Below are positions 1 to 64,000 of a DNA stretch of 64,000 nucleotides, piece after piece; position 1 is the stretch's first letter; the number at the start of each line of letters is the position of its first letter. The DNA lies in assembly GCF_000730285.1 (NCBI RefSeq), contig NZ_CP007174.1:1054001-1118000 (forward strand), read 5' to 3'. Position numbers and translations under genes: made by a program. Origin of the DNA: Candidatus Nitrososphaera evergladensis SR1 (GTDB lineage: Archaea > Thermoproteota > Nitrososphaeria > Nitrososphaerales > Nitrososphaeraceae). The notes beneath the pieces are model-generated. The model had not been told where the DNA came from, made no database searches, and worked only from the letters and a program-made list of their open reading frames with translations.

Positions 1-212
1 TCCCTGCTAGAGCCGCAGCCAAAGTTGCTCCCCGTGACCAGAAAATCGCCCTGCTGGACTTTTTCCGGGAACTTGGGGTCGATGCCCTCCATAGCGTGCT
101 TTGCCAGCTCTTTGTGGTCGTGGATCTTCAAGTAGGGGCCGGGTATGATTACGTCGGTGTCGATGTTGTCCCTTTCGTACTTGTGGACCCTGCCTCTCAA
201 TGTCTTGTTCAT
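1..212 (-). CDS. leuD: 3-isopropylmalate dehydratase small subunit, LeuD (partial, cut by window edge)
   Basis: Small (swivel) subunit of isopropylmalate isomerase, which with LeuC converts 2-isopropylmalate to 3-isopropylmalate in leucine synthesis in the cytosol. The visible N-terminal 70 residues begin [20 protein letters not shown] and run to a [10 protein letters not shown]-type motif, the family's substrate-binding loop. The remainder lies beyond base 1. The ATG follows the leuC stop by only two bases and its Shine-Dalgarno-like GAGGAA lies inside the end of leuC, so the two are translationally coupled. Related homoaconitase or LysU-type subunits cannot be excluded. Confidence 0.9.
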
Positions 213-214
213 TT

Positions 215-1489
215 TTAATTCCTCACGTCCCTTGGGTCTGTTATCTTGCCTGTTATCGCAGATGCGGCCACCACCACCGGCGAAGCGAGGTACGTCTGCG
301 ACTCGACGTGGCCCATCCTGCCGGGAAAGTTGCGGTTTGTGGTGCTGATGCATATCTCGCCCTTGCCGAGGACTCCCATGTGCGCGCCGCAGCACGCGCC
401 GCACGTCGGCGGGCCGACCACTGCGCCTGCTTCCATGAATATCTGCACTAGGCCCTCCTTCATGGCCTTTACATAGATGGACTGCGCCGCTGGCAGCACC
501 TCGGTGCGGATCTTGACTTTTTTGCCCTTCAATATCTTGGCCGCCGCTCTCAGGTCGTCAAGCTTGGCCCCCGTGCACGAGCCGATGTACGCCTTGTCTA
601 TTTCGGTCCCCTGCAGCTCCCTTGCGACAGAGATGTTGCCGGGAGAGAACGGCTTGGCAATAGTGGGCTCCATCTTTTCAATCTCTATCGTAAACGTTTC
701 AGAGTATTGCGCGCCCTCGTCGCCGTGCACAGGCGAGTACTGCGCGTCCGTGCGCTCTCGCAAGTAGGCGTACGTTGTTTCGTCCGGCTCGATTATGCCG
801 TTCTTGGCGCCGGCTTCGGTAGTCATGTTTGTAAGCGTCAGGCGCTCTTCCATCGATAGCTTTTCTACCACATTGCCTGCAAACTGCATTGTCTTGTAGT
901 TGGCGCCGTCAGTGCCTATCTCGCCGATAATCTTTAGGATGATGTCCTTTGCCATGATGTGGTCAGGCTTGTTGCCCTCTACTCTGAACATCATAGTCTC
1001 GGGAATCTTGAACCAGATCTCGCCGTTCATGAGAACGTACGCCACGTCGGTGTGGCCAAGGCCGGCGGCAAAGGCGCCCATTGCGCCTGTCGTGTTTGTG
1101 TGCGAGTCGCCTCCCACGTACACCTCGCCGGGGAGCACCATCGCCTCCTCATGCGAAAGCGTGTGGCAGATGCCGTACTGGCCCAGGCCGTACTTGAAGT
1201 GCTTCTTTATCCCGTACTTTTTGGTAAAGTTTGAAAGAGTGATGACGTTCTCTGCCGAGACGCGGTCAGCCGCCGGGACGAAATGGTCTTCTGTCACCCA
1301 CACCCTGTCGGCGTTCCAAATCTTGTCCAGTTTCAGTCCCTTCTTCTCCCATTCACTGAAAACCTTGATGACGCCGGGGCCCGACACGTCGTGCATCATG
1401 ACCTTGTCCACCTTTGCAAACACCACGTCGCCGGGCGAGACGCTCTGCCTGCCGGCGGCGCGGGCAAGTATCTTTTCGGTAATCGTCAT
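215..1489 (-). CDS. leuC: 3-isopropylmalate dehydratase large subunit, LeuC
   Basis: Aconitase-superfamily large subunit carrying the [4Fe-4S] cluster. It begins [13 protein letters not shown], the usual LeuC start; a TTG three codons upstream (1498) would add three residues. Cluster cysteines are visible in an SCTGAK motif at about residue 305 and in [11 protein letters not shown] at about residue 370. The length of about 424 aa fits the archaeal type. It is followed directly by leuD, making a two-gene operon. A TATA-like TTTTAAT lies about 45 bases upstream on this strand. Thaumarchaea may use related enzymes for other isomerisations, so substrate specificity is inferred from family and pairing. 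Confidence 0.92.
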
Positions 1490-1573
1490 TGCTGCCAAAA
1501 CCGTATCACTTGAGGGGAATGTGGCGGATGGCGGATTAAAACCTTTGGCAAACGCGAAAGCAGATTAAGCCGG

Positions 1574-2347
1574 GTGCGAATATCGTCACTGCGCTTGGAG
1601 ATACTGACAGTCAAGGTTGCGAGGAAGAGCGGGAGGTTCAACCTGTTTGAGAGCCTGCAGGGCTTTGATTACAAGGATGGCGACATTATCGTGGTGTCAA
1701 GCAAGTTCGTCTCGATGGCCGAAGGCTCTGTGGTGGACATGGGAAGGATAAGAGTGAGCAGAAAAGCAAAGGTGCTTGCAAAGAAATGCCACATGGAGCC
1801 AAGACTTGCAGAGCTGGTACTGAGAGAATCCGACTATATCGTCAAGGGCGTGCCGGGATTTCTTTTGGCGATACGGGACGGCATGATAGCGCCAAACGCC
1901 GGGATTGACAAGTCAAACGTGCCAAAGGGATTTGCAATCCTGTACCCACGCGACCCGTTTGCCTCTGCAGAGGACCTGAAAGACGCATTCCTGGCAAACC
2001 TCGGCATAAAGGTGGGAATAGTGATAGCAGACAGCCGGCTCATGCCGACTAGGATTGGCACCACCGGGGTCGCAATAGCGTGCGCCGGCTTTGAGCCTGT
2101 CGAGGACCTGCGTGGTAAAAAGGACCTGTTTGGCAACGTGCTGAGGGTGACGTTCCGGGCCGTGGCAGACGGCCTTGCCACTATGGGGGTGGCGGCAATG
2201 GGAGAAAGCGACGAGTCTACGCCTGCAGCGGTGGTGAGGGGCGCCAGGGTGCAGTGGACGGACAAAAGGCTGTCGTGGCGCGACATGGCAGTTGCGCCAG
2301 AGCAGGACATTTATCTTCGCGGCCTGAAAAGCGAATCATTATCATGA
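1574..2347 (+). CDS. cofE: coenzyme F420-0:L-glutamate ligase, CofE
   Basis: GTP-dependent ligase that adds glutamate(s) to F420-0, the last step in making the deazaflavin coenzyme F420. The protein (257 aa) shows the family signatures GDIIVVSSKFVSMAEG near residue 35 and a metal/GTP-binding section ADSRLMPTRIGTTGVAIACAG near residue 150. Start is GTG. It is divergent from leuC with about 85 bases between. This is the stand-alone archaeal form of about 250 aa, without the C-terminal nitroreductase-like domain of mycobacterial FbiB. Confidence 0.92.
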   Translation: MRISSLRLEILTVKVARKSGRFNLFESLQGFDYKDGDIIVVSSKFVSMAEGSVVDMGRIRVSRKAKVLAKKCHMEPRLAELVLRESDYIVKGVPGFLLAIRDGMIAPNAGIDKSNVPKGFAILYPRDPFASAEDLKDAFLANLGIKVGIVIADSRLMPTRIGTTGVAIACAGFEPVEDLRGKKDLFGNVLRVTFRAVADGLATMGVAAMGESDESTPAAVVRGARVQWTDKRLSWRDMAVAPEQDIYLRGLKSESLS

Positions 2348-2407
2348 GGTGTACTTGCACACAGTTTTAATATTCCCTTTTGGGATTGCTGTCTAGCGCA
2401 CCAAGTA

Positions 2408-2953
2408 ATGTCTGAATTCCTTACCTCCTATCCAAGGACCAGCATTGCAAAGGGGATCAAGAACCTCATCAGGCAGGAAGAAATCGAGCTTGACCACCTC
2501 AGCCTCATGGTAAAGATAAAGAAGGACGAAATCATAAACGCCCTCCTCTCAGAAGGCTTCAAGCTCGTAAAACTAGAGAACAAAAAGCCAAACCAGCTTG
2601 GCTGCGGCTTTGCAAAAAAGCTGTCCAAGCCGTGGGAGATGCACGTGCGCCTCTTTACTGTCGAGCAGGGACTCATTGCAATACAGGCCGAAGTCGAGGT
2701 GTCAAGAAAGTACATTCAGCACATCCGCTCGGCGAGGGCGCCTGTCATCTACGAGGTCGAGCAGATCCTCAAAAAGCACCAGATAGAGTACAAGATCTGG
2801 AACGAAAAGATCCGCGACTATATCACCCGCGTGATTGACAACCACGAGATAAAGCTGGAGGCGCCAAGCATCCCGATATCGTGGAAGCAGATGGCCGGCT
2901 ACGCCGCAGCACTGGGCGTAATCTACCTGCTAAAGTTTGCAAGCGTCATCTAG
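2408..2953 (+). CDS. conserved hypothetical protein with C-terminal membrane anchor
   Basis: 181 aa, not recognised as a named family. The N-terminal 150 residues are charged and rich in Lys/Glu with predicted helices (positions 10-50 and 110-145). The last 20 residues (near GYAAALGVIYLLKFASVI) form one hydrophobic segment, suggesting a tail-anchored membrane protein facing the cytoplasm. It starts at an ATG shortly after a TTTTAATATT promoter-like element (about 2363-2372). Codon use matches the core genes around it, so it is probably native. No function is inferred. Confidence 0.75.
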   Translation: MSEFLTSYPRTSIAKGIKNLIRQEEIELDHLSLMVKIKKDEIINALLSEGFKLVKLENKKPNQLGCGFAKKLSKPWEMHVRLFTVEQGLIAIQAEVEVSRKYIQHIRSARAPVIYEVEQILKKHQIEYKIWNEKIRDYITRVIDNHEIKLEAPSIPISWKQMAGYAAALGVIYLLKFASVI

Positions 2954-3004
2954 CACACATATGCAAAAAGGCTTTATCTTGCGCAGGCACATCTGCTGCC
3001 GCTG

Positions 3005-3580
3005 TTGGCAAGCCTTTTGCCGTCATCGTCATCATCCTCGGCCGTCTTCCGGTATTACGGCGCCTCTGCGTGGGAAATAGAGACGCTGTACGACACGCTG
3101 TCAAGGTCGTACGACGTGCAGGATTCTGAAGTCCCGGCAGACGACCCGCAGTTTGTCACGATGGTCGAGATAGGCTTTCCTTCTCCTTTTGGCGAGCCAT
3201 TTTTCCAAGAGTTTACGATGGAAAGCTGGTTCAAGGTAAAGGGCGTGCTAAAAGACATGAAGAAGAGGCGGGGCAGAAAAGGCGTGAAAACCTACATCCG
3301 CTTTGCCAGCTTTGAGGGCGGAAAAACTCCGGTGGTTTTCCCGCTCCTGTCAAAGGGCGACCGCCAGTACGAAATGGGCGTGGAAAAGCTGGAATACCTT
3401 GTGGACATTGTCCCGCTGCAGCTAAAGACGGTGCCAAAGGACGCAGAGGAGGTGTGGTACTCGTACGAGGAGGCGACCTTCAAGTGGAGCCCTGCAACTG
3501 CGATGGTAAACGGCGTCAATTACCTGTACAAGAACAACGAATGGGTGCCGCCGTCGGCTGCAAAGAAATCATCAGTCTAG
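3005..3580 (+). CDS. hypothetical protein
   Basis: 191 aa from a TTG start with a Ser-rich N terminus (five consecutive Ser codons). The body is acidic-aromatic with strands such as FVTMVEIGFPSPFGEP and YIRFASFEGG. No catalytic motif is seen. The start is uncertain and an internal start is possible. Its last nine bases overlap the 3' end of the convergent gene at 3572-4012. Codon use is GC-rich like the core genome. Confidence 0.65.
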   Translation: MASLLPSSSSSSAVFRYYGASAWEIETLYDTLSRSYDVQDSEVPADDPQFVTMVEIGFPSPFGEPFFQEFTMESWFKVKGVLKDMKKRRGRKGVKTYIRFASFEGGKTPVVFPLLSKGDRQYEMGVEKLEYLVDIVPLQLKTVPKDAEEVWYSYEEATFKWSPATAMVNGVNYLYKNNEWVPPSAAKKSSV

Positions 3581-4012
3581 CTGGTTGACGACGCCCGAGT
3601 CGTGCAGTCCCTTGCTCAGCTCCTTGTACTTTTTGTCAAGGAACTCTAGCGACTCTTGCAGTTTCTTTGACTTGCCGTACTTGAAGCGCACAAGCTCGCG
3701 GTGGCGCCAATAGTGCTTGCCCTCTGACACCGACAGCGTGGTGAAATAGTCCGGCCCTTTAAGGCTGTCGTGCAGCTTGATGCTGTGCGGGAAAATGTAC
3801 TCTACTGAAAACCACTCGTCGCCATCAGGATAGTCGTTTCCTGTGACGACGTCAAAATAAAGGTGCAAAATGCTGTCGACCGTCAGGCCGTCGTCGCCAA
3901 TCGCAGGATGCTTGACTGTCGACTTGCGGTAGTCCATCTTTAGCAGCTGGGGCTCAAAGTACGCTTTGATGATGGCCCGCCTAAAGAGCTCGTTTGCTTC
4001 CTTAAGGTTCAA
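3572..4012 (-). CDS. hypothetical protein
   Basis: 146 aa cytosolic protein beginning MNLKEANELFRRAIIKAYFE. It is rich in aromatic and charged residues with no signal peptide or membrane segment. Family not recognised. Its stop overlaps the convergent upstream gene by nine bases. It is the last core-like gene before the AT-rich accessory region that begins at the tRNA-Ser. Confidence 0.7.
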   Translation of the reverse strand: MNLKEANELFRRAIIKAYFEPQLLKMDYRKSTVKHPAIGDDGLTVDSILHLYFDVVTGNDYPDGDEWFSVEYIFPHSIKLHDSLKGPDYFTTLSVSEGKHYWRHRELVRFKYGKSKKLQESLEFLDKKYKELSKGLHDSGVVNQLD

Positions 4013-4233
4013 AGATAGTATAACGGTGCGTGACTATTTTATAATCTTTTTAACGCAATGCATTAATTTTTACAAGCAAGTCTTTTGTTGCATAGGATCG
4101 TTTTTTGAGCGTGCATAATTGCATAATTTGAGCGTGGCTGTGCATAATGTGAAAAAAGCGCGGGCATTGTGTAAATGCTGCTGTGGCATAGACATTGTAT
4201 AATGGCATGTTCGCAGTAAAAAGAACTAATGGT

Positions 4234-4245
4234 TGATTAATATAA
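4234..4245 (+). promoter_or_regulatory. TATA box of tRNA-Ser
   Basis: TTGATTAATATAAT lies about 30 bases before the first base of the tRNA, the spacing expected for an archaeal TBP/TFB promoter. Confidence 0.55.
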
Positions 4246-4271
4246 TGTGGATTCCATTTGCATGACGACGG

Positions 4272-4358
4272 GCGGGGGTCGCCTAGCCTGGTAGGGCGTG
4301 GGATTGCTAATCCCATGTCCGCAAGGACCCGTGGGTTCAAATCCCACTCCCCGCGCCA
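4272..4358 (+). tRNA. tRNA-Ser (anticodon GCT)
   Basis: The acceptor stem GCGGGGG pairs with TCCCCGC (last pair G-T), with discriminator G and encoded CCA. The anticodon stem TGGGA/TCCCA carries loop TTGCTAA, anticodon GCT (codons AGC/AGU). A long variable arm with a GTCC/GGAC stem and a T-arm GTGGG-TTCAAAT-CCCAC are present, as expected of class II tRNA-Ser. No intron. The 3' half is duplicated downstream at 5088-5116, which marks it as an integration target. Confidence 0.95.
4321..4349 (+). repeat. attachment-site-like direct repeat, copy 1 (inside tRNA-Ser)
   Basis: 29 bases of the tRNA-Ser 3' half, from the variable arm through the T-arm into the acceptor stem. It is identical to 5088-5116. 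This is the pattern left when a tyrosine-recombinase element integrates into a tRNA 3' end, with this copy restoring the functional tRNA. Confidence 0.8.
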
Positions 4359-4422
4359 TATTCATGTAGTTATACACAGAGGTGAGAATATGGCTGCTGG
4401 TGTCAAGCAGTCTATACAAGAT

Positions 4423-4602
4423 TCAGACTATGCTCAGTCCTTCGGCGCATGTCCAGTGATAACGCTTGCCATGAGTCTTCTTTTCGGGAGAATAGTATCT
4501 CTGGCCTATCCTGATTGGATTTCCACAATATCTGCAAACCGGCTCTACGCCAAATCTCGTTGCTATTTTTTTGTATGAAGTCGTGCTCATAATTTTCGCC
4601 AT
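4423..4602 (-). CDS. small zinc-finger-like protein
   Basis: 59 aa from MAKIMSTTSYKK (longer start at 4647 possible). It has a Cys pair CRYCGNPI followed 22 residues later by HWTCAEG, giving a CxxC...HxxC set that could bind one zinc. The spacing resembles small treble-clef fingers that recognise DNA or protein. It lies between the two copies of the tRNA-derived repeat and so may be cargo of the integrated element. Function unknown. Confidence 0.6.
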   Translation of the reverse strand: MAKIMSTTSYKKIATRFGVEPVCRYCGNPIRIGQRYYSPEKKTHGKRYHWTCAEGLSIV

Positions 4603-4771
4603 ATGTGGCGATGCGTGCTCATTGGTAACCGTTTGTTGGTCATCCAAATGACATATTATGTCATAGTAGAAACTATTTTAGTTTTCTATCTCACTTGGAC
4701 ATTTTCTTGGTATCGTAAGGACGTTCTTACAGTGCAATCAAAACTGATTCATTTGTCGGCCTAAAACAAGG

Positions 4772-5002
4772 CTACGGAGTTAAGGTCGAGCTTGCTTCTT
4801 CTTTGTATTCGCGCCCTCTTTCGCTATAGGCTATCTTGTAGTCTTCTATCATTGATTGCTTGAGGATTTCAGCCAATCCTTCAAGCTCCTTTTCGTCATT
4901 AAGTTCTGTCCTCGTTCGCGGCTCAATTCCCAATGAACGCAAATCGGCAATTACGTCACCTTTTGTAGTGGCTTCCACAACATCACGCCCCATAATGGAC
5001 AT
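4772..5002 (-). CDS. small helical protein, paralogue of 6247-6465
   Basis: About 76 aa from MSIMGRDVVEATTKGD. The upstream part of the open frame to 5122 is a translation of the tRNA remnant and is not protein. The core LRSLGIEPRTRTELNDEKE and the following helix match the protein at 6247-6465 (LRSLGVDPKRKTGLDDKKE, then a KQSM-DYK-AYS pattern). Hydrophilic, helical, cytosolic, no known domain. A TATA-like AT-rich stretch (5010-5030) precedes the start. It is enclosed by the tRNA repeats. Confidence 0.6.
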   Translation of the reverse strand: MSIMGRDVVEATTKGDVIADLRSLGIEPRTRTELNDEKELEGLAEILKQSMIEDYKIAYSERGREYKEEASSTLTP

Positions 5003-5087
5003 ATATAAAAAATAAAATAAATAAAGGGTTTCGGTCAGTCCATTGGCGATAATCAGCCGTACAAGCTCTTGTCGACTGGCTTTGGCA

Positions 5088-5116
5088 GCAAGGACCCGTG
5101 GGTTCAAATCCCACTC
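5088..5116 (+). repeat. attachment-site-like direct repeat, copy 2 (tRNA-Ser 3' remnant)
   Basis: Exact 29-base copy of the tRNA-Ser 3' half at 4321-4349. No D-arm or anticodon arm can be drawn upstream of it, so it is a remnant rather than a second tRNA. It bounds a 0.77 kb segment with the intact tRNA. Confidence 0.8.
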
Positions 5117-5181
5117 TACCATTAATTCAATACAAATGTGCGGTTAATTAGGTTCAGCTCAAAAATTGAAGGAGGGGGTCT

Positions 5182-5313
5182 TTATTTCGTATGTACCGGC
5201 GCTTTATGCAGCCATTGGCGTATCTTCGACCCCATTACCACATAGACAAGAGCTCCACCTAGCCCCGCAATACCAGCATATATCAGAGGGTAGGTGAGGT
5301 CGGAAAAGTCCAT
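5182..5313 (-). CDS. small single-span membrane protein (43 aa)
   Basis: Begins MDFSDLTYPLIYAGIAGLGG, followed by ALVYVVMG and a basic tail KIRQWLHKAP. One glycine-rich hydrophobic helix (residues 7-27) followed by positive charges predicts an inner-facing C terminus. Start ATG and stop TAA are clean and no overlapping gene competes. Function unknown. It lies just outside the tRNA-derived repeat. Confidence 0.5.
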   Translation of the reverse strand: MDFSDLTYPLIYAGIAGLGGALVYVVMGSKIRQWLHKAPVHTK

Positions 5314-5445
5314 CTGCCTTCGCGGCTTTTATCCAGTTCGTGCTCTTTAACCACGCTTAACATAGATCAGGCTCATGTTCGGCCACGAACAGACATTTCT
5401 CGTATAACTAACATGCAGAGTGACGATGATAATTTCGGATGGAAT

Positions 5446-5736
5446 CTAAGCCTCTGCATCCCTGACCGCCTTCTCTTTTGCAGAATACAACATGCGTTGC
5501 ATTTCTCGGTAATTATTCAAAAACCTCTTTCCCTTTTCTGTCGTACGATAAAGGTTCCTGTTTTGTGGGGTGTGTTCCAAAAGTTGGTTCTCTGTCAGCA
5601 ACGCAATATACTCCTTAAGCTGTGGAAAAGACAAGAATGCGTTATACATTATCCTCGTCTTCAAGACTCCGCTACTGCCCTGCGCTATATCAAGAATCGT
5701 AGCAGCAATATCCATCCTGTTCCGGTATTTCTTCAT
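5446..5736 (-). CDS. winged-helix DNA-binding protein (HTH_45-like), copy A
   Basis: About 96 aa from MKKYRNRMDIAATILD. The order helix-helix-helix-wing is visible: RMDIAATIL, LKTRIMYNAFLS, then QLKEYIALLTENQLLE and a wing NLYRTTEKGKRFLNNY. The pattern K-TRIMY-...-L--YL--L---LL---...YRTTEKG-RFL is shared with 7391-7726, so they are paralogues. This family of short winged-helix regulators is greatly expanded in Nitrososphaera relatives. The target is not visible; single-domain size suggests dimeric DNA binding. Confidence 0.75.
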   Translation of the reverse strand: MKKYRNRMDIAATILDIAQGSSGVLKTRIMYNAFLSFPQLKEYIALLTENQLLEHTPQNRNLYRTTEKGKRFLNNYREMQRMLYSAKEKAVRDAEA

Positions 5737-5832
5737 GCGCAGCTTTCGCAAGAAAACTTTAACGAGTTTTTTTGCAATATCATTAGTGCATAAAGAGACC
5801 GTACTAAACGTAGTAATGTACTACCTGTAAAA

Positions 5833-6162
5833 CTAGTCGCATTGTAACATAGAGATCTGCTCTAGTTGCTGATTGTTATTATTGGTAGTCAGGGTATCTA
5901 CTTGGCTATCATCTACAGAACTGTTGCGTATCACTGGCGAAACTAATCCGCACTCTGCTACATAGAAATTAACTCTTTTTAGAAAAGATTGATAATAATT
6001 ATAAAAATAATAGTGTAACAAATATAGATTATATCTCAATCGGCGGCAATCCTTATATTTTACAAATGCGTATAATTGTCGGATAGCAGCCGAAGGAAGA
6101 AACATCGATACGCTTACACCGGATCGATGGACGGGGATCTTTGGATTGCCGTTTGGTTCCAA
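5833..6162 (-). other. doubtful open frame, possible gene remnant
   Basis: An open frame of 109 codons from TTG, extending further upstream without a start codon to about 6240. The first part (LEPNGNPKIPVHRSGV) looks protein-like; the middle is Tyr-rich and the end Asn/Gln-rich, typical of non-coding AT-rich DNA. It may be a decayed gene or spurious. If it is neither, the stretch 5752-6246 contains no gene. Confidence 0.25.
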
Positions 6163-6246
6163 GACTGCTATCCTTTGTAACCGTTGTTGAATCCTGACAA
6201 TTTGGCTAAAGAATGCACTGGGCTGTTGTGCAAATGAATCCTGTAA

Positions 6247-6465
6247 TCATTCTGCAGCTGATCCTGCTTCTTGCTCGAATTTGCTACCTTTTTTGCTGTA
6301 AGCAGTCTTGTAGTCCTGCAGCATTGACTGCTTTATAATATCGGCCAATTCCTTCAGTTCCTTTTTGTCATCAAGTCCTGTCTTTCTTTTTGGGTCAACA
6401 CCAAGGGAGCGCAATTCGGCGATTTCTTCTTCCTTATCATTTTCTGGAATGTTTTGTCCTGACAT
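6247..6465 (-). CDS. small helical protein, paralogue of 4772-5002
   Basis: 72 aa, MSGQNIPENDKEEEIAELRS start, then LGVDPKRKTGLDDKKELKEL and a helix with KQSMLQDYKTAYSKKG. Highly charged and soluble. Same family as 4772-5002. The shared block is about 45 residues, starting at an LRSLG motif also seen in 9127-9339. No function known; small charged helical proteins of this kind may be regulatory or antitoxin-like, but no toxin partner is next to it. Confidence 0.65.
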   Translation of the reverse strand: MSGQNIPENDKEEEIAELRSLGVDPKRKTGLDDKKELKELADIIKQSMLQDYKTAYSKKGSKFEQEAGSAAE

Positions 6466-6620
6466 GAGTGTAGATCCAAGTCATTAAAGATAAGTCTTGA
6501 CAACAAATTAACTGAAACATAGCTTATCAAACAACTTTCTGCAAGCTTGGAAAGTCGTTCATGCAGCGGAAATGTTAGCTATATGGTATCTCTTTAAAAT
6601 TATGAGGACGGTTCTCCATT

Positions 6621-6953
6621 ATGGGAAACTGTCAAGATGAACTTGCAAAACTCTGGATCTTTTTGAACCTCATTTTATACGATAACGAGGTATTGGAGGC
6701 AAAGCTGCGATACGTCACGAATCATCTTTCTGCAAAACAAAGACAATCCATAGCCGCAGAGCTGGATGATGCAATAACCTCTGACAAGGATAAGGCGAAT
6801 CAAATCCTTGTAAAAAGGACAGAGCAAATCATGGCATCTTTGCAACTGAGCCCCGCCAATCTAATGTCTCTGCAAAATGAATTGCTTGAAGAAATGAAGA
6901 GGGTCTGTAATGGTGACACTACTACTGCTACTACCAAATTTGCATTGGCGTGA
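6621..6953 (+). CDS. hypothetical helical protein
   Basis: 110 aa, mostly alpha-helical by composition: LAKLWIFLNLILYDNEVLEA, then AKQRQSIAAELDDAITSD and a C-terminal helix NLMSLQNELLEEMKRV. No signal peptide, no Cys cluster, no known domain. ATG start about 20 bases after a TTTAAAATTA promoter-like element (6592-6601). The Thr-rich end (TTTATT) is low complexity. Confidence 0.55.
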   Translation: MGNCQDELAKLWIFLNLILYDNEVLEAKLRYVTNHLSAKQRQSIAAELDDAITSDKDKANQILVKRTEQIMASLQLSPANLMSLQNELLEEMKRVCNGDTTTATTKFALA

Positions 6954-7033
6954 CTATCCGACATGACGAACAGACTCTAACGGATGCAAAAAATCCATGG
7001 GTGAGGCAGGAGGCGCAAGTAAGTGCGTTTGCC

Positions 7034-7177
7034 TCAAACTCCCGTCTCTTTAAGGAAATCAAACATTGTATTGGAAAGAATCGTGCCATTGCCTTTGCAG
7101 GCCTCGCACGTTGCAGTGCTAGAACCCGTCATGACATACCCTCTTCCCTTGCAATTCTGGCAAATTTCTTTTGACAT
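7034..7177 (-). CDS. mini zinc-finger protein with two CxxCxGxG-type motifs (47 aa)
   Basis: MSKEICQNCKGRGYV then CEACKGNGTI, i.e. two CxxCxGxG motifs 17 residues apart, the zinc-binding unit of the DnaJ cysteine-rich domain, with no J-domain attached. The protein is complete: ATG, 47 codons, TGA. It is related in design to the 64 aa protein at 10838-11032. Likely folds round one zinc; possibly a protein- or RNA-binding accessory factor (inference). Confidence 0.6.
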   Translation of the reverse strand: MSKEICQNCKGRGYVMTGSSTATCEACKGNGTILSNTMFDFLKETGV

Positions 7178-7390
7178 GCAGAGACCAGCTAGGAAAATGG
7201 ATGAGCTATTTTAATCTCACCAATCTATGTGCGCTCGAATCAAAACATTTTCTGTGTTATTAACGCATGATTTATCTCTGTGATAAGTATCTGACACATA
7301 GTTACATTATTATTCCGTATCGTAGTGTCTTGAATCACATATACATGATAAAAACAACCAAGATTGAAGGCGTGGTGGTGGAAAGTACCA

Positions 7391-7726
7391 ATGAAATTTA
7401 GAAGCAGAGTGGATATAGCCGCAGAGATTCTCGATGCCGCAAAAGATGGTCAGTTGAAGACAAGGATAATGTATGAATCCCATACTTCGGTCAAGCAACT
7501 GAACCCGTACCTGGATCTTCTCATCGAAAGCGAACTGCTGGAGTATCTGCCAGAGGAGAGGATTTATCGTACGACAGAAAAGGGCAATCGTTTTCTCGAT
7601 GGCTATCAAAAAGCCTGGCACATACTCTTTTATGCAAAGAGCAAAAAAGCCTCAAAACAAGAGGAGGCTGTTTCCATTGTCAGCAGCAGGAACAATAACA
7701 ACAGCAGCGGTCAGAACGTGAGTTAG
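7391..7726 (+). CDS. winged-helix DNA-binding protein (HTH_45-like), copy B
   Basis: 111 aa from MKFRSRVDIAAEILD, aligned with the start of copy A at 5446-5736. Recognition-helix region LKTRIMYESHTSVKQLNPYL and wing RIYRTTEKGNRFLDGY are conserved. An added Ser/Asn-rich tail (residues 95-111) is likely disordered. A start nine codons upstream (7364) gives a Trp-rich extension that does not match the paralogue and is rejected. Probable local transcription regulator. Confidence 0.75.
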   Translation: MKFRSRVDIAAEILDAAKDGQLKTRIMYESHTSVKQLNPYLDLLIESELLEYLPEERIYRTTEKGNRFLDGYQKAWHILFYAKSKKASKQEEAVSIVSSRNNNNSSGQNVS

Positions 7727-7869
7727 CGGCTGCGGAAAAATTTTGCTGCTGTAACTCGATTGGCCGTGTTTTTTTATGTTATGGCACAATATCTTCGCGC
7801 ACACGCCCTGTAGGCCCTGATGAAACGTTGCAGCTTCTTTTGTCTGCGGCAGCGCATGTTTTGCTGTGG

Positions 7870-8055
7870 CTAGGCCTTGTATACCGCGTCTTTTATGCAG
7901 GCATCGCAGTACTTCCGGACTATTATCGCTCCCTCCACCTTGAACAGTGCTTCGGTAGTTGCAACCGCCTTGTCGCATTCTATACAAAATGCCACCTTCT
8001 TTCTAAGGGCAAGCTGTACCGGCCTTGTTGCAAAGGGTCTTGTCGCCACTACCAT
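7870..8055 (-). CDS. small double-CxxC zinc-binding protein
   Basis: 61 aa with FCIECDKAVATTEALF and RKYCDACIKDAV: two CxxC pairs about 25 residues apart with a strand pair between, a zinc-ribbon-like design. The protein at 50198-50359 has the same plan (CMLCPD...RYCDKC), so they form a small family. Start ATG; a shorter start is possible. Function unknown; likely DNA- or protein-binding. The 286 bases between it and the next gene are AT-rich and show only the promoter of 8342. Confidence 0.6.
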   Translation of the reverse strand: MVVATRPFATRPVQLALRKKVAFCIECDKAVATTEALFKVEGAIIVRKYCDACIKDAVYKA

Positions 8056-8309
8056 GTTGCTGAAAAATCTACTAGATGAATTTACACGTCACGACTGCGT
8101 TTATTTTTGAATATTTTATTATTGTAAACAATTTGAAGATATATGCAGAGTGGGATTGGAAAAAGAACACTGGCTATTTCACTTCATTCCGGCAAGCATC
8201 TCTCACGTTATTTTTGCCCCGCTTGTCATCCCTTTTTCCTGTCCAAATATGTAATGATCTACCTGACTTTTCATGTACTAGAATGTAATAGAAAGAGATA
8301 AGAAAAAAG

Positions 8310-8320
8310 AACTTATAGTT
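8310..8320 (+). promoter_or_regulatory. TATA box of the CAP-domain gene
   Basis: CTTATAGTTTTATTA lies 25-30 bases before the GTG at 8342, consistent with a leaderless transcript. Confidence 0.45.
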
Positions 8321-8341
8321 TTATTAGATAATCTTTTTCTA

Positions 8342-8971
8342 GTGAAAGCCATAGTATGGCTATCCGTCGGCATCGTGGCGGCAATGCTCGGCACTGCATT
8401 TGCGTACAACACGACATCCCAGGGTTCTTTTTCTGCCCTGATGTCTTTTGCAGGTGACGCAAAAAGCGCTGGCAGTGCGCAAACCGAACAAGTGGCAAAG
8501 ATAACAACCCAGACTCTGGCGCCTTCCTCTTCTTCCAAGATAGACTTGGCCAAGACGGCCAAGCTTATTCATCAGAAAATCAACGAGCAGCGCGCCAAAT
8601 TTGGCCGCGGGGCGCTTGCATGGGACCCTGCTCTCGCCAATATAGCCTTGGGCCATTCAAAGGACATGGCCAACCGGCACTATTTCTCGCACGATGATCT
8701 CGAAGGGCATCGGTACACGTTCCGGTACAGTAGCGCGGGGTACATATGCAAGCAGGGAAGCGGGGAAAACATTTACCGCCTTGGCACCACCCGCACAATA
8801 ACAGAAGAATATCTTGCAAGCAGGGCAGTCAATGCCTGGATGGACAGCTCGGGGCACAGGCAAAACATCCTGTCCAAGTCCTTCCACAACGAGGGGATAG
8901 GCGTGGCATTTGATTCTGTCAGAAACTACTATGTAACGCAGGATTTCTGTGCGGTCCATGTTGTAAAATGA
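8342..8971 (+). CDS. secreted CAP/SCP-domain protein (YkwD-like)
   Basis: 209 aa from GTG. An N-terminal signal peptide or anchor (KAIVWLSVGIVAAMLGTAFA) is followed by a Ser/Thr linker (residues 25-75) and a CAP domain (about 80-209): HQKINEQRAKFGRGALAWD, HSKDMANRHYFSHDD, SGENIYRLG, AWMDSSGHRQNIL and GVAF. These are the CAP cavity His/Glu residues and signature boxes. CAP proteins act outside the cell; roles in archaea are not established. The gene is more GC-rich than its AT-rich flanks. Confidence 0.85.
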   Translation: MKAIVWLSVGIVAAMLGTAFAYNTTSQGSFSALMSFAGDAKSAGSAQTEQVAKITTQTLAPSSSSKIDLAKTAKLIHQKINEQRAKFGRGALAWDPALANIALGHSKDMANRHYFSHDDLEGHRYTFRYSSAGYICKQGSGENIYRLGTTRTITEEYLASRAVNAWMDSSGHRQNILSKSFHNEGIGVAFDSVRNYYVTQDFCAVHVVK

Positions 8972-9126
8972 TGTCGTTTTTTTGGCCGGCACACACACAC
9001 CTGCCGGGACATTTTTTACACATGGTAAAATCTGGCTATCATCTATAGCTTGATGATGGTGATGGAATGATAATCCAAGCGACGATGCAGAAAAGAGGGC
9101 AAGAAGGTAACGCACTCTGTTTCTGC

Positions 9127-9339
9127 CTATACGCGTAATGTGGTGCCGAAAACAAGACCCAGGATGACGAGAAGGATGCCACCGGTGCTCTTGTTCACGA
9201 GCTTTGTCAGCCTGTTTGCGAAATCCAAAAGCTCTTCGTCGGTGAGGTTGAATTTTTTGAGGGTCTCCACGTTCACTCCAAGAGATCGAAGGCGCTCATA
9301 CAAAGCCTCCCGAATAGAATCTTTTGACACTTGATACAC
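9127..9339 (-). CDS. small protein with LRSLG helical block and C-terminal membrane segment
   Basis: 70 aa. The N-terminal 45 residues (ALYERLRSLGVNVETLKKFN then LTDEELLDFANRL) resemble the C-terminal domain of the receiver-like protein at 49514-50053 (GSLGLNVQKLKECNLNHSQL). The last 18 residues GGILLVILGLVFGTTL form a membrane helix. It may be a membrane-tethered version of a protein-interaction module; this is inference. Confidence 0.6.
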   Translation of the reverse strand: MYQVSKDSIREALYERLRSLGVNVETLKKFNLTDEELLDFANRLTKLVNKSTGGILLVILGLVFGTTLRV

Positions 9340-9540
9340 TCTCCAGAATTGGTGCTTCCATATGAACGCATGTGCCAGAAAAAGTCCTGATTCAGTATTG
9401 TAACTTATAGTAGAATTAATCCTAATGATTCTCTATTTGATGGAACTGTTTTTGGGCACATGCAGCTTGCTATATCCAAAAGAGATAAATCACTATCAGG
9501 ATTTGCATCTCATACGTGAGAACGGCGGGGGCGCGGGGTT

Positions 9541-9858
9541 ATGGTAGATGTTGAAACACTGGCAGATGCCGTATTTGACAGTCTAAAAGTGATCTTTGGT
9601 TCTACTGTCTTTCCAGCGCTGATGGAGATGATAGAGGAGGATTATCTGGGTGCTGAAATGGATGCCCGCACGGCGCTAGTGGAAAGACCCGACCTTTTTG
9701 AACGCGCGTTTGTGGGGTTGCTTGGAGAGTCCGGGAAAAAGATCCTTGTGGACATATGCGAGGAATTGTGCACGAGATTTCTCCTTGATGATAAAAAGGC
9801 TACGGATTTGAACACTAGGGACCTTGCCGAGTGTATGGCGATAATCCCAAAATCATGA
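9541..9858 (+). CDS. hypothetical acidic protein
   Basis: 105 aa, MVDVETLADAVFDSLKVIFG start, acidic and helical, with two Cys (DICEELC) near residue 80. No transmembrane segment. Not recognised. An inverted repeat CTCA-TACG-TGAG (9508-9519) and a G-rich stretch lie just upstream and may be regulatory. Its codon use is intermediate between island and core. Confidence 0.55.
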   Translation: MVDVETLADAVFDSLKVIFGSTVFPALMEMIEEDYLGAEMDARTALVERPDLFERAFVGLLGESGKKILVDICEELCTRFLLDDKKATDLNTRDLAECMAIIPKS

Positions 9859-9988
9859 CTTGCGTATATGCTGCAAAACCCAATCCTGCCTTTTTTTACA
9901 TATGCATAAAAAATATCTCAACTGGACTGCCTGATGGCGCTTTTTTGCCATCCATGAAGAGTGGTTTTGACGCAGAGCGCGCACGCAC

Positions 9989-10267
9989 CTACCGGCCATC
10001 TGGAGCGGCCGCCTTTAGGTGCTGGAAATAATAATCTAATAGTACGACGGTGGCTCCTATTTCCTCTGCAGACAAGGTGACCAGGGAATAATGGTAATCG
10101 GCCAGGATAAAGCGCCAGCCTTCAAGCGTCTCTGCTTTTGTCTGGTTTCCGCGCAGGCTACACACGAGAAACCTCCGGAACGATACCGTGAAGGTGACGC
10201 CTTTTTGTTGCTTTTCAACAGCATGTACCTCCAGCAGCTTGTCAATCAGCCCGTTAATATCCCACAT
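9989..10267 (-). CDS. hypothetical protein
   Basis: About 92 aa from MWDINGLIDKLLEVHAVEKQ. It has beta-rich stretches (GVTFTVSFRRFLVCSLRG, WRFILADYHYSLVTLSAEE). A TATA-like AATTTATTATATGG on this strand lies about 55 bases upstream (10315-10330). No known domain. Confidence 0.5.
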   Translation of the reverse strand: MWDINGLIDKLLEVHAVEKQQKGVTFTVSFRRFLVCSLRGNQTKAETLEGWRFILADYHYSLVTLSAEEIGATVVLLDYYFQHLKAAAPDGR

Positions 10268-10270
10268 CAA

Positions 10271-10610
10271 TTGCCGTTATTGGAGACTAATATGACATTA
10301 ATAACCATATTTAGTACACCATATAGATAATTTATCAAGAGTTTACCACGCTAATGGGTTTGCATGTCAGGTCAGCCAGTCAAAGCCGAGAACGTGCATA
10401 TATCCTGCCTTTTAATTTTGGTAAAAAGGGCTCTACTTGCCCTTGCGGGCTTTCGAGCCCCGGTGCGCATGGGGGTGAGCTTGCAGGTTTATGCGATTAT
10501 ATACAGAGAAATCCATTATATACAAATTACAAGCAGGCGCGCACTCGTTATTGGGCAAATTCCCCAAGATATCTTGATCCTTTGAGATGGAATTACATAT
10601 ACTCGGATAA
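10271..10610. other. gene-poor interval
   Basis: About 340 bases with no convincing gene. It holds AT-rich divergent promoter sequence (10300-10335), a GC hairpin GCCC-TTGC-GGGC at about 10439-10450, and TATATAC motifs near 10500 and 10515. Two open frames on + look like chance (Cys/Arg/Tyr-rich). Confidence 0.4.
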
Positions 10611-10841
10611 TGTGCCCGGCATATCCAAACCAGAATCCCCGTCTTTGAAATATGGTCAAACGACGACGCCACCGACTATGCCGCCAAGATCTCCGGCCAG
10701 CCCAAGTTCCTGATAAAAACGAGCGCACGGACAGAATACACACAGCTGATCTACGCGGCGCCCTATACCGAAGAGAACCTTGAGGGACTGGCATACATCC
10801 TTGACAGGATAGCCACAAAGCACAGCCGAAATAATAGCTAA
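10611..10841 (+). pseudogene. C-terminal gene remnant without start codon
   Basis: A 76-codon open frame whose translation looks genuinely protein-like (FEIWSNDDATDYAAKISG, then PKFLIKTSARTEYTQLIYAA and a helix to the stop) and uses core-like codons. No ATG, GTG or TTG occurs between the upstream in-frame stop (10608) and the conserved part. Either the 5' part is lost, a frameshift joins it to the open frame at 10364-10585, or a rare start is used. Family not recognised. Confidence 0.4.
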
Positions 10842-11032
10842 TCTTCAACCCACGTGCTTTCGCGCCAGCCGCCGCTTCCGCCGCAATTGGTGCATAGCAC
10901 GCTTCCAAACCCGTTGCAGTCGTAGCACTTTTGCCATCCCGGCGAAACCTTGCCCGAGCCCCCGCAGGCAAAACACATCTTTCTCCCGCTGTTGCAGAAC
11001 GTGCATTTTTTCCACACCTGTTTTGATGGCAT
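10838..11032 (-). CDS. DnaJ-type cysteine-rich zinc-finger protein (64 aa)
   Basis: Four CxxC motifs in order: CTFCNSG, CFACGGSGK, CYDCNGFGS, CTNCGGSGG. Spacing pairs 1 with 4 and 2 with 3, as in the two-zinc DnaJ/Hsp40 cysteine-rich domain. No J-domain or client-binding domain is attached, so it is a stand-alone finger, perhaps a chaperone- or disulfide-related adaptor (inference). It overlaps the stop of the remnant at 10611-10841 by four bases. Confidence 0.75.
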   Translation of the reverse strand: MPSKQVWKKCTFCNSGRKMCFACGGSGKVSPGWQKCYDCNGFGSVLCTNCGGSGGWRESTWVED

Positions 11033-11157
11033 TTAGTGTATGTCATGCTGACGGCGTGCTGTATTACATTTTAACGTACCTTTGATCCTGAAAGAGTGTC
11101 AGGAGTACGATGCTGCCTTTTGTGCCCATGCCTGAGAAGGGCAATAAAACGCCCGTT

Positions 11158-11478
11158 TTATTTCCTGAAATCCACCGGGACCTTGTCAAACGCCTTGCGC
11201 AGGCCGCCAAGGACTCCCTTTTTCTTGTTCTCGCGCTCTTCGACTGCCCTGTAGCAGCTTGGGCACAGCGCGCGCAAATTCTGCGGCCTGTTGTCCTTCT
11301 TGCTGCCGTTGATATGCTCAAAGTGCGGCTCGACTGACGGGCTGAATTTTGTGGAGCATTTCTGGCAGCGGCCCCGCGCCCTTTCAAGTACGGTCTGCCT
11401 GATGGCCATGGTCAGCGTCCCGTACTTTTTGGGATCAAAGCTTGGTCCTGTACCGCCTGGCGGCCCGAAAAACGACAC
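11158..11478 (-). CDS. HNH-endonuclease-like protein
   Basis: 106 aa. After a Gly/Pro-rich start it shows an HNH layout: CQKCSTKF (residues about 38-45), EPHFEHINGSKKDNRPQNL with the HNH His/Asn, and ALCPSCYRAVEER. The two CxxC pairs would hold structural zinc around a beta-beta-alpha metal site. Families of this size nick or cut DNA in mobile elements, repair or restriction; the role here is unknown. The C-terminal half is basic. Confidence 0.75.
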   Translation of the reverse strand: MSFFGPPGGTGPSFDPKKYGTLTMAIRQTVLERARGRCQKCSTKFSPSVEPHFEHINGSKKDNRPQNLRALCPSCYRAVEERENKKKGVLGGLRKAFDKVPVDFRK

Positions 11479-11530
11479 GCGTTATATTTTGTAAAGTCTC
11501 AAACTTAACTCTTGCGTTATGTATGCGTCT

Positions 11531-12034
11531 CTATAGCAGGTGCGCGCCCCTAGCGACCGCGTACACGTGGTCCTTCAGGTCACGCTCGTACAGCGCGCCC
11601 ATCTTTTCGCGAAGCACCTGCCTTGCGTTCTGCCTGTCTTCTTCCGCCTGCGACATCAGGGCGGCCGCAAAGATTTCTGGAAAGTTCTCCTTTATCCAGC
11701 CGTCCAGCACCAGGTAGCGGTTCTCGTTTATCCATATCACGCGGTCAGTTGCCTGGTCCACCTCCTGGTTGAAAGGGGAAGTGTCGACGCGGTCGATGAG
11801 CATAAAGACGCAGTTGTTCGGGTCGGGGTTGCCAAGCACCTGCTTGGAGTGGTCGCCAGCTTTTCCTGCGTTTACCCTTTCAACTAGCCCCGACGGGCGG
11901 ATGGCCGTCCCAACTATGTGGACGCGGCTCCCATTTACCGACTGTATCCTGCCTATTACTATTCTGCTGTACTGGCCGTCCTTTTGCGCCACAAATACAA
12001 ACTCGCCTGGCTTTATTCCGCCCTTTCCAAACAT
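11531..12034 (-). CDS. hypothetical protein with N-terminal beta-barrel-like region
   Basis: 167 aa beginning MFGKGGIKPGEFVFVAQKDG. The first 90 residues have a strand-rich, OB/HAS-barrel-like pattern (YSRIVIGRIQSVNGSRVHIVG); the rest is helical (EDRQNARQVLREKMGALYER). The opening is reminiscent of ATPases of the HerA/VirB4 type, which start with a similar barrel, but no Walker motifs are present, so it may be a partner or a fragment. Core-like codon use. Confidence 0.6.
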   Translation of the reverse strand: MFGKGGIKPGEFVFVAQKDGQYSRIVIGRIQSVNGSRVHIVGTAIRPSGLVERVNAGKAGDHSKQVLGNPDPNNCVFMLIDRVDTSPFNQEVDQATDRVIWINENRYLVLDGWIKENFPEIFAAALMSQAEEDRQNARQVLREKMGALYERDLKDHVYAVARGAHLL

Positions 12035-12112
12035 CTGTGTATACTAGCAAAAAATCAGCCTTGTAAATTATATAATACTTGCTGTTCTTCTCCCTCTCTT
12101 TCTTTCTTCTTA

Positions 12113-12265
12113 TTACGCAAGCGCCTTTTTTCTTGCTCCAAGAAGCGACAACCCGTTCAGCTCCTTCCAGTGCGTGCAGACAAACCACAGGACAAGTGGC
12201 ATTGCTATCCCAAACGTTGCGTACGCTGCATAGACATCCATGACGTTCAAGGCGCGGTATCCCAT
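12113..12265 (-). CDS. small single-span membrane protein (50 aa)
   Basis: MGYRALNVMDVYAAYATFGI then AMPLVLWFVCTHWKELNG and a basic tail GARKKALA. One hydrophobic helix (residues 14-31) followed by positive charges. A shorter start at 12241 gives 42 aa. GAGA before the ATG may serve as a ribosome site. Function unknown. Confidence 0.5.
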   Translation of the reverse strand: MGYRALNVMDVYAAYATFGIAMPLVLWFVCTHWKELNGLSLLGARKKALA

Positions 12266-12395
12266 CTCTGCCTGTCTGTTTAAGTATATAGTTATTATGC
12301 TGTCAGAGTATAATCATACAAGAATTAGATCTTTATATCCGCAACAATGATCTATTCTTAAATATCTGTTAAGAGTATATAAGAATCGATCAGGC

Positions 12396-12626
12396 ATGTC
12401 TGAACCAGCAATACTCAACTGGGAAAGGGTCATGCACAAAAACGTACGCTCCCATGACGGCGTAGACGTAGGAACGATAATTGCAGACGACGCAGACACC
12501 GTGACCATCTACAAGGGGTCCGGCAGGGAATACAAGCTGCCAAAGACGCTCGTGGAAGGGTTCAATGGCGCCGAAGTGTGGCTAGGGGTTACGTACAGGG
12601 AGCTCATGAGTTACAAGATCCAGTGA
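12396..12626 (+). CDS. PRC-barrel-like small protein
   Basis: 76 aa: VMHKNVRSHDGVDVGTIIAD then DTVTIYKGSGREYKLPKTLV. The pattern 'conserved residue-V---DG---G-I' followed by strands fits a PRC-barrel-like fold, often used for protein or RNA contacts. TATA-like elements CTTAAATAT (12357) and AGTATATAAG (12372) precede the ATG. Such short PRC-like proteins are common in Nitrososphaera relatives; partner unknown. Confidence 0.6.
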   Translation: MSEPAILNWERVMHKNVRSHDGVDVGTIIADDADTVTIYKGSGREYKLPKTLVEGFNGAEVWLGVTYRELMSYKIQ

Positions 12627-12788
12627 GGCCCCTCCTTATTTTTTGGAAAACTCAAAGTTGGCCTCGGCAGCACGAGTTTTTTCAGAAATCTAAAACTGCG
12701 CGACAAAGTAATCATGTTTTGGCGCCGTAATCGGAAGAGAATTACATTTATTAACACAGGCGCCAAAGGTTATGGCGGTAGAGAGAGT

Positions 12789-13274
12789 TTGCACAAGTTT
12801 GATGAGCTTGACATGAGGATTTTGTCCGAACTCACAAGGGACGCAAGCATCTCAGTCCCGCGCCTTTCCAAAAAGCTGAACATAAACGCATCAGTCCTGT
12901 ACAGCAGGATAAAGCGCCTGTCCAAGCGCAGCCTTGTCAAGAAATTCACGGTCGTAGTGAACGAAAGCATGCTTGGCATAAACGTCAAGGCGACCGTAGG
13001 CATAAACCGCGACCCCAAGCTGAAAGAGCCCATCCACGGCGAATTGCTAAAGATCCCGGAGGTAAGGTCGGTGTCTGAGGTGACCGGCAGGTTTGACATG
13101 ATAGTGACCGTCAGCGCGCACACGCTTGAAGAGCTGCACAACGTGGTCATCGAGCGCATAGGCAAGATAGAGGGCATACAGAACACCGAAACTTTTGTAG
13201 AGATGCAGCGCACCGAGAAGGAGCCGCTCTACACCACGCAGGCTACTGCTACAGCAGCGGGGATATCCCGCTAG
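12789..13274 (+). CDS. Lrp/AsnC-family transcription regulator
   Basis: About 161 aa. N-terminal HTH (KFDELDMRILSELTRDASIS, then LNINASVLYSRIKRL) and C-terminal RAM/AsnC ligand-sensing domain (VKATVGINRD, VRSVSEVTGRFDMIVTVSAH, GIQNTETFVEM). An in-frame ATG at 12714 would add 25 unrelated residues; a CATTTATTAAC box at 12745-12755 lies between, favouring the TTG at 12789 as leaderless start. Effector unknown. Confidence 0.85.
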   Translation: MHKFDELDMRILSELTRDASISVPRLSKKLNINASVLYSRIKRLSKRSLVKKFTVVVNESMLGINVKATVGINRDPKLKEPIHGELLKIPEVRSVSEVTGRFDMIVTVSAHTLEELHNVVIERIGKIEGIQNTETFVEMQRTEKEPLYTTQATATAAGISR

Positions 13275-13278
13275 CTGC

Positions 13279-13569
13279 TTAGGCCATATCTGCAAGCTCC
13301 CTTGCCTTTTGCAGCACCTGCCTGCCCTTGTTTGTGGCAGTATAGTGGACAAAGTAGCGCTTGTTTATCTTTAGGCTTATGGTCGTTATCAGGCCAGCGT
13401 CTTCGAGGTCCTTGAGCCGCTGGGACCTGGTCCTTTCGTTTGGGCTGTGGCTTTCAAGGTCGGTAAACCGCATCGGCTTTTTGCTTACTGCTTCAAGCAT
13501 GTCCAGCGCATACGTCTGGGCAAGCATGTACACAAGCTTCCACTTCGCCGCCGAATGCGTCGCCATCAT
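13279..13569 (-). CDS. winged-helix regulator (HxlR/ArsR-like)
   Basis: About 96 aa from MMATHSAAKWKLVYMLAQTY. HTH region FTDLESHSPNERTRSQRLKDLEDAGLI (residues about 35-61) and a wing KINKRYFVHYTATNKGRQVL. HxlR-like proteins bind DNA as dimers. The track upstream to 13749 is low-complexity AT-rich and a TATA (TATATAGC, about 13606-13613) precedes 13569, fixing the start there. It converges with the Lrp gene at 13274. Confidence 0.75.
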   Translation of the reverse strand: MMATHSAAKWKLVYMLAQTYALDMLEAVSKKPMRFTDLESHSPNERTRSQRLKDLEDAGLITTISLKINKRYFVHYTATNKGRQVLQKARELADMA

Positions 13570-13721
13570 GTAGATGCACCGTCCATGTAATAAAATGAAT
13601 TTTCGATAGCTATATACAGCAAACTTTAATATAATAAAGTTACAAACTCCCAAAGGGTACAAGTGCGCAAAAGCGTCGCCGCAATGGTCCAAAGAGAAAA
13701 AATTAGAAGGAAAAGAGAAAA

Positions 13722-13895
13722 ATGACGGAATTCTCTGATTCAAGCTCACACCAGCAAAAAATGTCGCACTCTGTACCGTGCGAACTGTGCGACGCGCTCA
13801 GTACAGAAGCAGAAAAGGCAAAAGCCGCTGGCGAGGCCGACCGTGCGCAGCTTATCCTGTTTATCCTGCGCGAGCACAAAAAGGCGTGTCACTAG
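13722..13895 (+). CDS. small putative zinc-binding protein (57 aa)
   Basis: MTEFSDSSSHQQKMSH start, then PCELCDALS, a helix with EAEKAKAAGEADRAQLI and an end REHKKACH. The Cys pair plus terminal H---CH residues form a C2H2/C2HC-like set. Preceded by a purine-rich stretch (AGAAGGAAAAGAG). It ends about 95 bases before secE. Function unknown. Confidence 0.55.
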   Translation: MTEFSDSSSHQQKMSHSVPCELCDALSTEAEKAKAAGEADRAQLILFILREHKKACH

Positions 13896-13990
13896 CAGCT
13901 TGGGCCTGTTACGCCGCCGACAGCCCGCAAAAAACGCTAGAACCGATGTTTTATATAGCGCATAAAGCCAAGTTTGCAAGAACAAAAGAT

Positions 13991-14179
13991 ATGTCCGTGG
14001 TCGAGCGCAAGATAGGGGAGATAATTCAGACCCTCCGGCTGGCCAAGAAAACCAGCAGGCAAGACTATACCCAGCACCTGCGCCTGGTGGGCCTTGGCCT
14101 TGGGGCGGTGGGCGGCATCGCCTTTATAATAAAACTGGTGTCCGAGTTTATCACGATTGGCCTTGGCGGACGGGGCTAG
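13991..14179 (+). CDS. secE: preprotein translocase subunit SecE (Sec61 gamma)
   Basis: 62 aa: amphipathic cytosolic helix (ERKIGEIIQTLRLAKKTSRQ) with the conserved K-PSR/T-like turn, then a single membrane helix (GLGLGAVGGIAFIIKLVSEF). This is the clamp helix of the SecYEG channel. TTTTATATAGC at about 13950 gives a leaderless or near-leaderless start at ATG 13991. In many archaea secE precedes spt5/nusG; here a thioredoxin gene follows instead. Confidence 0.88.
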   Translation: MSVVERKIGEIIQTLRLAKKTSRQDYTQHLRLVGLGLGAVGGIAFIIKLVSEFITIGLGGRG

Positions 14180-14231
14180 CTAGCGTATCTTATCTAATAT
14201 CGTTAAAATACTGTCTTGTCCAAGGAAGGGC

Positions 14232-14576
14232 ATGGAAACCACAAACAACAGCGTCTTGCACGTCAACACAAAGACATGGGATTCAGAAGTGATCAAGTCC
14301 GACCTTCCAGTCTTCGTTGACTTTTGGGCAGAATGGTGCGGACCGTGCAGGATGGTCGGCCCTGCAGTGGAGCAGATAGCCAAGGTGATGGCCGGCAAGG
14401 TCAAAGTCGCCAAACTGAACGTGGACGAAAACCAAGAGATAGCCATGAAGTACGGCGTCCAGTCAATTCCGTCGCTCATCATCTTCAAGGGCGGCAAGGA
14501 GGTTGGCCGGACCATTGGCGCGATGCCCAAAGAGTCCTACCTAAAGTTCATCGAAAGCACGCTTGCAAAAGCGTGA
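14232..14576 (+). CDS. trxA: thioredoxin
   Basis: 114 aa thioredoxin fold. Active site WCGPC at residues 35-39 (FWAEWCGPCRMVGP), buried Asp in VFVDFW and cis-Pro in QSIPSLIIF. Single domain, cytosolic, with a short N-terminal extension METTNNS. Reduces disulfides with electrons from thioredoxin reductase (not in this window). Confidence 0.95.
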   Translation: METTNNSVLHVNTKTWDSEVIKSDLPVFVDFWAEWCGPCRMVGPAVEQIAKVMAGKVKVAKLNVDENQEIAMKYGVQSIPSLIIFKGGKEVGRTIGAMPKESYLKFIESTLAKA

Positions 14577-14598
14577 GCGCCTCTTTTTTCATTTTCTG

Positions 14599-15087
14599 TC
14601 AGGGCACGGTTATTCTGAACCTGTGCAGGGAATGTGCCTGATTTTCATCGATAGAATCCCACCCCGCGATCACGCTGATGACATAATCGCCTGAAGGCCA
14701 GTCAACCACGAGTTTTCCGTTTTCCTCAAAGTGAAGCGGCTGGTTCGAGTCTTCAAGCTGCTGGTCGTCGTATTTGAGCAGGTGGTAGCGCAAAGAGATC
14801 GCCCTGTTGTCTAGGCTAAAATCTGCCTCCGATCCGCGGGGCATCTCGATAGGCTGCAGGGACAGGGTCCTCGCATAGATGGAAAACTCGCATCCCCTGC
14901 CGCAGTAATAGTTGTCGTCTGCAGGATGTCTTTTTCCGTCAACAGTCATGTACATGAGAGGAGAGTCGGGAACTCCCCTGATCGCAGTCCATACATAGAT
15001 GCTCCACGGCCCAAGGAAAATGAAAATCATCAAGCCTGCTGCGGCGGCAGCCGCAATGCCTGCAACCACCGGGAGCTTTCTGGCCAT
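14599..15087 (-). CDS. membrane-anchored exported hypothetical protein
   Basis: 162 aa. Residues 8-30 are an Ala/Gly-rich signal anchor (VVAGIAAAAAAGLMIFIFLG); the rest is predicted extracytoplasmic. A CGRGC motif (about residue 63) could form a disulfide or bind metal. The C-terminal half (VVDWPSGDYVISVIAG, HRFRITVP) has a beta-sandwich pattern. Convergent with trxA. Function unknown. Confidence 0.65.
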   Translation of the reverse strand: MARKLPVVAGIAAAAAAGLMIFIFLGPWSIYVWTAIRGVPDSPLMYMTVDGKRHPADDNYYCGRGCEFSIYARTLSLQPIEMPRGSEADFSLDNRAISLRYHLLKYDDQQLEDSNQPLHFEENGKLVVDWPSGDYVISVIAGWDSIDENQAHSLHRFRITVP

Positions 15088-15216
15088 CCCAACAACAGTC
15101 TATGGCAATCCAATTTTGAACTTTGTGCAACAGTATTCTTGTTTCCAACGAAAGCATTAATACCGCATTGCCAGCGATAACACAAAGAGCACATACAAAC
15201 GAGAGAGAATGCACAC

Positions 15217-17967
15217 TTGGGCAAAAAAGAACTCGCCGCAATGTTTTCGCAAAACCCGGACCGCTACTACAAGGTCGCGCTGTTTGACAAGATAGGGTTC
15301 CAGCGCAGGCAGTGCAACCTCTGCGGCAAGCACTTTTGGACGCTGATAGACAGGCAGTCGTGCCCGGACCACGAAAATTACGGCTTTATCGGCAGGCCAC
15401 CGACCACCAAGCGCCTCGACTATGTCAACGCCTGGAAAGAGACAGAGAAGTTCTTTTCAAAAAACGGCCACGAGATAGTGAGGCGCTACCCTGTCGTGTG
15501 CAGGTGGCGCGACGACCTTTACTTTACGATAGCTTCAATCGTTGATTTTCAGCGCGTCATGAACAACCAGGTTGTGTTTGAGCTGCCGGCAAACCCGCTT
15601 GTGGTGCCGCAGATGTGCCTTCGCTTTAACGACATTGAAAACGTCGGGCTTTCAGGCCGCCATTACACGGGCTTTTGCATGATAGGCCAGACCTGCAACG
15701 CAGATGCGCCCGGCGGCTACTGGAAGGACCGCTGCATCGAGCTTGACTATGGGATGCTCACGCAGGGCCTTGGGATCAAGCCGGAAGAGATAACGTTTGT
15801 CGAGGACGTGTGGATGGGGGCCGGCGCTTTTGGCTACTCGCTTGAATACTTTGTCCGCGGCCTCGAGCTTGGCAACGCCGTCTTTACCGAGTTTGAGGGC
15901 GACGAGAACAACTATCGCGTCATGAAAAACAAGATAATAGACATGGGTGCCGGCCTTGAGCGCTTTTCGTGGGTGACCATGGGAACGCCCACAAGCTACG
16001 ACTGCTGCTTTGGGCCAGTCGTTGAAAAAATGCTGGACATGACAGGCACAGACCGCGATTCGGAATTCCTGTCGAGGTACTTTGGCGCAGTCGCATCAAA
16101 GCTTGAAACGACGGAGGGAAACGTCAGGGAGCTAAAAGCAATCCTTGCCCGCGAAATGGGCCTGTCATACGACCAGCTTGCCAAGATGGTCGCGCCGCAC
16201 GAGGCCGTGTACACGGTTGCAGACCATGTGCGCACGCTGCTCTTTGCGATATCCGACGGCGCGCTCCCGTCAAACGTGGGCGGAGGCTACAACCTGCGCG
16301 TTATCCTGAGAAGGGCGCTGTCAATCCTTGAGAGGCTCAACTGGCAAGGCGTCAAGCTTGAGGATGTCGCCGACATGCAGATAGACTATTTGCGGCAGAT
16401 GTATCCCGAGCTTGAGGAGCACAGGCAGGACGTGCGCACCATACTCGGGCTGGAATCTGGCCGCTACTCTGGCTCGCGGGAGCGCATGAACGGCATCGTG
16501 TCATCGCTAAAGGCCAAAAAGTCCGGCGAGCTTGCAGTCTCTGACCTTATCAGGCTGTACGAGTCAGACGGCATAACTCCGGACTACCTTGTAGAGCAGG
16601 GAGTCATCCCAAGCGTGCCGTCCACGTTCTACACGAAACTTGCGGAGCTGCACACAAGCGTCGCCGGTGGCGGGGCGGAAAAGGCCAAGCCTGTACGCGG
16701 CCTCGAAGGGCTGCCGGCCACGGAGCTTCTCTACTACAAGGACGAGTCTATACGCGAGTTTGACGCCAAGGTGCTCAAAATAGTCGACAACAAATTCGTT
16801 GTCCTGGACAGGACTGCGTTTTACCCACGCGGAGGCGGCCAAGAGCCGGACACCGGCGAGATCTCTGGCGCCAAGGTTGTCGAAGTGACCAAGCAGGCAG
16901 ACATTGTGGTCCACAGGATAGAGGATGGTGGCAAGCTGCAGGAAGGACAGGCCGTAAAAGGCATCGTGAACGGGCGCAGGCGCGACATGGTGACAAAACA
17001 CCACACCGCGACGCACGTCATAAACTCGTCTGCAAGGAACAACCTCGGCTCGTGGGTGTGGCAGAATTCTGCTTTCAAGGAGGAGAACTATGGCAGGCTC
17101 GACATCACGCACCACTCGGCGCTGTCAAAGGAGGAAGTGCAAAAGATAGAGCAGACTGCAAACATTGCAGTGCGCAAGAACCTGCCGGTGGACATCAAGT
17201 TCTATGACCGAGGAGACGCCGAGCAGAAATACAGTTTTCGTATCTACCAGGGAGGAGTGGTGCCGTCAAGCAACGTGCGCATCGTCAACATCGACAACTG
17301 GGACATCGAGGCGTGCGGCGGGACGCACGTGAGGCGCACGGGCGAAATAGGGATGATAAAGATCGTAAAATCTGAAAGAATCCAAGACGGCGTCGTGCGG
17401 CTGGAATTCGTGGCAGGCGAGGCTGCTGTCAACTACATGCAGAACCAGGACGCCCAGCTGTCGACCATAGCGCAGGCGCTTGGCTCAAGCAGGGAAAAGG
17501 TGCTTGAATCGTTTGCAAAGGCGATGGACGACGCCGAGTCGGCAAAGAAAAAGCTGCGCATAATGCTTCGCACGGTTGCAGAGACCATGGCAAGGAGCGT
17601 TTCAGAGAACGCGAAAAACCTAGGAGGCGGTGATGTCAAGCTGTACAGCGTGTACGACGAGGAGCTTGACGAGGATTATCACATCGCGGTGGGAGAGAAG
17701 GCAATAGAATTTGACCCGTCGCTTGTGTACGTGGCGCTGGTTGCAAAGGGCGCCGGGATGAGGGTAATCGTGTTTGCAGGAGAAAAGGCAAGAAAGTGCG
17801 CAAAGGCAGGCGGAATAGCCAAGCAGGTGTCGGCCAAGCTTGGAGGCTCTGGAGGCGGCGACGACCGCTTTGGCCAGGGAGGCGGCCGGCTGAAGGAAAA
17901 GATCAATGAAGCCCTCCTTTCCGCAGAAGAGATGATAGCAGCGGCGGCAGCAAAAAAGGCGTCGTGA
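15217..17967 (+). CDS. alaS: alanyl-tRNA synthetase (archaeal type)
   Basis: 916 aa. An archaeal N-terminal zinc-like section (CNLCGKHFWT, CPDH) precedes the class II catalytic core; the editing domain has HHTATHVI with HxxxH zinc residues (about 590) and CGGTHVRRTG (about 700). The C-terminal oligomerisation domain ends GGRLKEKINEALLSAEE. TTG at 15217 is taken as start; ATG at 15241 would remove eight residues. It charges tRNA-Ala and hydrolyses mischarged Ser/Gly. Followed 10 bases later by leuS, so an aminoacyl-tRNA synthetase operon. Confidence 0.96.
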   Translation: MGKKELAAMFSQNPDRYYKVALFDKIGFQRRQCNLCGKHFWTLIDRQSCPDHENYGFIGRPPTTKRLDYVNAWKETEKFFSKNGHEIVRRYPVVCRWRDDLYFTIASIVDFQRVMNNQVVFELPANPLVVPQMCLRFNDIENVGLSGRHYTGFCMIGQTCNADAPGGYWKDRCIELDYGMLTQGLGIKPEEITFVEDVWMGAGAFGYSLEYFVRGLELGNAVFTEFEGDENNYRVMKNKIIDMGAGLERFSWVTMGTPTSYDCCFGPVVEKMLDMTGTDRDSEFLSRYFGAVASKLETTEGNVRELKAILAREMGLSYDQLAKMVAPHEAVYTVADHVRTLLFAISDGALPSNVGGGYNLRVILRRALSILERLNWQGVKLEDVADMQIDYLRQMYPELEEHRQDVRTILGLESGRYSGSRERMNGIVSSLKAKKSGELAVSDLIRLYESDGITPDYLVEQGVIPSVPSTFYTKLAELHTSVAGGGAEKAKPVRGLEGLPATELLYYKDESIREFDAKVLKIVDNKFVVLDRTAFYPRGGGQEPDTGEISGAKVVEVTKQADIVVHRIEDGGKLQEGQAVKGIVNGRRRDMVTKHHTATHVINSSARNNLGSWVWQNSAFKEENYGRLDITHHSALSKEEVQKIEQTANIAVRKNLPVDIKFYDRGDAEQKYSFRIYQGGVVPSSNVRIVNIDNWDIEACGGTHVRRTGEIGMIKIVKSERIQDGVVRLEFVAGEAAVNYMQNQDAQLSTIAQALGSSREKVLESFAKAMDDAESAKKKLRIMLRTVAETMARSVSENAKNLGGGDVKLYSVYDEELDEDYHIAVGEKAIEFDPSLVYVALVAKGAGMRVIVFAGEKARKCAKAGGIAKQVSAKLGGSGGGDDRFGQGGGRLKEKINEALLSAEEMIAAAAAKKAS

Positions 17968-17977
17968 TGATGTCCCA

Positions 17978-20878
17978 ATGAGTAGCAATAACATTGACTG
18001 GCGGGAAATAGAGGAAAAATGGATCAAAAGATGGGACGAGCAAAAACTCTTCCAGGCCGACCCCGAGCCTTCTAGAAAAAAATACTTTGTCACCGTTGCC
18101 TACCCTTACCCCAACTCGCCCCAGCACATTGGGCACGGCCGCACGTACACGCTTGCCGACGCGCACGCCCGGTACATGCGCATGAAAGGCTACAACGTGC
18201 TCTTTCCAATGGGCTTTCACTACACTGGGACCCCAATCCTTGGCATGTCGCGCAGGGTAGCGGCAGGCGACAAGGACCTTCTTGACACCTTCCACAACAT
18301 CTACAAACTAACCGACGATGTCATCGCCACGTTTGTCGAGCCCGTAAAGATAGCAAGCTACTTCCACAACGAGATCAAGCAGGGCATGAAGGAGATGGGC
18401 TACTCGATGGACTGGCGCCGGGAATTTACCACCATCGACAGGATATATTCCAAGTTTATCTCGTGGCAATTTCGGACGCTTCAAAAGAAAGGGCTGATAG
18501 TGCAGGGATCGCACCCGGTGGGCTGGTGCCCCAACGACCAGAACCCTGTGAGCCAGCACGACACGATGGGCGACGTCGAGCCGGATTTCACGGAATATGT
18601 CTTGGTAAAATTTGTCGCGCAAAATGATGGACTTGTCGTGCCTGCCGCAACGCTTCGGCCAGAGACATTATTTGGCGTCACCAACATGTGGGTCGACCCA
18701 GAGGTTGAATATGTGGAAGCAAGGGTTGATGGCGAGCGCTGGATAGTAAGCAAGGAGGCTGCACGCAAGCTGGAATTTCTCAACCACGCCATAGAGATAA
18801 TCAAGACGATCAAGGGAAGCGAGATGGTCGGCTGGCAGCTGACAAACCCGCTCAACGGCGCCAAGGTGCCAATGTACCCTGCGTCGTTTGTGGAAGCTGA
18901 CAGCGGGACAGGGATAGTGATGTCAGTTCCGGCACACGCGCCGTACGACTACCAAGCCCTTGCAGACCTGAAAAACGATGCGGCGATGCGGCAAAAATAC
19001 GACATCGCTACAGTCGCCGAGCCGGTAAAGATAATCGAGTCAGAGGGCTACTCTGGAATTCCAGCAGCCGAAGCGATAGCCAATGTCCCGGCAAACAGCA
19101 GTGACAGACTAGAAAAGGCGACAAGCGACCTTTACTCACACGAGTTCTACAAGGGCAGGATGATGCAAAACACCGGCAAGTACGCCGGCAAGCCGGTGTC
19201 AGCGGCAAAGGAGGAGCTAAAGGCCGAGATTGCTTCTTCCGGCCTGACATCCGTAATGTACGAGCTCACAAACAAGCCCGTGATATGCAGGTGCGGCACT
19301 GAATGCGTCGTCAAGCTGCTAAACGACCAGTGGTTTCTCAATTACGCAGACAAGGAGTGGAAGGCCCTTGCGCACGAGTGCATCCAGAAGATGGACATTG
19401 TTCCTGCAGACATACGGCAGGAATTTGACTATGTCGTCGACTGGCTGCGCGAAAGGGCGTGCGCAAGAAAGTCGGGCCTTGGCACGAAACTTCCGTGGGA
19501 TCCAGAGTGGATAATTGAAAGCCTGTCTGACTCTGTGATCTACATGGCCTATTACACGATTGCCAAGTACGTCAACGACAAGACGATACCAGATACTGAA
19601 ACAATCTCTGACTCTTTCTTTGACTATGTGCTCTTTGGGCAGGGCGACGCAAAAGCAGTCGCAAAAGAATCAGGAGTGCCTGCAATAGAAAAGATACGCG
19701 CAGAATTCCAGTACTTTTATCCTGTCGACTCGCGCCATTCCGGACGTGACCTCGTACCAAACCACCTGTCGTTTTTCATATTCAACCACGTGGCCATCTT
19801 TGACAGAAGCAACTGGCCCCGGCAAATCGTCGTCAACGGCTCGGTGCTCATGGAAGGAAAAAAGATGAGCAAGTCGCTTGGCAACATCATCCCGTTGCGA
19901 GCCGCCATACGGGAGCACGGGGCTGACACCATACGCCTTGCGATGCTTGTCTCTGCAGAGATACTGCAGGACGCCGACTTTTCCTTTGACACTGCGAGGG
20001 GGATAAAATCCAAGCTTGCAGGCGTCTTTGAGATGGCAGAGAAGGTGAAAAACGCCAAGCAGGCGCCGGCCGAGCAAGTCGAGGACAGGTGGCTTGCAAG
20101 CAGGCTTGTACGCACTGCTCTGCAGACGGCCGAGTCAATGGACAGGCTGCGCGTACGAGAAGCGATACACCACATACTCTACACGCTAGAGCAGGACTTG
20201 CAGTGGTACGACAGGCGAGCGCGAGCAAAGGGGCGTGAAAACTCGCCGGCAGTCGTGTCTGCATTAAGAGAGTACGTCAAGGCGCAGGTGCAGATGCTTG
20301 CGCCCTTTGCGCCGTTTACCGCGGAGGAGGTGTGGGAGCGCCTTGGCAGCAAGGAAACAATAACTGCAGCAGGATGGCCGTCAACCGACGAAAGCAAGCT
20401 CGACATCTTGGCAGAGGAATCTGAATTTCTGGCGCAGAGCCTGATTGCCGACATTGCCAACATTGTCAAGGTGACAAAAATCGCGCCCAAAAAGATTGTA
20501 GTGTACACGGGCGCCGGCTGGAAAAACAATGCCTACAAGACCGTGCTTGAAAACATTGCAGCCGGCAGGACAAACTTTGGCGACATGATGAAGCAGCTGA
20601 TCGCAAACCCTGAAACTTCCAGGATAAAGTCGGACCCGAACCTCGTCAAAAAGATGCAGGACGACATACTTTCAACGCCACTTGAGGCACGCAGCAGGCG
20701 TACTGCACTGACAGACTTTGACGAAGCCTCTGCAATCAAGGACGCTGCTGGGCTGATTGCCAAGGAATTCGACGGCGCAGAAGTGCTCGTCTACTCTGAA
20801 GATGACCATTCAAAATACGACCCAAAGGGAAAGGCCAAGTTCGCAAGGTCGTTCAAGCCGGCTGTCTACATGGAATAA
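17978..20878 (+). CDS. leuS: leucyl-tRNA synthetase (archaeal type)
   Basis: 966 aa class I synthetase. HIGH motif in PQHIGHGRTYTLADAHAR (about residue 50), CP1 editing insertion (residues about 200-450, with TLRPETLFGVTNMWVDP), KMSKS in GKKMSKSLGNIIPL (about 631), and the anticodon-binding and C-terminal domains of the archaeal/eukaryal form. The ATG overlaps no other gene and lies 10 bases after alaS, so co-transcription is likely. Confidence 0.97.
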   Translation: MSSNNIDWREIEEKWIKRWDEQKLFQADPEPSRKKYFVTVAYPYPNSPQHIGHGRTYTLADAHARYMRMKGYNVLFPMGFHYTGTPILGMSRRVAAGDKDLLDTFHNIYKLTDDVIATFVEPVKIASYFHNEIKQGMKEMGYSMDWRREFTTIDRIYSKFISWQFRTLQKKGLIVQGSHPVGWCPNDQNPVSQHDTMGDVEPDFTEYVLVKFVAQNDGLVVPAATLRPETLFGVTNMWVDPEVEYVEARVDGERWIVSKEAARKLEFLNHAIEIIKTIKGSEMVGWQLTNPLNGAKVPMYPASFVEADSGTGIVMSVPAHAPYDYQALADLKNDAAMRQKYDIATVAEPVKIIESEGYSGIPAAEAIANVPANSSDRLEKATSDLYSHEFYKGRMMQNTGKYAGKPVSAAKEELKAEIASSGLTSVMYELTNKPVICRCGTECVVKLLNDQWFLNYADKEWKALAHECIQKMDIVPADIRQEFDYVVDWLRERACARKSGLGTKLPWDPEWIIESLSDSVIYMAYYTIAKYVNDKTIPDTETISDSFFDYVLFGQGDAKAVAKESGVPAIEKIRAEFQYFYPVDSRHSGRDLVPNHLSFFIFNHVAIFDRSNWPRQIVVNGSVLMEGKKMSKSLGNIIPLRAAIREHGADTIRLAMLVSAEILQDADFSFDTARGIKSKLAGVFEMAEKVKNAKQAPAEQVEDRWLASRLVRTALQTAESMDRLRVREAIHHILYTLEQDLQWYDRRARAKGRENSPAVVSALREYVKAQVQMLAPFAPFTAEEVWERLGSKETITAAGWPSTDESKLDILAEESEFLAQSLIADIANIVKVTKIAPKKIVVYTGAGWKNNAYKTVLENIAAGRTNFGDMMKQLIANPETSRIKSDPNLVKKMQDDILSTPLEARSRRTALTDFDEASAIKDAAGLIAKEFDGAEVLVYSEDDHSKYDPKGKAKFARSFKPAVYME

Positions 20879-20914
20879 AAAGAAGTGGTCGTTTTATTGT
20901 TACGACGACCATCT

Positions 20915-21835
20915 TTAATTGCTGCTGCCGTTGTTGTATATAGCCGCGAATTTCTGCGCAAACTGCTCAAATGACGTCGGGGTGGTGTTTTCGCTCGTTC
21001 TCTTTTCTAAAGGAATGCCTGTCCCTTCATTCATGCGCCGATATAATCCAGTCAGCGTTCTTGCTACGTCGAGAGGTATTCCTGCCTGTACCAGAGTTTT
21101 TATGTGTTCATCATAAGGAACTTGCACGTACCTCACGTCCTTGTTTATCGCCCTGCCGATTATCTTTGCAGCTTCTGCCATGGAAACGTCCCTCTGTCCA
21201 AGCAAGGTTTTCGCGGATTTGCCGCTAAAATTCAAATCAAGCAGCAGCCTTGCCGCCTCTGACGCGATATCCTGCGTCGCAATCATTGGAATGGCAATGT
21301 CGGGCTTGATGGGATACGCGATGACTCCTGCCTTCTTGATGGCATTGATGGAGGCAAGGAAATTTTCCATGAACATAGGTGGGCGCAGGTGGACGACATT
21401 GATGGCATCTGGGAGCCTGTTTAACCGCTGCTCCTGCTCGTACATCCTGCCCTGGAATCCTTGTTCGTCTTTGTTCGCTGCCATGCTGCTCAGGTTGACA
21501 ACGTATGGAACGTGCGCCTCTGCAATGGCCCCTGCAAGGGCTTCTCCGACTTTGTCAATATAAGAGGTCCGATCCACTGCCGCCATATTGGGTGGGATCA
21601 TCGAATAAACGGCCCGCGCGCCGGTAAACGCTTTGGTTAGCGCGGGTTTATCCTCGATCGAGGCTATGAACGGTTCTGCCCCCTTGTCAACCAGAGCCTT
21701 GAGATGATCCGCGTTCCTGCTAATCGCCCTTACATTCTTGCCTGACGCCAGCAGCTGTTCGGCAACTATTCTGCCGGTGTTGCCTGACGCTCCGACGACT
21801 GCGTACGTCGTCCCGTTGTCCTTGTTGTTTGCCAT
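20915..21835 (-). CDS. NmrA-like NAD(P)-binding oxidoreductase
   Basis: 306 aa atypical short-chain dehydrogenase. N-terminal Rossmann motif AVVGASGNTGRIVAEQL, then AISRNADH binding the nucleotide ribose and YSMIPPNMAA. The catalytic YxxxK is not obvious, as in NmrA/HSCARG and quinone-oxidoreductase-2 relatives, so it may be a redox sensor or act on quinones or small ketones. Divergent from the Lrp-type regulator at 21934 with about 100 bases between, suggesting regulation by it. Confidence 0.85.
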   Translation of the reverse strand: MANNKDNGTTYAVVGASGNTGRIVAEQLLASGKNVRAISRNADHLKALVDKGAEPFIASIEDKPALTKAFTGARAVYSMIPPNMAAVDRTSYIDKVGEALAGAIAEAHVPYVVNLSSMAANKDEQGFQGRMYEQEQRLNRLPDAINVVHLRPPMFMENFLASINAIKKAGVIAYPIKPDIAIPMIATQDIASEAARLLLDLNFSGKSAKTLLGQRDVSMAEAAKIIGRAINKDVRYVQVPYDEHIKTLVQAGIPLDVARTLTGLYRRMNEGTGIPLEKRTSENTTPTSFEQFAQKFAAIYNNGSSN

Positions 21836-21900
21836 GCGGCGGATATGGCGTTAAAATTAATAAATCCGGGTCAAGTGAAACTGACCAAAACAGAAATCAG

Positions 21901-21908
21901 GATATATT
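21901..21908 (+). promoter_or_regulatory. TATA box of the double-HTH Lrp gene
   Basis: GATATATTAA lies 26-33 bases before the ATG at 21934, indicating a leaderless transcript and supporting that start over the longer frame from 21829. Confidence 0.6.
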
Positions 21909-21933
21909 AATTGCCATTACGTACCAAATTTCA

Positions 21934-22854
21934 ATGGCAAAAGCTCCCACATTCGACAAAACAGACATCGACATAATCCGCATGTTGCTCCGGGACTGCA
22001 GGGTGTCGTACAGGAGCATCGGATCTTCGGTCGGATTGAGCAAAAATGCTGCAAAGACGCGGGTCGACAAGATGGTTTCAACCGGCGTCATCAGCGCGTT
22101 TGTAATGTCCGTAAACCCCGCGGTCTTTGGATACCACAAAATCTGCCACCTGATAATCAGGGACAGCAAGACCATGGAAGAAACCTTGAACCGCCTCCGG
22201 CTGCTGGGGGAGCCGCTGACCAAGCTGGACTGCGTCGGCGGGATTTCTCTGATCATCGTTGCCATAAAGGAGCGGGAAGAGGAAAGAATCTCCCTGCTCG
22301 CTGGCGCACTAAAACCGGCCATTGTCAAAAGCTGCATCGTGGGGCAATACCCTCCGGTAAGGCAGGAACTGCGGGAAACGGACTTTAAGATACTGAAATG
22401 CTTGATGGCCAGCCCAAGGATGGGAGTATCCGAGATAGCCAAGAGGGTCTCAATCAGCTCCAAGACTGTGAGCAGCAGGCTTTTAAAAATGAAGGAGAAC
22501 AGGATACTGGACTTTCGCATCTACACCGATCCGACAAAGATGCAAGGGTATGTCAGGTTCGGGATGGTCATCCGGCTGGAGGGGAAAAACAGCCAAAAAA
22601 CCAGCAGGCAGATTCACGAAGAGCTGGAGAAGAATTTTGTCATGGCCTTTCCGATGGTGATCCAGCAGGACGTGGTGACCTGGCAGCTCATCGCCCGGAG
22701 CATGTTCGACATTGATCCTGCATTGAAAAGGATCGAATTGCTGGACGGGGTTAAAGGTGTAGAGGTGTTCATACCTTTCAGGGCGGATACGTATCAGGAC
22801 TGGATGCTGAAGGAAATTGACAGCAGGATAAAACACGCAAAGGGCGCTCTTTGA
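21934..22854 (+). CDS. double-HTH Lrp/AsnC-type transcription regulator
   Basis: 306 aa. Two Lrp-like HTH modules: residues 8-60 (FDKTDIDIIRMLLRDCRVSY; SSVGLSKNAAKTRVDKM) and about 155-210 (ETDFKILKCLMASPRMGVSE; RVSISSKTVSSRLLKM), each followed by a ferredoxin-like sensor segment. Tandem HTH-RAM duplications are a known thaumarchaeal variation of the Lrp family. Divergent from the NmrA-like gene, a likely target. Effector unknown. Confidence 0.8.
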   Translation: MAKAPTFDKTDIDIIRMLLRDCRVSYRSIGSSVGLSKNAAKTRVDKMVSTGVISAFVMSVNPAVFGYHKICHLIIRDSKTMEETLNRLRLLGEPLTKLDCVGGISLIIVAIKEREEERISLLAGALKPAIVKSCIVGQYPPVRQELRETDFKILKCLMASPRMGVSEIAKRVSISSKTVSSRLLKMKENRILDFRIYTDPTKMQGYVRFGMVIRLEGKNSQKTSRQIHEELEKNFVMAFPMVIQQDVVTWQLIARSMFDIDPALKRIELLDGVKGVEVFIPFRADTYQDWMLKEIDSRIKHAKGAL

Positions 22855-22889
22855 CACAAGAAGGAGCACACGAGTCTTCAGTACATCTG

Positions 22890-23084
22890 TCATCTGGCCC
22901 TTCTCTTTGCCCTTATCGACGAGCCCAGGTACAGCACAAAGCCGCCGGCGACCATGCCAAGCCCGTACAGCGAGACTGCGCCCCTGTCATAGTACGTGCC
23001 TAGGCCGACTATCAGCGCGCCTACTATCAAGAGGGCGATTCCTGCACGGGCGGCGCCGGGCATCTGGATTTTCGGCTTTGACAA
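22890..23084 (-). CDS. small two-span membrane protein
   Basis: 64 aa: helices at 13-31 (RAGIALLIVGALIVGLGTYY) and 37-54 (SLYGLGMVAGGFVLYLGS) with a short outward loop and a basic C terminus RAKRRAR. Not recognised. Divergent from the flavoprotein at 23194 across a short promoter region. Confidence 0.65.
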   Translation of the reverse strand: MSKPKIQMPGAARAGIALLIVGALIVGLGTYYDRGAVSLYGLGMVAGGFVLYLGSSIRAKRRAR

Positions 23085-23193
23085 TATATCTCTGCGCCTC
23101 TATTGCTGCAGGTCCGCTAGATAATCCATTTGGTCTTTTGCCCTGCCAATGTTTTTATTGCTTCCCTAGCCATCCAGCACACGTAAAGATAAC

Positions 23194-24216
23194 ATGAAGG
23201 TCGCAGTCGTGGGCATCGGCGTGGCCGGCGCGTACCTGATGAACCGGCTTTCTGACATGCGCGACGTGCGCGTGACGGGCTTTGAGCGTATGCCGGAGGA
23301 CCAGCACGACGCCGTGTGCGCGTGGGCAACGTGCGAAAACGTCATGTCCGGCCTTGCGAAAAACTGCGGCCTCAACTTTGACGACTATGTTCTGCATCAG
23401 GGCAGGCACATGAAGGTCGACCTGAATTCTGACGACTATGTCGATTTAAAGCTGAAAGGGATGGTCAGCTATGACAAACTAAAACTGATCCAGGACATGA
23501 TAAAGGGGACTGAAATAAAATTCGGCCGCGCGCCAAGGAAAGAGGAACTGGAGCCGGATTTCGACCTCATAATCGACGCGACCGGCTTTCACAGGAACTA
23601 TCTGCCGCGCCTTGAAAACGAGCTGTGGATCCCGTGCGTGCAGTACAAGGTGCGCTACAAGCCGGGACGCGAGCCCTTTGACGATTTCTACCTGAAGGCG
23701 TTTCCGTCGATGACTGGCTATTTCTGGTATTTCCCGCTTGGAAACGGCTATGCCCATATTGGCGCCGGCGACTTTGCCAAGGCGCACAACCCGCTTGTAC
23801 AAGAGTTTCTGAAAAAACACGAATGCGAAACCATCAAAAAAGTGGGAAGGCCGGTGCGCATCAGCCCTCCTGCAAACTGCGAGCCCTTCACCGACGGCCG
23901 CAAGTGCGTGGGCGTGGGCGAGTCCATAGGCACGGTGTTTGCGCTCCTTGGCGAGGGCATAATCCCATCGACTTGGTGCGCCGACCTGTTTGTACAGAAC
24001 ATGGACGACCTGCAGGCGTACCGCGACGCGGTAATGAAAAAGTTTCAGGTGTATTCGCTCATCTTCAAGTTCGTGCAGCTAAAGATACAGGGCAAGTTCA
24101 ACATGGTGAGGCACGCAGGGGACATGCTAAAGATCTACAGGCACATGAAGGGCGAGGAAGACAGGTACGGCATGGCGGTCAGGATGGCCGACATGCTCAA
24201 GGTCTCGCAGGTCTAG
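23194..24216 (+). CDS. geranylgeranyl reductase-like FAD-dependent oxidoreductase
   Basis: 340 aa flavoprotein. The FAD-binding GxGxxG is at the N terminus (VAVVGIGVAGAYLMNRL), the second FAD motif is LIIDATGFHRNYLP (about 128), and YFWYFPLGNGYAHIGAGD (about 178) with CVGVGESIGTVFALLGEGI (about 240) match the geranylgeranyl reductase family. Such enzymes saturate archaeal lipid or quinone isoprenoid chains at the membrane. Shorter than the typical 390-400 aa GGR, so the exact substrate is open. Confidence 0.82.
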   Translation: MKVAVVGIGVAGAYLMNRLSDMRDVRVTGFERMPEDQHDAVCAWATCENVMSGLAKNCGLNFDDYVLHQGRHMKVDLNSDDYVDLKLKGMVSYDKLKLIQDMIKGTEIKFGRAPRKEELEPDFDLIIDATGFHRNYLPRLENELWIPCVQYKVRYKPGREPFDDFYLKAFPSMTGYFWYFPLGNGYAHIGAGDFAKAHNPLVQEFLKKHECETIKKVGRPVRISPPANCEPFTDGRKCVGVGESIGTVFALLGEGIIPSTWCADLFVQNMDDLQAYRDAVMKKFQVYSLIFKFVQLKIQGKFNMVRHAGDMLKIYRHMKGEEDRYGMAVRMADMLKVSQV

Positions 24217-24286
24217 AGAAGAAGAAAAAACGTCATCATGGTTATTGCCTTGCACTTTTTACCTACATCTTGCCAGCTGCTGGCGG

Positions 24287-24309
24287 CATCATCATCATCA
24301 TCATCATCT
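24287..24309 (+). repeat. CAT trinucleotide tract
   Basis: About seven consecutive CAT/ATC units in the space between the convergent genes ending at 24216 and 24304. Probably a slippage tract with no coding role. Confidence 0.6.
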
Positions 24310-24687
24310 TTTTGCTTCCCACAGTGCGAAAATGTTGTTTTCCGTGTCCATGCAAATTGCAAGCCAGCCTAGGCCGGGGACTTCTGTCTTTGGAACCATC
24401 ACCTTGCCTCCAAGCCTTTCGACCTTTTTCGAGTATTCTATCGCAGAGTCGACGCCGATATAGTTCGTGATCGAATGTTTCGGGTACATCCTGTTCATTA
24501 TGCCTCCGCTTATAGGCTGCTGTCCTTCATTTTCATCGCCGGTCCTAAACGTCCAGTATTCTATAGGGCCGCCTTCCATGGAGGCACCCTGCGTTCTTTC
24601 CGCCTTCCATCCAAACAGGCCGTCGTAGAATTTCTTTGCGCGCTCTATGTTGTCGGCAGGTATTTCAAAGTGAACTATTGAAGCCAT
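24304..24687 (-). CDS. VOC-family (glyoxalase-like) protein
   Basis: 127 aa from MASIVHFEIPADNIERAKKF. Two beta-alpha-beta-beta-beta modules of the vicinal-oxygen-chelate fold: the first with HFEIP and FYDGLFGWKAE, the second with NYIGVDSAIEYSKKVERLGG ending NIFALWEAKR. His and Glu at the expected metal positions are present in part. Subfamilies include glyoxalase I and resistance proteins; substrate not known. Possible two-gene unit with 24715-25119. Confidence 0.85.
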   Translation of the reverse strand: MASIVHFEIPADNIERAKKFYDGLFGWKAERTQGASMEGGPIEYWTFRTGDENEGQQPISGGIMNRMYPKHSITNYIGVDSAIEYSKKVERLGGKVMVPKTEVPGLGWLAICMDTENNIFALWEAKR

Positions 24688-24714
24688 TTGCAACTCTCGC
24701 CTCTCCTTGTGTTC

Positions 24715-25119
24715 TCACACTATGCGGCTGAACCCGCCGGTAACGAGGCTCTGCCCTTGCGCGATTTCGCCGTAGAACTCTTTGACAACCTTGTTGATGC
24801 TCTCGTCCTTTATCACGTTGGAAAGAACCTTGTCCGCGTGATCCCTGTCTCTAAAGAACTGCTGCAGGACCCAGAGATCCTCGCCTTCATCGGCAGCAGA
24901 AAGAATGTTGGCAATGCTTTTGCAGCCAGTGGGAACGTCGCGGGTGCCAAGCAAGAACGTCTCTGAGCGCAGCATCCCATGCTTTCTCCAAATCTGGTCG
25001 TTTTGCCTGCCGACCTGTACTACTGCGTCGCGGTTCTTTTTCGGCGCCCGCCAAAAGGTAAGCGCGACATAACTTCCAATCTCTATTTCTCTTGCAGGTT
25101 CGGTTGTGCTGTTATTCAT
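24715..25119 (-). CDS. hypothetical protein, possible dimeric alpha-beta barrel
   Basis: 134 aa from MNNSTTEPAREIEIGSYVAL. A strand-helix pattern IGSYVALTFWRAPKKNRDAV, then GEDLWVLQQFFRDRDHADKV, resembles the DUF1428/ABM dimeric alpha-beta barrel in layout (helix followed by a repeated strand with RDRDH). It lies just upstream of the VOC gene on the same strand, so the two may be co-transcribed. No catalytic residue set is identified. Confidence 0.6.
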   Translation of the reverse strand: MNNSTTEPAREIEIGSYVALTFWRAPKKNRDAVVQVGRQNDQIWRKHGMLRSETFLLGTRDVPTGCKSIANILSAADEGEDLWVLQQFFRDRDHADKVLSNVIKDESINKVVKEFYGEIAQGQSLVTGGFSRIV

Positions 25120-25259
25120 GCGTGCACTATTGCACGTAACATAAAAGGCATTGCTCCCCAAGGGGAGGTGCTTGTCAACTAGAGAGAAAGAATCGTGCGT
25201 TTTGACATCGGATAATCTAAAGCTTTAAAAATCGTGCCGGGGCAGTGAGTTTGAGACAT

Positions 25260-25787
25260 ATGCATACCGATGATTCATCCGGACACTCTCATTCACATGA
25301 TCACGATCACTCTCATCCTCATGACCACCCCCACGATCACGGGCACTCGCACGAGCAAGCCCAGATGCTTGAACAGCAGCTGAACGAAATGGTCCAGCAG
25401 GGCAGGGTGCTAGAGGCGTACATGAACGACGTCATGAACCGCCAGGCGGCTGTCGGCAGGATGCTTGAAGAGGCGCGCATCGCGTCGGCCACCATACAGG
25501 GCATCAGCGCAGAGACAGAAAGCGAGACGTTGATGCCAGTAGGCATCGGCGTGTACGTCAAGACAAGCGTGCCGGCGGCAAAGAAACTCTTGGTGAGCCT
25601 TGGATCGGGCGTCACTATTGAAAAGAGCAGGGACGACGCGCTCAACTACGTGGAGGCGCGAATCAAGGAGTACGAGGTTGCCATGAGGCAGCTGGAAGCC
25701 CAGCGCCAGCAGATCGCCATGCAGATGGAGCAGGTCCAGCAGCAGGTGAACATGATGCTCAAGGCCGCCCAGTCGCGCCAAGGCTAA
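25260..25787 (+). CDS. pfdA: prefoldin alpha subunit with histidine-rich N-terminal extension
   Basis: 175 aa. Two long coiled-coil helices (residues about 32-80 and 130-175) flank the beta-hairpin core (TLMPVGIGVYVKTSVPAAKK), the archaeal prefoldin alpha (GimC) plan; it captures unfolded protein for the thermosome. Residues 2-31 contain 13 histidines alternating with D, S and P, an extension not expected in the family. TTTAAAA at about 25222 allows GTG 25245, TTG 25251 or ATG 25260 as start; all keep the His tract. It is followed by ftsY after 20 bases. Confidence 0.88.
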   Translation: MHTDDSSGHSHSHDHDHSHPHDHPHDHGHSHEQAQMLEQQLNEMVQQGRVLEAYMNDVMNRQAAVGRMLEEARIASATIQGISAETESETLMPVGIGVYVKTSVPAAKKLLVSLGSGVTIEKSRDDALNYVEARIKEYEVAMRQLEAQRQQIAMQMEQVQQQVNMMLKAAQSRQG

Positions 25788-25807
25788 TAATATAACGTGC
25801 GATAGAG

Positions 25808-27343
25808 ATGTTTGACAAGCTCAAGAAGGCTTTATCAGGCGCCGCAAAGAGCATCGGCCAGAAGGAGATAAACGAAAAGATACTTGACGAAACGCTCCTT
25901 GACCTGCAAATAGAGCTTCTTGAAAGCGACGTCGCGCAGGAGGTGGTCGACGACCTTTCTGCCAGACTGAAAAAAGACCTGCTTGGGCTAAAGCTGGAAA
26001 AAGGACAAGATGCAAGCCAGGTAATCGAGTCAAAACTGCAGGAAATAGTTGCCGGGATATTTGCCCGCGCAGGCAGGCTTGACATAGTCGAAAAAATCAG
26101 GGCAAAAAAGGAGGCAAAGCAGGGCCCGTTTGTCATCGTGTTTCTTGGCATAAACGGCACCGGCAAGACAACGACGGTCGCCAAGGTGGGAAACCTCCTC
26201 CGCAAGAGCGGCATTTCCGTAGTGGTCGCGGCAGGCGACACGCACAGGGCCGGCGCCATTGAGCAACTGACGCAGCACGCAGAGCGCCTGTCCCTGAAAG
26301 TGATTGCGCAGAGGTACGGCGCTGACCCGTCTGCAGTGGGCCGCGACGCCGTTGATTACGCAAAAAAGCACTACATCGACGCCGTCCTGATAGACACTGC
26401 CGGCAGGATGCAGACGTCGAAGAACCTCATGGACGAGATGTCCAAGATCGTCCGGGTGGTCAAGCCGGACATCAAGCTGTTTGTGGGCGACTCGCTTGCA
26501 GGAAACGACACGATAAACCAGGCCCGCGAGTTCTTCCAGTACGCCAACTTTGACGGCGCCATCCTAACAAAGATAGACGCCGACGCCAAGGGGGGCGCGG
26601 CGATTTCAATAGCGCACCTTACCTCAAAGCCGATTGCATACGTAGGGGTTGGGCAGGGCTATGACGACATGATACCTTTTGACCCTGACAAGTTCATCAC
26701 GTCGCTATTTGGAAGCGCCGCTGTAAGCGTGCAGGATCTGATGTCTGCTGCGCCGCTTCCGCCTTCGCCGCCAGCCACCGAGCCAGAGACGCGGCAAGAA
26801 GAGGTGGAACCCCGGCCCGCGACTGCGGCGGTAGCAAGTGGATCGCCGATTTTTGCCCCACGTGCAGTAGAAGAAGAGCCTATTACAAAGGATGACCATG
26901 ACCGCGACCTTCCACCCTCTCCTTCTCCCGTACAGGCAAGCTCTCCTCCTTCTCCACCACCGTCGCCGCCATCTCCTCCTCAGTCCTATGTACCAGAACC
27001 GGCAAGGGAAGAAAAGAAGAGCCGCTTTGGCGGGCTGTTTGGCCGCAAAAAGAGTAGTGATGATGGCGGCAATGAGGAAAAGCGCAGGCGCGAGGAGGAA
27101 GAGGACAACCGGCGCAGGGTCGAAGATCTGAATCGGCGCAAAGAAGAAGACGAAGAGCGCCAGCGCAGAAAAGAGGAAGAGCAGCGCAGAAAGGACGAGG
27201 AGCAGCAGAGAAAACGCGAAGAGGAAGAGCGCAAGCGCAAAGAGAAGGAGGAGAAGAAGAAAAAGCGCAAAGATGATAAGGACAGCAGTAAAGACGAGGT
27301 TGTATACCTTACAGATGAAGACATTGAAGACCTCCTCAAATAA
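25808..27343 (+). CDS. ftsY: signal recognition particle receptor FtsY with long C-terminal tail
   Basis: 511 aa. N domain residues 1-95; G domain about 100-300 with P-loop GINGTGKTTT, DTHRAGAIEQL, DTAGRMQTS and TKIDADAKGGAAIS. It docks SRP-ribosome complexes at the membrane. After residue 300 comes an unusual 210-residue tail: Pro/Ser-rich spacer (about 310-395), a basic-amphipathic KKSRFGGLFGRKK (about 403-415), then an almost pure Glu/Arg/Lys helix (about 425-495). Bacterial FtsY carries an acidic A domain at the N terminus instead. The last 29 bases overlap argF. Confidence 0.93.
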   Translation: MFDKLKKALSGAAKSIGQKEINEKILDETLLDLQIELLESDVAQEVVDDLSARLKKDLLGLKLEKGQDASQVIESKLQEIVAGIFARAGRLDIVEKIRAKKEAKQGPFVIVFLGINGTGKTTTVAKVGNLLRKSGISVVVAAGDTHRAGAIEQLTQHAERLSLKVIAQRYGADPSAVGRDAVDYAKKHYIDAVLIDTAGRMQTSKNLMDEMSKIVRVVKPDIKLFVGDSLAGNDTINQAREFFQYANFDGAILTKIDADAKGGAAISIAHLTSKPIAYVGVGQGYDDMIPFDPDKFITSLFGSAAVSVQDLMSAAPLPPSPPATEPETRQEEVEPRPATAAVASGSPIFAPRAVEEEPITKDDHDRDLPPSPSPVQASSPPSPPPSPPSPPQSYVPEPAREEKKSRFGGLFGRKKSSDDGGNEEKRRREEEEDNRRRVEDLNRRKEEDEERQRRKEEEQRRKDEEQQRKREEEERKRKEKEEKKKKRKDDKDSSKDEVVYLTDEDIEDLLK

Positions 27344-28280
27344 TAATAACAACAAGCGTGACCTGCTGGGAATGCAAGACTTGACGGCTGCAGACATACA
27401 CGCCATTTTGAAATTGGCTGCAAAACTAAAGAAAGAGCAAAAGACGGGCAAAGCCCGCCCGCTCTTGCGCGGAAAAACCCTTGGCATGATATTTCAGAAA
27501 CCGTCGACGCGCACCCGCGTCAGCTTTGAGGTGGGCATGAACCAGCTTGGAGGAAGCGCGATATACCTTGGCTCAACGGACATCCAGCTTGCCCGGGGCG
27601 AAACAATAGAGGACACCGCAAAGACGCTCTCTCGCTATGTCGACTGCCTGATGGCTCGCGTGTACGACCACGCGGACGTGCAGAAACTTGCCGCCTCTGC
27701 GTCGATACCCGTCATAAACGGGCTTTCAGACGCATTCCATCCGTGCCAGATACTTGCCGACCTTTTGACGATTCAAGAGCACAAGAAAAAACTGGAAGGG
27801 CTGCGCATGGCGTGGCTTGGCGACGGCGACAATGTCTGCAACGACCTTTTGCTGGGCGCGGCCAAGACCGGCATCAGCATGGCGGCCGCGTGCCCGGCAG
27901 GCTATGAGCCGCTTGAAGATGTCATAAAGATAGCAAAAGCTGAGGGCCGGAAAACCGGCGCCGAGATAACAATCACGGCGGACCCTGCCACGGCCGCAAA
28001 AGACGCCGACATCATAGTCACAGACACGTTCATCTCGATAGGCAAGGAAGGCGAGCGGGCGACCCGCGAAGCCGTGTTCCTCCCAGAGTACCAGGTAAAC
28101 GCCGGGATAATGCGGCTTGCAAAGAAAGACGCGATTTTCATGCACTGCCTGCCTGCCAAGCGCGGCCAGGAAGTGTCGGCTGACGTAATCGACGGCCCGC
28201 AGTCTGTCGTGTGGGACGAGGCGGAAAACCGCCTGCACGCGCAAAAGGCCGTCCTGTGTATGCTCATGAAGGCTGCCTAG
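27315..28280 (+). CDS. argF: ornithine carbamoyltransferase
   Basis: 321 aa. Makes citrulline from ornithine and carbamoyl phosphate in arginine synthesis. Carbamoyl-phosphate motif PSTRTRVSFE (about 58), HPCQILADLL (about 141), ornithine-binding DTFISIGKEGE (SMG-loop region) and HCLPAKRGQE (about 279). The ATG at 27315 overlaps ftsY in another frame; it adds MKTLKTSS plus five Asn before the conserved KRDLLGMQDL, so the conserved N terminus requires a start at or before this point. Confidence 0.93.
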   Translation: MKTLKTSSNNNNNKRDLLGMQDLTAADIHAILKLAAKLKKEQKTGKARPLLRGKTLGMIFQKPSTRTRVSFEVGMNQLGGSAIYLGSTDIQLARGETIEDTAKTLSRYVDCLMARVYDHADVQKLAASASIPVINGLSDAFHPCQILADLLTIQEHKKKLEGLRMAWLGDGDNVCNDLLLGAAKTGISMAAACPAGYEPLEDVIKIAKAEGRKTGAEITITADPATAAKDADIIVTDTFISIGKEGERATREAVFLPEYQVNAGIMRLAKKDAIFMHCLPAKRGQEVSADVIDGPQSVVWDEAENRLHAQKAVLCMLMKAA

Positions 28281-28944
28281 CAGACTTTTTGTTCTTGCGC
28301 CTTGCGTACCATATGACGACTGTTGCCGCCAGGCCTGCAAGTACTACCGTCCCTATCACGGTAAACGCCGACGACAGCTCCTCTGCCACTGCGCTCCATG
28401 CAGCGCCCACGTAAAACCCGACAAGGGTCAGGGCAGTGGACCACACAAGCGAGCCGGCAAACGTAAAGACCGTGTACCTTGCAAGCTTCATCCCCCCGAT
28501 TCCGGCAGGTATGGATATGAGCTCCCTTATTCCAGGCACCATCCTTGCGGCAAACACTGCCAGGGAGCCGTATTTTGCAAACCAGCCTTCCGCCTTTTTC
28601 AGGTCATCCTCTCCCATGCGGATGTACCTGCCGTAGCGGAGGATGGCGGCGCGGCCTATCTTCATGGCGGCAAGGTAGATTATGATTGCGCCTGCAGTCG
28701 AGCCAAGGGCACCAACTGCGGCCATTCCAAGCGCGTTTTGAAGGCCGAGGCCGTTGCTTTGCGCGGTAAAGCCGACCAGCGGGAAGACTATTTCGCTTGG
28801 TATAGGCGGAAAGATCATCTCCAGAAATGCGGCGGCAAACACGGCAGGATAGCCGTACTGGACTATCAGGACGGATATGCCATCGGCGATCTGGGCAAGC
28901 AGTCCCGCGCTTGCAAGAACTATTATGGCAAGAATCGCTCGCAT
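28264..28944 (-). CDS. DedA-family membrane protein
   Basis: 226 aa, DedA/SNARE-associated (VTT domain) protein with five to six membrane helices. Signature EMIFPPIPSEIVFPLVG (about residue 42), FAKYGSLAVFAARMVPGIRE (about 125, with the conserved R-P-R/G pair) and IPAGIGGMKLARYTVFTF. Members move phospholipid or polyprenyl-phosphate carriers across membranes. Its end overlaps the argF 3' end by 17 bases; it is divergent from the DUF763 gene. Confidence 0.9.
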   Translation of the reverse strand: MRAILAIIVLASAGLLAQIADGISVLIVQYGYPAVFAAAFLEMIFPPIPSEIVFPLVGFTAQSNGLGLQNALGMAAVGALGSTAGAIIIYLAAMKIGRAAILRYGRYIRMGEDDLKKAEGWFAKYGSLAVFAARMVPGIRELISIPAGIGGMKLARYTVFTFAGSLVWSTALTLVGFYVGAAWSAVAEELSSAFTVIGTVVLAGLAATVVIWYARRKNKKSARQPS

Positions 28945-28956
28945 GGCGATAGCTAG

Positions 28957-28966
28957 CCTATAAAAA
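28957..28966 (+). promoter_or_regulatory. TATA box between DedA and DUF763 genes
   Basis: CTATAAAAAGATATAA precedes the ATG at 28981 by about 20 bases, suggesting a leaderless DUF763 transcript; the same AT-rich 36-base gap must hold the DedA promoter. Confidence 0.45.
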
Positions 28967-28980
28967 GATATAACACATAT

Positions 28981-30153
28981 ATGTTATCTCTTCAAAGGCC
29001 CAAGTTGCGCCGGACCCAGTTCATCAACCTGCCCCTGCACACCGGTCATCCGCCGGCCTACCTGATGCGCCGGATGGCAAGGCTGTCGCACGCGATGGCA
29101 AAGGTGATGGTCGACTCGTACGGCCAGCAGGAGTTTTTGCGCCGGCTCTCCGACCCGCTGTGGTTCCAGGCGTTTGGCTGCGTCCTTGGCTTTGACTGGC
29201 ATTCTTCCGGCGTCACGACGGTCGTGACAGGCGTGCTAAAGCAGTCGCTTTCGCCCGACGTGCACGGCATCGCAATAGCAGGCGGCAAGGGCAAAAAGTC
29301 AACCTCTGCCATGTCTGACATACCAAGGCTCGCCGGGGATTTTGGCCTGTCGTCTGCAAAAACCGATTCACTTTTGTATGCAAGCAAAATGTCTGCCAAG
29401 GTCGACAGCGCAGCAGTGCAGGACGGCTATTCTCTGTACCACCATGCAATACTGTTTGACGAGCGGGGCGACTGGGCAGTGGTGCAGCAGGGCATGAACG
29501 CAGAGAACCGCATGGCCCGGCGATACCACTGGGTTTCTGACAGCCTGAAACAGGGAGGGTACGTGCTGGCGCCGCACGCCGGCATAATCTGCGAGCAAAA
29601 AACCGCAAGGACGCTTGACATGACTGCAAGCGGCTCGCAGGAAAGCCAAAAGGTCTCACTCGACCTTGCGCGGGGCAACCCTGACAACCTGAAATCTTCG
29701 ATATACAAGCTGACGGCTGAAAACACGCTTGACAAGTGGCTCATAGAAGGCGAGCCGGCAACAACAAAAAAGAGCACGATGATGACCGGCTACGAGATGC
29801 CCCGCCGGCTTGACTGGGACCTTTTCAGGCAGATATACGACGTCCAGCCGAAAAACTATGAAGAGCTCCTGTCGATGCAGGGAGTAGGCGCAGCCACGGT
29901 GAGGGCCCTTGCGCTTGTATCTGAACTCATCTATGGCACGCCTGCATCGTGGCAGGACCCTGTCAAGTACAGCTTTGCCCACGGAGGCAAGGACGGCGTG
30001 CCCCATCCCGTTGCGCGTAAAGTCTATGACCAGTCGATAAAGTACCTTGAAGGCGCGATTGACGGGGCGGAGCTGGAGCGAGAAGAGCGCACCACCGCGC
30101 TGAAAAAGCTGGCGAAATTTTCAGAGGCCATGTTTCCTTCTTCTTCCTCCTAA
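28981..30153 (+). CDS. DUF763 family protein
   Basis: 390 aa. It has the family's opening (INLPLHTGHPPAYLMRRM), the FDWHSSGVTTVVTGVLK block and a C-terminal helix-hairpin-helix-like MQGVGAATVRALALVSELIY (about 300). The HhH points to DNA contact, and DUF763 is mostly archaeal with suggested repair links; the reaction is not known. A Ser/Thr/Lys segment at 260-270 separates the two parts. Confidence 0.85.
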   Translation: MLSLQRPKLRRTQFINLPLHTGHPPAYLMRRMARLSHAMAKVMVDSYGQQEFLRRLSDPLWFQAFGCVLGFDWHSSGVTTVVTGVLKQSLSPDVHGIAIAGGKGKKSTSAMSDIPRLAGDFGLSSAKTDSLLYASKMSAKVDSAAVQDGYSLYHHAILFDERGDWAVVQQGMNAENRMARRYHWVSDSLKQGGYVLAPHAGIICEQKTARTLDMTASGSQESQKVSLDLARGNPDNLKSSIYKLTAENTLDKWLIEGEPATTKKSTMMTGYEMPRRLDWDLFRQIYDVQPKNYEELLSMQGVGAATVRALALVSELIYGTPASWQDPVKYSFAHGGKDGVPHPVARKVYDQSIKYLEGAIDGAELEREERTTALKKLAKFSEAMFPSSSS

Positions 30154-30239
30154 CAAGAATCTGGAAAAGAGCAGAGCAGCAGTGGTAGTAGTAGTTAAGT
30201 TAAAAATAGCGCCTGTACGAAAAAAACCTGCATACACAT

Positions 30240-30548
30240 ATGGCTAAAGTCGTAGTCGGCAAGGCGTCAGAGATAGGTCCGGGCCAGATGGCTCACGTGA
30301 CGGCTGGCGGAAAGGAAGTGCTTGTGGCAAACATTGGAGGCGTGTTCTATGCGGCAGGAAACACGTGCAACCACGCAGGTGCTGAGCTTCACGAAGGAAC
30401 GCTCAATGGAAAAGAGCTGACCTGCCCGTGGCATGGCGCCAAGTGGGACGTCACCACTGGAGAGATGACGTGGTTTCCGCAAAAGCTCAAGCCCATTGGC
30501 TCGTACAAGGTGTCGGTGGAAAACGGCACCGTCTATGTCGAGGTCTAG
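30240..30548 (+). CDS. Rieske-type [2Fe-2S] ferredoxin
   Basis: 102 aa. Cluster ligands Cys43/His45 (CNHAG) and Cys62/His65 (CPWHGAKWD) in a soluble Rieske fold without membrane anchor, like the small ferredoxins that feed oxygenases or act in nitrite reductase small subunits. Its own TTAAAAATAG promoter lies at about 30200. Electron partner not visible; no oxygenase is adjacent. Confidence 0.93.
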   Translation: MAKVVVGKASEIGPGQMAHVTAGGKEVLVANIGGVFYAAGNTCNHAGAELHEGTLNGKELTCPWHGAKWDVTTGEMTWFPQKLKPIGSYKVSVENGTVYVEV

Positions 30549-30550
30549 GC

Positions 30551-30856
30551 CTAGGCAAGCCTCTTTTTTACTGCCCTAACCTTGCTTTCAAGGCTCTGGT
30601 CCTTGTCAAGCCTCTCGTCTATCCTTACCGAGGAGATTATCCTTGCCACGCCGGCCTTTTTGACCGCCCCGTGCGCCGCCTTTATCGCGGCAAGCACTGC
30701 GGAAATGTCCTCTGCTTCCATCTGGGTTCCAAGCGCCGTGAGCGTCACCCTGATCCCCTGGGTCTTTTTTATTGCGTCAAACGCAACTGCGACCTCTCTG
30801 CTCATGCTGGTGCTGCCGGTCACCGGTATCACGCTTATCTCTGCGTGCACTGTCAT
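30551..30856 (-). CDS. MTH1187/YkoF-type thiamine-binding protein
   Basis: 101 aa: MTVHAEISVIPVTGSTSMSR then VTLTALGTQMEAEDISAVLA and VARIISSVRIDERLDK match the MTH1187 family of single ferredoxin-like domains that bind thiamine-like ligands as tetramers. Cytosolic, possibly handling thiamine or HMP precursors. Stop lies three bases from the convergent Rieske stop. Confidence 0.88.
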   Translation of the reverse strand: MTVHAEISVIPVTGSTSMSREVAVAFDAIKKTQGIRVTLTALGTQMEAEDISAVLAAIKAAHGAVKKAGVARIISSVRIDERLDKDQSLESKVRAVKKRLA

Positions 30857-30927
30857 ATATGCCAGAGAAAACGGCCGGCCGGGCTAAAACACTTACTTTT
30901 TCTTTTAGAAGCTGATCCCCCATACAT

Positions 30928-31002
30928 ATGTGTGGCTACTGCTGCAAAGTCAGCGAGTGGCGCGCTATCTTGAACCGTGTTGAGAGAGATGCCTGCCAGT
31001 GA
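30928..31002 (+). CDS. possible 24 aa cysteine-containing micro-protein
   Basis: MCGYCCKVSEWRAILNRVER, then DACQ: a complete ATG-to-TGA frame with CxxCC and a last Cys. CTTTTAGAA at about 30902 lies 26 bases upstream, the right spacing for a leaderless promoter. It could equally be chance; the remainder of 30857-31071 holds only the divergent promoters of its neighbours. Confidence 0.25.
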   Translation: MCGYCCKVSEWRAILNRVERDACQ

Positions 31003-31071
31003 TAATGATGATAACGATAACTAGGACGACAGTTTTTCCGTGGCTTTTTATTATCCGGCCTACAAATCCTC

Positions 31072-31914
31072 TTGCAGTTGAACATCGCCGAGTTCATGTC
31101 CACGCTTCCGGAGAACGTGGTAAGAGGGGAGTCCGTAGAACTGCCAGAGCACGCGCTCTTGCAGATGTTCAAGCTTGCAGGCGTGAAAAAAAACGATACT
31201 TTTTTCCACCTTGGCTGCGGCCAAGGCGAGGCAGTCGCGCTTGCCGTCAAGAAGTTTGGCGTCAAAAAAGCAGTAGGGGTGGAAATTGATGAAGATGCAG
31301 CAGCCAAGGCGCGGCGCAAAATATCCCACCTGAGAAAAAATAACAACGCCGAGATAGTGACAGGCGACATCCGCGATGCGGACATCTCTGGCGCCTCCGT
31401 GGTCCTGTTCTGGTTTAGCGATCCCGCTATAGTGGACGCGATGGTCAAAAAGTTCAGAAAAGAGCTGAAAGACGGCGCCCGCGTAATCACGATATGGTCG
31501 CCGCCGGGAATGATGCTTCCGCAAAAGGTGGACTTTCCGTTCTTTGTGTGCGAAAAGCCGTTCAAGTACGCGACCTCTGTCCGGCAGCAGATAAAGGCAG
31601 TCTATGGCAACAAGTGCATAGACTTTACCGCCGCCTGGCTGCTTGCAGAGCGCTACATCGACGCGCTTGGCGTCGTGCCGGGCCAGTACCGGCGCTTTGT
31701 GAACATGCTGCAGAGCATGGTGATATGGATAAACGCGTGGAACATGGGAGTCACGTGCGAAGATGGCGTGCCTCCGCCCGTCAATGCGTACCTGGGCATC
31801 CTGCGAGAGTTTTTTGGAATCGACATGAAAGACCTGTTCACGCGGGATCCAAAAGATGAAAGCATGACTATGATGAAGATGCCCTCGGATGATGACAAGA
31901 TGGGCTGCTGCTGA
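31072..31914 (+). CDS. SAM-dependent methyltransferase-like protein
   Basis: 280 aa class I methyltransferase fold. Motif I FFHLGCGQGEAVALAVKKFG (about 44), acidic motif II VGVEIDEDAAAKAR, motif III GDIRDADISGASVVLFWFSD, resembling the DOT1/PRMT-like arrangement. The C-terminal third (VNMLQSMVIWINAWNMGVTC) is an unrecognised addition ending in MGCC. Substrate unknown; it begins a same-strand series with the three small genes after it. Confidence 0.75.
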   Translation: MQLNIAEFMSTLPENVVRGESVELPEHALLQMFKLAGVKKNDTFFHLGCGQGEAVALAVKKFGVKKAVGVEIDEDAAAKARRKISHLRKNNNAEIVTGDIRDADISGASVVLFWFSDPAIVDAMVKKFRKELKDGARVITIWSPPGMMLPQKVDFPFFVCEKPFKYATSVRQQIKAVYGNKCIDFTAAWLLAERYIDALGVVPGQYRRFVNMLQSMVIWINAWNMGVTCEDGVPPPVNAYLGILREFFGIDMKDLFTRDPKDESMTMMKMPSDDDKMGCC

Positions 31915-31928
31915 CAAAGTTATTACGC

Positions 31929-32318
31929 TTGCTCTCTCAAACAATATCTGTGAAGCCGCGTCCCGAGTTTGACCCTGACAGGATTGCCTTCCATGTGGCG
32001 TGCGTCGATTACGACAGGGCAAGCCTGCTTGTGTCTGACCTGCTTGAAAACATGGCCCGGATGGTCGGGATCGAGCCCCGTCTTGAGACGGGGCCGGCCG
32101 AGCTTGCTCTTGGGTGGACCTTTTACACTCTTTCCGTAAACAAAGAAGTTGCCAGGCGGTTTGCGAGCCTGCCTGAAAGCGACATACTGCAGTCAAAAGG
32201 CGCAACCTTAGACCAAAAATTCGCCACGTGGCTCAACCGCCAGCTTGCGGCAAGGATGCAGGGTATCCAGGTGCGCCTGCTGTCTGACCTGAAATCGTCG
32301 CAGTTTGGATTCTTTTAA
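31929..32318 (+). CDS. hypothetical protein
   Basis: 129 aa from TTG (GTG at 31950 possible). A compact cytosolic protein, IAFHVACVDYDRASLLVSDL start of the globular part, ending FATWLNRQLAARMQGIQVRL. Starts 15 bases after the methyltransferase, so probably the same transcript. Not recognised. Confidence 0.65.
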   Translation: MLSQTISVKPRPEFDPDRIAFHVACVDYDRASLLVSDLLENMARMVGIEPRLETGPAELALGWTFYTLSVNKEVARRFASLPESDILQSKGATLDQKFATWLNRQLAARMQGIQVRLLSDLKSSQFGFF

Positions 32319-32344
32319 TAACAAGCCCTGCCGTACGTGCCCAT

Positions 32345-32611
32345 GTGGACCCGCGGGTGAAAAAGGCTGTTGCGGCCAAGATTGACGAGGCCATATCAAA
32401 CGCCGACGAAGTGTACAGGATACAGTCAAAACTTGGGATTGCAGGTGGAGCCGACTTTGCTTTTGGAATAGCCATCGGCCGCATCTACAACTCGTTTCAC
32501 TACCAGACCCGGCGTATCCTTGGGCGCAACGCGACGGCTGCCGAGTTTTCCGAGTTCCTCTCGCTCCTGTCCAGCCGCACGCCTGAAATCCGCCGCGCGT
32601 TTTCAAAGTAG
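32345..32611 (+). CDS. hypothetical helical protein
   Basis: 88 aa from GTG: VKKAVAAKIDEAISNADEVY then FGIAIGRIYNSFHYQTRRIL, all-helical. It follows the preceding gene by 26 bases. Not recognised; conserved-looking codon use. Confidence 0.6.
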   Translation: MDPRVKKAVAAKIDEAISNADEVYRIQSKLGIAGGADFAFGIAIGRIYNSFHYQTRRILGRNATAAEFSEFLSLLSSRTPEIRRAFSK

Positions 32612-32743
32612 CAAAATATGCAATAGCTGCGCGCCCGCCCGTACAAAATGCCGCCGCAAGCTCTTACTTTGCAGCTTGCAGTAAAATTGAGCGTAGAAAT
32701 CTTCTAAATCTTTTTAAGCTACCAGCTTCCCCTCACACAAAGC

Positions 32744-32902
32744 TTGGCTCTAGACGTGTCGTCATCGGGGGAGGACATGGACATGGTGCTGCTGACGCCA
32801 GACGAGATAAACAGGTTCATCTTGAATCTCAAGATGCGCTACGGTGGCAGTTCGGATCAGCAATATCAAAAGAAAAAGTCAGTCAAGACCATGCATGCGT
32901 AA
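32744..32902 (+). CDS. small hypothetical protein (52 aa)
   Basis: From TTG (or GTG at 32756): SSSGEDMDMVLLTPDEINRF then ILNLKMRYGG and a basic tail QYQKKKSVKTMHA. TTTTTAAG at about 32711 is 30 bases before the TTG. Acidic front, basic end; helix at 20-34. Function unknown. Confidence 0.5.
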   Translation: MALDVSSSGEDMDMVLLTPDEINRFILNLKMRYGGSSDQQYQKKKSVKTMHA

Positions 32903-33019
32903 AAAAGCAGCCAGTACAGTAAATAAAACCGGAAGATAGTGACCTGTTATCGTCATTCTTCGGCGTACATTTGCCTAGCTAGGTTATATGGTCCCGGACA
33001 ACCCAAAGATTATAACCTC

Positions 33020-34591
33020 ATGATGATAGAACTCGCAACGTTGGATATCAAACTTGTCAAGGCCCACATGAACCTGCCGGTACCTGCACTGGTGGAAATG
33101 ATACTTCAATCCAAGGAAGGGGTGCTCTCGTCTACGGGCGCGCTCTCTGTCAGGACAGGCAAATTCACGGGCCGGTCGCCGGACGACAAGTTCCTGGTCG
33201 ACGACGACGTCACGCACGGCACGGTCGACTGGGGCAAGGTCAACCGCCCGATATCTGAGGAGAACTTTGACAAGATCTACCGCAGGATGAAAAAGCACAT
33301 CGAGGACAAGGAGCTGTTCGTGTTTGACGGCTACGTCGGGGCCGACCCCGAAAACCGCCTGCCAATCCGAGTCATAAACAACCGCGCGTGGCACAACCTT
33401 TTTGCCCGCCAGATCTTCATCCGGCCAGACAACTCTGGCGAGCTGGACGGCTTTAAGCCCGAGTTTACCCTCATTTCCGCAGACGACTTTGCCGCCAACC
33501 CTGCAAGCGAGGGCACAAGGACAGAGACGTTCATCATAGTCAACTTCAAGCGCAAAATAGTCCTCATCGGCTCGACCTCGTACGCAGGCGAGATCAAAAA
33601 AGCCATGTTCTCGATAATGAACTTCCTTTTGCCGAGGAAGGGCATCTTTCCGATGCACTGCTCTGCCAACGTGGGCAAGGGAGGCGACGTCGCCCTGTTC
33701 TTTGGGCTTTCTGGAACAGGCAAGACGACGCTTTCTGCCGACCCAGAGCGCAGGCTCGTGGGCGACGACGAGCACGGCTGGTCGGACAACGGCGTCTTTA
33801 ATTTCGAGGGCGGCTGCTACGCCAAGTGCATCAACCTGAAAAAAGAGCACGAACCCCAGATCTGGAATGCGATCAAGTTCGGCTCGCTGATGGAAAACGT
33901 CGTAATCACGGACGGCGCAAGGGAGCCGGACTTTGCCGACGGCAGCCTGACAGAGAACACGCGCGTGGTCTACCCACTTGACTTTATCGATGGCGCAATC
34001 ATCCCAAGCGTAGCCGGCCACCCAAAGGTCATCATATTTCTGACAGCGGACGCGTTTGGCGTCATGCCGCCGATTGCGAAACTGACAAAGGAAGGGGCAA
34101 TGTACCATTTCATGTCCGGCTACACGAGCAAGCTTGCCGGGACAGAGCGCGGAATCACCGAGCCAAAGGAAACGTTCTCGCAGTGCTTTGGCGGGCCGTT
34201 CATGCCACTGCATGCCCAGCAGTACGCCAAACTTCTTGGCAAAAAGATGGACGAGCACGGAACACGTGTCTACCTGATAAACACGGGGTGGACGGGCGGA
34301 CCCTACGGCATCGGCAAGCGCATGAACCTTTCGTACACGCGTGCGATGGTGACCGCCGCGCTTTCAGGGGATATTGAAAAGTCGCCGGTAAAGCACCACG
34401 ACATTTTCAACCTCGACATGCCGACATCGTGCCCCGGAGTGCCACCAGAGGTCCTTGACCCGCGCAACACGTGGCACGACAAGGACAAGTACGACGCCGC
34501 GGCAAAGAGGCTGGCAGCACTGTTTGCCAAGAACTTTGAGAAATTCGGCAGCGTGTCAAAAGAGATAGCAAGCGCCGGCCCAAGGCCCTAA
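33020..34591 (+). CDS. pckA: phosphoenolpyruvate carboxykinase (ATP)
   Basis: 523 aa. Converts oxaloacetate to PEP for gluconeogenesis. Substrate arginine in GRSPDDKF (about 52), metal/phosphate-binding [20 protein letters not shown] with P-loop [11 protein letters not shown] (about 234), kinase-2 [13 protein letters not shown] and the adenine-site region [17 protein letters not shown]. These are ATP-type features. Start ATG 33020 (double Met) chosen; the frame upstream to 32939 lacks family similarity and contains promoter sequence. Confidence 0.95.
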
Positions 34592-34758
34592 AACTTGCAG
34601 CCGCTCGTGGCATCTGTCTAGTAACTGGCACACACGTTTTGCGTACTGTGCGCATGTCAGAGATATAGCACCGGCTGAATACTCTGAAAAAAAACAAAGC
34701 CAGCTTATGCGCAAGCAGGGTATTACTCCCGGCTGGCCAAAATGGTAAGTGCAGGTTT

Positions 34759-35022
34759 GCTGAAAAGAAAGGTGGGCAAGTATATTATTATCTTGCCACG
34801 CTTGGCAAGGCGATTCATCAAAGCGTGTTAAAGATAGCGGGAGACGCGATTGACAACCAATGGAAACCCAAGGCAATCGATACGATGGAGATGCAAAAAG
34901 ACATTCCGATTGAAGAATGCAGAAAGCTGGTTGAAGAGCTGCTAGGCAGCCTGGAAATTAAACAAATCTTTTACGAGGAAATGTGGTGTATTCACCTCTG
35001 CCCTCAGTTCTATGTCGCCTGA
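34759..35022 (+). pseudogene. winged-helix regulator remnant (C-terminal half)
   Basis: In-frame translation AEKKGGQVYYYLATLGKAIH, QSVLKIAGDAIDNQWKPKAID and IEECRKLVEELLGSLEIKQIF reads like the wing and C-terminal helices of the thaumarchaeal winged-helix regulators that carry a 'Y-LT--GK-V' wing followed by 'W-LKAID'. The HTH part is missing and no ATG precedes the wing; GTG 34825 could start a 65 aa product. Either a decayed regulator or a truncated one. The rest of 34592-35250 holds no gene. Confidence 0.5.
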
Positions 35023-35250
35023 CTTGATCTAAGCAAAAGTCTTACCGGTCTGTCAGTTAATCCTGCTCTTGATTCCAAAAGAGGACTTTTAGTGATTGCA
35101 AATCTCTGCAACACACACATGTCCTACAATGCTCCGCTTTTAGAAACTGCTTAAATACTACTTGTCGTGCCTGCAATACTGTTTATGCCAGTTACTACTT
35201 TCAGCAACTAAATTAATCTCCTCCCGAAACTATCACCAGCGTGAGCGTAG

Positions 35251-36219
35251 TTGAGTGAGGAGGCAGACCAATATGAAAAGCTTGAACTGGAACAAGAAAA
35301 AACTACAGCAGCGGCGACGACGACAACAACTGCATGGGAAAAAAATGCAAAGCAACAGATTCTGCTGTTTTTGCACTATGTAAAAGCCCGGTCGAACGTT
35401 TACATTTTTGCCTTTGCGACTTTTGTATCATTTCTAATCGGCTCAAACGGCAACTACGATGCACTTGTCGGCCTGCGCGTGGCAGCAAGCTGCTACTTTT
35501 TAGCACTTGCCACATACATCTACAACGATGTAACTGACTTTGAGGTAGACAGGGTAAACAAAACCAACAGGCCATCAGTCACCGGAAACGCCTCGAGGAA
35601 GCAGCTCTCGGGTCTGGTTTTTGTCTTGTTCGGTTTGTCGCTGGCACTTGCAGCTTCTATAAACATTCAAACACTGCTCATTGCATTGTTGTGTGTAGCC
35701 CTGGGTGCAACATACTCGCATCCAAGGTTTAACTTGAAAGAAAGGTTTCCTCTAAAAACAGTAACTACTGCGGCAGGTGCAGCGCTTTCCTCGTTGTTGG
35801 GTGGAGCTGCTGCTACGCATATATCATTTCCAATAGTCTACGCAGCACTTTCGTTTTTCCTCTTCTTTTTTGTGCTTGGGCCGCTAGGAGATATTGGCGA
35901 CCTCAAAGGCGACAGGGCCGCTGGAAGGAGAACCTTTCCAATTGTACTGGGTACGAGAAAGACCTTGATTATCATGTTTTCCGTGCCTGTCATTCTGTTT
36001 CTGCTGATAATCACGCAACAATTCTACAAGGTGGCGACCTTTCAGAACGGTTCGTTTGGAGTGTACATGATAGTTGGCACCTGCCTTGTCGCCATGACAA
36101 TGATCGTCAAAATAAGTAAAAAGATAGAGGATGTCGGCTGGATCCGCGGCCGCGTAAGGCCTGTTATGAGGTTACTCCATGCACTGCTGCAGATCTCGAC
36201 ACTGTTTGCGTTCCTGTAA
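35251..36219 (+). CDS. UbiA-family prenyltransferase
   Basis: 322 aa, eight to nine membrane helices after a 40-residue hydrophilic N terminus with a Thr/Ala run. First Asp motif YNDVTDFEVDRVNKTNRPS (NDxxDxxxD, about 89), second DIGDLKGDRAAGRRTFP (about 211). UbiA enzymes add prenyl chains to quinones, hemes or, in archaea, to make digeranylgeranylglyceryl phosphate; which one is not decided. Start TTG, with TATA-like AAATTAATC at 35211-35219. Confidence 0.88.
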   Translation: MSEEADQYEKLELEQEKTTAAATTTTTAWEKNAKQQILLFLHYVKARSNVYIFAFATFVSFLIGSNGNYDALVGLRVAASCYFLALATYIYNDVTDFEVDRVNKTNRPSVTGNASRKQLSGLVFVLFGLSLALAASINIQTLLIALLCVALGATYSHPRFNLKERFPLKTVTTAAGAALSSLLGGAAATHISFPIVYAALSFFLFFFVLGPLGDIGDLKGDRAAGRRTFPIVLGTRKTLIIMFSVPVILFLLIITQQFYKVATFQNGSFGVYMIVGTCLVAMTMIVKISKKIEDVGWIRGRVRPVMRLLHALLQISTLFAFL

Positions 36220-36225
36220 AATCAA

Positions 36226-37194
36226 TCAACGTGGCAATAGATTACTAGATCTACTGCTTGCAACTGCACGGCAGCCGCCATCATCATGCATTGTAGTAGT
36301 AGAAGAGTAGTAGTCTTCTGAGGCGGCATCCCATATTTTCTGATAGAATTCCATCAGCCCTGTGCAGGCCTTCTTGTCCTTTATGAAAATGGCCCCCGTA
36401 AATTTGTCCGAATTACTCCTCCCTATCAGCTCGAAACCCGCATGTTTGCCATCTATGATTGCCATGCTGAACGGGACGTGCGCAATCCTTCTCTTGACGT
36501 TCCTTGGATACCACGGATTTCTTACCATATTTAGGCGCTCCAAAGAGTGCTCGTCTGTCAAATTCAGGTATTTTTTCTCCATTTCGACGAAGCTGTTGAC
36601 CATCTTTGCGTCGGCCAGTATTCTTACGTTTACGCCTGCTTTTGTCTTGTTGAGGATGCTGTTTATCAGCACTTCGTTGAGGAATCTGGTGGCAAAGACT
36701 ATCTCTTGCTTTGCAAATTCTATGGTTTCAGCTAGCTTGGATGCAGCCTCTTCATAAGTCCAGACGAGATCAATTTTTGATGATGATGATAATGATTCTT
36801 GGACATCAAGACCGCCTATATTCTTGGCAAATTCCGAGATGTCCTCTTCAGAAAATTCTCCTGCGCGTTTTAGCGTGTCTATCATCCGGAATTGTTTGGT
36901 TAGCCTGATATTCTCTACAAGTCCTGAAATATGCCTTTGATGAATCACGTTTCCAAGCGTGGTGTAAACATACGTATCTCCGTGTTTTTCAACAAGACCT
37001 GCGTCCTTTAGCTGATTAAGCCTTGTATAGTACTGCTTCTTTGAAAGCCCAATGCTAGATGCTGTGCGCAGTTCGGACCTCAAGCCGTCCTTGACAAGCA
37101 GGAAAAGAGCCAGCGTGTCTCTTCTTGACAGGACAGCAAACAAATTTGCAGCACTTTTCACCGATTCAGGTCCTAATGGTGTGTCAGTTGCCAT
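36226..37194 (-). CDS. TrmB-like winged-helix regulator with PLD-like C-terminal domain
   Basis: 322 aa from MATDTPLGPESVK. N-terminal winged helix (residues 15-90: LFAVLSRRDTLALFLLVKDG; GLSKKQYYTRLNQLKDAGLV; YVYTTLGNVIHQ), then a helical linker with four Ser, and a C-terminal phospholipase-D-like module (KQEIVFATRFLNEVLINSIL; GVNVRILADAKM; SMAIIDGKHAGFELIGRS). The usual HxK of active PLD is absent, so it probably binds a ligand, as in TrmB/FmdE-linked archaeal regulators. Convergent with the UbiA gene. Confidence 0.8.
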   Translation of the reverse strand: MATDTPLGPESVKSAANLFAVLSRRDTLALFLLVKDGLRSELRTASSIGLSKKQYYTRLNQLKDAGLVEKHGDTYVYTTLGNVIHQRHISGLVENIRLTKQFRMIDTLKRAGEFSEEDISEFAKNIGGLDVQESLSSSSKIDLVWTYEEAASKLAETIEFAKQEIVFATRFLNEVLINSILNKTKAGVNVRILADAKMVNSFVEMEKKYLNLTDEHSLERLNMVRNPWYPRNVKRRIAHVPFSMAIIDGKHAGFELIGRSNSDKFTGAIFIKDKKACTGLMEFYQKIWDAASEDYYSSTTTMHDDGGCRAVASSRSSNLLPR

Positions 37195-37383
37195 TATATG
37201 ATATGTGCCTATGAGCAACCTTATAATTATTTCTATGTCATGTCAACAGACAACATGTAAATTTTGTAAATTTTATCATATGGACTTCTAAAACAAGCTA
37301 CGTGTGTATGTATAAGGCATCTGAAAAGTGGACAGCGGTAGCAAAACACCAGATGGCCTTCGCAAAAGGGACGCACAAAAGAA

Positions 37384-37400
37384 TCTCTCTCTCTCTCTCT
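37384..37400. repeat. CT dinucleotide tract
   Basis: About eight CT units followed by T-rich sequence, just 3' of tRNA-Gln on its strand (a purine-rich GA run there). 37195-37427 otherwise contains AT-rich promoter sequence of the 36226 gene and no gene. Confidence 0.5.
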
Positions 37401-37427
37401 GCTACCTTTTTTGTGGATAAAGGAAAA

Positions 37428-37547
37428 TGGTAGCCCGGAGCAGATTCGAACTGCTGTCTCCAGGTTTCTTTTCCCTTCATGAGATCCAGAGCCTGGAATC
37501 CCTAGCCCTACCTAATATCTGGAGATTGGCCACTAGACGACCGGGCT
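37428..37547 (-). tRNA. tRNA-Gln (anticodon CTG) with two introns
   Basis: Acceptor AGCCCGG/CCGGGCT, discriminator A and encoded CCA; T-arm AGCAG-TTCGAAT-CTGCT; anticodon stem CCAGG/CCTGG with loop CTCTGGA. The primary sequence is 120 bases but the mature form should be 76. A 20-base intron (37466-37485) sits at the canonical 37/38 position, and a 24-base intron (37502-37525) interrupts the D-loop after GGCCAA. Removing both gives GGCCAAGGATTCCAGG, the same length as ordinary archaeal tRNA-Gln. A GGCC/GGCT helix with AAT and AGG bulges supports a relaxed bulge-helix-bulge at the second intron. Confidence 0.88.
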
Positions 37548-37582
37548 GACCAACAAAACGGCTACTTGTCCGCTATTTGACT

Positions 37583-37942
37583 CTAACGTTTTGTGTTGAC
37601 TTCGCGTATTACCTGACCGTACTCCAGCTGCGCCTTTTTGCGCATGTACGGGATCAGGCGGTAGTGGATTGAATAGATGTTCTTGTTTCTGGCAATGATG
37701 CCCTTTATCAGGAGCGAAACAAAGCCACCTGCGACCCTCGACGGCGGCACGCCTGTAGCCCTGCAAAACTCGTTTCTCTTTGCGTGGTATTCTTTCAGGG
37801 TAAAGTACGAGCGGTTGATGTCAAGAATAAGCGGCCAGACGACGTTTTCCCACACCATCCTGCGGTTCTCTGTGGAAGACGCATGCTTGCCCTTGTCCTC
37901 GCTTTTCTCTGCAAATTTCTCTTGTTGGGGGCTTTTCAGCAT
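37583..37942 (-). CDS. hypothetical protein, possibly winged-helix
   Basis: 119 aa. A charged N terminus (residues 1-27), then VWPLILDINRSYFTLKEYHA, FCRATGVPPSRVAGGFVSLL and KGIIARNKNIYSIHYRLIPY, a helix-helix-helix-strand order suggesting a winged helix without a clear family match. Core-like codon use. Faces the YkgJ-type gene divergently. Confidence 0.6.
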   Translation of the reverse strand: MLKSPQQEKFAEKSEDKGKHASSTENRRMVWENVVWPLILDINRSYFTLKEYHAKRNEFCRATGVPPSRVAGGFVSLLIKGIIARNKNIYSIHYRLIPYMRKKAQLEYGQVIREVNTKR

Positions 37943-37996
37943 CGTCTTGGGTACATTTAAACACAGCCGGGTTTATAATTTAAGATAATCGCAACT

Positions 37997-38716
37997 TTGC
38001 AGAGTGGTAATTCGGTTAAAGACTCGCTTGACATGCTTGTGAAAAAGTGGCCAGTGGACAAAAGGCTCTATGACATGCAAGTGGGAATGCGCGACGACAT
38101 TGTCGACAATCAGGTAAATGTGGGTGGCATTGTCTTTCACGTGCCTGCGCTCTCCCGGGACGGCCTGTATGTTTTGTGGAAGTGTCTGTGGCCTGACTGC
38201 CACAACTGCTGCGAAAGGCAGGGGCGGCTGCCGTTGACAAAAGACGACATTACAATAATTGCAAAAAAGCTCGGCTACGACTCGAAAGTAGAGTTTGTAC
38301 GAAGTGAGGCAAGGATATCAAGCTGGCAGGAGCAGGAAGCCTTTGGCAACGTCATTACGACGCTGAGCATGCTTTCGCTCAAGCGAAAAAAGGACGAGCG
38401 CGAGGAACAGGACGGCACTCCGTTGCGCTGCCGGTTCCTTGACGACAAGGGATACTGCGGGATACACCCTGAAAAGCCGGGCGTCTGCTGGCTCTACCCG
38501 TTTGCGTCTTGGCTTGAATCTGACAGGTTCGGCAAGCCGGTGGTGCACGCGACTTTCCAGTTCACCGGCGACTGCCCCGGGTTTTACCTTGAAAAATCGC
38601 TTGATAGCATCATGCCCGTGCTGCAAGAGTACGCGCCCAAGATATACAGCTACAACATGGCGGTGCAGAGGACTACGCGTGAAAATTACGGGTTTATCAA
38701 TTTCGTGAACGGATAA
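37997..38716 (+). CDS. YkgJ-family cysteine-cluster protein
   Basis: 239 aa from TTG (ATG 38030s would shorten by 11). Cys motifs CLWPDCHNCCERQG (about 64-77) and CRFLDDKGYCGIHPEKPGVC (about 148-167) form the CxxxCxxCC...C...C...C pattern of the zinc- or iron-sulfur-binding YkgJ/Fli B-like family (UPF0153). YkgJ-type proteins are small metal-binding proteins of uncertain role. It lies just upstream of the AT-rich foreign pair. Confidence 0.82.
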   Translation: MQSGNSVKDSLDMLVKKWPVDKRLYDMQVGMRDDIVDNQVNVGGIVFHVPALSRDGLYVLWKCLWPDCHNCCERQGRLPLTKDDITIIAKKLGYDSKVEFVRSEARISSWQEQEAFGNVITTLSMLSLKRKKDEREEQDGTPLRCRFLDDKGYCGIHPEKPGVCWLYPFASWLESDRFGKPVVHATFQFTGDCPGFYLEKSLDSIMPVLQEYAPKIYSYNMAVQRTTRENYGFINFVNG

Positions 38717-38786
38717 TATCTCACTAATAAGAATCCTAAAGTACCAGTAGTAATGCATCTTCGTTTGAAAAATAAGAGCAACTGAG

Positions 38787-40040
38787 ATGAAGAAAGAATT
38801 CTTAGTGGACTATCAAGCAAAAGAAATCGCGGAATATGAAAACTATCGAAAACAAATTGATTCTGGTATTGATGGTGTGGTATTTCCTAATACCCAAAGG
38901 TTTGCAAATGCGCGTTTGCCTTTAGTACGCGCAGAAACATCCTATGACTTGATCAAAGAGAAGATTTGGTCGCAAATACCATTTGCAGGTACACTGCTGA
39001 TTCCTTTGTTTAATGTTAGTAAAGAAAACCTCCTAGACATGAATGGCTTTGAAATTCAGGATATTCCAAAGTTAATTGATTTATCAAAGGAAACTGGACG
39101 AGTGCAATTTGTTCTAAATATGACGCCTATAGAATACGAGGGTTTAGATCATCTAGATCCAATTCTTGAAGAATTGAAACCTCCTATGCTACAACCAATT
39201 CCTCTGGATAAGTTTGCTAGTCGCAAAACATGGGATACTTGGCATGATGAGTTTGATGAACTTGCAAGTAGATCTTATCTGAAATTTATGTATCAACGAA
39301 TTACTTCGAATGGAGAAAGTCGCGCTTACTACTCTGCGTTGATGAATAATCATGCCTTTACGTATGGGAAACTGAAGATGTTGAAAATGGATGATGTTGT
39401 AGCCATGATCTCTGATACAATGATAAGTGATCCTGATATGGCAAGTAGGCTATTCTTTGCGTATAGCCTTCTTACTGGACCACAATTTGAAGCCTTACCT
39501 GCAAATTATAATCTTGCCTTTCTGAAAGCGCAGTTGTTAGGTGCCCAAGATAACAAGTCTCCCAAATATCCTGTAGAAATTGGATCATTCCTTATGGAGA
39601 AGATGACATTAAATCCTTCTTCATACTATGGATGTGTGAGTGTAATAGAACGGTATAAACAAAATGATCTTTACAAGGTCTTAGAGTCTGTTGATAAGGC
39701 TATCCGTGACCGGGAGCAAACTAAGACTCTTTCTGACATAAACGAACTTGGTATAGTTATGGACAATGTCTGGAAAGATGCAGAGAAGATAAAGAGAACC
39801 GATGAAATAACTAAAGCTGGAATAAGTATCGGAGTTGCAGCGATAGGAAGTTTTGCAACATCCTTGCTTGGTGCAGGAGTAGGTATAACAGAAGGTGCAT
39901 TAGCTGGGATGGGATTCAATGTTGCAGATAGGCTGTTAGAAAAATTCGATTCCTCTCTTAGTAATAAATTGCTTAAATGGTTGAACAAAGATTATATGAT
40001 TAATATCTACAACTTTCAAAAACGACTTCCTGCTAATTGA
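38787..40040 (+). CDS. unrecognised 417 aa protein, AT-rich, probably acquired
   Basis: Not recognised. The N-terminal 150 residues look alpha/beta (GIDGVVFPNTQRFANARLPL; FAGTLLIPLFNVSKENLLD; RVQFVLNMTPIEYEGLDHLD). The middle (150-330) is helical. Residues 345-385 are Gly/Ala-rich and hydrophobic (GISIGVAAIGSFATSLLGAG), resembling a membrane-inserting segment. Base composition is markedly AT-richer than the core genes on both sides and codons end in A/T. Together with the endonuclease after it, this suggests horizontal transfer. A role in defence or toxicity is only a guess from the hydrophobic segment and context. Confidence 0.8.
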   Translation: MKKEFLVDYQAKEIAEYENYRKQIDSGIDGVVFPNTQRFANARLPLVRAETSYDLIKEKIWSQIPFAGTLLIPLFNVSKENLLDMNGFEIQDIPKLIDLSKETGRVQFVLNMTPIEYEGLDHLDPILEELKPPMLQPIPLDKFASRKTWDTWHDEFDELASRSYLKFMYQRITSNGESRAYYSALMNNHAFTYGKLKMLKMDDVVAMISDTMISDPDMASRLFFAYSLLTGPQFEALPANYNLAFLKAQLLGAQDNKSPKYPVEIGSFLMEKMTLNPSSYYGCVSVIERYKQNDLYKVLESVDKAIRDREQTKTLSDINELGIVMDNVWKDAEKIKRTDEITKAGISIGVAAIGSFATSLLGAGVGITEGALAGMGFNVADRLLEKFDSSLSNKLLKWLNKDYMINIYNFQKRLPAN

Positions 40041-40067
40041 TAAAATCGGTGCAGCATATAGTAATGT

Positions 40068-40076
40068 TCTATAATG
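40068..40076 (+). promoter_or_regulatory. TATA-like element before the LAGLIDADG gene
   Basis: TTCTATAATG lies about 22 bases before the TTG at 40094; the ATG at 40087 opens only a seven-codon frame, so the TTG is preferred. Confidence 0.35.
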
Positions 40077-40093
40077 TGAAGATCATATGAGAA

Positions 40094-40912
40094 TTGTACC
40101 TGTCTAGAATAAACCTGCATAAACGAATTCCAGCCTATGCTTTTCTTCAAGAAATGAAGTCAAAAAGCTTGTCTAGGCAATCTACGGTCCATCTTATAAA
40201 AGACAAATTCGATATCCCTCTCTCCACATGCTATCTGTGGTTTTCAGGCTCACAGTCGCCGCACGGTGCATTAGGCAAGCTGAAAACTAGGGAAAATTTG
40301 TTTTATGTGCTAGGCGTACTTTTGGGAGATGGCTATGCCTACAACTGGCAGAGCTCATACAAAGTCGGAATTCTAGTTAAAGACGAGTCCTTTGCAAAGA
40401 AATTCGCAGAACGACTATCAACATGCACTGGTGGAAAGGTAACAGCATACCCCTCTAGAAAGAGAAATCTGTGGTTTGTAAAAGTGGGAAATCATGAACT
40501 ATTTACTTTGTTCAAGGATTTCAAAAGCAATCTGAACCTAGTAAAAGACGAGACAATCTCGAAAGCACATGCATTGCAATTCATTGAAGGGTTCTTTGAC
40601 GCAGAGGGCTGCGTAAAAGTGGTAAAAGAGAAAGCTAGGAAGACACCGAAGATATGCTTGGACTTTACCAACACAAACTATGAAGTCTTGGAGGTCGTGC
40701 AGAAGTTGCTAAGAACTTCCCTCAACATAGAATCGGGATTCTCAGTCCAGCACGACAAGCGGCCGAACAGAAAACCTGTTTACCACTTGCGAATTTACAA
40801 AAAAGACTACATCCGAATATTCTTTGAAAACATGCAGACAATAAAATTGAATAAAGAAAAGGCGCTGCATCTGAAAAAATGGCTGCAGCGCGACGTGACG
40901 GTTAAGCTTTGA
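40094..40912 (+). CDS. free-standing LAGLIDADG endonuclease with N-terminal HTH
   Basis: 272 aa. An HTH-like start (SLSRQSTVHLIKDKFDIPLS, TCYLWFSGSQSPHG) is followed by two LAGLIDADG helices: VLGVLLGDGYAYN (about residue 75) and FIEGFFDAEGCVKVV (about 170), each with the acidic metal residue (D, E). The two-motif form acts as a monomeric homing endonuclease. It is not inside an intron or intein here. Its end overlaps the sodA 3' end by 11 bases. AT-richer than sodA. It could alternatively be a domesticated DNA- or RNA-cleaving regulator. Confidence 0.85.
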   Translation: MYLSRINLHKRIPAYAFLQEMKSKSLSRQSTVHLIKDKFDIPLSTCYLWFSGSQSPHGALGKLKTRENLFYVLGVLLGDGYAYNWQSSYKVGILVKDESFAKKFAERLSTCTGGKVTAYPSRKRNLWFVKVGNHELFTLFKDFKSNLNLVKDETISKAHALQFIEGFFDAEGCVKVVKEKARKTPKICLDFTNTNYEVLEVVQKLLRTSLNIESGFSVQHDKRPNRKPVYHLRIYKKDYIRIFFENMQTIKLNKEKALHLKKWLQRDVTVKL

Positions 40913-41525
40913 ACCTTTTCGCCACTTCGTCCCAGTTTACGACATTCCACCAAGCTGTCACGTAATCAGCGCGGCGGTTTTGGTACTTGAGATAGTAGCT
41001 ATGTTCCCATACGTCAAGCCCAAGCAGCGGTGTCATCTTCTCCGCCTTCCAGCGCGTCCACGGGCTTGTCTGGTTTGGCATCGTGATAAACTGCACGCCG
41101 CCAGATCCATTCTTTACTAGCCAGCCCCAGCCGCTTCCCTGCACCGCGACCGAGTCTGTCTGGAATTTCGTCTTGAAATCTGCAAAGCTGCCAAACGCCT
41201 TCTTTATCGCGTCCGCAAGCTCGCCTGATGGCTCGCCACCGCCGCCCTTTTTCATGTTGTTCCAGAACAGCGTGTGGTTGTTGTATCCTCCGCCGTGAAA
41301 GTTGACGGCGCCCCTTGCGCTTTCCGGCACGGTGTCAATGTTCTTCAGGATATCGACAACGTCCATGCTCTGGAACTTGGCGTCCAGGCTCCCAAGCGCC
41401 TTGTTCAGGCCGTCCGTGTACGCCTGGTGGTGCTTGGTGTGGTGTATTTGCATGGTGGTGGCATCAATGTGCGGCTCGAGCGCGTCGTACGCGTATGGTA
41501 ATTGTGGAAGAGTAAAGTTAGCCAT
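40902..41525 (-). CDS. sodA: superoxide dismutase (Fe/Mn type)
   Basis: 207 aa from MANFTLPQLPYAYDALEPHI. Metal ligands: His in HHTKHHQAY (about 26 and 30-31), second His in the FHGGGYNNHTLFW region (about 80), Asp and His in LDVWEHSYYLKY (about 165-170). Detoxifies superoxide produced in ammonia oxidation. The leaderless start is set by a TATA box 25 bases upstream; eight codons of frame before it are ignored. Confidence 0.95.
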   Translation of the reverse strand: MANFTLPQLPYAYDALEPHIDATTMQIHHTKHHQAYTDGLNKALGSLDAKFQSMDVVDILKNIDTVPESARGAVNFHGGGYNNHTLFWNNMKKGGGGEPSGELADAIKKAFGSFADFKTKFQTDSVAVQGSGWGWLVKNGSGGVQFITMPNQTSPWTRWKAEKMTPLLGLDVWEHSYYLKYQNRRADYVTAWWNVVNWDEVAKRFKA

Positions 41526-41545
41526 GCAGTGAGATAGCCGCCGGG

Positions 41546-41554
41546 GCATATATT
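41546..41554 (-). promoter_or_regulatory. TATA box of sodA
   Basis: ACAATATATGC on the minus strand, 21-29 bases before the ATG at 41525, consistent with leaderless transcription. Confidence 0.6.
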
Positions 41555-41567
41555 GTTTTAGCGATAC

Positions 41568-42725
41568 TTAGCTGCTGCTTGCCTGCGGCGGGACGCGTGA
41601 AAGCGACAGCGCGTGATCGTCTATCATCGTCCCTGCGCCTACGCTTATGCTGTCCACCTTTACTGCAAGCGACGCGCGCTGCTGCGTGTCAAGGCCGTAC
41701 TTTTCGCCAAGCGCTTCCCTTACCTTTTCGACGGGGTCAGAGATATCATTAAAGCCAGACCTGACAGTCACGTCAAGGGTCTTGCCGATCATCTCCTTGG
41801 GTATCTTGCCGGACGTGTCGTTTGTCACTGTAAAGACTATCTTGTCTACAAGCACTTCGTGCGGCAGCTGCTCCAGCGCGTTTGCGGTATAGAACACCTG
41901 CACGTCCAGTATGTCGACGCTTGTTCCCTGCCTGCCGACCACTGCAGTCCCGCCTGAAAGCGTGCTCAAAAGGCCGCTGTCAACCGGCACGTTGACCAGT
42001 ACGAACCCTTCGACGAACGATGTGTCGTTTCCGCCAAAGAGCTTGCGCAGGTCCTTGCACACAATGCCAGTCGATGTCTGCGGCTCAAGCGTCTTTAGTA
42101 TGGAATTGGTGGTCTTGCCGTTGTTTACTATGGCGTTCCACGTGAACTTGACTGAAAAGTCCTGCTTGTTCAGGATGCCGATGTCGGTGTCATAGTGGCC
42201 CGGCCTGAGAGGCCCTTCGTCGCCTGAAATCGTGCCGCACTCGAACTTGGCCGTGTACAGTATGTTGTGCACCTGCAATGTGCTGTTGTCTGGCTGCTGG
42301 CCCAAGCCCGCGTTTGAAAATGACGCAGTCGCGCTGTTGTTGTTATTATTATTCACCGCTATGCTCTTTGGCACCTGATCCCTGACGTAGCCGGGAGGCG
42401 CCTGCTGCTGCGAAACAGTATAGTTGCCGCTCTTGACTCTCGAGAGGAGTATCATCCCTGCCGCCGGGTTTGCGTCATCCCCGCCGCCGTCCTGCACGCT
42501 GTACGTGCCTTGGCCCGTGTACGGGTTTGGCGTGATAGAGTACGTGGCGCCTGTCAAAAGCGAGCCTCCTGAAACCGTGGCGATTGTTATCGAGCCCGCG
42601 TCCTTGGCTCCGTCCTGCGCGGCGCCCGGCATGTTCTGCTCCCTTGGAAGCGACACTACTATCGCTGCTACAGTTACGGCCGCTGCAAGTGCTATTGCCA
42701 GCGCAAGGCTTTGCTTTGGAGTCAA
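41568..42725 (-). CDS. exported protein with Cna-B/SpaA-like repeat domain
   Basis: 385 aa. Signal anchor at residues 6-27 (LALAIALAAAVTVAAIVVSL). Residues about 45-125 resemble a collagen-binding B-type (SpaA/prealbumin-like) beta domain: GGSLLTGATYSITPNPYTGQ, KSGNYTVSQQQAPPGYVRDQ. Then a six-Asn run and a large beta-rich extracellular domain. Two Cys may pair (FECGT and IVCKD). Probably a surface protein. No LPXTG-type C-terminal anchor is seen; the N-terminal segment may hold it in the membrane. Confidence 0.75.
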   Translation of the reverse strand: MTPKQSLALAIALAAAVTVAAIVVSLPREQNMPGAAQDGAKDAGSITIATVSGGSLLTGATYSITPNPYTGQGTYSVQDGGGDDANPAAGMILLSRVKSGNYTVSQQQAPPGYVRDQVPKSIAVNNNNNNSATASFSNAGLGQQPDNSTLQVHNILYTAKFECGTISGDEGPLRPGHYDTDIGILNKQDFSVKFTWNAIVNNGKTTNSILKTLEPQTSTGIVCKDLRKLFGGNDTSFVEGFVLVNVPVDSGLLSTLSGGTAVVGRQGTSVDILDVQVFYTANALEQLPHEVLVDKIVFTVTNDTSGKIPKEMIGKTLDVTVRSGFNDISDPVEKVREALGEKYGLDTQQRASLAVKVDSISVGAGTMIDDHALSLSRVPPQASSS

Positions 42726-42829
42726 GTACTAACGCTACTGTTTTGTTTGTGCGGTAATTAAATCGTCGCGTCTTGTTGTTGTTTTTTCATTCCATCACAA
42801 TTAAATATGCAATTTGTGGAGTTGAGCGC

Positions 42830-44278
42830 GTGAACACTGGTAGGGGAAAACTCGTAGCTCTTGCTTTTATCGCCGTTCTTGTCCTGCCCACTGTTTTAGC
42901 GTCGCAAAAAGCGTTTGCAGACGGCCTTACGCAGGAAAATCTCCCGCCTGCATCATTTGGAGACCAGCAGGCATCCCTTTTTGTCAAGATCAACCCGCCC
43001 ATTTTGACAACAGAATCCAAACAGGACGCCTATTTGCAGTTCAGGTTGTTTGACGCCAAGACCAACGAGACCATAAAGTTCCCTACTCTCAACATCGCTG
43101 TTTACAAGGGCACGGACCCAAACGCCAAGCCTCTGATGCAGGATTTCTTCCAGAGCGAGAACGGGCTGCTGACGATAAAGGTCAAGCCACAGGAAGGTGA
43201 TGTCCAGGTCCAGGGTAACCGTGAGCCTTTCCTTAACGCATTGAAAGCAGACCCTGGCGGAACAGTTAACATCAGTGGACCTGTGCTGTTGGACGGCGGG
43301 CTGTACCGCATTGACGTATCTGTCTTTGGTATCAAATATCCTACCAACATATTCAAGGATGAGGACGTCAAGACGTTTGAAACTGCCCTCTCTGTAGGCG
43401 ATGTCTATAGCCAGAACGTCCAGTCGGAAGGCAAGACATACCCAATGTCGATAATCTCGTACTACGACAAGGTGGAGGACTTCAAGTTTAATGCAGCCTC
43501 AAAGACCTATTCCTGGGCAATGCCATTTAACTGGAACACATCAAGGATACAGAACGCGCCAAACGTCTTTGTGCATGAAGAGGTAAGAGTACCCAAGTCG
43601 TTTACGGGCGTGGGCGATGCGTCGGCATTTGACGCCAAGGTCAATGGCAAGCCAATAGCGGGCCGCATGCTGGCAGTCGACCCGTTCTCTGACGAGAACA
43701 ACCTCATACTTCACTTTCTGATAAACAAGAACGACATACTGGACATGGCAAGAAACAGCCCTCCATCTGATGGCAAGATGTCCTTCTCCTTCTCTCCAGC
43801 CGGCGCCTCTGAAGGGCAGCAGACATCCGGCGAGATATCCACCGACACGGGAGGCATACACGCGCTCCTGAACTGGACTCCCGGCCAGCTCAAGGCCGGC
43901 GCAGAGACAAAGCTCGACATCCAGTTTGTAGACGCGTTTGCTGGCACCAACATCTCCGACCAAGACGTCAAGTACGACCTAAAGATCTTTGACAAGAATG
44001 GAAAGGAGGTCCTTGCAAAGACAGACCAGACAGCCCAGGGCGGCAAGGGCGAGCAGGCCGGATTGAACTTCCCCGCCGACGATACGTACCGCGTCGAGAT
44101 CACAGTCAATGGCCTTGTCAAGCAGGGGCAGTCTCCTGACCTTACAAGAAACGGGATAGCCAGAGGAATAGTGGTGGTGCCGGAATTTCCTGCCGGAGCA
44201 ATGGTTGCAGTTGCCGGCGCGATTGGCGCAATAGTTGTGGCCCAGAGATTGATGACGACAGCGCGAAAAAACAAATGA
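42830..44278 (+). CDS. surface protein with signal peptide and C-terminal PEFP-type anchor
   Basis: 482 aa. GTG start at 42830 after a TTAAATATG box at about 42801; signal peptide LVALAFIAVLVLPTVLASQ, cleavage probably near AFADG. A long beta-rich extracellular part with fibronectin-like stretches (ADDTYRVEITVNGLVKQG). C terminus: IVVVPEFPAGAMVAVAGAIG then a second hydrophobic run and basic RLMTTARKNK. A VPEFP motif before a hydrophobic helix is the typical archaeal exported-protein tail (PEF-CTERM-like). Function unknown. Confidence 0.75.
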   Translation: MNTGRGKLVALAFIAVLVLPTVLASQKAFADGLTQENLPPASFGDQQASLFVKINPPILTTESKQDAYLQFRLFDAKTNETIKFPTLNIAVYKGTDPNAKPLMQDFFQSENGLLTIKVKPQEGDVQVQGNREPFLNALKADPGGTVNISGPVLLDGGLYRIDVSVFGIKYPTNIFKDEDVKTFETALSVGDVYSQNVQSEGKTYPMSIISYYDKVEDFKFNAASKTYSWAMPFNWNTSRIQNAPNVFVHEEVRVPKSFTGVGDASAFDAKVNGKPIAGRMLAVDPFSDENNLILHFLINKNDILDMARNSPPSDGKMSFSFSPAGASEGQQTSGEISTDTGGIHALLNWTPGQLKAGAETKLDIQFVDAFAGTNISDQDVKYDLKIFDKNGKEVLAKTDQTAQGGKGEQAGLNFPADDTYRVEITVNGLVKQGQSPDLTRNGIARGIVVVPEFPAGAMVAVAGAIGAIVVAQRLMTTARKNK

Positions 44279-44670
44279 TGAAGAGTGGCTTTTACGACGA
44301 ACTGTCGGAAAAGACCTACAACGAAATACCCCGCATCCCTGCGTCAAATAGGGTGATGCTGCATGTCAGCCAGTTCTCTGTAGGCCAGAGCTACGTCACT
44401 GCCAAGGTGGAAAACCGACACGGCAACACCGTCAACATCAACATTGAAGGCGGCCGGCTGGGAGTCGACCTGCAAGAAACGCTGTTCAGGCTGGGCGACA
44501 GGCTGCCAAAGTACGCCTACATTGTCACCACCGTGAATGAGACGGGCAAGATACTGGCGCGTAAAGTCCCGGTGCTTGGCGTCAAGGACTGGCTCTTGAT
44601 ATACGAAGACGACTTGTTCTTGCTGGCAGTAAAGGACGCCTACGACGAGATCGAGATAATGGTGGTCTAG
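44275..44670 (+). CDS. hypothetical protein, translationally coupled
   Basis: 131 aa starting MMKSGFYDELSEKTYNEIPR. The ATG overlaps the TGA of the surface-protein gene (ATGATG), so coupled. Beta-rich (VMLHVSQFSVGQSYVTAKVE; IVTTVNETGKILARKVPVLG), cytosolic as no signal is present. May be a small barrel binding a partner. Its stop overlaps the convergent nitroreductase by four bases. Confidence 0.65.
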   Translation: MMKSGFYDELSEKTYNEIPRIPASNRVMLHVSQFSVGQSYVTAKVENRHGNTVNINIEGGRLGVDLQETLFRLGDRLPKYAYIVTTVNETGKILARKVPVLGVKDWLLIYEDDLFLLAVKDAYDEIEIMVV

Positions 44671-45278
44671 ATGATGCTAGAGCCCCACTGGCCAAAAAAC
44701 GCCCATTCGCCTGCGGGCTTTCTTGACCTTGGCGCAAGCTCTTTTTCCCTCGGCTTTTTCGGCAGCGTTTCGGGGTTTCCATAATACCCTATTGCTATCA
44801 TCGTTGCCGGCTCAAAGCCATCAGGTATTCCAAAGAGCTGCCTTGCTTTTTCTGCGTCAAAGCCTCCCATGACGTGCATGGCAAGGCCCTGGTTGTACGC
44901 TTCAAGGAACATGTACGCAGTTGCCGCTCCTACATCGTGCATGTGGTGCCTGTTGTCCTTGTCGTTGTGCGTGTAGGTCTTTTTGGCAGCCGCGCACATC
45001 AGGACGGGCGCCCTTTTGGCGTACGAGTTGCCCTCTGAAAGGACCGACCGCGCCTCTTCCATCCTTTCCTTGCTGCCGTTTTCAATAGTAAAGACGATGA
45101 ACCGCCACGGCTGCTCGTTAGAGCTTGAAGGCGCCCACCGCGCAGCTTCTAAAAGAGACATTATCTTTTGTTTTTCAACTGGCCTGTCGGAAAATGCTCT
45201 TGCACTCCACCTTTTTGCAATCAGGGCGTTTATTGGGTAATCTGCCTTGGCGCTTTTGTCCATTATATCTTGAAGCAT
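44667..45278 (-). CDS. nitroreductase-family flavoprotein
   Basis: 203 aa. FMN-binding motifs: RWSARAFSDRPVEKQKIMSL (about residue 23), ARWAPSSSNEQPWRFIVFT (about 45), GFEPATMIAIGYYGNPE (about 160). NAD(P)H-dependent reductase of quinones, nitro compounds or flavins. Residue spacing is normal. A Met six codons in (45263) is an alternative start. Substrate unknown. Confidence 0.92.
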   Translation of the reverse strand: MLQDIMDKSAKADYPINALIAKRWSARAFSDRPVEKQKIMSLLEAARWAPSSSNEQPWRFIVFTIENGSKERMEEARSVLSEGNSYAKRAPVLMCAAAKKTYTHNDKDNRHHMHDVGAATAYMFLEAYNQGLAMHVMGGFDAEKARQLFGIPDGFEPATMIAIGYYGNPETLPKKPREKELAPRSRKPAGEWAFFGQWGSSII

Positions 45279-45532
45279 CTAGGAAAAGGGAATTTCTCTG
45301 TTTTGGTAAAAATTCCGTATATGATAATAGCCTGGCCGGACGCAGCTTTTGACCACGCCGACCAGACGTTTGTTCCCCATCGGTTTGGTCGATGTAGCAC
45401 TCACTATGCAACAAGATAATTTAAACCTGATGGCGCCGCATGAGAGCAAACGTGGGTCTAAAAGCTGCCATTGGCAGGTCAAATAGCTCAAGAAATACCT
45501 TTAAATGACTAGGCGCTATCCTGAATGTAGAT
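45279..45532. other. intergenic promoter region
   Basis: No gene is seen. CCTTTAAATGAC at about 45498-45508 lies 25-34 bases before the HMG-CoA synthase ATG; an AT-rich stretch at 45412-45425 may serve a second start. Confidence 0.5.
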
Positions 45533-46933
45533 ATGCCAGTCGTGGGGATTGATGATCTGGCGATCTATGTCCCAAAGCTTTACATCGATTACAAGGATTT
45601 CGCCCAAGCTAGAGGAATTGATCCGCAGAAACTAGAATACGGCATCGGCATCCGCAAGATGGCAATTGCCGATACCAACCAAGACCCTGCCTGCATGGCA
45701 GCCAACGCCTGCCTGAAACTCATGCAAAAGGCCCACCTGCACCCGCAGGACATCGGCAGGCTCTATGTCGCCACAGAATCAGCGCTTGACGAATCAAAGG
45801 CCCTCAACTCTTTTGTCATTGGAATGCTGGAGCAGGTGTACGGGGAGGGTTCTTTCGAGCACGCCGGCGGCATCGAGTGCAAGTTTGCCTGCGTCTCCGG
45901 CTCGTACGCGCTGCATGACAACGCCAACTGGATACGCGCCGAGGAGAACAGCGGCAAGGCCGCAATCGTCATCGTAAGCGACATTGCAAAGTACGACCTT
46001 GGCTCTGCCGGCGAATACACGCAGGGCGCCGGCGCTGTCGCGCTTTTGATAAAGGAAGAGCCCCGCCTCATGGCTTTTGACCCCAAGGTTGCTTCCACCG
46101 TCATCAAAAACGAGTACGACTTTTACCGCCCCTTTGGCAAAGAGACCCCGCTTGTAAACGGCGGCTACTCTAACCTCCTCTACCTCATACAGGTAAGAAA
46201 GGCGTTTGACGCCTACAAGGAAAAAGCCCTGAAAACGGGCCTGGTAAAACTGAACGAGGGCGAGGCCATCACCGACCACATTGACTTTTTCTCCGTCCAT
46301 TTGCCGTACCGCAGGATGGGCGAAAAAGCGCTTGCGTACCTCTTGAGGCACGAGTGGCGCCACCTTCCGCGCTGGAAGCATGTCACAAAGGAGATTGGCA
46401 TGAACGAGCCCCAGCCAAAGGACCCGAGGGGCACGATTGAATCCATCCTTGCCGACACTGATTTCATGAAGGCCGACGAGCAGTTCCGCAGGGCGTTCAT
46501 GCAGACGTCGTTCTACAACGAGACGTACGAGAAAAAGATGGCAAGCTCCCTTGAAGCCTCTGCGCAGATTGGCAACCTCTACACTGCCTCGATGTACATG
46601 GGACTGAGGAGCCTGCTTGAATTCGAGTTCAAGAAGGGCACGGACCTTGAGGGCAAGCGCGTCGGCTTTGGCTCGTACGGGAGCGGAAGCAGCGCCATGG
46701 TCTTCTCTGGCATTATGCAGCCCACGTACAAAGAGATCGTCAAGAGCCTCGACCTTGAGAACGACATTGGCGACCGCGTGAAACTGTCAATAGACGAGTA
46801 CGAGCGCCTCCACAGAAAAGAGATCGACTTTAACTCTGCAGTGACAAAGGCGCACAAAGAGTTCGTGCTTGTAAAACTTGGTGGCAGCACCGCGGACAAG
46901 GCCGGCTTCCGGGAATACGACTATGTAAGTTAG
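45533..46933 (+). CDS. hydroxymethylglutaryl-CoA synthase
   Basis: 466 aa thiolase-fold enzyme. Condenses acetyl-CoA with acetoacetyl-CoA as the second step of the mevalonate pathway to archaeal isoprenoid lipids. Catalytic Cys at residue 120 in IECKFACVSGSYAL; general base in the AGAVALLIKEEP and HIDFFSVHLPYRRMG regions (His in VHLPY); CoA-binding GFGSYGSGSSAMVFS (about 381). Longer than archaeal 350 aa HMGS and nearer to bacterial/eukaryal MvaS. Convergent and four bases overlapping with the following gene. Confidence 0.92.
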   Translation: MPVVGIDDLAIYVPKLYIDYKDFAQARGIDPQKLEYGIGIRKMAIADTNQDPACMAANACLKLMQKAHLHPQDIGRLYVATESALDESKALNSFVIGMLEQVYGEGSFEHAGGIECKFACVSGSYALHDNANWIRAEENSGKAAIVIVSDIAKYDLGSAGEYTQGAGAVALLIKEEPRLMAFDPKVASTVIKNEYDFYRPFGKETPLVNGGYSNLLYLIQVRKAFDAYKEKALKTGLVKLNEGEAITDHIDFFSVHLPYRRMGEKALAYLLRHEWRHLPRWKHVTKEIGMNEPQPKDPRGTIESILADTDFMKADEQFRRAFMQTSFYNETYEKKMASSLEASAQIGNLYTASMYMGLRSLLEFEFKKGTDLEGKRVGFGSYGSGSSAMVFSGIMQPTYKEIVKSLDLENDIGDRVKLSIDEYERLHRKEIDFNSAVTKAHKEFVLVKLGGSTADKAGFREYDYVS

Positions 46934-48183
46934 CTTACTACCTTGAACTCTATTCCTTTTCTTTTCATATAGTCCAGCAGCTTTTGCGAGCGTTTCTCGT
47001 TCTCCAGCTCCAGGCTCAGGTAGACGCCTGCAGTCCCGGCAGGTATGTTGGCCGAGAGCCTGTCGTGTTCTACCTCGACGATGTTGACTGACAGTTCTGC
47101 AATGTCGTCAACCACCTCCTTTAGGGCGCCCGGCTTGTCAGGGAGCAGGATGAATATCTTGACCAGCCTGCCCATCTGCATCAGGCCCTTTGCCACCACC
47201 TGTCCAAGAAGGTACATGTCGACGTTTCCGCCTGACAAAAGCGACACCACCTTCTCGTTCTTGCCTGCAGGATGGCCGTTTGAGAGCAGGTACGCAAGGC
47301 TTGCCGCGCCCGCCGGCTCTACCACAAGTTTTGCGCGTTCCATGAGCAGGAACATCGTCTTTACGATCGCAGAGTCGTCCACAAGCACAATGTCGTCAAG
47401 GTGCTTGCTGACTATTTCGTACGTGAGCTTTCCAGGGCTCTTTACCGAGATGCCGTCTGCTATTGTGTATCCTGCCTTTACAGACTGGAGCGAGCCCTTT
47501 GCCATCGACTCTTTCATCGCCGGAAAAGCTCTGGACTCGACTCCGATTATCTTGATGTCCGGCTTTTTTGCCTTGATTGCAATAGAGACGCCTGCGGCAA
47601 GCCCTCCGCCTCCGACCGGCAGGTATATCCTGTCGGCGTCTGCAATGTCTTCCAGCAGTTCCAAGCCGATTGTCCCCTGCCCTGCTATCACGTCCGGGTC
47701 GTCAAACGCGTGGATTATAGTCTTGCCCTCTTGTTTTGCAATTTCCTGCGTGGCCTCCCATGCCTCGTCATAGTTAAAGCCCTTTTGGATGACTTCAGCG
47801 CCGTACGACCTTGTGGCCGCGACCTTGGCCGGCGACGCGTTCTGCGGCATGACGATGGTGCAGGGCACATTTTTCCTTGCGCTTGCATAGGCCACCCCCT
47901 GCGCGTGGTTGCCTGCAGATGCCGCAATCACGCCATAGCCTGCCTGCTTTTCAGTGAGGCTGCCAACCTTGGCAAGTGCGCCACGCACCTTGAACGAGCC
48001 GGTCAGTTGCAGGCATTCGAGTTTTAAAAACACGTTGGTGCCTGCAAGTTTTGAAAACGTGTTGGAACGCTGGAGCGGGGTCTTTCTGACGGTGCCCTCT
48101 AGCAGGCGCCTTGCCCTTACGATGTCGTCATAGGTAGGGACCTTGTGCTTCCTGTCTGCCTTCCACACGCTGTCGTCGTTCAT
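46930..48183 (-). CDS. ilvA: threonine ammonia-lyase (biosynthetic/ACT-containing)
   Basis: 417 aa from MNDDSVWKADRKHK. PLP-dependent: Schiff-base Lys in TGSFKVRGALAK (about 65), phosphate-binding PVGGGGLAAGVSIA (about 190), then serine/threonine-type C-terminal ACT domain (VKIFILLPDKPGALKEVVDD). Deaminates threonine to 2-oxobutyrate for isoleucine. The ACT domain suggests allosteric control. Start ATG 48183 is preferred over the frame to 48204. Confidence 0.93.
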   Translation of the reverse strand: MNDDSVWKADRKHKVPTYDDIVRARRLLEGTVRKTPLQRSNTFSKLAGTNVFLKLECLQLTGSFKVRGALAKVGSLTEKQAGYGVIAASAGNHAQGVAYASARKNVPCTIVMPQNASPAKVAATRSYGAEVIQKGFNYDEAWEATQEIAKQEGKTIIHAFDDPDVIAGQGTIGLELLEDIADADRIYLPVGGGGLAAGVSIAIKAKKPDIKIIGVESRAFPAMKESMAKGSLQSVKAGYTIADGISVKSPGKLTYEIVSKHLDDIVLVDDSAIVKTMFLLMERAKLVVEPAGAASLAYLLSNGHPAGKNEKVVSLLSGGNVDMYLLGQVVAKGLMQMGRLVKIFILLPDKPGALKEVVDDIAELSVNIVEVEHDRLSANIPAGTAGVYLSLELENEKRSQKLLDYMKRKGIEFKVVS

Positions 48184-48227
48184 ATTGCTGTAGACGCAGA
48201 GCAACAGCCAAGCGCCTTAATTATAAT

Positions 48228-48246
48228 TTGTGTCTCTCTCTCTCTT
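48228..48246. repeat. TC dinucleotide tract
   Basis: About eight TC units upstream of the ilvA start on its strand (GA-rich there). Low complexity. 48205-48308 contains no gene. Confidence 0.5.
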
Positions 48247-48308
48247 TCTGCAAAAAACCTCAAAGGCAAACGGCAAAGTCGCAGAAACGAGAGCGTGTGT
48301 TATGATAA

Positions 48309-48347
48309 AGAAGAAAGAAAAAAGGGCCCTAGTTAGTTAGTTAGGGC
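48309..48347 (-). terminator. hairpin plus T-rich terminator of the DUF2024 gene
   Basis: A perfect six-base inverted repeat GCCCTA...TAGGGC (48326-48331 and 48342-48347) encloses GTTAGTTAGT and overlaps the stop codon. On the minus strand it is followed by a pyrimidine run CCTTTTTTCTTTCTTCTTT. Confidence 0.5.
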
Positions 48348-48600
48348 AGCCTTCCATTTTCTGTATCCAGTAGCCCTGCTGCTTGATTGATTTCTCTACA
48401 AACGGCGGAGCTTCTTGGATGTGGCAGAACTGACACTCTTCAGATGTCATCTTTTGTCCTGCCTGGCCCACGGTTGAGAGCCACTCTTGGCCGTACTGGA
48501 TGGCCTTTTCATGGGGGGTGTTTGCTTCTACTACGACGTCAAAGTGCATTATCTTGCCGTCCTTCTTTTGCACGTAGGTGTCGTAAACTGCGCATTCCAT
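48337..48600 (-). CDS. DUF2024 family protein
   Basis: 87 aa: MECAVYDTYVQKKDGKIMHF then DVVVEANTPHEKAIQYGQEW and CQFCHIQEAPPFVEKSIKQQ, the whole length of DUF2024. A CxxC(H) may bind metal. The family has no assigned function. Start ATG 48600; terminator hairpin at the stop. Confidence 0.8.
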   Translation of the reverse strand: MECAVYDTYVQKKDGKIMHFDVVVEANTPHEKAIQYGQEWLSTVGQAGQKMTSEECQFCHIQEAPPFVEKSIKQQGYWIQKMEGCPN

Positions 48601-48727
48601 ACGGAAAAAGTCCTAAAAGACGGTATTTAATCTATGAACCCGCTTTTCACCTTGTGAAAAAGGTAGTAGTAGCAGCACAAGAGATGGTTCTAATGTTATT
48701 ATACCCGGCTCCTCCTCGTTTCGCCAC

Positions 48728-49507
48728 TTGGCCCTGATTTTCCAGCAGATAAGAAGAATGGATTCTGGCTGCGTCACGTACCTGGTAGGGTCGACTGAAA
48801 CAAAAGAGTGCGCTATCGTCGACCCGCTCCTTGACGCCGATTATGTGATGGAGGAGGCAAAAAAGGCCGGCCTAAAGATAGCGTACGTGATTGACACGCA
48901 CACGCACGCCGACCACATCTCCGGCGCACGAGCCATCGCCAAAAAGTCCCGCCTTCCCGGCGTCCACATGTCTGAAAAGTCGCAGGGCAAGTTCAAGACG
49001 ATAATCCCAGTCAGAGACGGGCAGGCGATAAAACTTGGACAGGACGTCGAACTAAAGTTTGTCTATACGCCGGGCCACACATACGACCACGTGTGCGTTC
49101 TTGTCAACAACGAAAAGGTGCTGACGGGCGACACGCTCTTTATCGGAGACGTGGGGCGAATCGACCTTGGCGGCGACGCCCGCGACAAGTCCGACAAACT
49201 GTTTGACAGCCTGCATGGAAAGCTGATGAAGCTTGCAGACGGAGTGGAGGTGTACCCGACGCACGTTGGGGCTGCCCACCACCTTGCCAACGCCAAGATG
49301 TCATCAACCATCGGCGCCGAGCGGGAAAACAACGGCGCGCTAAAGGCTTCTGACAAGGATGCCTTTTTCAAGTACATGACCGAGGACTGGCCGCCCAAGC
49401 CACCGGACTATCAGAACATAATTCGCGTCAATTCATCAGATGACTGGCTGTATGGGTTTGTGACAAACGACCTGATGAAGAAGTGGCTTGCTGAGGACAA
49501 GGAATAG
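48728..49507 (+). CDS. MBL-fold hydrolase, persulfide dioxygenase (ETHE1)-like
   Basis: 259 aa metallo-beta-lactamase fold. Metal motif THTHADH at residues 57-63; second His in YTPGHTYDHVCV (about 115); Asp in GDTLFIGDVGRIDLGG (about 136); last His in YPTHVGAAHHL (about 175). One iron is expected, by family, in the ETHE1 group acting on glutathione or related persulfides; glyoxalase II-like activity is an alternative. No rhodanese domain. Start TTG. Confidence 0.85.
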   Translation: MALIFQQIRRMDSGCVTYLVGSTETKECAIVDPLLDADYVMEEAKKAGLKIAYVIDTHTHADHISGARAIAKKSRLPGVHMSEKSQGKFKTIIPVRDGQAIKLGQDVELKFVYTPGHTYDHVCVLVNNEKVLTGDTLFIGDVGRIDLGGDARDKSDKLFDSLHGKLMKLADGVEVYPTHVGAAHHLANAKMSSTIGAERENNGALKASDKDAFFKYMTEDWPPKPPDYQNIIRVNSSDDWLYGFVTNDLMKKWLAEDKE

Positions 49508-49513
49508 CAGCTT

Positions 49514-50053
49514 CTAGTTTCCGGTTTTCTCTTCCAGCAGGGTCATGCACGCGTCGAGCAATTCTAAAAGCTGGGAATGGTTGAGGTTGCATTCCTTGAG
49601 CTTTTGCACGTTTAGTCCAAGACTGCCAAGGGCCCTGTACACTTCTGTGCTCTCCAGCAGCTCTACCAAAGCTTCTGGCTCAAAGGGCTTTTGAATTATC
49701 TCTACTCTGTCGTACAACTCGTTTTGCAGTTCCACGGTGTATTGCACAGAGTCAGAGACAAACACAATCCTCTGATGGAGGTTGGCTAGTAGGATTTCTT
49801 TGGCTGCCTGCAGGCCGTCTTCTCTGTACGAAACCGTGTGGTTTAGTATGACTGCGTCAAAAGGCAAGATGCGAACGGTAGAAGAGTCTTCATTTGCCGC
49901 AACAGCGCAAGCCTGTTCTAATTCTGACTTGTATTTTTCTAGGCACTCTTTGGCATCTGCGGCAATCAAGACGTGGTAGCCGGATTTCAGTAGAGTGCTT
50001 TCGTAAAACGCCAGATCGCTCTTGTTGTTTTCAGCAATTAGTACTCTTTTCAC
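49514..50053 (-). CDS. degenerate response-regulator receiver protein
   Basis: 179 aa. Receiver fold with KRVLIAENNKSDLAFYESTL start, a DAVILNHTVSYREDGLQAAK phosphoacceptor strand and conserved Lys in IIQKPFEPEAL. The phospho-Asp position reads Asn (VILNH) and the acidic pair is E/N, so phosphorylation in the normal way is unlikely. A 30-residue insertion with acidic residues separates strands 2 and 3. The C-terminal 40 residues (GSLGLNVQKLKECNLNHSQL) match the small protein at 9127-9339. Probably a phosphorylation-independent scaffold. Confidence 0.8.
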   Translation of the reverse strand: MKRVLIAENNKSDLAFYESTLLKSGYHVLIAADAKECLEKYKSELEQACAVAANEDSSTVRILPFDAVILNHTVSYREDGLQAAKEILLANLHQRIVFVSDSVQYTVELQNELYDRVEIIQKPFEPEALVELLESTEVYRALGSLGLNVQKLKECNLNHSQLLELLDACMTLLEEKTGN

Positions 50054-50197
50054 AAAAGTGAGGGTAGAACCGCATGACAGGTATTAATCCGTATTGCAAA
50101 AAGAAGATAGAAGTAGTTAAATAGATCTGTACATTAGATGCATAATCACATTAATAGTGGTTTTTTTATACACAATAACATGCTAAAACCATCTAAA

Positions 50198-50359
50198 ATG
50201 AGACCCATTGAGAAAAAGAAGCACCAGATGCCATCGTATTGCATGTTATGCCCAGACGTGGCAACAAAAGAAGTATTGTACGAGCTGGAGAACTGTGTCG
50301 TGGTCCAAAGGTATTGTGATAAATGCCTGCCCAGCGCAGAATATGCAAATCCTCAATAA
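50198..50359 (+). CDS. small double-CxxC zinc-binding protein
   Basis: 53 aa from MRPIEKKKHQMPSYCMLCPD; the second pair is RYCDKCLP. Same plan as 7870-8055. ATG 50198 is chosen because a TTTTTATACAC box at about 50161 lies 30 bases upstream; in-frame ATGs at 50138 and 50180 lengthen it. Function unknown. The 220 bases to the next gene show no other convincing frame. Confidence 0.55.
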   Translation: MRPIEKKKHQMPSYCMLCPDVATKEVLYELENCVVVQRYCDKCLPSAEYANPQ

Positions 50360-50581
50360 ACTCTTTTCTTTGATGGTAAAAAGAATTCTTCTTTCCTCTG
50401 CAGCAAAAGAGGTTAGCAAGAAAATTACTGTCGTTGAATTTTAAACAACAATTTTGGGAAAGGTGGCTTTTTTGTCGGCCCAAAAGGATTATCTTAAATA
50501 ACCTCATAGCCTTCCCACGTTCGTGTGGCGATTCTTGATGATGTCTACGTCACAGTATGATGGAGTCTATGTGTATCGTCA

Positions 50582-51055
50582 ATGAAACTTTGCGCACTAG
50601 ACAGGGAGATACTGAAAATAATTCTTGCGCCGCACAACGGCAAAATTATCAGCTCAAAGGAAATAGCCAAAAGGCTTTCGGTTCCAGCCACGACCGTTCA
50701 GAGACATCGAAGAAAACTAGAAGATGAGGAAATACTGACAGCCTCCTACTGTTTAAACCTAAAGAGGTTCGGCTTGCGGCATGTTGATTTTCTAGTTTCG
50801 ACACAAAACGGCAAGACAATGCTGGTGATAAAGAAACTGGAAAAAATGAAAGAAGTAGTATCTGTCACAAGGAGCATAGGCCAGCCGACAATCGACCTGC
50901 AAGTCGAAACAATTCTGATGGACAACGAGGAAATACTCAACATGCTTGAGACCATAAAGGGCATGGATGGCGTAAGGGACGCGATCTGGTCAGAATCCAT
51001 ACAGCGTGTCGTGCAAAAGGCCGCAGTTCCGTATCATCTGCTTGATTACGTCTAG
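50582..51055 (+). CDS. Lrp-like HTH regulator, copy 1
   Basis: 157 aa. HTH ALDREILKIILAPHNGKIIS then KRLSVPATTVQRHRRKLEDE; a C-terminal half with RFGLRHVDFLVSTQNGKTML and VVSVTRSIGQPTIDLQVETI reminiscent of an AsnC sensor. Closely similar to the gene at 51901-52368 (SVPATTVQR, RFG-R-VDFL, RSIGQ-TIDL). Leaderless start possible. Ligand and targets unknown. Confidence 0.8.
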   Translation: MKLCALDREILKIILAPHNGKIISSKEIAKRLSVPATTVQRHRRKLEDEEILTASYCLNLKRFGLRHVDFLVSTQNGKTMLVIKKLEKMKEVVSVTRSIGQPTIDLQVETILMDNEEILNMLETIKGMDGVRDAIWSESIQRVVQKAAVPYHLLDYV

Positions 51056-51101
51056 TCACATCTGTCACTCTGTGTGTATATATATGCTAAAAAATAATCA
51101 G

Positions 51102-51653
51102 TTATTTCTTCGTCGTCGTTGTTGTGACACGCTTGCTTGTCTTTTCGCGTTTGTTTTTTCCAAGTATCTTTGTCAACTTGGGGCTCGTAGACATTGCATA
51201 CACTTCTTCTGACCATACGACTCTTTCTACTCCATTCATTTGCTTTGTCCACGCTATCAAATCTAGCACTTCACGACTATCCTGAAACACAAAAAATCCC
51301 ACGATATCTGAATTCCCGATATGCGCTCCGACCGAGTAAATGCCGTCGCGTGCGAGAAGCTTGTCCACAGCATCTGAAACGTTCCCATCGTCCAGATAGA
51401 CGTGGAGAAATCCTTTCTTGACTCTGAGCCTTGAGTATCCTAATTCAAAAGTAGGCTTTAGCGCTCCATTCTGAATTAGCAGTCGGGCTCTTCTCTGGAT
51501 TGTGCTCAGCGGCCTTTCTAGAATCTGAGCGCTTTGCCTAGTTGTGTGACCTGATAGTAAGAGATCAATTAACTTTAGGTCAACCTCGTCTAGACGCAAT
51601 TCTGATTGCGTATTCACATTGATGCCTTCTTGGGGGTCGATGGGCTCAGACAA
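51102..51653 (-). CDS. Lrp-like HTH regulator, divergent copy 2
   Basis: 183 aa. HTH DEVDLKLIDLLLSGHTTRQS then QILERPLSTIQRRARLLIQN; sensor half LRVKKGFLHVYLDDGNVSDA and YSVGAHIGNSDIVGFFVFQD ending VERVVWSEEVYAMS, followed by a basic tail with six Thr. Same architecture as 50582 and 51901 but more diverged. The tail is low complexity. Confidence 0.75.
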   Translation of the reverse strand: MSEPIDPQEGINVNTQSELRLDEVDLKLIDLLLSGHTTRQSAQILERPLSTIQRRARLLIQNGALKPTFELGYSRLRVKKGFLHVYLDDGNVSDAVDKLLARDGIYSVGAHIGNSDIVGFFVFQDSREVLDLIAWTKQMNGVERVVWSEEVYAMSTSPKLTKILGKNKREKTSKRVTTTTTKK

Positions 51654-51900
51654 GGTTGTTTGCTTCCCCCATATCTTCCGTCATGTTATATTGAGCGATG
51701 ACGGATTATATGAATGGAAGTAATCTGCCAGCGTTACAAAAAACCATGTTTACAATCAAAGATGCATTTTTTGTCATTCTGCATCACGTGAAATGATGGT
51801 TTTGCTCTTGCTGCAGTTTTATGCATTTTGGAATTCTTTGTATGAAGAAAGCTGTCGTACCGTCTTGGACTTTTTCGGCTACGAGAAAGAAAATCTCTCT

Positions 51901-52368
51901 TCAGAGTTTATCGATTATGTGTAGGGGAACCGAGGGCTTTTTTCCAACCACCTGGACTATCTCGCTCCAAACTACATCTTTGATGCCTGGCATGGACTTC
52001 AATTGCTCCATGATCCGGAGAATGTCTGCATTTCCCTCAAGAATCGCCTGAACGTGCAGATCTATGGTTTGCTGGCCTATGCTCCTGCCAACATAAACAA
52101 CTTCGTCAAGTTTTGAAAGTTGTTTTGCAATCGCAATAGTCCTGCCCTTCTCGGTGGCAATAAGAAAATCTACCCTGTGCCAGCCAAACCTTTTCAAATC
52201 CAGCGAGTATGTTATGGTCAAAAGATCGTCTTCCAGCTTTCGCCGGCGCCTTTGTACAGTAGTTGCTGGAACGCCGAGTTTGTCTGCAATCGCTTTTGAG
52301 GATATTCTCCCATTTGGGGTAAGAAGGATCTTTAAAAGATCCTTGTCCAATTTTGAGAGCCGCTTCAC
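51901..52368 (-). CDS. Lrp-like HTH regulator, copy 3
   Basis: 155 aa from GTG 52368 (MKRLSKLDKDLLKILL), matching the start of copy 1; the frame beyond to 52422 is not conserved. HTH DKLGVPATTVQRRRRKLEDD; sensor RFGWHRVDFLIATEKGRTIA and YVGRSIGQQTIDLHVQAILE. The 250 bases between it and 51653 hold no gene, only AT-rich divergent/convergent spacer. Confidence 0.8.
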   Translation of the reverse strand: MKRLSKLDKDLLKILLTPNGRISSKAIADKLGVPATTVQRRRRKLEDDLLTITYSLDLKRFGWHRVDFLIATEKGRTIAIAKQLSKLDEVVYVGRSIGQQTIDLHVQAILEGNADILRIMEQLKSMPGIKDVVWSEIVQVVGKKPSVPLHIIDKL

Positions 52369-52422
52369 ACGCGTGATGATTATGAATCTAAATGCTATTA
52401 AATGTAATGCCGTTTGACTCAC

Positions 52423-52928
52423 TTTTTTCCATTAGAATGATCATTTTCGCTCGTTTCAGGCCGTGTCATGAGTTTTTATTCACAAATATCAATAATTGTG
52501 ATTTGTGCTACTCCAAAGGTAACTATTTATCTCAAAATACTAGAGAATGTGATTCAGAAAACAATACTATTGCAAGAATTGGGCATGGGGGCAGTAATAG
52601 ACTGGACCAAAACTTTGATGGTGCTCCAAGCGATATATACTCTTTATAATTATGGATTGTATTTTCGTGAACGGCCAGCAAAAAAGTAAGGGGGTGAAGT
52701 TTGCTTGGAATCAGGCACAATTTGCCATGGCGCGCTGCTGGCGCGCGCCAGACAAGTGCTAATGATGACGGCAACAACAAAATTTACGATGTTTCTGAAT
52801 GTGTCCTCTTGTTACCACTTGTCGATCATCAGCTCATGCCTTTTTCTTGCGTCAGTATATCCGAAATGTGCAAAAAGCACCAGTGCGAGATAGTTTAAAT
52901 CCGATCTCCGGGATATGGTGGCTGCAGC
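52423..52928. other. gene-poor interval before the NHL gene
   Basis: About 500 AT-rich bases. One frame, 52468-52689 (73 aa, MSFYSQISIIVICATPKVTI start, two hydrophobic stretches), could be a small membrane protein but has no supporting motif. GATAGTTTAAATCC at about 52889 fits the promoter of the 52929 gene, and an inverted GCGCGC-rich stretch lies at 52731-52749. Confidence 0.35.
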
Positions 52929-54452
52929 ATGTTTCGCAGGATGGCCGGAAACGTCACTAATAGTATGACCAAGGCGCAAGAATTCCCAGAAGGGTTTGCA
53001 TGGCTCAATACAGAAAAGCCGCTTTCCATGGCAAGCCTGAAGGGCCATGTCGTTGTGCTCGATTTCTGGACGTACTGCTGCATAAACTGTATGCACACGC
53101 TTCCCACGCTTGACTGGCTTGAGAAAAAATACCGCGGCCAGCCTGTCGTGTTTATCGGCGTTCATTCTGCAAAATTCTCAAACGAGCAGCAGGCACAAAA
53201 CGTGCAGGAGGCAATAGGCCGCTACGAGATTGGCCACCCTGTTGTTGTCGACCAGGAAATGAAGATCTGGCGCTCGTACAATGTTAGCGCGTGGCCGACG
53301 ATTGTCATCATCGATCCAAAAGGCAACGTCGTGTACCAGCAGGCCGGCGAGGGCCAGCGCGATGAGCTTGACGACGTGATTGGCGTTCTGCTGGAGCGTC
53401 ATCGCGCCGCAGGGACGCTTGCACAAGAGCCAATCTCAATAGAGCATCCAAGGCGAGCACAAGGGCGCGTCCTGTCATATCCCGGCAAGCTTGCATTTTC
53501 GCCGGACGGCCGGATGCTTGCGATAAGCGATTCAAACCACAACCGCGTGCTTGTCGCAGACGCGCAAAGCGGCAAGATAATCCACAAGGTGGGAGGGACG
53601 GTGCGGGACCTTCGCGACGGCAGTTTTGAAGAGGCGCGCTTTTTCCGCCCGCAGGGGCTTGCGTGGGCCAAAGAAGACAGAATATTCGTTGCAGACACTG
53701 AGAACCACGCACTCCGGGAAATCGACATATCTGCAAAAACAGTCAGGACGCTTGCCGGCAACGGCAGGCAGGGCGCGTGGATTTCCGGCGCGCAGGACGG
53801 CAAGGTGACGCAGTTGAGCTCGCCATGGGACCTGGCATACTCTGACGGGTTTTTGTTCATCGCAATGGCCGGCCTGCACCAGATATGGGCCTACCATATC
53901 GAGTCGGGCAAGATAGGTCCGTTTGCCGGCAGCGGCTATGAAAACATTGTCGACGGCACTTTTTCAGAGGCCCAGTTTGCGCAGCCTAGTGGCCTTTCCA
54001 TCTATGACAGCAACTTTTTGCTGGTCGCAGACAGCGAAGTGTCTGCGGTGCGACTGCTCAATCTTTCCAAAAAGACAGTGCAGACCGTGGTAGGAGAAGG
54101 GCTCTTTGAGTTTGGCTTTAAAGACGGCGCGCTTGCCGATGCAAGGCTGCAGCACCCGCTTGGCGTGCACTGCGCCGGCAACAAGATCTATGTCGCAGAC
54201 ACGTACAACCACGCGGTACGCCTGATAGACCTTGACACGCAGCAGGTGTCAACTGTGGTGGGCAAGGCTGCAGGGGAAAAAACCATGTGCAAAATAGACG
54301 ACCCTGCGTGCGACACACTTGGACTTTTCGAGCCTTCCGACGTCAAGCAGCAGGGAAACACGCTGTACATAGCCGACACCAACAACCACCTTGTCAGGAT
54401 GTTTGACCTTGACAAGATGGTGCTAAAGACGCTTGCCATAAAAGAAACCTAA
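52929..54452 (+). CDS. thioredoxin-like/NHL-repeat protein (NHLRC2-like)
   Basis: 507 aa. N-terminal thioredoxin fold (about 25-160) with FWTYCCINCMHTLP (Cys51-Ile-Asn-Cys54) in place of CGPC, cis-Pro in VSAWPTIVII. Then about five NHL repeats (180-500) forming a beta-propeller, each with a pattern like F..PQGLAWAKEDRIFVADTENHALREID. This fusion is the NHLRC2 design shared with bacteria and animals, probably redox-linked, function not established. A later Met (52965) is an alternative start. Confidence 0.88.
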   Translation: MFRRMAGNVTNSMTKAQEFPEGFAWLNTEKPLSMASLKGHVVVLDFWTYCCINCMHTLPTLDWLEKKYRGQPVVFIGVHSAKFSNEQQAQNVQEAIGRYEIGHPVVVDQEMKIWRSYNVSAWPTIVIIDPKGNVVYQQAGEGQRDELDDVIGVLLERHRAAGTLAQEPISIEHPRRAQGRVLSYPGKLAFSPDGRMLAISDSNHNRVLVADAQSGKIIHKVGGTVRDLRDGSFEEARFFRPQGLAWAKEDRIFVADTENHALREIDISAKTVRTLAGNGRQGAWISGAQDGKVTQLSSPWDLAYSDGFLFIAMAGLHQIWAYHIESGKIGPFAGSGYENIVDGTFSEAQFAQPSGLSIYDSNFLLVADSEVSAVRLLNLSKKTVQTVVGEGLFEFGFKDGALADARLQHPLGVHCAGNKIYVADTYNHAVRLIDLDTQQVSTVVGKAAGEKTMCKIDDPACDTLGLFEPSDVKQQGNTLYIADTNNHLVRMFDLDKMVLKTLAIKET

Positions 54453-54495
54453 CAGGAAACCTTTTTCTGCACTGCGCACACAGCTAGACTCTGAG

Positions 54496-55128
54496 ATGTC
54501 ATCTTCGTACCCATCCGACGTGTTTTCCCGGCTGTACGCCGGCGAGGAAAGCGACAAGCTGTACCCAAAGGAAGAGGCGGCCGAGCAGGCGCCGGAAGGC
54601 GTCGAGGACGTGCTCCAGACCAACATATTCAACGTGATGCTGAACCGCAGGTCGCAGCGCAAGTTCGAGGACAGGCCGGTGGAGGACTCGAAGATGGAGA
54701 TGATATTTGCAGCTGCTGACACTGCGCCCACAGCCGGCGGGTTCCAGGGGTTTGAGATATTCAACGTCAAAAAAGCCGACGTAAAGGCAAAGCTGGTCGA
54801 GGCTGCAAACAAGCAGCCGTACGTGAACGCGCCAGAAGTGCTTGTTTTCTGCATGAACCCGCAGCGGGTGAAACTGAACTTTCCGCCAGAAATCATCCGC
54901 AAGTTTTCAGTGCAGGACGCCACGCTTGCCGCCGCTTACGCGCAGCTGGCAGCGCACGCGCTTGGCCTGAGCACCGTCTGGATAGGCATGATAGATGAAA
55001 AGAAGGTCATGTCCGCGCTTGGCACCGACCTCGTCCCGTCATCGATACTGTGCATAGGCTACCCGCAAAAGATGCTGCAGCCAAAGCCAAAGCGCAACCT
55101 GGTGGAGCTCATACACACGGTTCAGTAG
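54496..55128 (+). CDS. nitroreductase-family flavoprotein
   Basis: 210 aa. FMN-binding arginines in NRRSQRKFEDRPVEDSKMEM (about 51), AADTAPTAGGFQGFEIF (about 74), and VQDATLAAAYAQLAAHALGL then STVWIGMID (about 137). It differs from the 44667 protein by an acidic N-terminal extension of 45 residues. It follows the NHL gene by 44 bases on the same strand and may be co-transcribed. NAD(P)H-dependent reductase, substrate unknown. Confidence 0.88.
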   Translation: MSSSYPSDVFSRLYAGEESDKLYPKEEAAEQAPEGVEDVLQTNIFNVMLNRRSQRKFEDRPVEDSKMEMIFAAADTAPTAGGFQGFEIFNVKKADVKAKLVEAANKQPYVNAPEVLVFCMNPQRVKLNFPPEIIRKFSVQDATLAAAYAQLAAHALGLSTVWIGMIDEKKVMSALGTDLVPSSILCIGYPQKMLQPKPKRNLVELIHTVQ

Positions 55129-55865
55129 CCGGCGTCCATCATGAACGCCAGCGTCTCTTCCCTCCTGACGATGCTGGTCTTGTCTGAGCGCTTGACCTTC
55201 GTGTTGGCCCGAACGTTGACGATGTCTTTTCCAAAGGCCATGTCGAGCCGGACGTCGACCCCTCCGGGCACCCACGTGTCATCCTGCGCGTGGTCCAGCA
55301 CGATGCCGTCCATGGGCACTATTACCTTGCTTATCTTGATCACGTTGTCGATGCCGTTGCTTATTCTGATCCTTATGAGGGCTTCTGTGTACTTTTCCAC
55401 GGAGATGCCTTCCTCCGTCGTGCTCGTCTCTGACTCGGCGAGGCGGCAGACGGTGCCGGCTTCAGGCGAGCCGTACAGCGCGTACCTCTGGGGCGAAAGC
55501 GAGAACGCGTCTATCAATAGCTCTTCGTCTTCCGACTGGCGGTACACGCCTATCTCTATGGGTATCTTGGCGTACACGACTGCGTCGCTCCTCTGGTCCA
55601 TGATGATTGGCGACTTGAACTTGATGTACACGTTCTTGGCCACGCGCTTTGGGGTAAGAAGCGGGGCTATTGGAAATATGCCCACTACGATGCCTCCGTC
55701 CTTGTCGGAGATTATGGTGGTCTCCGCGGCAAGGGCGCCGGCGGAATAGCGCTTGTACGAGTACGCGCCGGCGGCCTCTCCGACGACTATTTTCTGGTCG
55801 CAAAACGTTATTTCAAGCGGCTCTGACCCCGCCTGGACCTTGTGGCGCCCAAACAGTTCCTGCAA
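55122..55865 (-). CDS. DUF432 family protein
   Basis: 247 aa: the archaeal DUF432 pattern with GIVVGIFPIAPLLTPKRVAK, VYIKFKSPIIMDQRSDAVVY and a central EIGVYRQSEDEELLIDAFSL. No signal or membrane segment is obvious, so cytosolic and beta-rich. DUF432 genes often sit by MscS-type channels; a MscS gene lies 1.2 kb away across corA. The role is unknown. Overlaps the preceding gene by seven bases. Confidence 0.8.
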   Translation of the reverse strand: MQELFGRHKVQAGSEPLEITFCDQKIVVGEAAGAYSYKRYSAGALAAETTIISDKDGGIVVGIFPIAPLLTPKRVAKNVYIKFKSPIIMDQRSDAVVYAKIPIEIGVYRQSEDEELLIDAFSLSPQRYALYGSPEAGTVCRLAESETSTTEEGISVEKYTEALIRIRISNGIDNVIKISKVIVPMDGIVLDHAQDDTWVPGGVDVRLDMAFGKDIVNVRANTKVKRSDKTSIVRREETLAFMMDAGY

Positions 55866-56064
55866 ACACCTGTGACATCGGAACCTATGATTTGTAAATG
55901 TTTTCCACCCGGAAAAATATGCGCCACTAACAGGTAGAGTGCACAGCTACTGCAGTCACGGGCATTATTATCGTCATCATTGTTATTTTGCGTCTCTGCG
56001 TGTGTGTGTTTGCGGCAGCGATACACAGTAAAATAGCTCTTTTCAATAGTGATAATGACTGGAC

Positions 56065-57000
56065 ATGCTCAGGCAGGTGGAAAACGAGGGCTTTTTGTGG
56101 GTGGACATTTCTGCGCCCACACGCAACGACATGCGCGAGCTTGGCCGGCGCTTTTCGTTCCACGAGCTGAACCTGGCAGACTGCCTCTCCAAGATCCAGA
56201 TACCGAAAATCGACCGCTACAAAAACCACGTCTTTGTCATACTGCACTTTCCAGCCATGACAGAAGAGCGCGTGCCAAAGCCAAGCCAGTTTGCGGCGTT
56301 CCTTGGCTCAGGCTACCTCGTGACTGTGCACCAGGAAGACCTAAAGACGGTGGCAGACACGTTTGACGCGTGCCAGCGAAGTCAAGAAGTGCGCAAAGAG
56401 CTGATGGGCAGGTCTGCCGGCTACCTGTACCACAGCCTGGTCGACGCGCTGGTGGACGAGCTTTTGAACAATGTGCGCAAGATAATGGGCAACATGGAAG
56501 ACATTGAAGACGCCGTATTTGACGAGCGGGTGGCAGTGGCCCGGGAGATCTCGTACCTGCGCAGAGAAGTCACGTCGCTTAGGCGCATAGCGATTCCCAT
56601 GAGGCGGACGCTTGCAGAGCTTGTGGCAAAAGACATCCAGCGTTTTTCAGAAGAAGACCTCACCCTGTACTATGACGACGTGCAGGACCACATCGACAAG
56701 GTGATAGAGACGCTCGAAGAGTCCAAGGACACCATAGAGATATTCAAGGACACAGACTTTATGCACAGCAGCGACAGGTCCAACAAGATACTTGCTGTGC
56801 TCACGATAATATTCACGCTTTCAATGCCGGCGTCCATACTGGGCTCGTTCTACGGGATGAACGTGCCGATACCTGGCGGCATAGAGGGCGGGCCGTGGAC
56901 GTTCCTTGGGTCGTACACGAGTTTTGCGATAATCGTCCTTGCGTCAAGCACTTCTGCAGCGGCGATGATAGTGTACTTCCGCCGGATTAGGTGGATCTAA
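56065..57000 (+). CDS. corA: CorA-type magnesium/cobalt transporter
   Basis: 311 aa. Long cytosolic alpha/beta part (1-240) with an extended helix (DIEDAVFDERVAVAREISYL), then two C-terminal membrane helices; the first ends in the selectivity motif YGMNVPIPG (about residue 273). Forms a pentameric Mg2+ channel. The start at ATG 56065 follows a divergent promoter region of about 200 bases shared with DUF432. Confidence 0.92.
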   Translation: MLRQVENEGFLWVDISAPTRNDMRELGRRFSFHELNLADCLSKIQIPKIDRYKNHVFVILHFPAMTEERVPKPSQFAAFLGSGYLVTVHQEDLKTVADTFDACQRSQEVRKELMGRSAGYLYHSLVDALVDELLNNVRKIMGNMEDIEDAVFDERVAVAREISYLRREVTSLRRIAIPMRRTLAELVAKDIQRFSEEDLTLYYDDVQDHIDKVIETLEESKDTIEIFKDTDFMHSSDRSNKILAVLTIIFTLSMPASILGSFYGMNVPIPGGIEGGPWTFLGSYTSFAIIVLASSTSAAAMIVYFRRIRWI

Positions 57001-57038
57001 AGAAAGAAAACACATATACATATAGAAGAAAGGCTAAT

Positions 57039-58031
57039 GTGAAAACTGTCTTGGCGGCAGAAGAAGGAGCTCTGTCCAGTGGTAATAGTTCGGCGACATC
57101 TGTCTTTGGGCTTCCAAGCACCATCGACCTGTTTGGGGTCCAGGTGACGCCATTTTCGATAATCCTTACGCTTGCCATCATCGTGGCCGGCTTTGCCATA
57201 GCGCACGCAGTCAGGCTTGTCACGCTAAAGTACCTTGGCACGCGCCTTCCGCCCGACGCAAGGAAGGCGACCGGCAGGACGATGTACTACGGCATAATAG
57301 CGATAGCGCTCCTCTCGGCGCTTGGCGTCTCGGGGCTTGACCTCTCCGGCCTGTTCCTTGCAGGCGGGTTTGCCGGAATCGTGATAGGCTTTGCCACGCA
57401 GTCGCTGTTCTCGAACCTGATATCCGGCATATTTCTGCACATCGACAAGCCGATGAAGATAGGCGATCCTGTCCTCATAACGGGCAAGCTTCCAGATGTC
57501 ACCGGCGTGGTGGTGGAGATAACCGCGCTCTCTTCGCGCCTGCGCATGTTTGACGGGACGCTCGTGCGCCTGCCAAACAGCGACGTCTTTTTGTCAGAGA
57601 TACGCAACCTTTCCACAGTCGTCGCGCGCAGGATCGAGTTTGTGGTAGGGGTCTCGTACGACTCGGACACGCAAAAGGTGATGGAAATCATCAGGCAGAG
57701 CCTGAAGAACACGCCACTGGTGCTTGTCGAGCCGGAGCCGGACGTGTATGTAAACGACCTTGGCGCATCGGCCGTCAACATCAACGTCTGGTGCTGGGTG
57801 CCCTTTGTCGTGTGGTTTGACATGAAAAAGCAGCTTGTCGAGCAGATAAAGAGGGAGCTTGACTCAAAGGGAATAGAGATACCCTTCCCGCAGCAGGTCG
57901 TTTATGTTAGGGAGGAGGGAAGGAGGAGGAAAAAGGCCCCGTGGAGAGACGTGCCAAGCAACACCGCGCAGCCCGGCCCCGGCTCTAGCGCCGGAGTAAA
58001 CTTGGAAGAAGCAGTCGACAAGAACGACTAG
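57039..58031 (+). CDS. mscS: MscS-family mechanosensitive channel
   Basis: 330 aa from GTG 57039, chosen because CACATATACATATAG (57011-57024) is a good TATA box; ATG 56991 gives a 16-residue extension overlapping corA. About three membrane helices (SIILTLAIIVAGFAIAHAVR; MYYGIIAIALLSALGVSGL; FAGIVIGFATQSLFSNLISG), the last being the Gly/Ala pore helix, then the cytosolic beta domain (MKIGDPVLITGKLPDVTGVV). It relieves osmotic shock. The C-terminal tail is Pro/Gly-rich. Confidence 0.9.
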   Translation: MKTVLAAEEGALSSGNSSATSVFGLPSTIDLFGVQVTPFSIILTLAIIVAGFAIAHAVRLVTLKYLGTRLPPDARKATGRTMYYGIIAIALLSALGVSGLDLSGLFLAGGFAGIVIGFATQSLFSNLISGIFLHIDKPMKIGDPVLITGKLPDVTGVVVEITALSSRLRMFDGTLVRLPNSDVFLSEIRNLSTVVARRIEFVVGVSYDSDTQKVMEIIRQSLKNTPLVLVEPEPDVYVNDLGASAVNINVWCWVPFVVWFDMKKQLVEQIKRELDSKGIEIPFPQQVVYVREEGRRRKKAPWRDVPSNTAQPGPGSSAGVNLEEAVDKND

Positions 58032-58084
58032 CGCAGCAATGGATACAAGCGCGGCCTGCAAACATAGTAGGGCATACAATAACA

Positions 58085-59275
58085 TTGGTTGAAGAAGGAG
58101 AAAAAGAAAAGGCAGGCCGCAAAAACGTCTATGCCCTTGGCTTTGTCAGCTTTTTCACCGACGTCTCGTCGGAGATGGTCTTTGCGCTGCTCCCGCTGTT
58201 CCTCACGGGGCCGCTTGGGGCGTCGCGCACCCTTTTGGGCCTCATAGAGGGCGTGGGCGAGATGCTCGGCTACACCGTCAGGATGGGCTCAGGCGTGCTC
58301 TCTGACAGGGCGCAAAGGCGCAAGCCCCTCGTGACACTGGGCTACTCGCTTTCGGCTGCAAGCAAGCCCTTCTTTGGCGCGGCCGCAGGCTGGGCAGACG
58401 CTTTTGCAGTGCGCTCGCTTGACAGGATAGGCAAGGGCGTCCGCACCGCGCCCCGGGACGCGCTGATAAGCGAATCGGCGCCGGAGGCCAAGGTCGGCAG
58501 GGCGTTTGGGATCCACCGCTCGATGGACCAGGCCGGCGCAATAGTCGGGCCTGCGCTGGCGTTTGCGCTGTTTCCGTACATCGGGTTTCAGGGCGTGTTT
58601 TACGCGTCAATTCTGCCCGGCGCGCTTGCCATAGCGGTGCTTGTGCTGTTTGTCAAGGAGCGCCTTGCACCCTTGCCATCTTCTTCAAAAGCCCAGTCAG
58701 TGTCTGCAAACGTCAGGGCGGTCCTTTCGCAAAAGAGGTTTGTCGCCCTGCTTGCCATAATGGCCGTCTTTGGCGTCGGCGCATTCAACTTTTCGTTCGT
58801 GCTTGTCCGCGCGTCGGACCTTGGCGTTCCAGAAAGCGCAGTGGCGCTTGTCTACCTTGCGATAAACGCGGCCCACACCGCAGTCGGGTATCCCGCCGGC
58901 GCGCTTGCAGACAGGGCGGGCAAGGAAAAGATGCTCGTACTTGCGTACGGCATGTTTGCGGCAAGCGCGTTTTTGATGCTTGCAAGTGCAAACGTAACGC
59001 AGGCGTACATGCTGGCTATAGTGTACGGGGCCTACGTCGGGATTGCAGAAACCGTCCAGCGCGCAGTGGTCCCCCGGTACGTGGTATCAAGCGAGCACCG
59101 CGGAACTGCCTACGGGCTCTACAACCTGGTGGCAGGCTTTTCCTTCCTTGCCGCAAACGTCGTCTTTGGGTTCCTGCTCGACTCGTCGGGGATTGCAGCA
59201 GCTGCGACCTACAGCATCATCACGTCTGCACTTGCCGCGGCCGCCATGATGGCGTTTATTATCATCAAAAAGTAA
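58085..59275 (+). CDS. major facilitator superfamily transporter
   Basis: 396 aa, 11-12 predicted membrane helices from TTG. Opening NVYALGFVSFFTDVSSEMVF, an MFS loop GLIEGVGEMLGYTVRMGSGV and SDRAQRRKPLV (cytoplasmic 2-3 loop), the second-half loop PAGALADRAGKEKMLVLAYG. It resembles small-molecule/drug exporters of the archaeal SP/YfkL type. Substrate unknown. Same strand as mscS, 53 bases on. Confidence 0.88.
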   Translation: MVEEGEKEKAGRKNVYALGFVSFFTDVSSEMVFALLPLFLTGPLGASRTLLGLIEGVGEMLGYTVRMGSGVLSDRAQRRKPLVTLGYSLSAASKPFFGAAAGWADAFAVRSLDRIGKGVRTAPRDALISESAPEAKVGRAFGIHRSMDQAGAIVGPALAFALFPYIGFQGVFYASILPGALAIAVLVLFVKERLAPLPSSSKAQSVSANVRAVLSQKRFVALLAIMAVFGVGAFNFSFVLVRASDLGVPESAVALVYLAINAAHTAVGYPAGALADRAGKEKMLVLAYGMFAASAFLMLASANVTQAYMLAIVYGAYVGIAETVQRAVVPRYVVSSEHRGTAYGLYNLVAGFSFLAANVVFGFLLDSSGIAAAATYSIITSALAAAAMMAFIIIKK

Positions 59276-59277
59276 AG

Positions 59278-60144
59278 TTACTTGGCCTTTTTCAGCGCCT
59301 TTGCCACGTTTGCAAGCTCGCCTGCCACTTTGTCGGCGTCTGCCTTTGGTATCTTTCCAGTCTCAAACATTGCCTCGCGCCTTATCGCCTTTTTGGCGCT
59401 AGTCTTTATCAGCTCGATGTCAAAATACGTGCAGGCGCCTTCCTCGCCCTGCATCAGCCTGTTATAGTCTATTGGCACGGCCGATGTCTGGTACAATTCT
59501 ATCATCAAGTCGTTGAGCTCTGCAAACAGCGCGTTCTTTCTCTCGCCCATCTTTTGGAACTCGGCCTGGCCTTTCACCGACGCTGCCTTTTTGTCAAGCT
59601 CCTCTGCCAGCTTTTCGTCCTCAAACATTTTGCTAAACAAGCCTTCAAAGTCCATCCCTGCCATGCCGCGCCTTTCAAGCTCTTGCGCAAGGGCCTTGTC
59701 CGCGCTTTCCCTGATGCCTCCGTACAGCGCGGTCGCGTCGTCGGCTATCTTGGCAAGCTCTTTTTGGATCTCTATCACGCGCCTGTCAGCCTTGTAGTAC
59801 GGAAGCGCATGGAACTGGATTCCAAAGTAGCCAGAGATGTAATACTTGTTGCCAACGTCCTTGTTGAACTGGCAGAACAGCCTGTGCAGGTCTTCGGTGA
59901 CTGACTTTGAAATGCCGCCTGCAAGCCAGCCTTCCATCTTGTTTGTCAGCCTCTGGTAGAACGTCTGCACGTTTTGCGGATCAAAAGTGTCTGTCTGCGT
60001 GACGGTGCCGTCGCCAAGCATTGCGTGCGACTTTTGCATGGAAATTGCAGGCTTGACTGCCTCAAGGAACTCTGCCTGGATGTTCTCAAATGCAGCATTT
60101 ACTTCTTTGCTGAAATAATCCGTGCCCTTGAGCGGAAGCCTCAT
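59278..60144 (-). CDS. hypothetical helical protein
   Basis: 288 aa, all-helical with several long segments (EDEKLAEELDKKAASVKGQA; IRESADKALAQELERRG). No signal peptide. Not recognised, but codon use is core-like and the frame is long, so it is real. Start ATG 60144 (MRLPLKGTDYFSKEV). Convergent with MFS, divergent from the cyclase. Confidence 0.75.
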   Translation of the reverse strand: MRLPLKGTDYFSKEVNAAFENIQAEFLEAVKPAISMQKSHAMLGDGTVTQTDTFDPQNVQTFYQRLTNKMEGWLAGGISKSVTEDLHRLFCQFNKDVGNKYYISGYFGIQFHALPYYKADRRVIEIQKELAKIADDATALYGGIRESADKALAQELERRGMAGMDFEGLFSKMFEDEKLAEELDKKAASVKGQAEFQKMGERKNALFAELNDLMIELYQTSAVPIDYNRLMQGEEGACTYFDIELIKTSAKKAIRREAMFETGKIPKADADKVAGELANVAKALKKAK

Positions 60145-60228
60145 CTTTCTTGCGCGTGGTGTGTGCTAGTCCTTACATATAATCTCAATGACTTTAAATC
60201 TCGCGAATTACAATATCCCAAAGCAGGC

Positions 60229-61089
60229 GTGGCCCCGGAAGCAAAGGACGACAAAAAGGAAGCCAAGAAGGACAAGTCCGAGGACAATGACAATAATAAT
60301 AACAGCAGCGCCAGCAAGAACCTCGTCGGGATGATGATGGGGGGAGATAGCAGTTCTGACAAGGAAAAGATGGCAGTCGTAGTCGACTCGGAAACGCTCG
60401 TTGCGCAGACGCAGGACAGGCTGTGGCGCGCCCTGAAGCGCCGCTACCAGTACGACTCGTCGCTCAAGCCCGGGCAGGAATATTTGCTATCGCACGTCAG
60501 CAGCAAGATCCCCCTTGTCATAATGTACGCCGACCTTGTGGGCTCGACAAACATGAGCATGACGCTCCCTGTAGACAAGCTTGTGACAATCATCCGCGCG
60601 TTCACGCAGGAAATGTCCTCTGTCGTGGAAAGCCACAAAGGCTATGTGCTAAAGTACGTGGGCGACGCAGTCATTGCGTTCTTTCCAGCAAGCTACAACC
60701 GCCTGAGCGCCTGCGACAGGGCAGTCCAGTGCGCCCGGTCGATGATAACCGTGGTAAAAAACGGCATCAACCCCATCCTCAACCAGTACGACTACCCGGA
60801 ACTTGGCGTAAAGATAGGAATGGACGTGGGCGAAAACGTCATCGTACAGTATGGCCACGACAAGAGCTCGCCCATTGACATCCTAGGCTATTGCATGAAC
60901 GTGGCCGCCAAGATAACATCGCTGACGGGTTCAAACAGGATATCGATAGGGCAGGACGTCTACGACCTGCTCCACCCGTCAGAGAAAACCAAGTTCAAGG
61001 AGATGAAGCTTGGTACGGAAGAATGGAAGTACCGTGACCGCGTGACGGACAAGGTGTACCGTGTTTATTCTCTGATGGAAAACAGGTAA
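60229..61089 (+). CDS. class III adenylate/guanylate cyclase domain protein
   Basis: 286 aa from GTG 60229. A charged, Asn/Ser-rich N terminus (residues 1-45) is followed by a cyclase homology domain (about 100-265): metal site IMYADLVGSTNMSM (first Asp), KYVGDAVIAFFPASY (second Asp), and GMDVGENVIVQYG then YCMNVAAKITSLTGSN. Converts ATP or GTP to the cyclic nucleotide. No membrane or sensor domain is attached. A TTTAAAT box lies 35 bases upstream. cNMP receptors are not in this window. Confidence 0.85.
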   Translation: MAPEAKDDKKEAKKDKSEDNDNNNNSSASKNLVGMMMGGDSSSDKEKMAVVVDSETLVAQTQDRLWRALKRRYQYDSSLKPGQEYLLSHVSSKIPLVIMYADLVGSTNMSMTLPVDKLVTIIRAFTQEMSSVVESHKGYVLKYVGDAVIAFFPASYNRLSACDRAVQCARSMITVVKNGINPILNQYDYPELGVKIGMDVGENVIVQYGHDKSSPIDILGYCMNVAAKITSLTGSNRISIGQDVYDLLHPSEKTKFKEMKLGTEEWKYRDRVTDKVYRVYSLMENR

Positions 61090-61113
61090 AAGAAGAGGAA
61101 AAAGAGAGAAGGC

Positions 61114-61560
61114 TTAACGGTACGATTTCTGCTTTCTGCGCCTTGCGCCCGGACCGCCGAACTTTTTCGATTCAGACTGCCTGTGGTCGCCTGCGAGGAA
61201 GTGCCTGTCGTACTCTGTCAGTTTCTTGCGGATCTCTTCCCTGATGCTCTTTGGGAACGGGTGCTCCTTGGGGTCCTTGTCGCCCTTGACGTCGCCGGTA
61301 AGCGCACGGGAAATCGCGACTGCGCTTGCAAACGCCTGGCCCATAAAGCCTCCGCCTGCAACCTGCACGTTAATGTCCACCTTGTTGCGCTGCTCGCCAA
61401 CGAGCGTAAGCGGCGTGAGCAAGAGCTCTTTTGCAACCTCTGGCTGCACGAGTTCTGCCGGGATGTTGTTTATCCTGACTTTGCCAGAGCCCTTGGCGAT
61501 TGTCGCCACGGCCTTGCTTGTCTTTCTCTGGCCCGGGTAAAGGTCTATTTTGCTTGTCAT
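61114..61560 (-). CDS. rps9: ribosomal protein S9 (uS9)
   Basis: 148 aa from MTSKIDLYPGQRKTSKAVAT. Core motifs: VAGGGFMGQAFASAVAISRAL and the basic tail SKKFGGPGARRRKQKSYR that reaches the P-site tRNA. Last gene of the rpo3-rpl18e-rpl13-rps9 group; its ATG follows the rpl13 stop by two bases. Confidence 0.95.
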   Translation of the reverse strand: MTSKIDLYPGQRKTSKAVATIAKGSGKVRINNIPAELVQPEVAKELLLTPLTLVGEQRNKVDINVQVAGGGFMGQAFASAVAISRALTGDVKGDKDPKEHPFPKSIREEIRKKLTEYDRHFLAGDHRQSESKKFGGPGARRRKQKSYR

Positions 61561-61562
61561 TA

Positions 61563-62024
61563 TTATGGTAATCCCTTCCATCCTATCTGCTTGGCAACGT
61601 CGCCCATCGAGATATAGTGCGCCTCTGGCCTTGTAATCTTGGAATCCTCAAACGACTGCATCTTGGCAGCCTTCATTTCTTCAGGGACCCCGATATATAC
61701 CCTGAGACGCTGGTGCGCTTCAATGCCCGACGTCTTTTGCTTTGGGACCATTCCCCTCACCATCTTTGTCAGGACGGTGTCCGGCCTCCTTGGGTGGAAC
61801 GGGCCGTGAATCGGGTTTGTGACAGAGTTGATTTCAAGGTGCTCCTTGTATTGCTCGATGACTTTGTAGCGGTTGCCTGAAAGCATCGCCTTTTCGGCGT
61901 TTACGATTGCGACCTTGTTGCCCTGCAACAGCAGTTTCGAAACATGCGAGCACATCCTGCCTGCGATGCAGTTTGTCGCGTCAACGACTATGGTTTGCGG
62001 CTTCTTTGCTTTATTGTCAGCCAA
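61563..62024 (-). CDS. rpl13: ribosomal protein L13 (uL13)
   Basis: 153 aa: TIVVDATNCIAGRMCSHVSK, NGNRYKV-like LSGNRYKVIEQY, then GPFHPRRPDTVLTKMVRGM and RVYIGVPEEMKA, full-length archaeal uL13. Start overlaps the rpl18e stop by eight bases, so coupled translation. Confidence 0.95.
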   Translation of the reverse strand: MADNKAKKPQTIVVDATNCIAGRMCSHVSKLLLQGNKVAIVNAEKAMLSGNRYKVIEQYKEHLEINSVTNPIHGPFHPRRPDTVLTKMVRGMVPKQKTSGIEAHQRLRVYIGVPEEMKAAKMQSFEDSKITRPEAHYISMGDVAKQIGWKGLP

Positions 62025-62367
62025 TTATCCTCACACCTTTTCCGTCCGGGTATTTCTTTATCAGGTCGTCAAGGCTTACCACCTTGCCTCCCATGTCGCC
62101 GATCTTTTTGGCGGCAGACTCGGAGATTGAAAACGCGCAGACTGTCAATTTGTGGCCCAGATTGCCGGTGCCAAGCACCTTGCCAGGGACCACTATAACC
62201 TCGCTTGCCTTTGTGACCTGCGCAAGCTTGCCCAGGTTGACCTCGCTCCTGTTGGACCTTGGGCCGGAAACGCGGCTTTCAAGATCCTTCCAGATAGGCG
62301 CCTTGTTTTTCTTGGCCGCCTTGCGGAGGGTCCAAACAGTATTGTCGACTAGAGTGTTAGCGAACAT
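62017..62367 (-). CDS. rpl18e: ribosomal protein L18e (eL18)
   Basis: 116 aa: LVDNTVWTLRKAAKKNKAPI, SRVSGPRSNRSEVNLGKLAQ and VIVVPGKVLGTGNLGHKLTV, the archaeal eL18. Follows rpo3 by 49 bases; overlaps rpl13. Confidence 0.95.
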   Translation of the reverse strand: MFANTLVDNTVWTLRKAAKKNKAPIWKDLESRVSGPRSNRSEVNLGKLAQVTKASEVIVVPGKVLGTGNLGHKLTVCAFSISESAAKKIGDMGGKVVSLDDLIKKYPDGKGVRIIG

Positions 62368-62416
62368 AGTACGTCTTCTTCACGCTCCTAAATCTAGAAT
62401 CCCCAAATAAACGTAC

Positions 62417-63073
62417 CTAGGCGCTCTTGGGTACCTTGAGCGAGCCTATGACCTGCTTGAAGTTCTTGATCTTGGACTGCAGGCGCTCCGTGGATTCTTT
62501 CAGTATCTCTTCTGCCGTAAGGGCGCCGTTTGTTTCGATAATGAGCACTATTTCGCTTTCGTCCTTGCCGTCCTTGACTACTGCTGCTGACGTGGGCTGC
62601 CACTTGGCGTGCTGCTTGCCTACGCCAAGGCGTGCGTACGCTTCAAACTTTAGTTTCTGGCTTGGGGCGAGCACGACTATTGGGATGTCCTTGCTCACCG
62701 GCTTGACCATCTCGTCTTCTGAAACCATCTCGCCGGAAGTGACGACCTTGGTCTTGTCGGTGGCCTCTGCGTCAAGCACCAGGAGAACCCTGCACTTTGA
62801 GCAACCAAGCGTGCTTCCGCAGTCGCACTCGTGGGGCATCACGAACCTGCCGGGGTCCGTCCTGAGCGGTATGAGGCCGAGGCGGTGGGCCACTGCCTCG
62901 TCGTGCATGACTGACGAGTTTTCAAGGATTACGACATCATCGATTGCAAGCGTCGGGACCTCGCTTATGGCAAGGCGCCTGAGCGCGTTGACGTACTGCC
63001 TTGGAATATTGTTAAACTTGACAACGATCCTGTTATCTGATTTTTCAACAACTTCGACCGAAGGAGAAGCCAA
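62417..63073 (-). CDS. rpo3: DNA-directed RNA polymerase subunit Rpo3 (RpoD)
   Basis: 218 aa from TTG 63073 (MASPSVEVVEKSDNRIVVKF); longer start to 63169 would pass the promoter. Assembly platform for RNA polymerase with Rpo11. Dimerisation region NIPRQYVNALRRLAISEVPT; zinc-loop-like CDCGSTLGCSKC (CxCx5CxxC, about residues 86-97) as in eukaryal Rpb3; no ferredoxin-like FeS insertion with further Cys clusters is seen. Start of the ribosomal protein operon. Confidence 0.93.
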   Translation of the reverse strand: MASPSVEVVEKSDNRIVVKFNNIPRQYVNALRRLAISEVPTLAIDDVVILENSSVMHDEAVAHRLGLIPLRTDPGRFVMPHECDCGSTLGCSKCRVLLVLDAEATDKTKVVTSGEMVSEDEMVKPVSKDIPIVVLAPSQKLKFEAYARLGVGKQHAKWQPTSAAVVKDGKDESEIVLIIETNGALTAEEILKESTERLQSKIKNFKQVIGSLKVPKSA

Positions 63074-63098
63074 TACTTCCGGAAGTTCCCAAAACGTC

Positions 63099-63166
63099 CT
63101 TAAAAATCTACCGAAACTTGCAAAAATTATCGGCTTGCAGGAAGAAGGAGTTGACACGCATAAATA
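63099..63166. promoter_or_regulatory. divergent promoters of rpo3 and SBDS gene
   Basis: On the minus strand TTTTTAAG (63099-63106) lies about 27 bases before the rpo3 TTG. On the plus strand CATAAATACA (63158-63167) lies about 35 bases before the SBDS ATG. Confidence 0.55.
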
Positions 63167-63200
63167 CATCTTGATTCAAAAAGCTGCTGTAGTAAGAGAT

Positions 63201-63890
63201 ATGACGGAGAACAAGTTCACCATAGTTCGCCTCGCAGTCGAAGGCGACAAGTTCGAGCTGCTGGTCAAGCCCGACCCTGCCCTCGAGTACAAGCTGGGCA
63301 AGAGGGCGGACATTTCAAGCGTGCTTGTTTCCGACGAAGTCTACTCTGACGCAAACAAGGGCTCCCGCGCTTCAAGCGAGAAGCTCATGAAGCACTTCAA
63401 GACCACCGATTCTGCAGAGGTGGCCCGGCAGATACTTGCCCGCGGGGAATTGAACCTCACCACCGACCAGCGCCGCAAGATGGTCGAGGAAAAGCGCAAG
63501 CAGATTGTGGCATACATCAACCGGAGTTTCGTAGATCCAAAATCGCACCTGCCGCACCCGATAACCAGGATAGAGGCCGCCATGGAGCAGGCAAGGGTGA
63601 GCATCGACCCGCACAAAAAGGCAGAGGACCAGGCCAAGGACGTGGTAGATGCCCTTCGTGCGATATTGCCATTAAAATCAGAGACTCTGAAGCTGATAGT
63701 GAGGGTGCCTCCGCAGTACGCGGGCCAGTCCTACAGCGTGATAAAGCCGGCCGGCGACCTAAAGAGCGAGGAGTGGCAGGCAGACGGCTCTCTGAGAGTG
63801 GTGATAGAGATGAACGCCGGCATGCGCGGGAACTTTATCGACCGGCTCGGCTCCGTGACCAAGGGAACGGCAGAAGTGAAAGAGGCATAA
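63201..63890 (+). CDS. ribosome maturation protein SBDS (archaeal)
   Basis: 229 aa from MTENKFTIVRLAVEGDKFEL. Three-domain SBDS: N-terminal FYSH (1-90), central helical (EVARQILARGELNLTTDQRR; KQIVAYINRSFVDPKSHLPH, about 100-170) and C-terminal ferredoxin-like (LKLIVRVPPQYAGQSYSVIK). Promotes release of the anti-association factor aIF6 from the large subunit. In other archaea it heads an exosome operon; that is beyond or absent here. Confidence 0.93.
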   Translation: MTENKFTIVRLAVEGDKFELLVKPDPALEYKLGKRADISSVLVSDEVYSDANKGSRASSEKLMKHFKTTDSAEVARQILARGELNLTTDQRRKMVEEKRKQIVAYINRSFVDPKSHLPHPITRIEAAMEQARVSIDPHKKAEDQAKDVVDALRAILPLKSETLKLIVRVPPQYAGQSYSVIKPAGDLKSEEWQADGSLRVVIEMNAGMRGNFIDRLGSVTKGTAEVKEA

Positions 63891-63917
63891 TGATGGCGCC
63901 TGCTTGAACGATGTTTT

Positions 63918-64000
63918 TTATGATCCGTGCGTTTGGGCGCGCGCCTCTTTTTTCAACAGCACCCGCTTGCGTTCTACGCCCCAGCGATAACCTGACAGCG
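63918..64000 (-). CDS. possible C-terminal end of a gene cut by the window edge
   Basis: Minus-strand frame LSGYRWGVERKRVLLKKEAR then AQTHGS and TAA; basic tail with core-like codons. Identity unknown; a plus-strand frame is also open here, so this is tentative. Confidence 0.3.
   Translation of the reverse strand, partial: LSGYRWGVERKRVLLKKEARAQTHGS

Follow-up and report, generated by a model that had tools for sequence, protein, structure and literature searches.

A 767-bp insertion in tRNA-Ser(GCT) of Candidatus Nitrososphaera evergladensis SR1 as a probable integrase-less remnant of a mobile element

Introduction

How did 29 bases of a tRNA-Ser(GCT) gene come to lie a second time, 767 bp further along the chromosome of Candidatus Nitrososphaera evergladensis SR1—a soil ammonia-oxidising archaeon—and is the DNA between the two copies still able to move? 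We approached this question through a window of 64 kb (the whole stretch of DNA analysed, positions 1,054,001-1,118,000 on one 2,954,373-bp contig of a 2.95-Mb genome) and through comparison with relatives, among them G015 (2,527,938 bp) and G011 (2,833,868 bp). An initial annotation of the locus had recognised the attL/attR pattern of tRNA-targeting integrases and proposed that the enclosed DNA is either a deletion remnant or a small satellite mobilised in trans. Our analysis favours, with a probability of roughly two in three, an integrase-less remnant of a mobile element that integrated site-specifically in tRNA-Ser(GCT).

Results

An exact repeat of the tRNA and an empty site in a sister genome

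According to ARAGORN, the window contains a single tRNA, tRNA-Ser(gct) at 4272-4358. Sequence inspection and a repeat finder both recovered the exact repeat previously noted, in which 29 nt at 4321-4349 recur at 5088-5116 with a spacing of 767; allowing 2 mismatches extends the match to 34 nt. The second copy stands without other tRNA parts, as had been claimed, since ARAGORN detected none beside it. In a whole-genome scan at up to 3 mismatches, the 29-nt core was found at these two places alone and its reversed-sequence control nowhere, which excludes a chance origin of the repeat. The features of the locus and of two related insertions are compiled in Table 1.

Table 1. Coordinates of the tRNA-Ser(GCT) insertion, its putative attachment sites and two comparable insertions
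Feature	Position	Strand	Basis or remarks
tRNA-Ser(GCT), whole; taken as the rebuilt left attachment site (attL)	4272..4358	+	ARAGORN; sequence same as the G015 tRNA
Direct repeat of 29 bp, copy 1; att core within the tRNA	4321..4349	+	Sequence, repeat finder, whole-genome scan
Inserted DNA	4359..5087	.	Missing from G015 (empty-site alignment); 42% G+C vs 51.5% for the window
ORF of 59 aa, cysteine-rich, zinc-ribbon-like	4423..4602	-	74 aa if translation begins at 4647, the earliest possible start
Small ORF B, 76 aa	4772..5002	-	Paralogous copies lie at 449.6 kb, at window 6247-6465 and within the cdc48 insert
38-bp copy (92%) of the cdc48/VAT AAA+ ATPase 3' end (...PKPVDKSLYG stop)	5050..5087	-	Abuts the tRNA copy directly
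Direct repeat of 29 bp, copy 2; taken as attR, the displaced original tRNA 3' part	5088..5116	+	Repeat finder, genome scan, G015 alignment
Decayed remains of what was the tRNA acceptor end, then orthologous flank	5117..5130	+	CCCGCGCCATTTTGATTCC in G015 vs TACCATTAATTCA in the window
Insertion of ~760 bp at the cdc48/VAT 3' end	L031 6830-7612 (G000:C1 about 1,390,829-1,391,611)		Flanked by an imperfect direct repeat derived from the cdc48 end; contains ORF B
G015 insertion of 1.88 kb close to the 3' terminus of a gene for an aldo/keto-reductase-like protein	L086 5274-7154 (G015:C1 about 485,273-487,153)

The same place is empty in G015, a member of the same genus, which identifies the structure as a real integration scar. 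Window 3572-4365 aligns to 2,486,589 at its right end (from 2,485,796) and window 5088-6173 to 2,486,545-2,487,638, so that window positions 4365 and 5088 join in G015 on a single unbroken tRNA gene; since the two alignments overlap there by 45 bases on one gene, the window genome carries a clean 767-bp insertion. The suggestion to look for an empty tRNA-Ser site in a close relative was therefore borne out, with the G015 flanks joining exactly at the repeat, even if the difference may reflect a precise loss in G015 and not a gain in the window genome. To the right of copy 2 the G015 flank resumes, yet the acceptor end has changed from CTCCCCGCGCCATT to CTCTACCATT—the change that would be predicted of a displaced original tRNA 3' end that then decayed.

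Integrases beside the same tRNA in relatives

An integrase gene, of the kind the initial annotation had thought worth searching for, directly adjoins this tRNA in three relatives, with a far repeat in two of them (G003 and G011). A 472-aa Phage_integrase protein of G003 (PF00589, 30.5 bits against a cut-off of 27.1) is encoded on the same strand and begins 66 bp past tRNA-Ser(GCT); the element measures 13.5 kb, and its attR, at that distance, repeats 22 bp of the tRNA end. The integrase of G011 is 91% identical to that of G003 and occupies the same position, with the matching copy (attR) 18.7 kb away, while G018, from another genus, has an integrase 54% identical to the G003 protein at the same place. 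Moreover, G012 carries a 1.29-kb integrase-free scar after tRNA-Ser(GCT) (L036) that encodes a single ORF of 376 aa and whose 45-bp repeat starts at the anticodon. The acceptor strand of the far tRNA copy is lost in both integrase-free cases (the window genome and G012) and intact in G003 and G011. Across 59 public contigs, nearly all matches to the tRNA core fell within intact tRNA-Ser genes, the single long second copy being the G012 scar, and viral contigs gave no match to the core; a larger ancestral form of the 767-bp insert was found in none of the relatives compared. The locus thus combines an intact tRNA at the near end, a repeat of its 3' part at the far end, an empty site in a close relative and a target tRNA used by integrase-bearing elements of relatives. 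The empty site and the three adjoining integrases together support the attL/attR interpretation.

As a separate observation, the T-loop of tRNA-Ser(GCT) in G020 (L044 3127-3230; G020:C15 about 29,126), a gene overlooked by ARAGORN, is broken by ~21 extra bases, possibly a non-canonical intron or a sign of a damaged gene.

Contents of the insert and traces of an integrase

The 767-base insert is foreign-looking DNA and does contain, as first described, only two tiny genes and no integrase. Both genes lie on the minus strand, and one start had to be corrected: a reading frame of 116 aa (4772-5122) starts within the tRNA copy, with the conserved gene covering approximately 4772-5002. That this longer frame might be an integrase fragment was considered and rejected, its N-terminal part being the cdc48 tail out of frame. 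Neither the 59-aa ORF nor ORF B reaches a Pfam cut-off, and the remaining tRNA-Ser(GCT) loci compared lack both. Among 41 family genomes, paralogs of the 59-aa ORF occur in its own genome alone, and viral contigs contain no relatives of it; ORF B has no close homologs in one-per-species genome contigs, and the insert as a whole matches no plasmid. A dN/dS of ~0.2 against its paralogs indicates that the ORF B family is real and under purifying selection. We also entertained ORF B as a hallmark of mobile elements, an idea left unsupported: it is widespread in the family, and at the family loci checked no tRNA or integrase lies closer to it than about 10 kb. The copy at 449.6 kb sits on a synteny break, with no clean insertion, and another lies in a block (window 6174-8245) between a winged-helix gene and a CAP-domain gene that is wholly unlike G015 (2.1 vs 5.5 kb).

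The repeat finder detected no inverted repeats at the insert ends, in contrast to an insertion sequence or MITE, which would have terminal inverted repeats and a short target duplication. Its ORFs are all too short for an integrase gene. Searches by tblastn with four integrases (three from the same genome, one from G003) revealed no trace of an integrase (best E 2.9); neither end of the insert showed integrase similarity, although short pieces of an integrase gene split by attP, as in SSV-type elements, could escape a search with these four queries. Genome-wide, PF00589 has six matches; the best of them shows 24% identity to the tRNA-Ser(GCT) integrase and adjoins tRNA-Asp. As the genome yielded no integrase closely resembling the known tRNA-Ser(GCT) type, mobilisation in trans is unsupported. 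Additionally, the insert core of 29 bp (variable arm to acceptor), compared with 22 bp in G003 and G011, implies that a different recombinase may be needed. With its right repeat lacking the acceptor strand and its integrase absent, the insert is probably immobile at present, judging from its sequence; the broken attR and the failure to find a close cognate integrase make an immobile remnant its most likely state.

A cdc48 gene end inside the insert

The 38-bp tail next to the tRNA copy matches the end of the cdc48/VAT gene at 1,390.8 kb, covering ~11 codons, the stop and 3 bases beyond. In the insert the tail is followed by ORF B, the same order as at the genome's own cdc48 locus, where a further ORF B copy lies in a distinct 760-bp insertion at the 3' end of the gene; relative to G015, the repeats AAGAGCTTTTACGGCTGAT and AAGAGCTACTATTACGGTTGAT stand 760 bp apart there. 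Of 20,000 random 50-base segments drawn from the window, 46 contained a repeat equal in quality to the right cdc48 one. The cdc48 3' end is empty in G015 and G001 and holds ~600 bp without ORF B in G002; a shared hotspot at this gene end was considered and rejected on these observations. With only ~60% identity between their ORF B copies, the tRNA insert was not copied recently from the local cdc48 insert, and a related donor is the likelier source. We read the tail and ORF B as chromosomal DNA captured by the element. The direct contact of the tail with the tRNA core, however, has no simple site-specific account and counts against an integrated element.

Other small insertions

The 1.88-kb insertion of G015 contains ORF B together with a short zinc-finger ORF similar to window 7870-8055, shares a core of just 6-7 bp and has no detected integrase; the window genome is empty at that place. 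Along the window, several more insertions or deletions separate the two genomes. An insertion of ~1 kb relative to G015 (24219-25214), with a 7-8-bp end repeat, lies at the stop codon of the gene at 23194-24216 and holds glyoxalase-like and DUF1428 genes. Gene blocks at 34594-37425 (2.8 kb), beginning right past a stop codon, and at 49427-52888 (3.5 kb) are missing in G015, which in turn has, at window 60183-60191, a 1.41-kb insertion with a 9-bp flanking repeat, TCTCAATGA; both its length and its repeat are characteristic of an insertion sequence.

One could envisage a Nitrososphaera class of integrase-free inserts of 0.7-1.9 kb, often with gene B, that enter the 3' ends of conserved genes (tRNA-Ser, cdc48, reductase) by means of recombinases supplied in trans and bear the 3' end of a former target, such as the cdc48 tail in the tRNA insert. 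We consider such a class quite unlikely and keep it as a possibility only, because short end repeats, of 7-8 bp and similar length, can be chance and because, elsewhere in the family, the ORF B loci checked have no integrase or tRNA nearby.

Discussion

What is observed at this locus—the insertion, its repeat, the empty site, the integrase elements at this tRNA in relatives and the cdc48-derived DNA—can be accommodated in a scheme of site-specific integration followed by loss. A mobile element would have entered the 3' half of tRNA-Ser(GCT), presumably through the action of a tyrosine recombinase; its attP would have brought a matching 3' half, leaving a whole tRNA on the left and pushing the original 3' half to the right. 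A larger element may then have been trimmed to 767 bp, the residue comprising two short accessory ORFs and captured chromosomal DNA (the cdc48 gene end with gene B behind it), and movement would have been lost along with the integrase and the acceptor strand of the right repeat.

A genuinely small non-autonomous element with one or two cargo genes, moved in trans by the integrase of another element, is rather unlikely, although several findings speak for it: one genome contains two integrase-free ORF-B inserts that are nearly alike in size (767 and 760 bp), lie at gene 3' ends and have empty sites in G015 as well as target-derived direct repeats; ORF B is under purifying selection; and other integrase-free scars exist, of 1.29 kb in G012 and of 1.88 kb, with ORF B, at the 3' end of the reductase gene in G015. 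Against it, the two inserts have ORF B alone in common and differ in their ends, ORF B is widespread away from integrases and tRNAs, the right repeats of both inserts are decayed and no close cognate integrase was found. Between the two options initially put forward, the remnant thus fits better than the satellite, given the right att copy without its acceptor strand and the failure to find a close tRNA-Ser(GCT)-type integrase in the genome, and neither is proven.

Break repair or template switching could also have assembled a patchwork that copied the tRNA 3' half and the cdc48 3' end with no site-specific recombination. The 38-bp cdc48 tail fused directly to the tRNA copy at the right end is what a template switch would give, and the insert lacks terminal inverted repeats; but its position and polarity are exactly those of tRNA integration, this tRNA 3' end receives two further kinds of insertion in relatives and the G012 repeat starts at the anticodon, so that we regard such an origin as distinctly improbable. 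A chance repeat or a conserved non-mobile sequence has next to no standing, as nothing was found in its support, the 29 exact bases are unique in the genome and the insert is absent from G015, whose empty site refutes it.

An integrase-free scar at this tRNA has implications beyond the single locus. Short integrase-free scars exist that searches based on integrases or signature genes would miss; tRNA-Ser(GCT) is an integration site used repeatedly in Nitrososphaera; the cdc48 tail offers a traceable instance of chromosomal gene capture; and, with the companion insertion at cdc48, there is a direct test case for whether mini-inserts move.

Among thaumarchaeal integrations with defined sites described in PMC6563490, more than half target tRNA genes, and all of these except one are at the 3' end. 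The cryptic integrated elements (CIE) of that account (Krupovic et al. 2019, PMC6563490) resemble the window insert in their insertion into the 3' half of a tRNA, the rebuilt tRNA, the direct repeat and the empty site in a sister species, but they share the integrase as their most conserved gene and measure 2.6-98 kb; lacking an integrase, which a CIE encodes, and at 0.77 kb, the insert falls outside their definition. As for the 760-bp cdc48 insert, it is reminiscent of the integration of the NitEve-E2 type into the 3' end of a protein gene, as presented in PMC6563490; NitEve-E2 is a high-confidence element listed there, whereas the cdc48 insert is 0.76 kb long with no integrase match, and cdc48 is absent from the integration targets named in the main text of that paper. 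The tRNA-Ser(GCT) elements of G003, G011 and G018 follow the pNOB8-type layout, in which an intact integrase gene and the rebuilt tRNA are neighbours on one strand (PMC3293823). They share the tRNA and the side with the window insert, which has neither their intact same-strand integrase adjoining the rebuilt tRNA nor the 22-bp core of G003 and G011. Finally, the tRNA gene fragments left by integrations (PMC9897764) differ from the window insert in bounding ~9-23 kb of viral DNA and are like it in consisting of a partial 3' tRNA copy without other tRNA parts.
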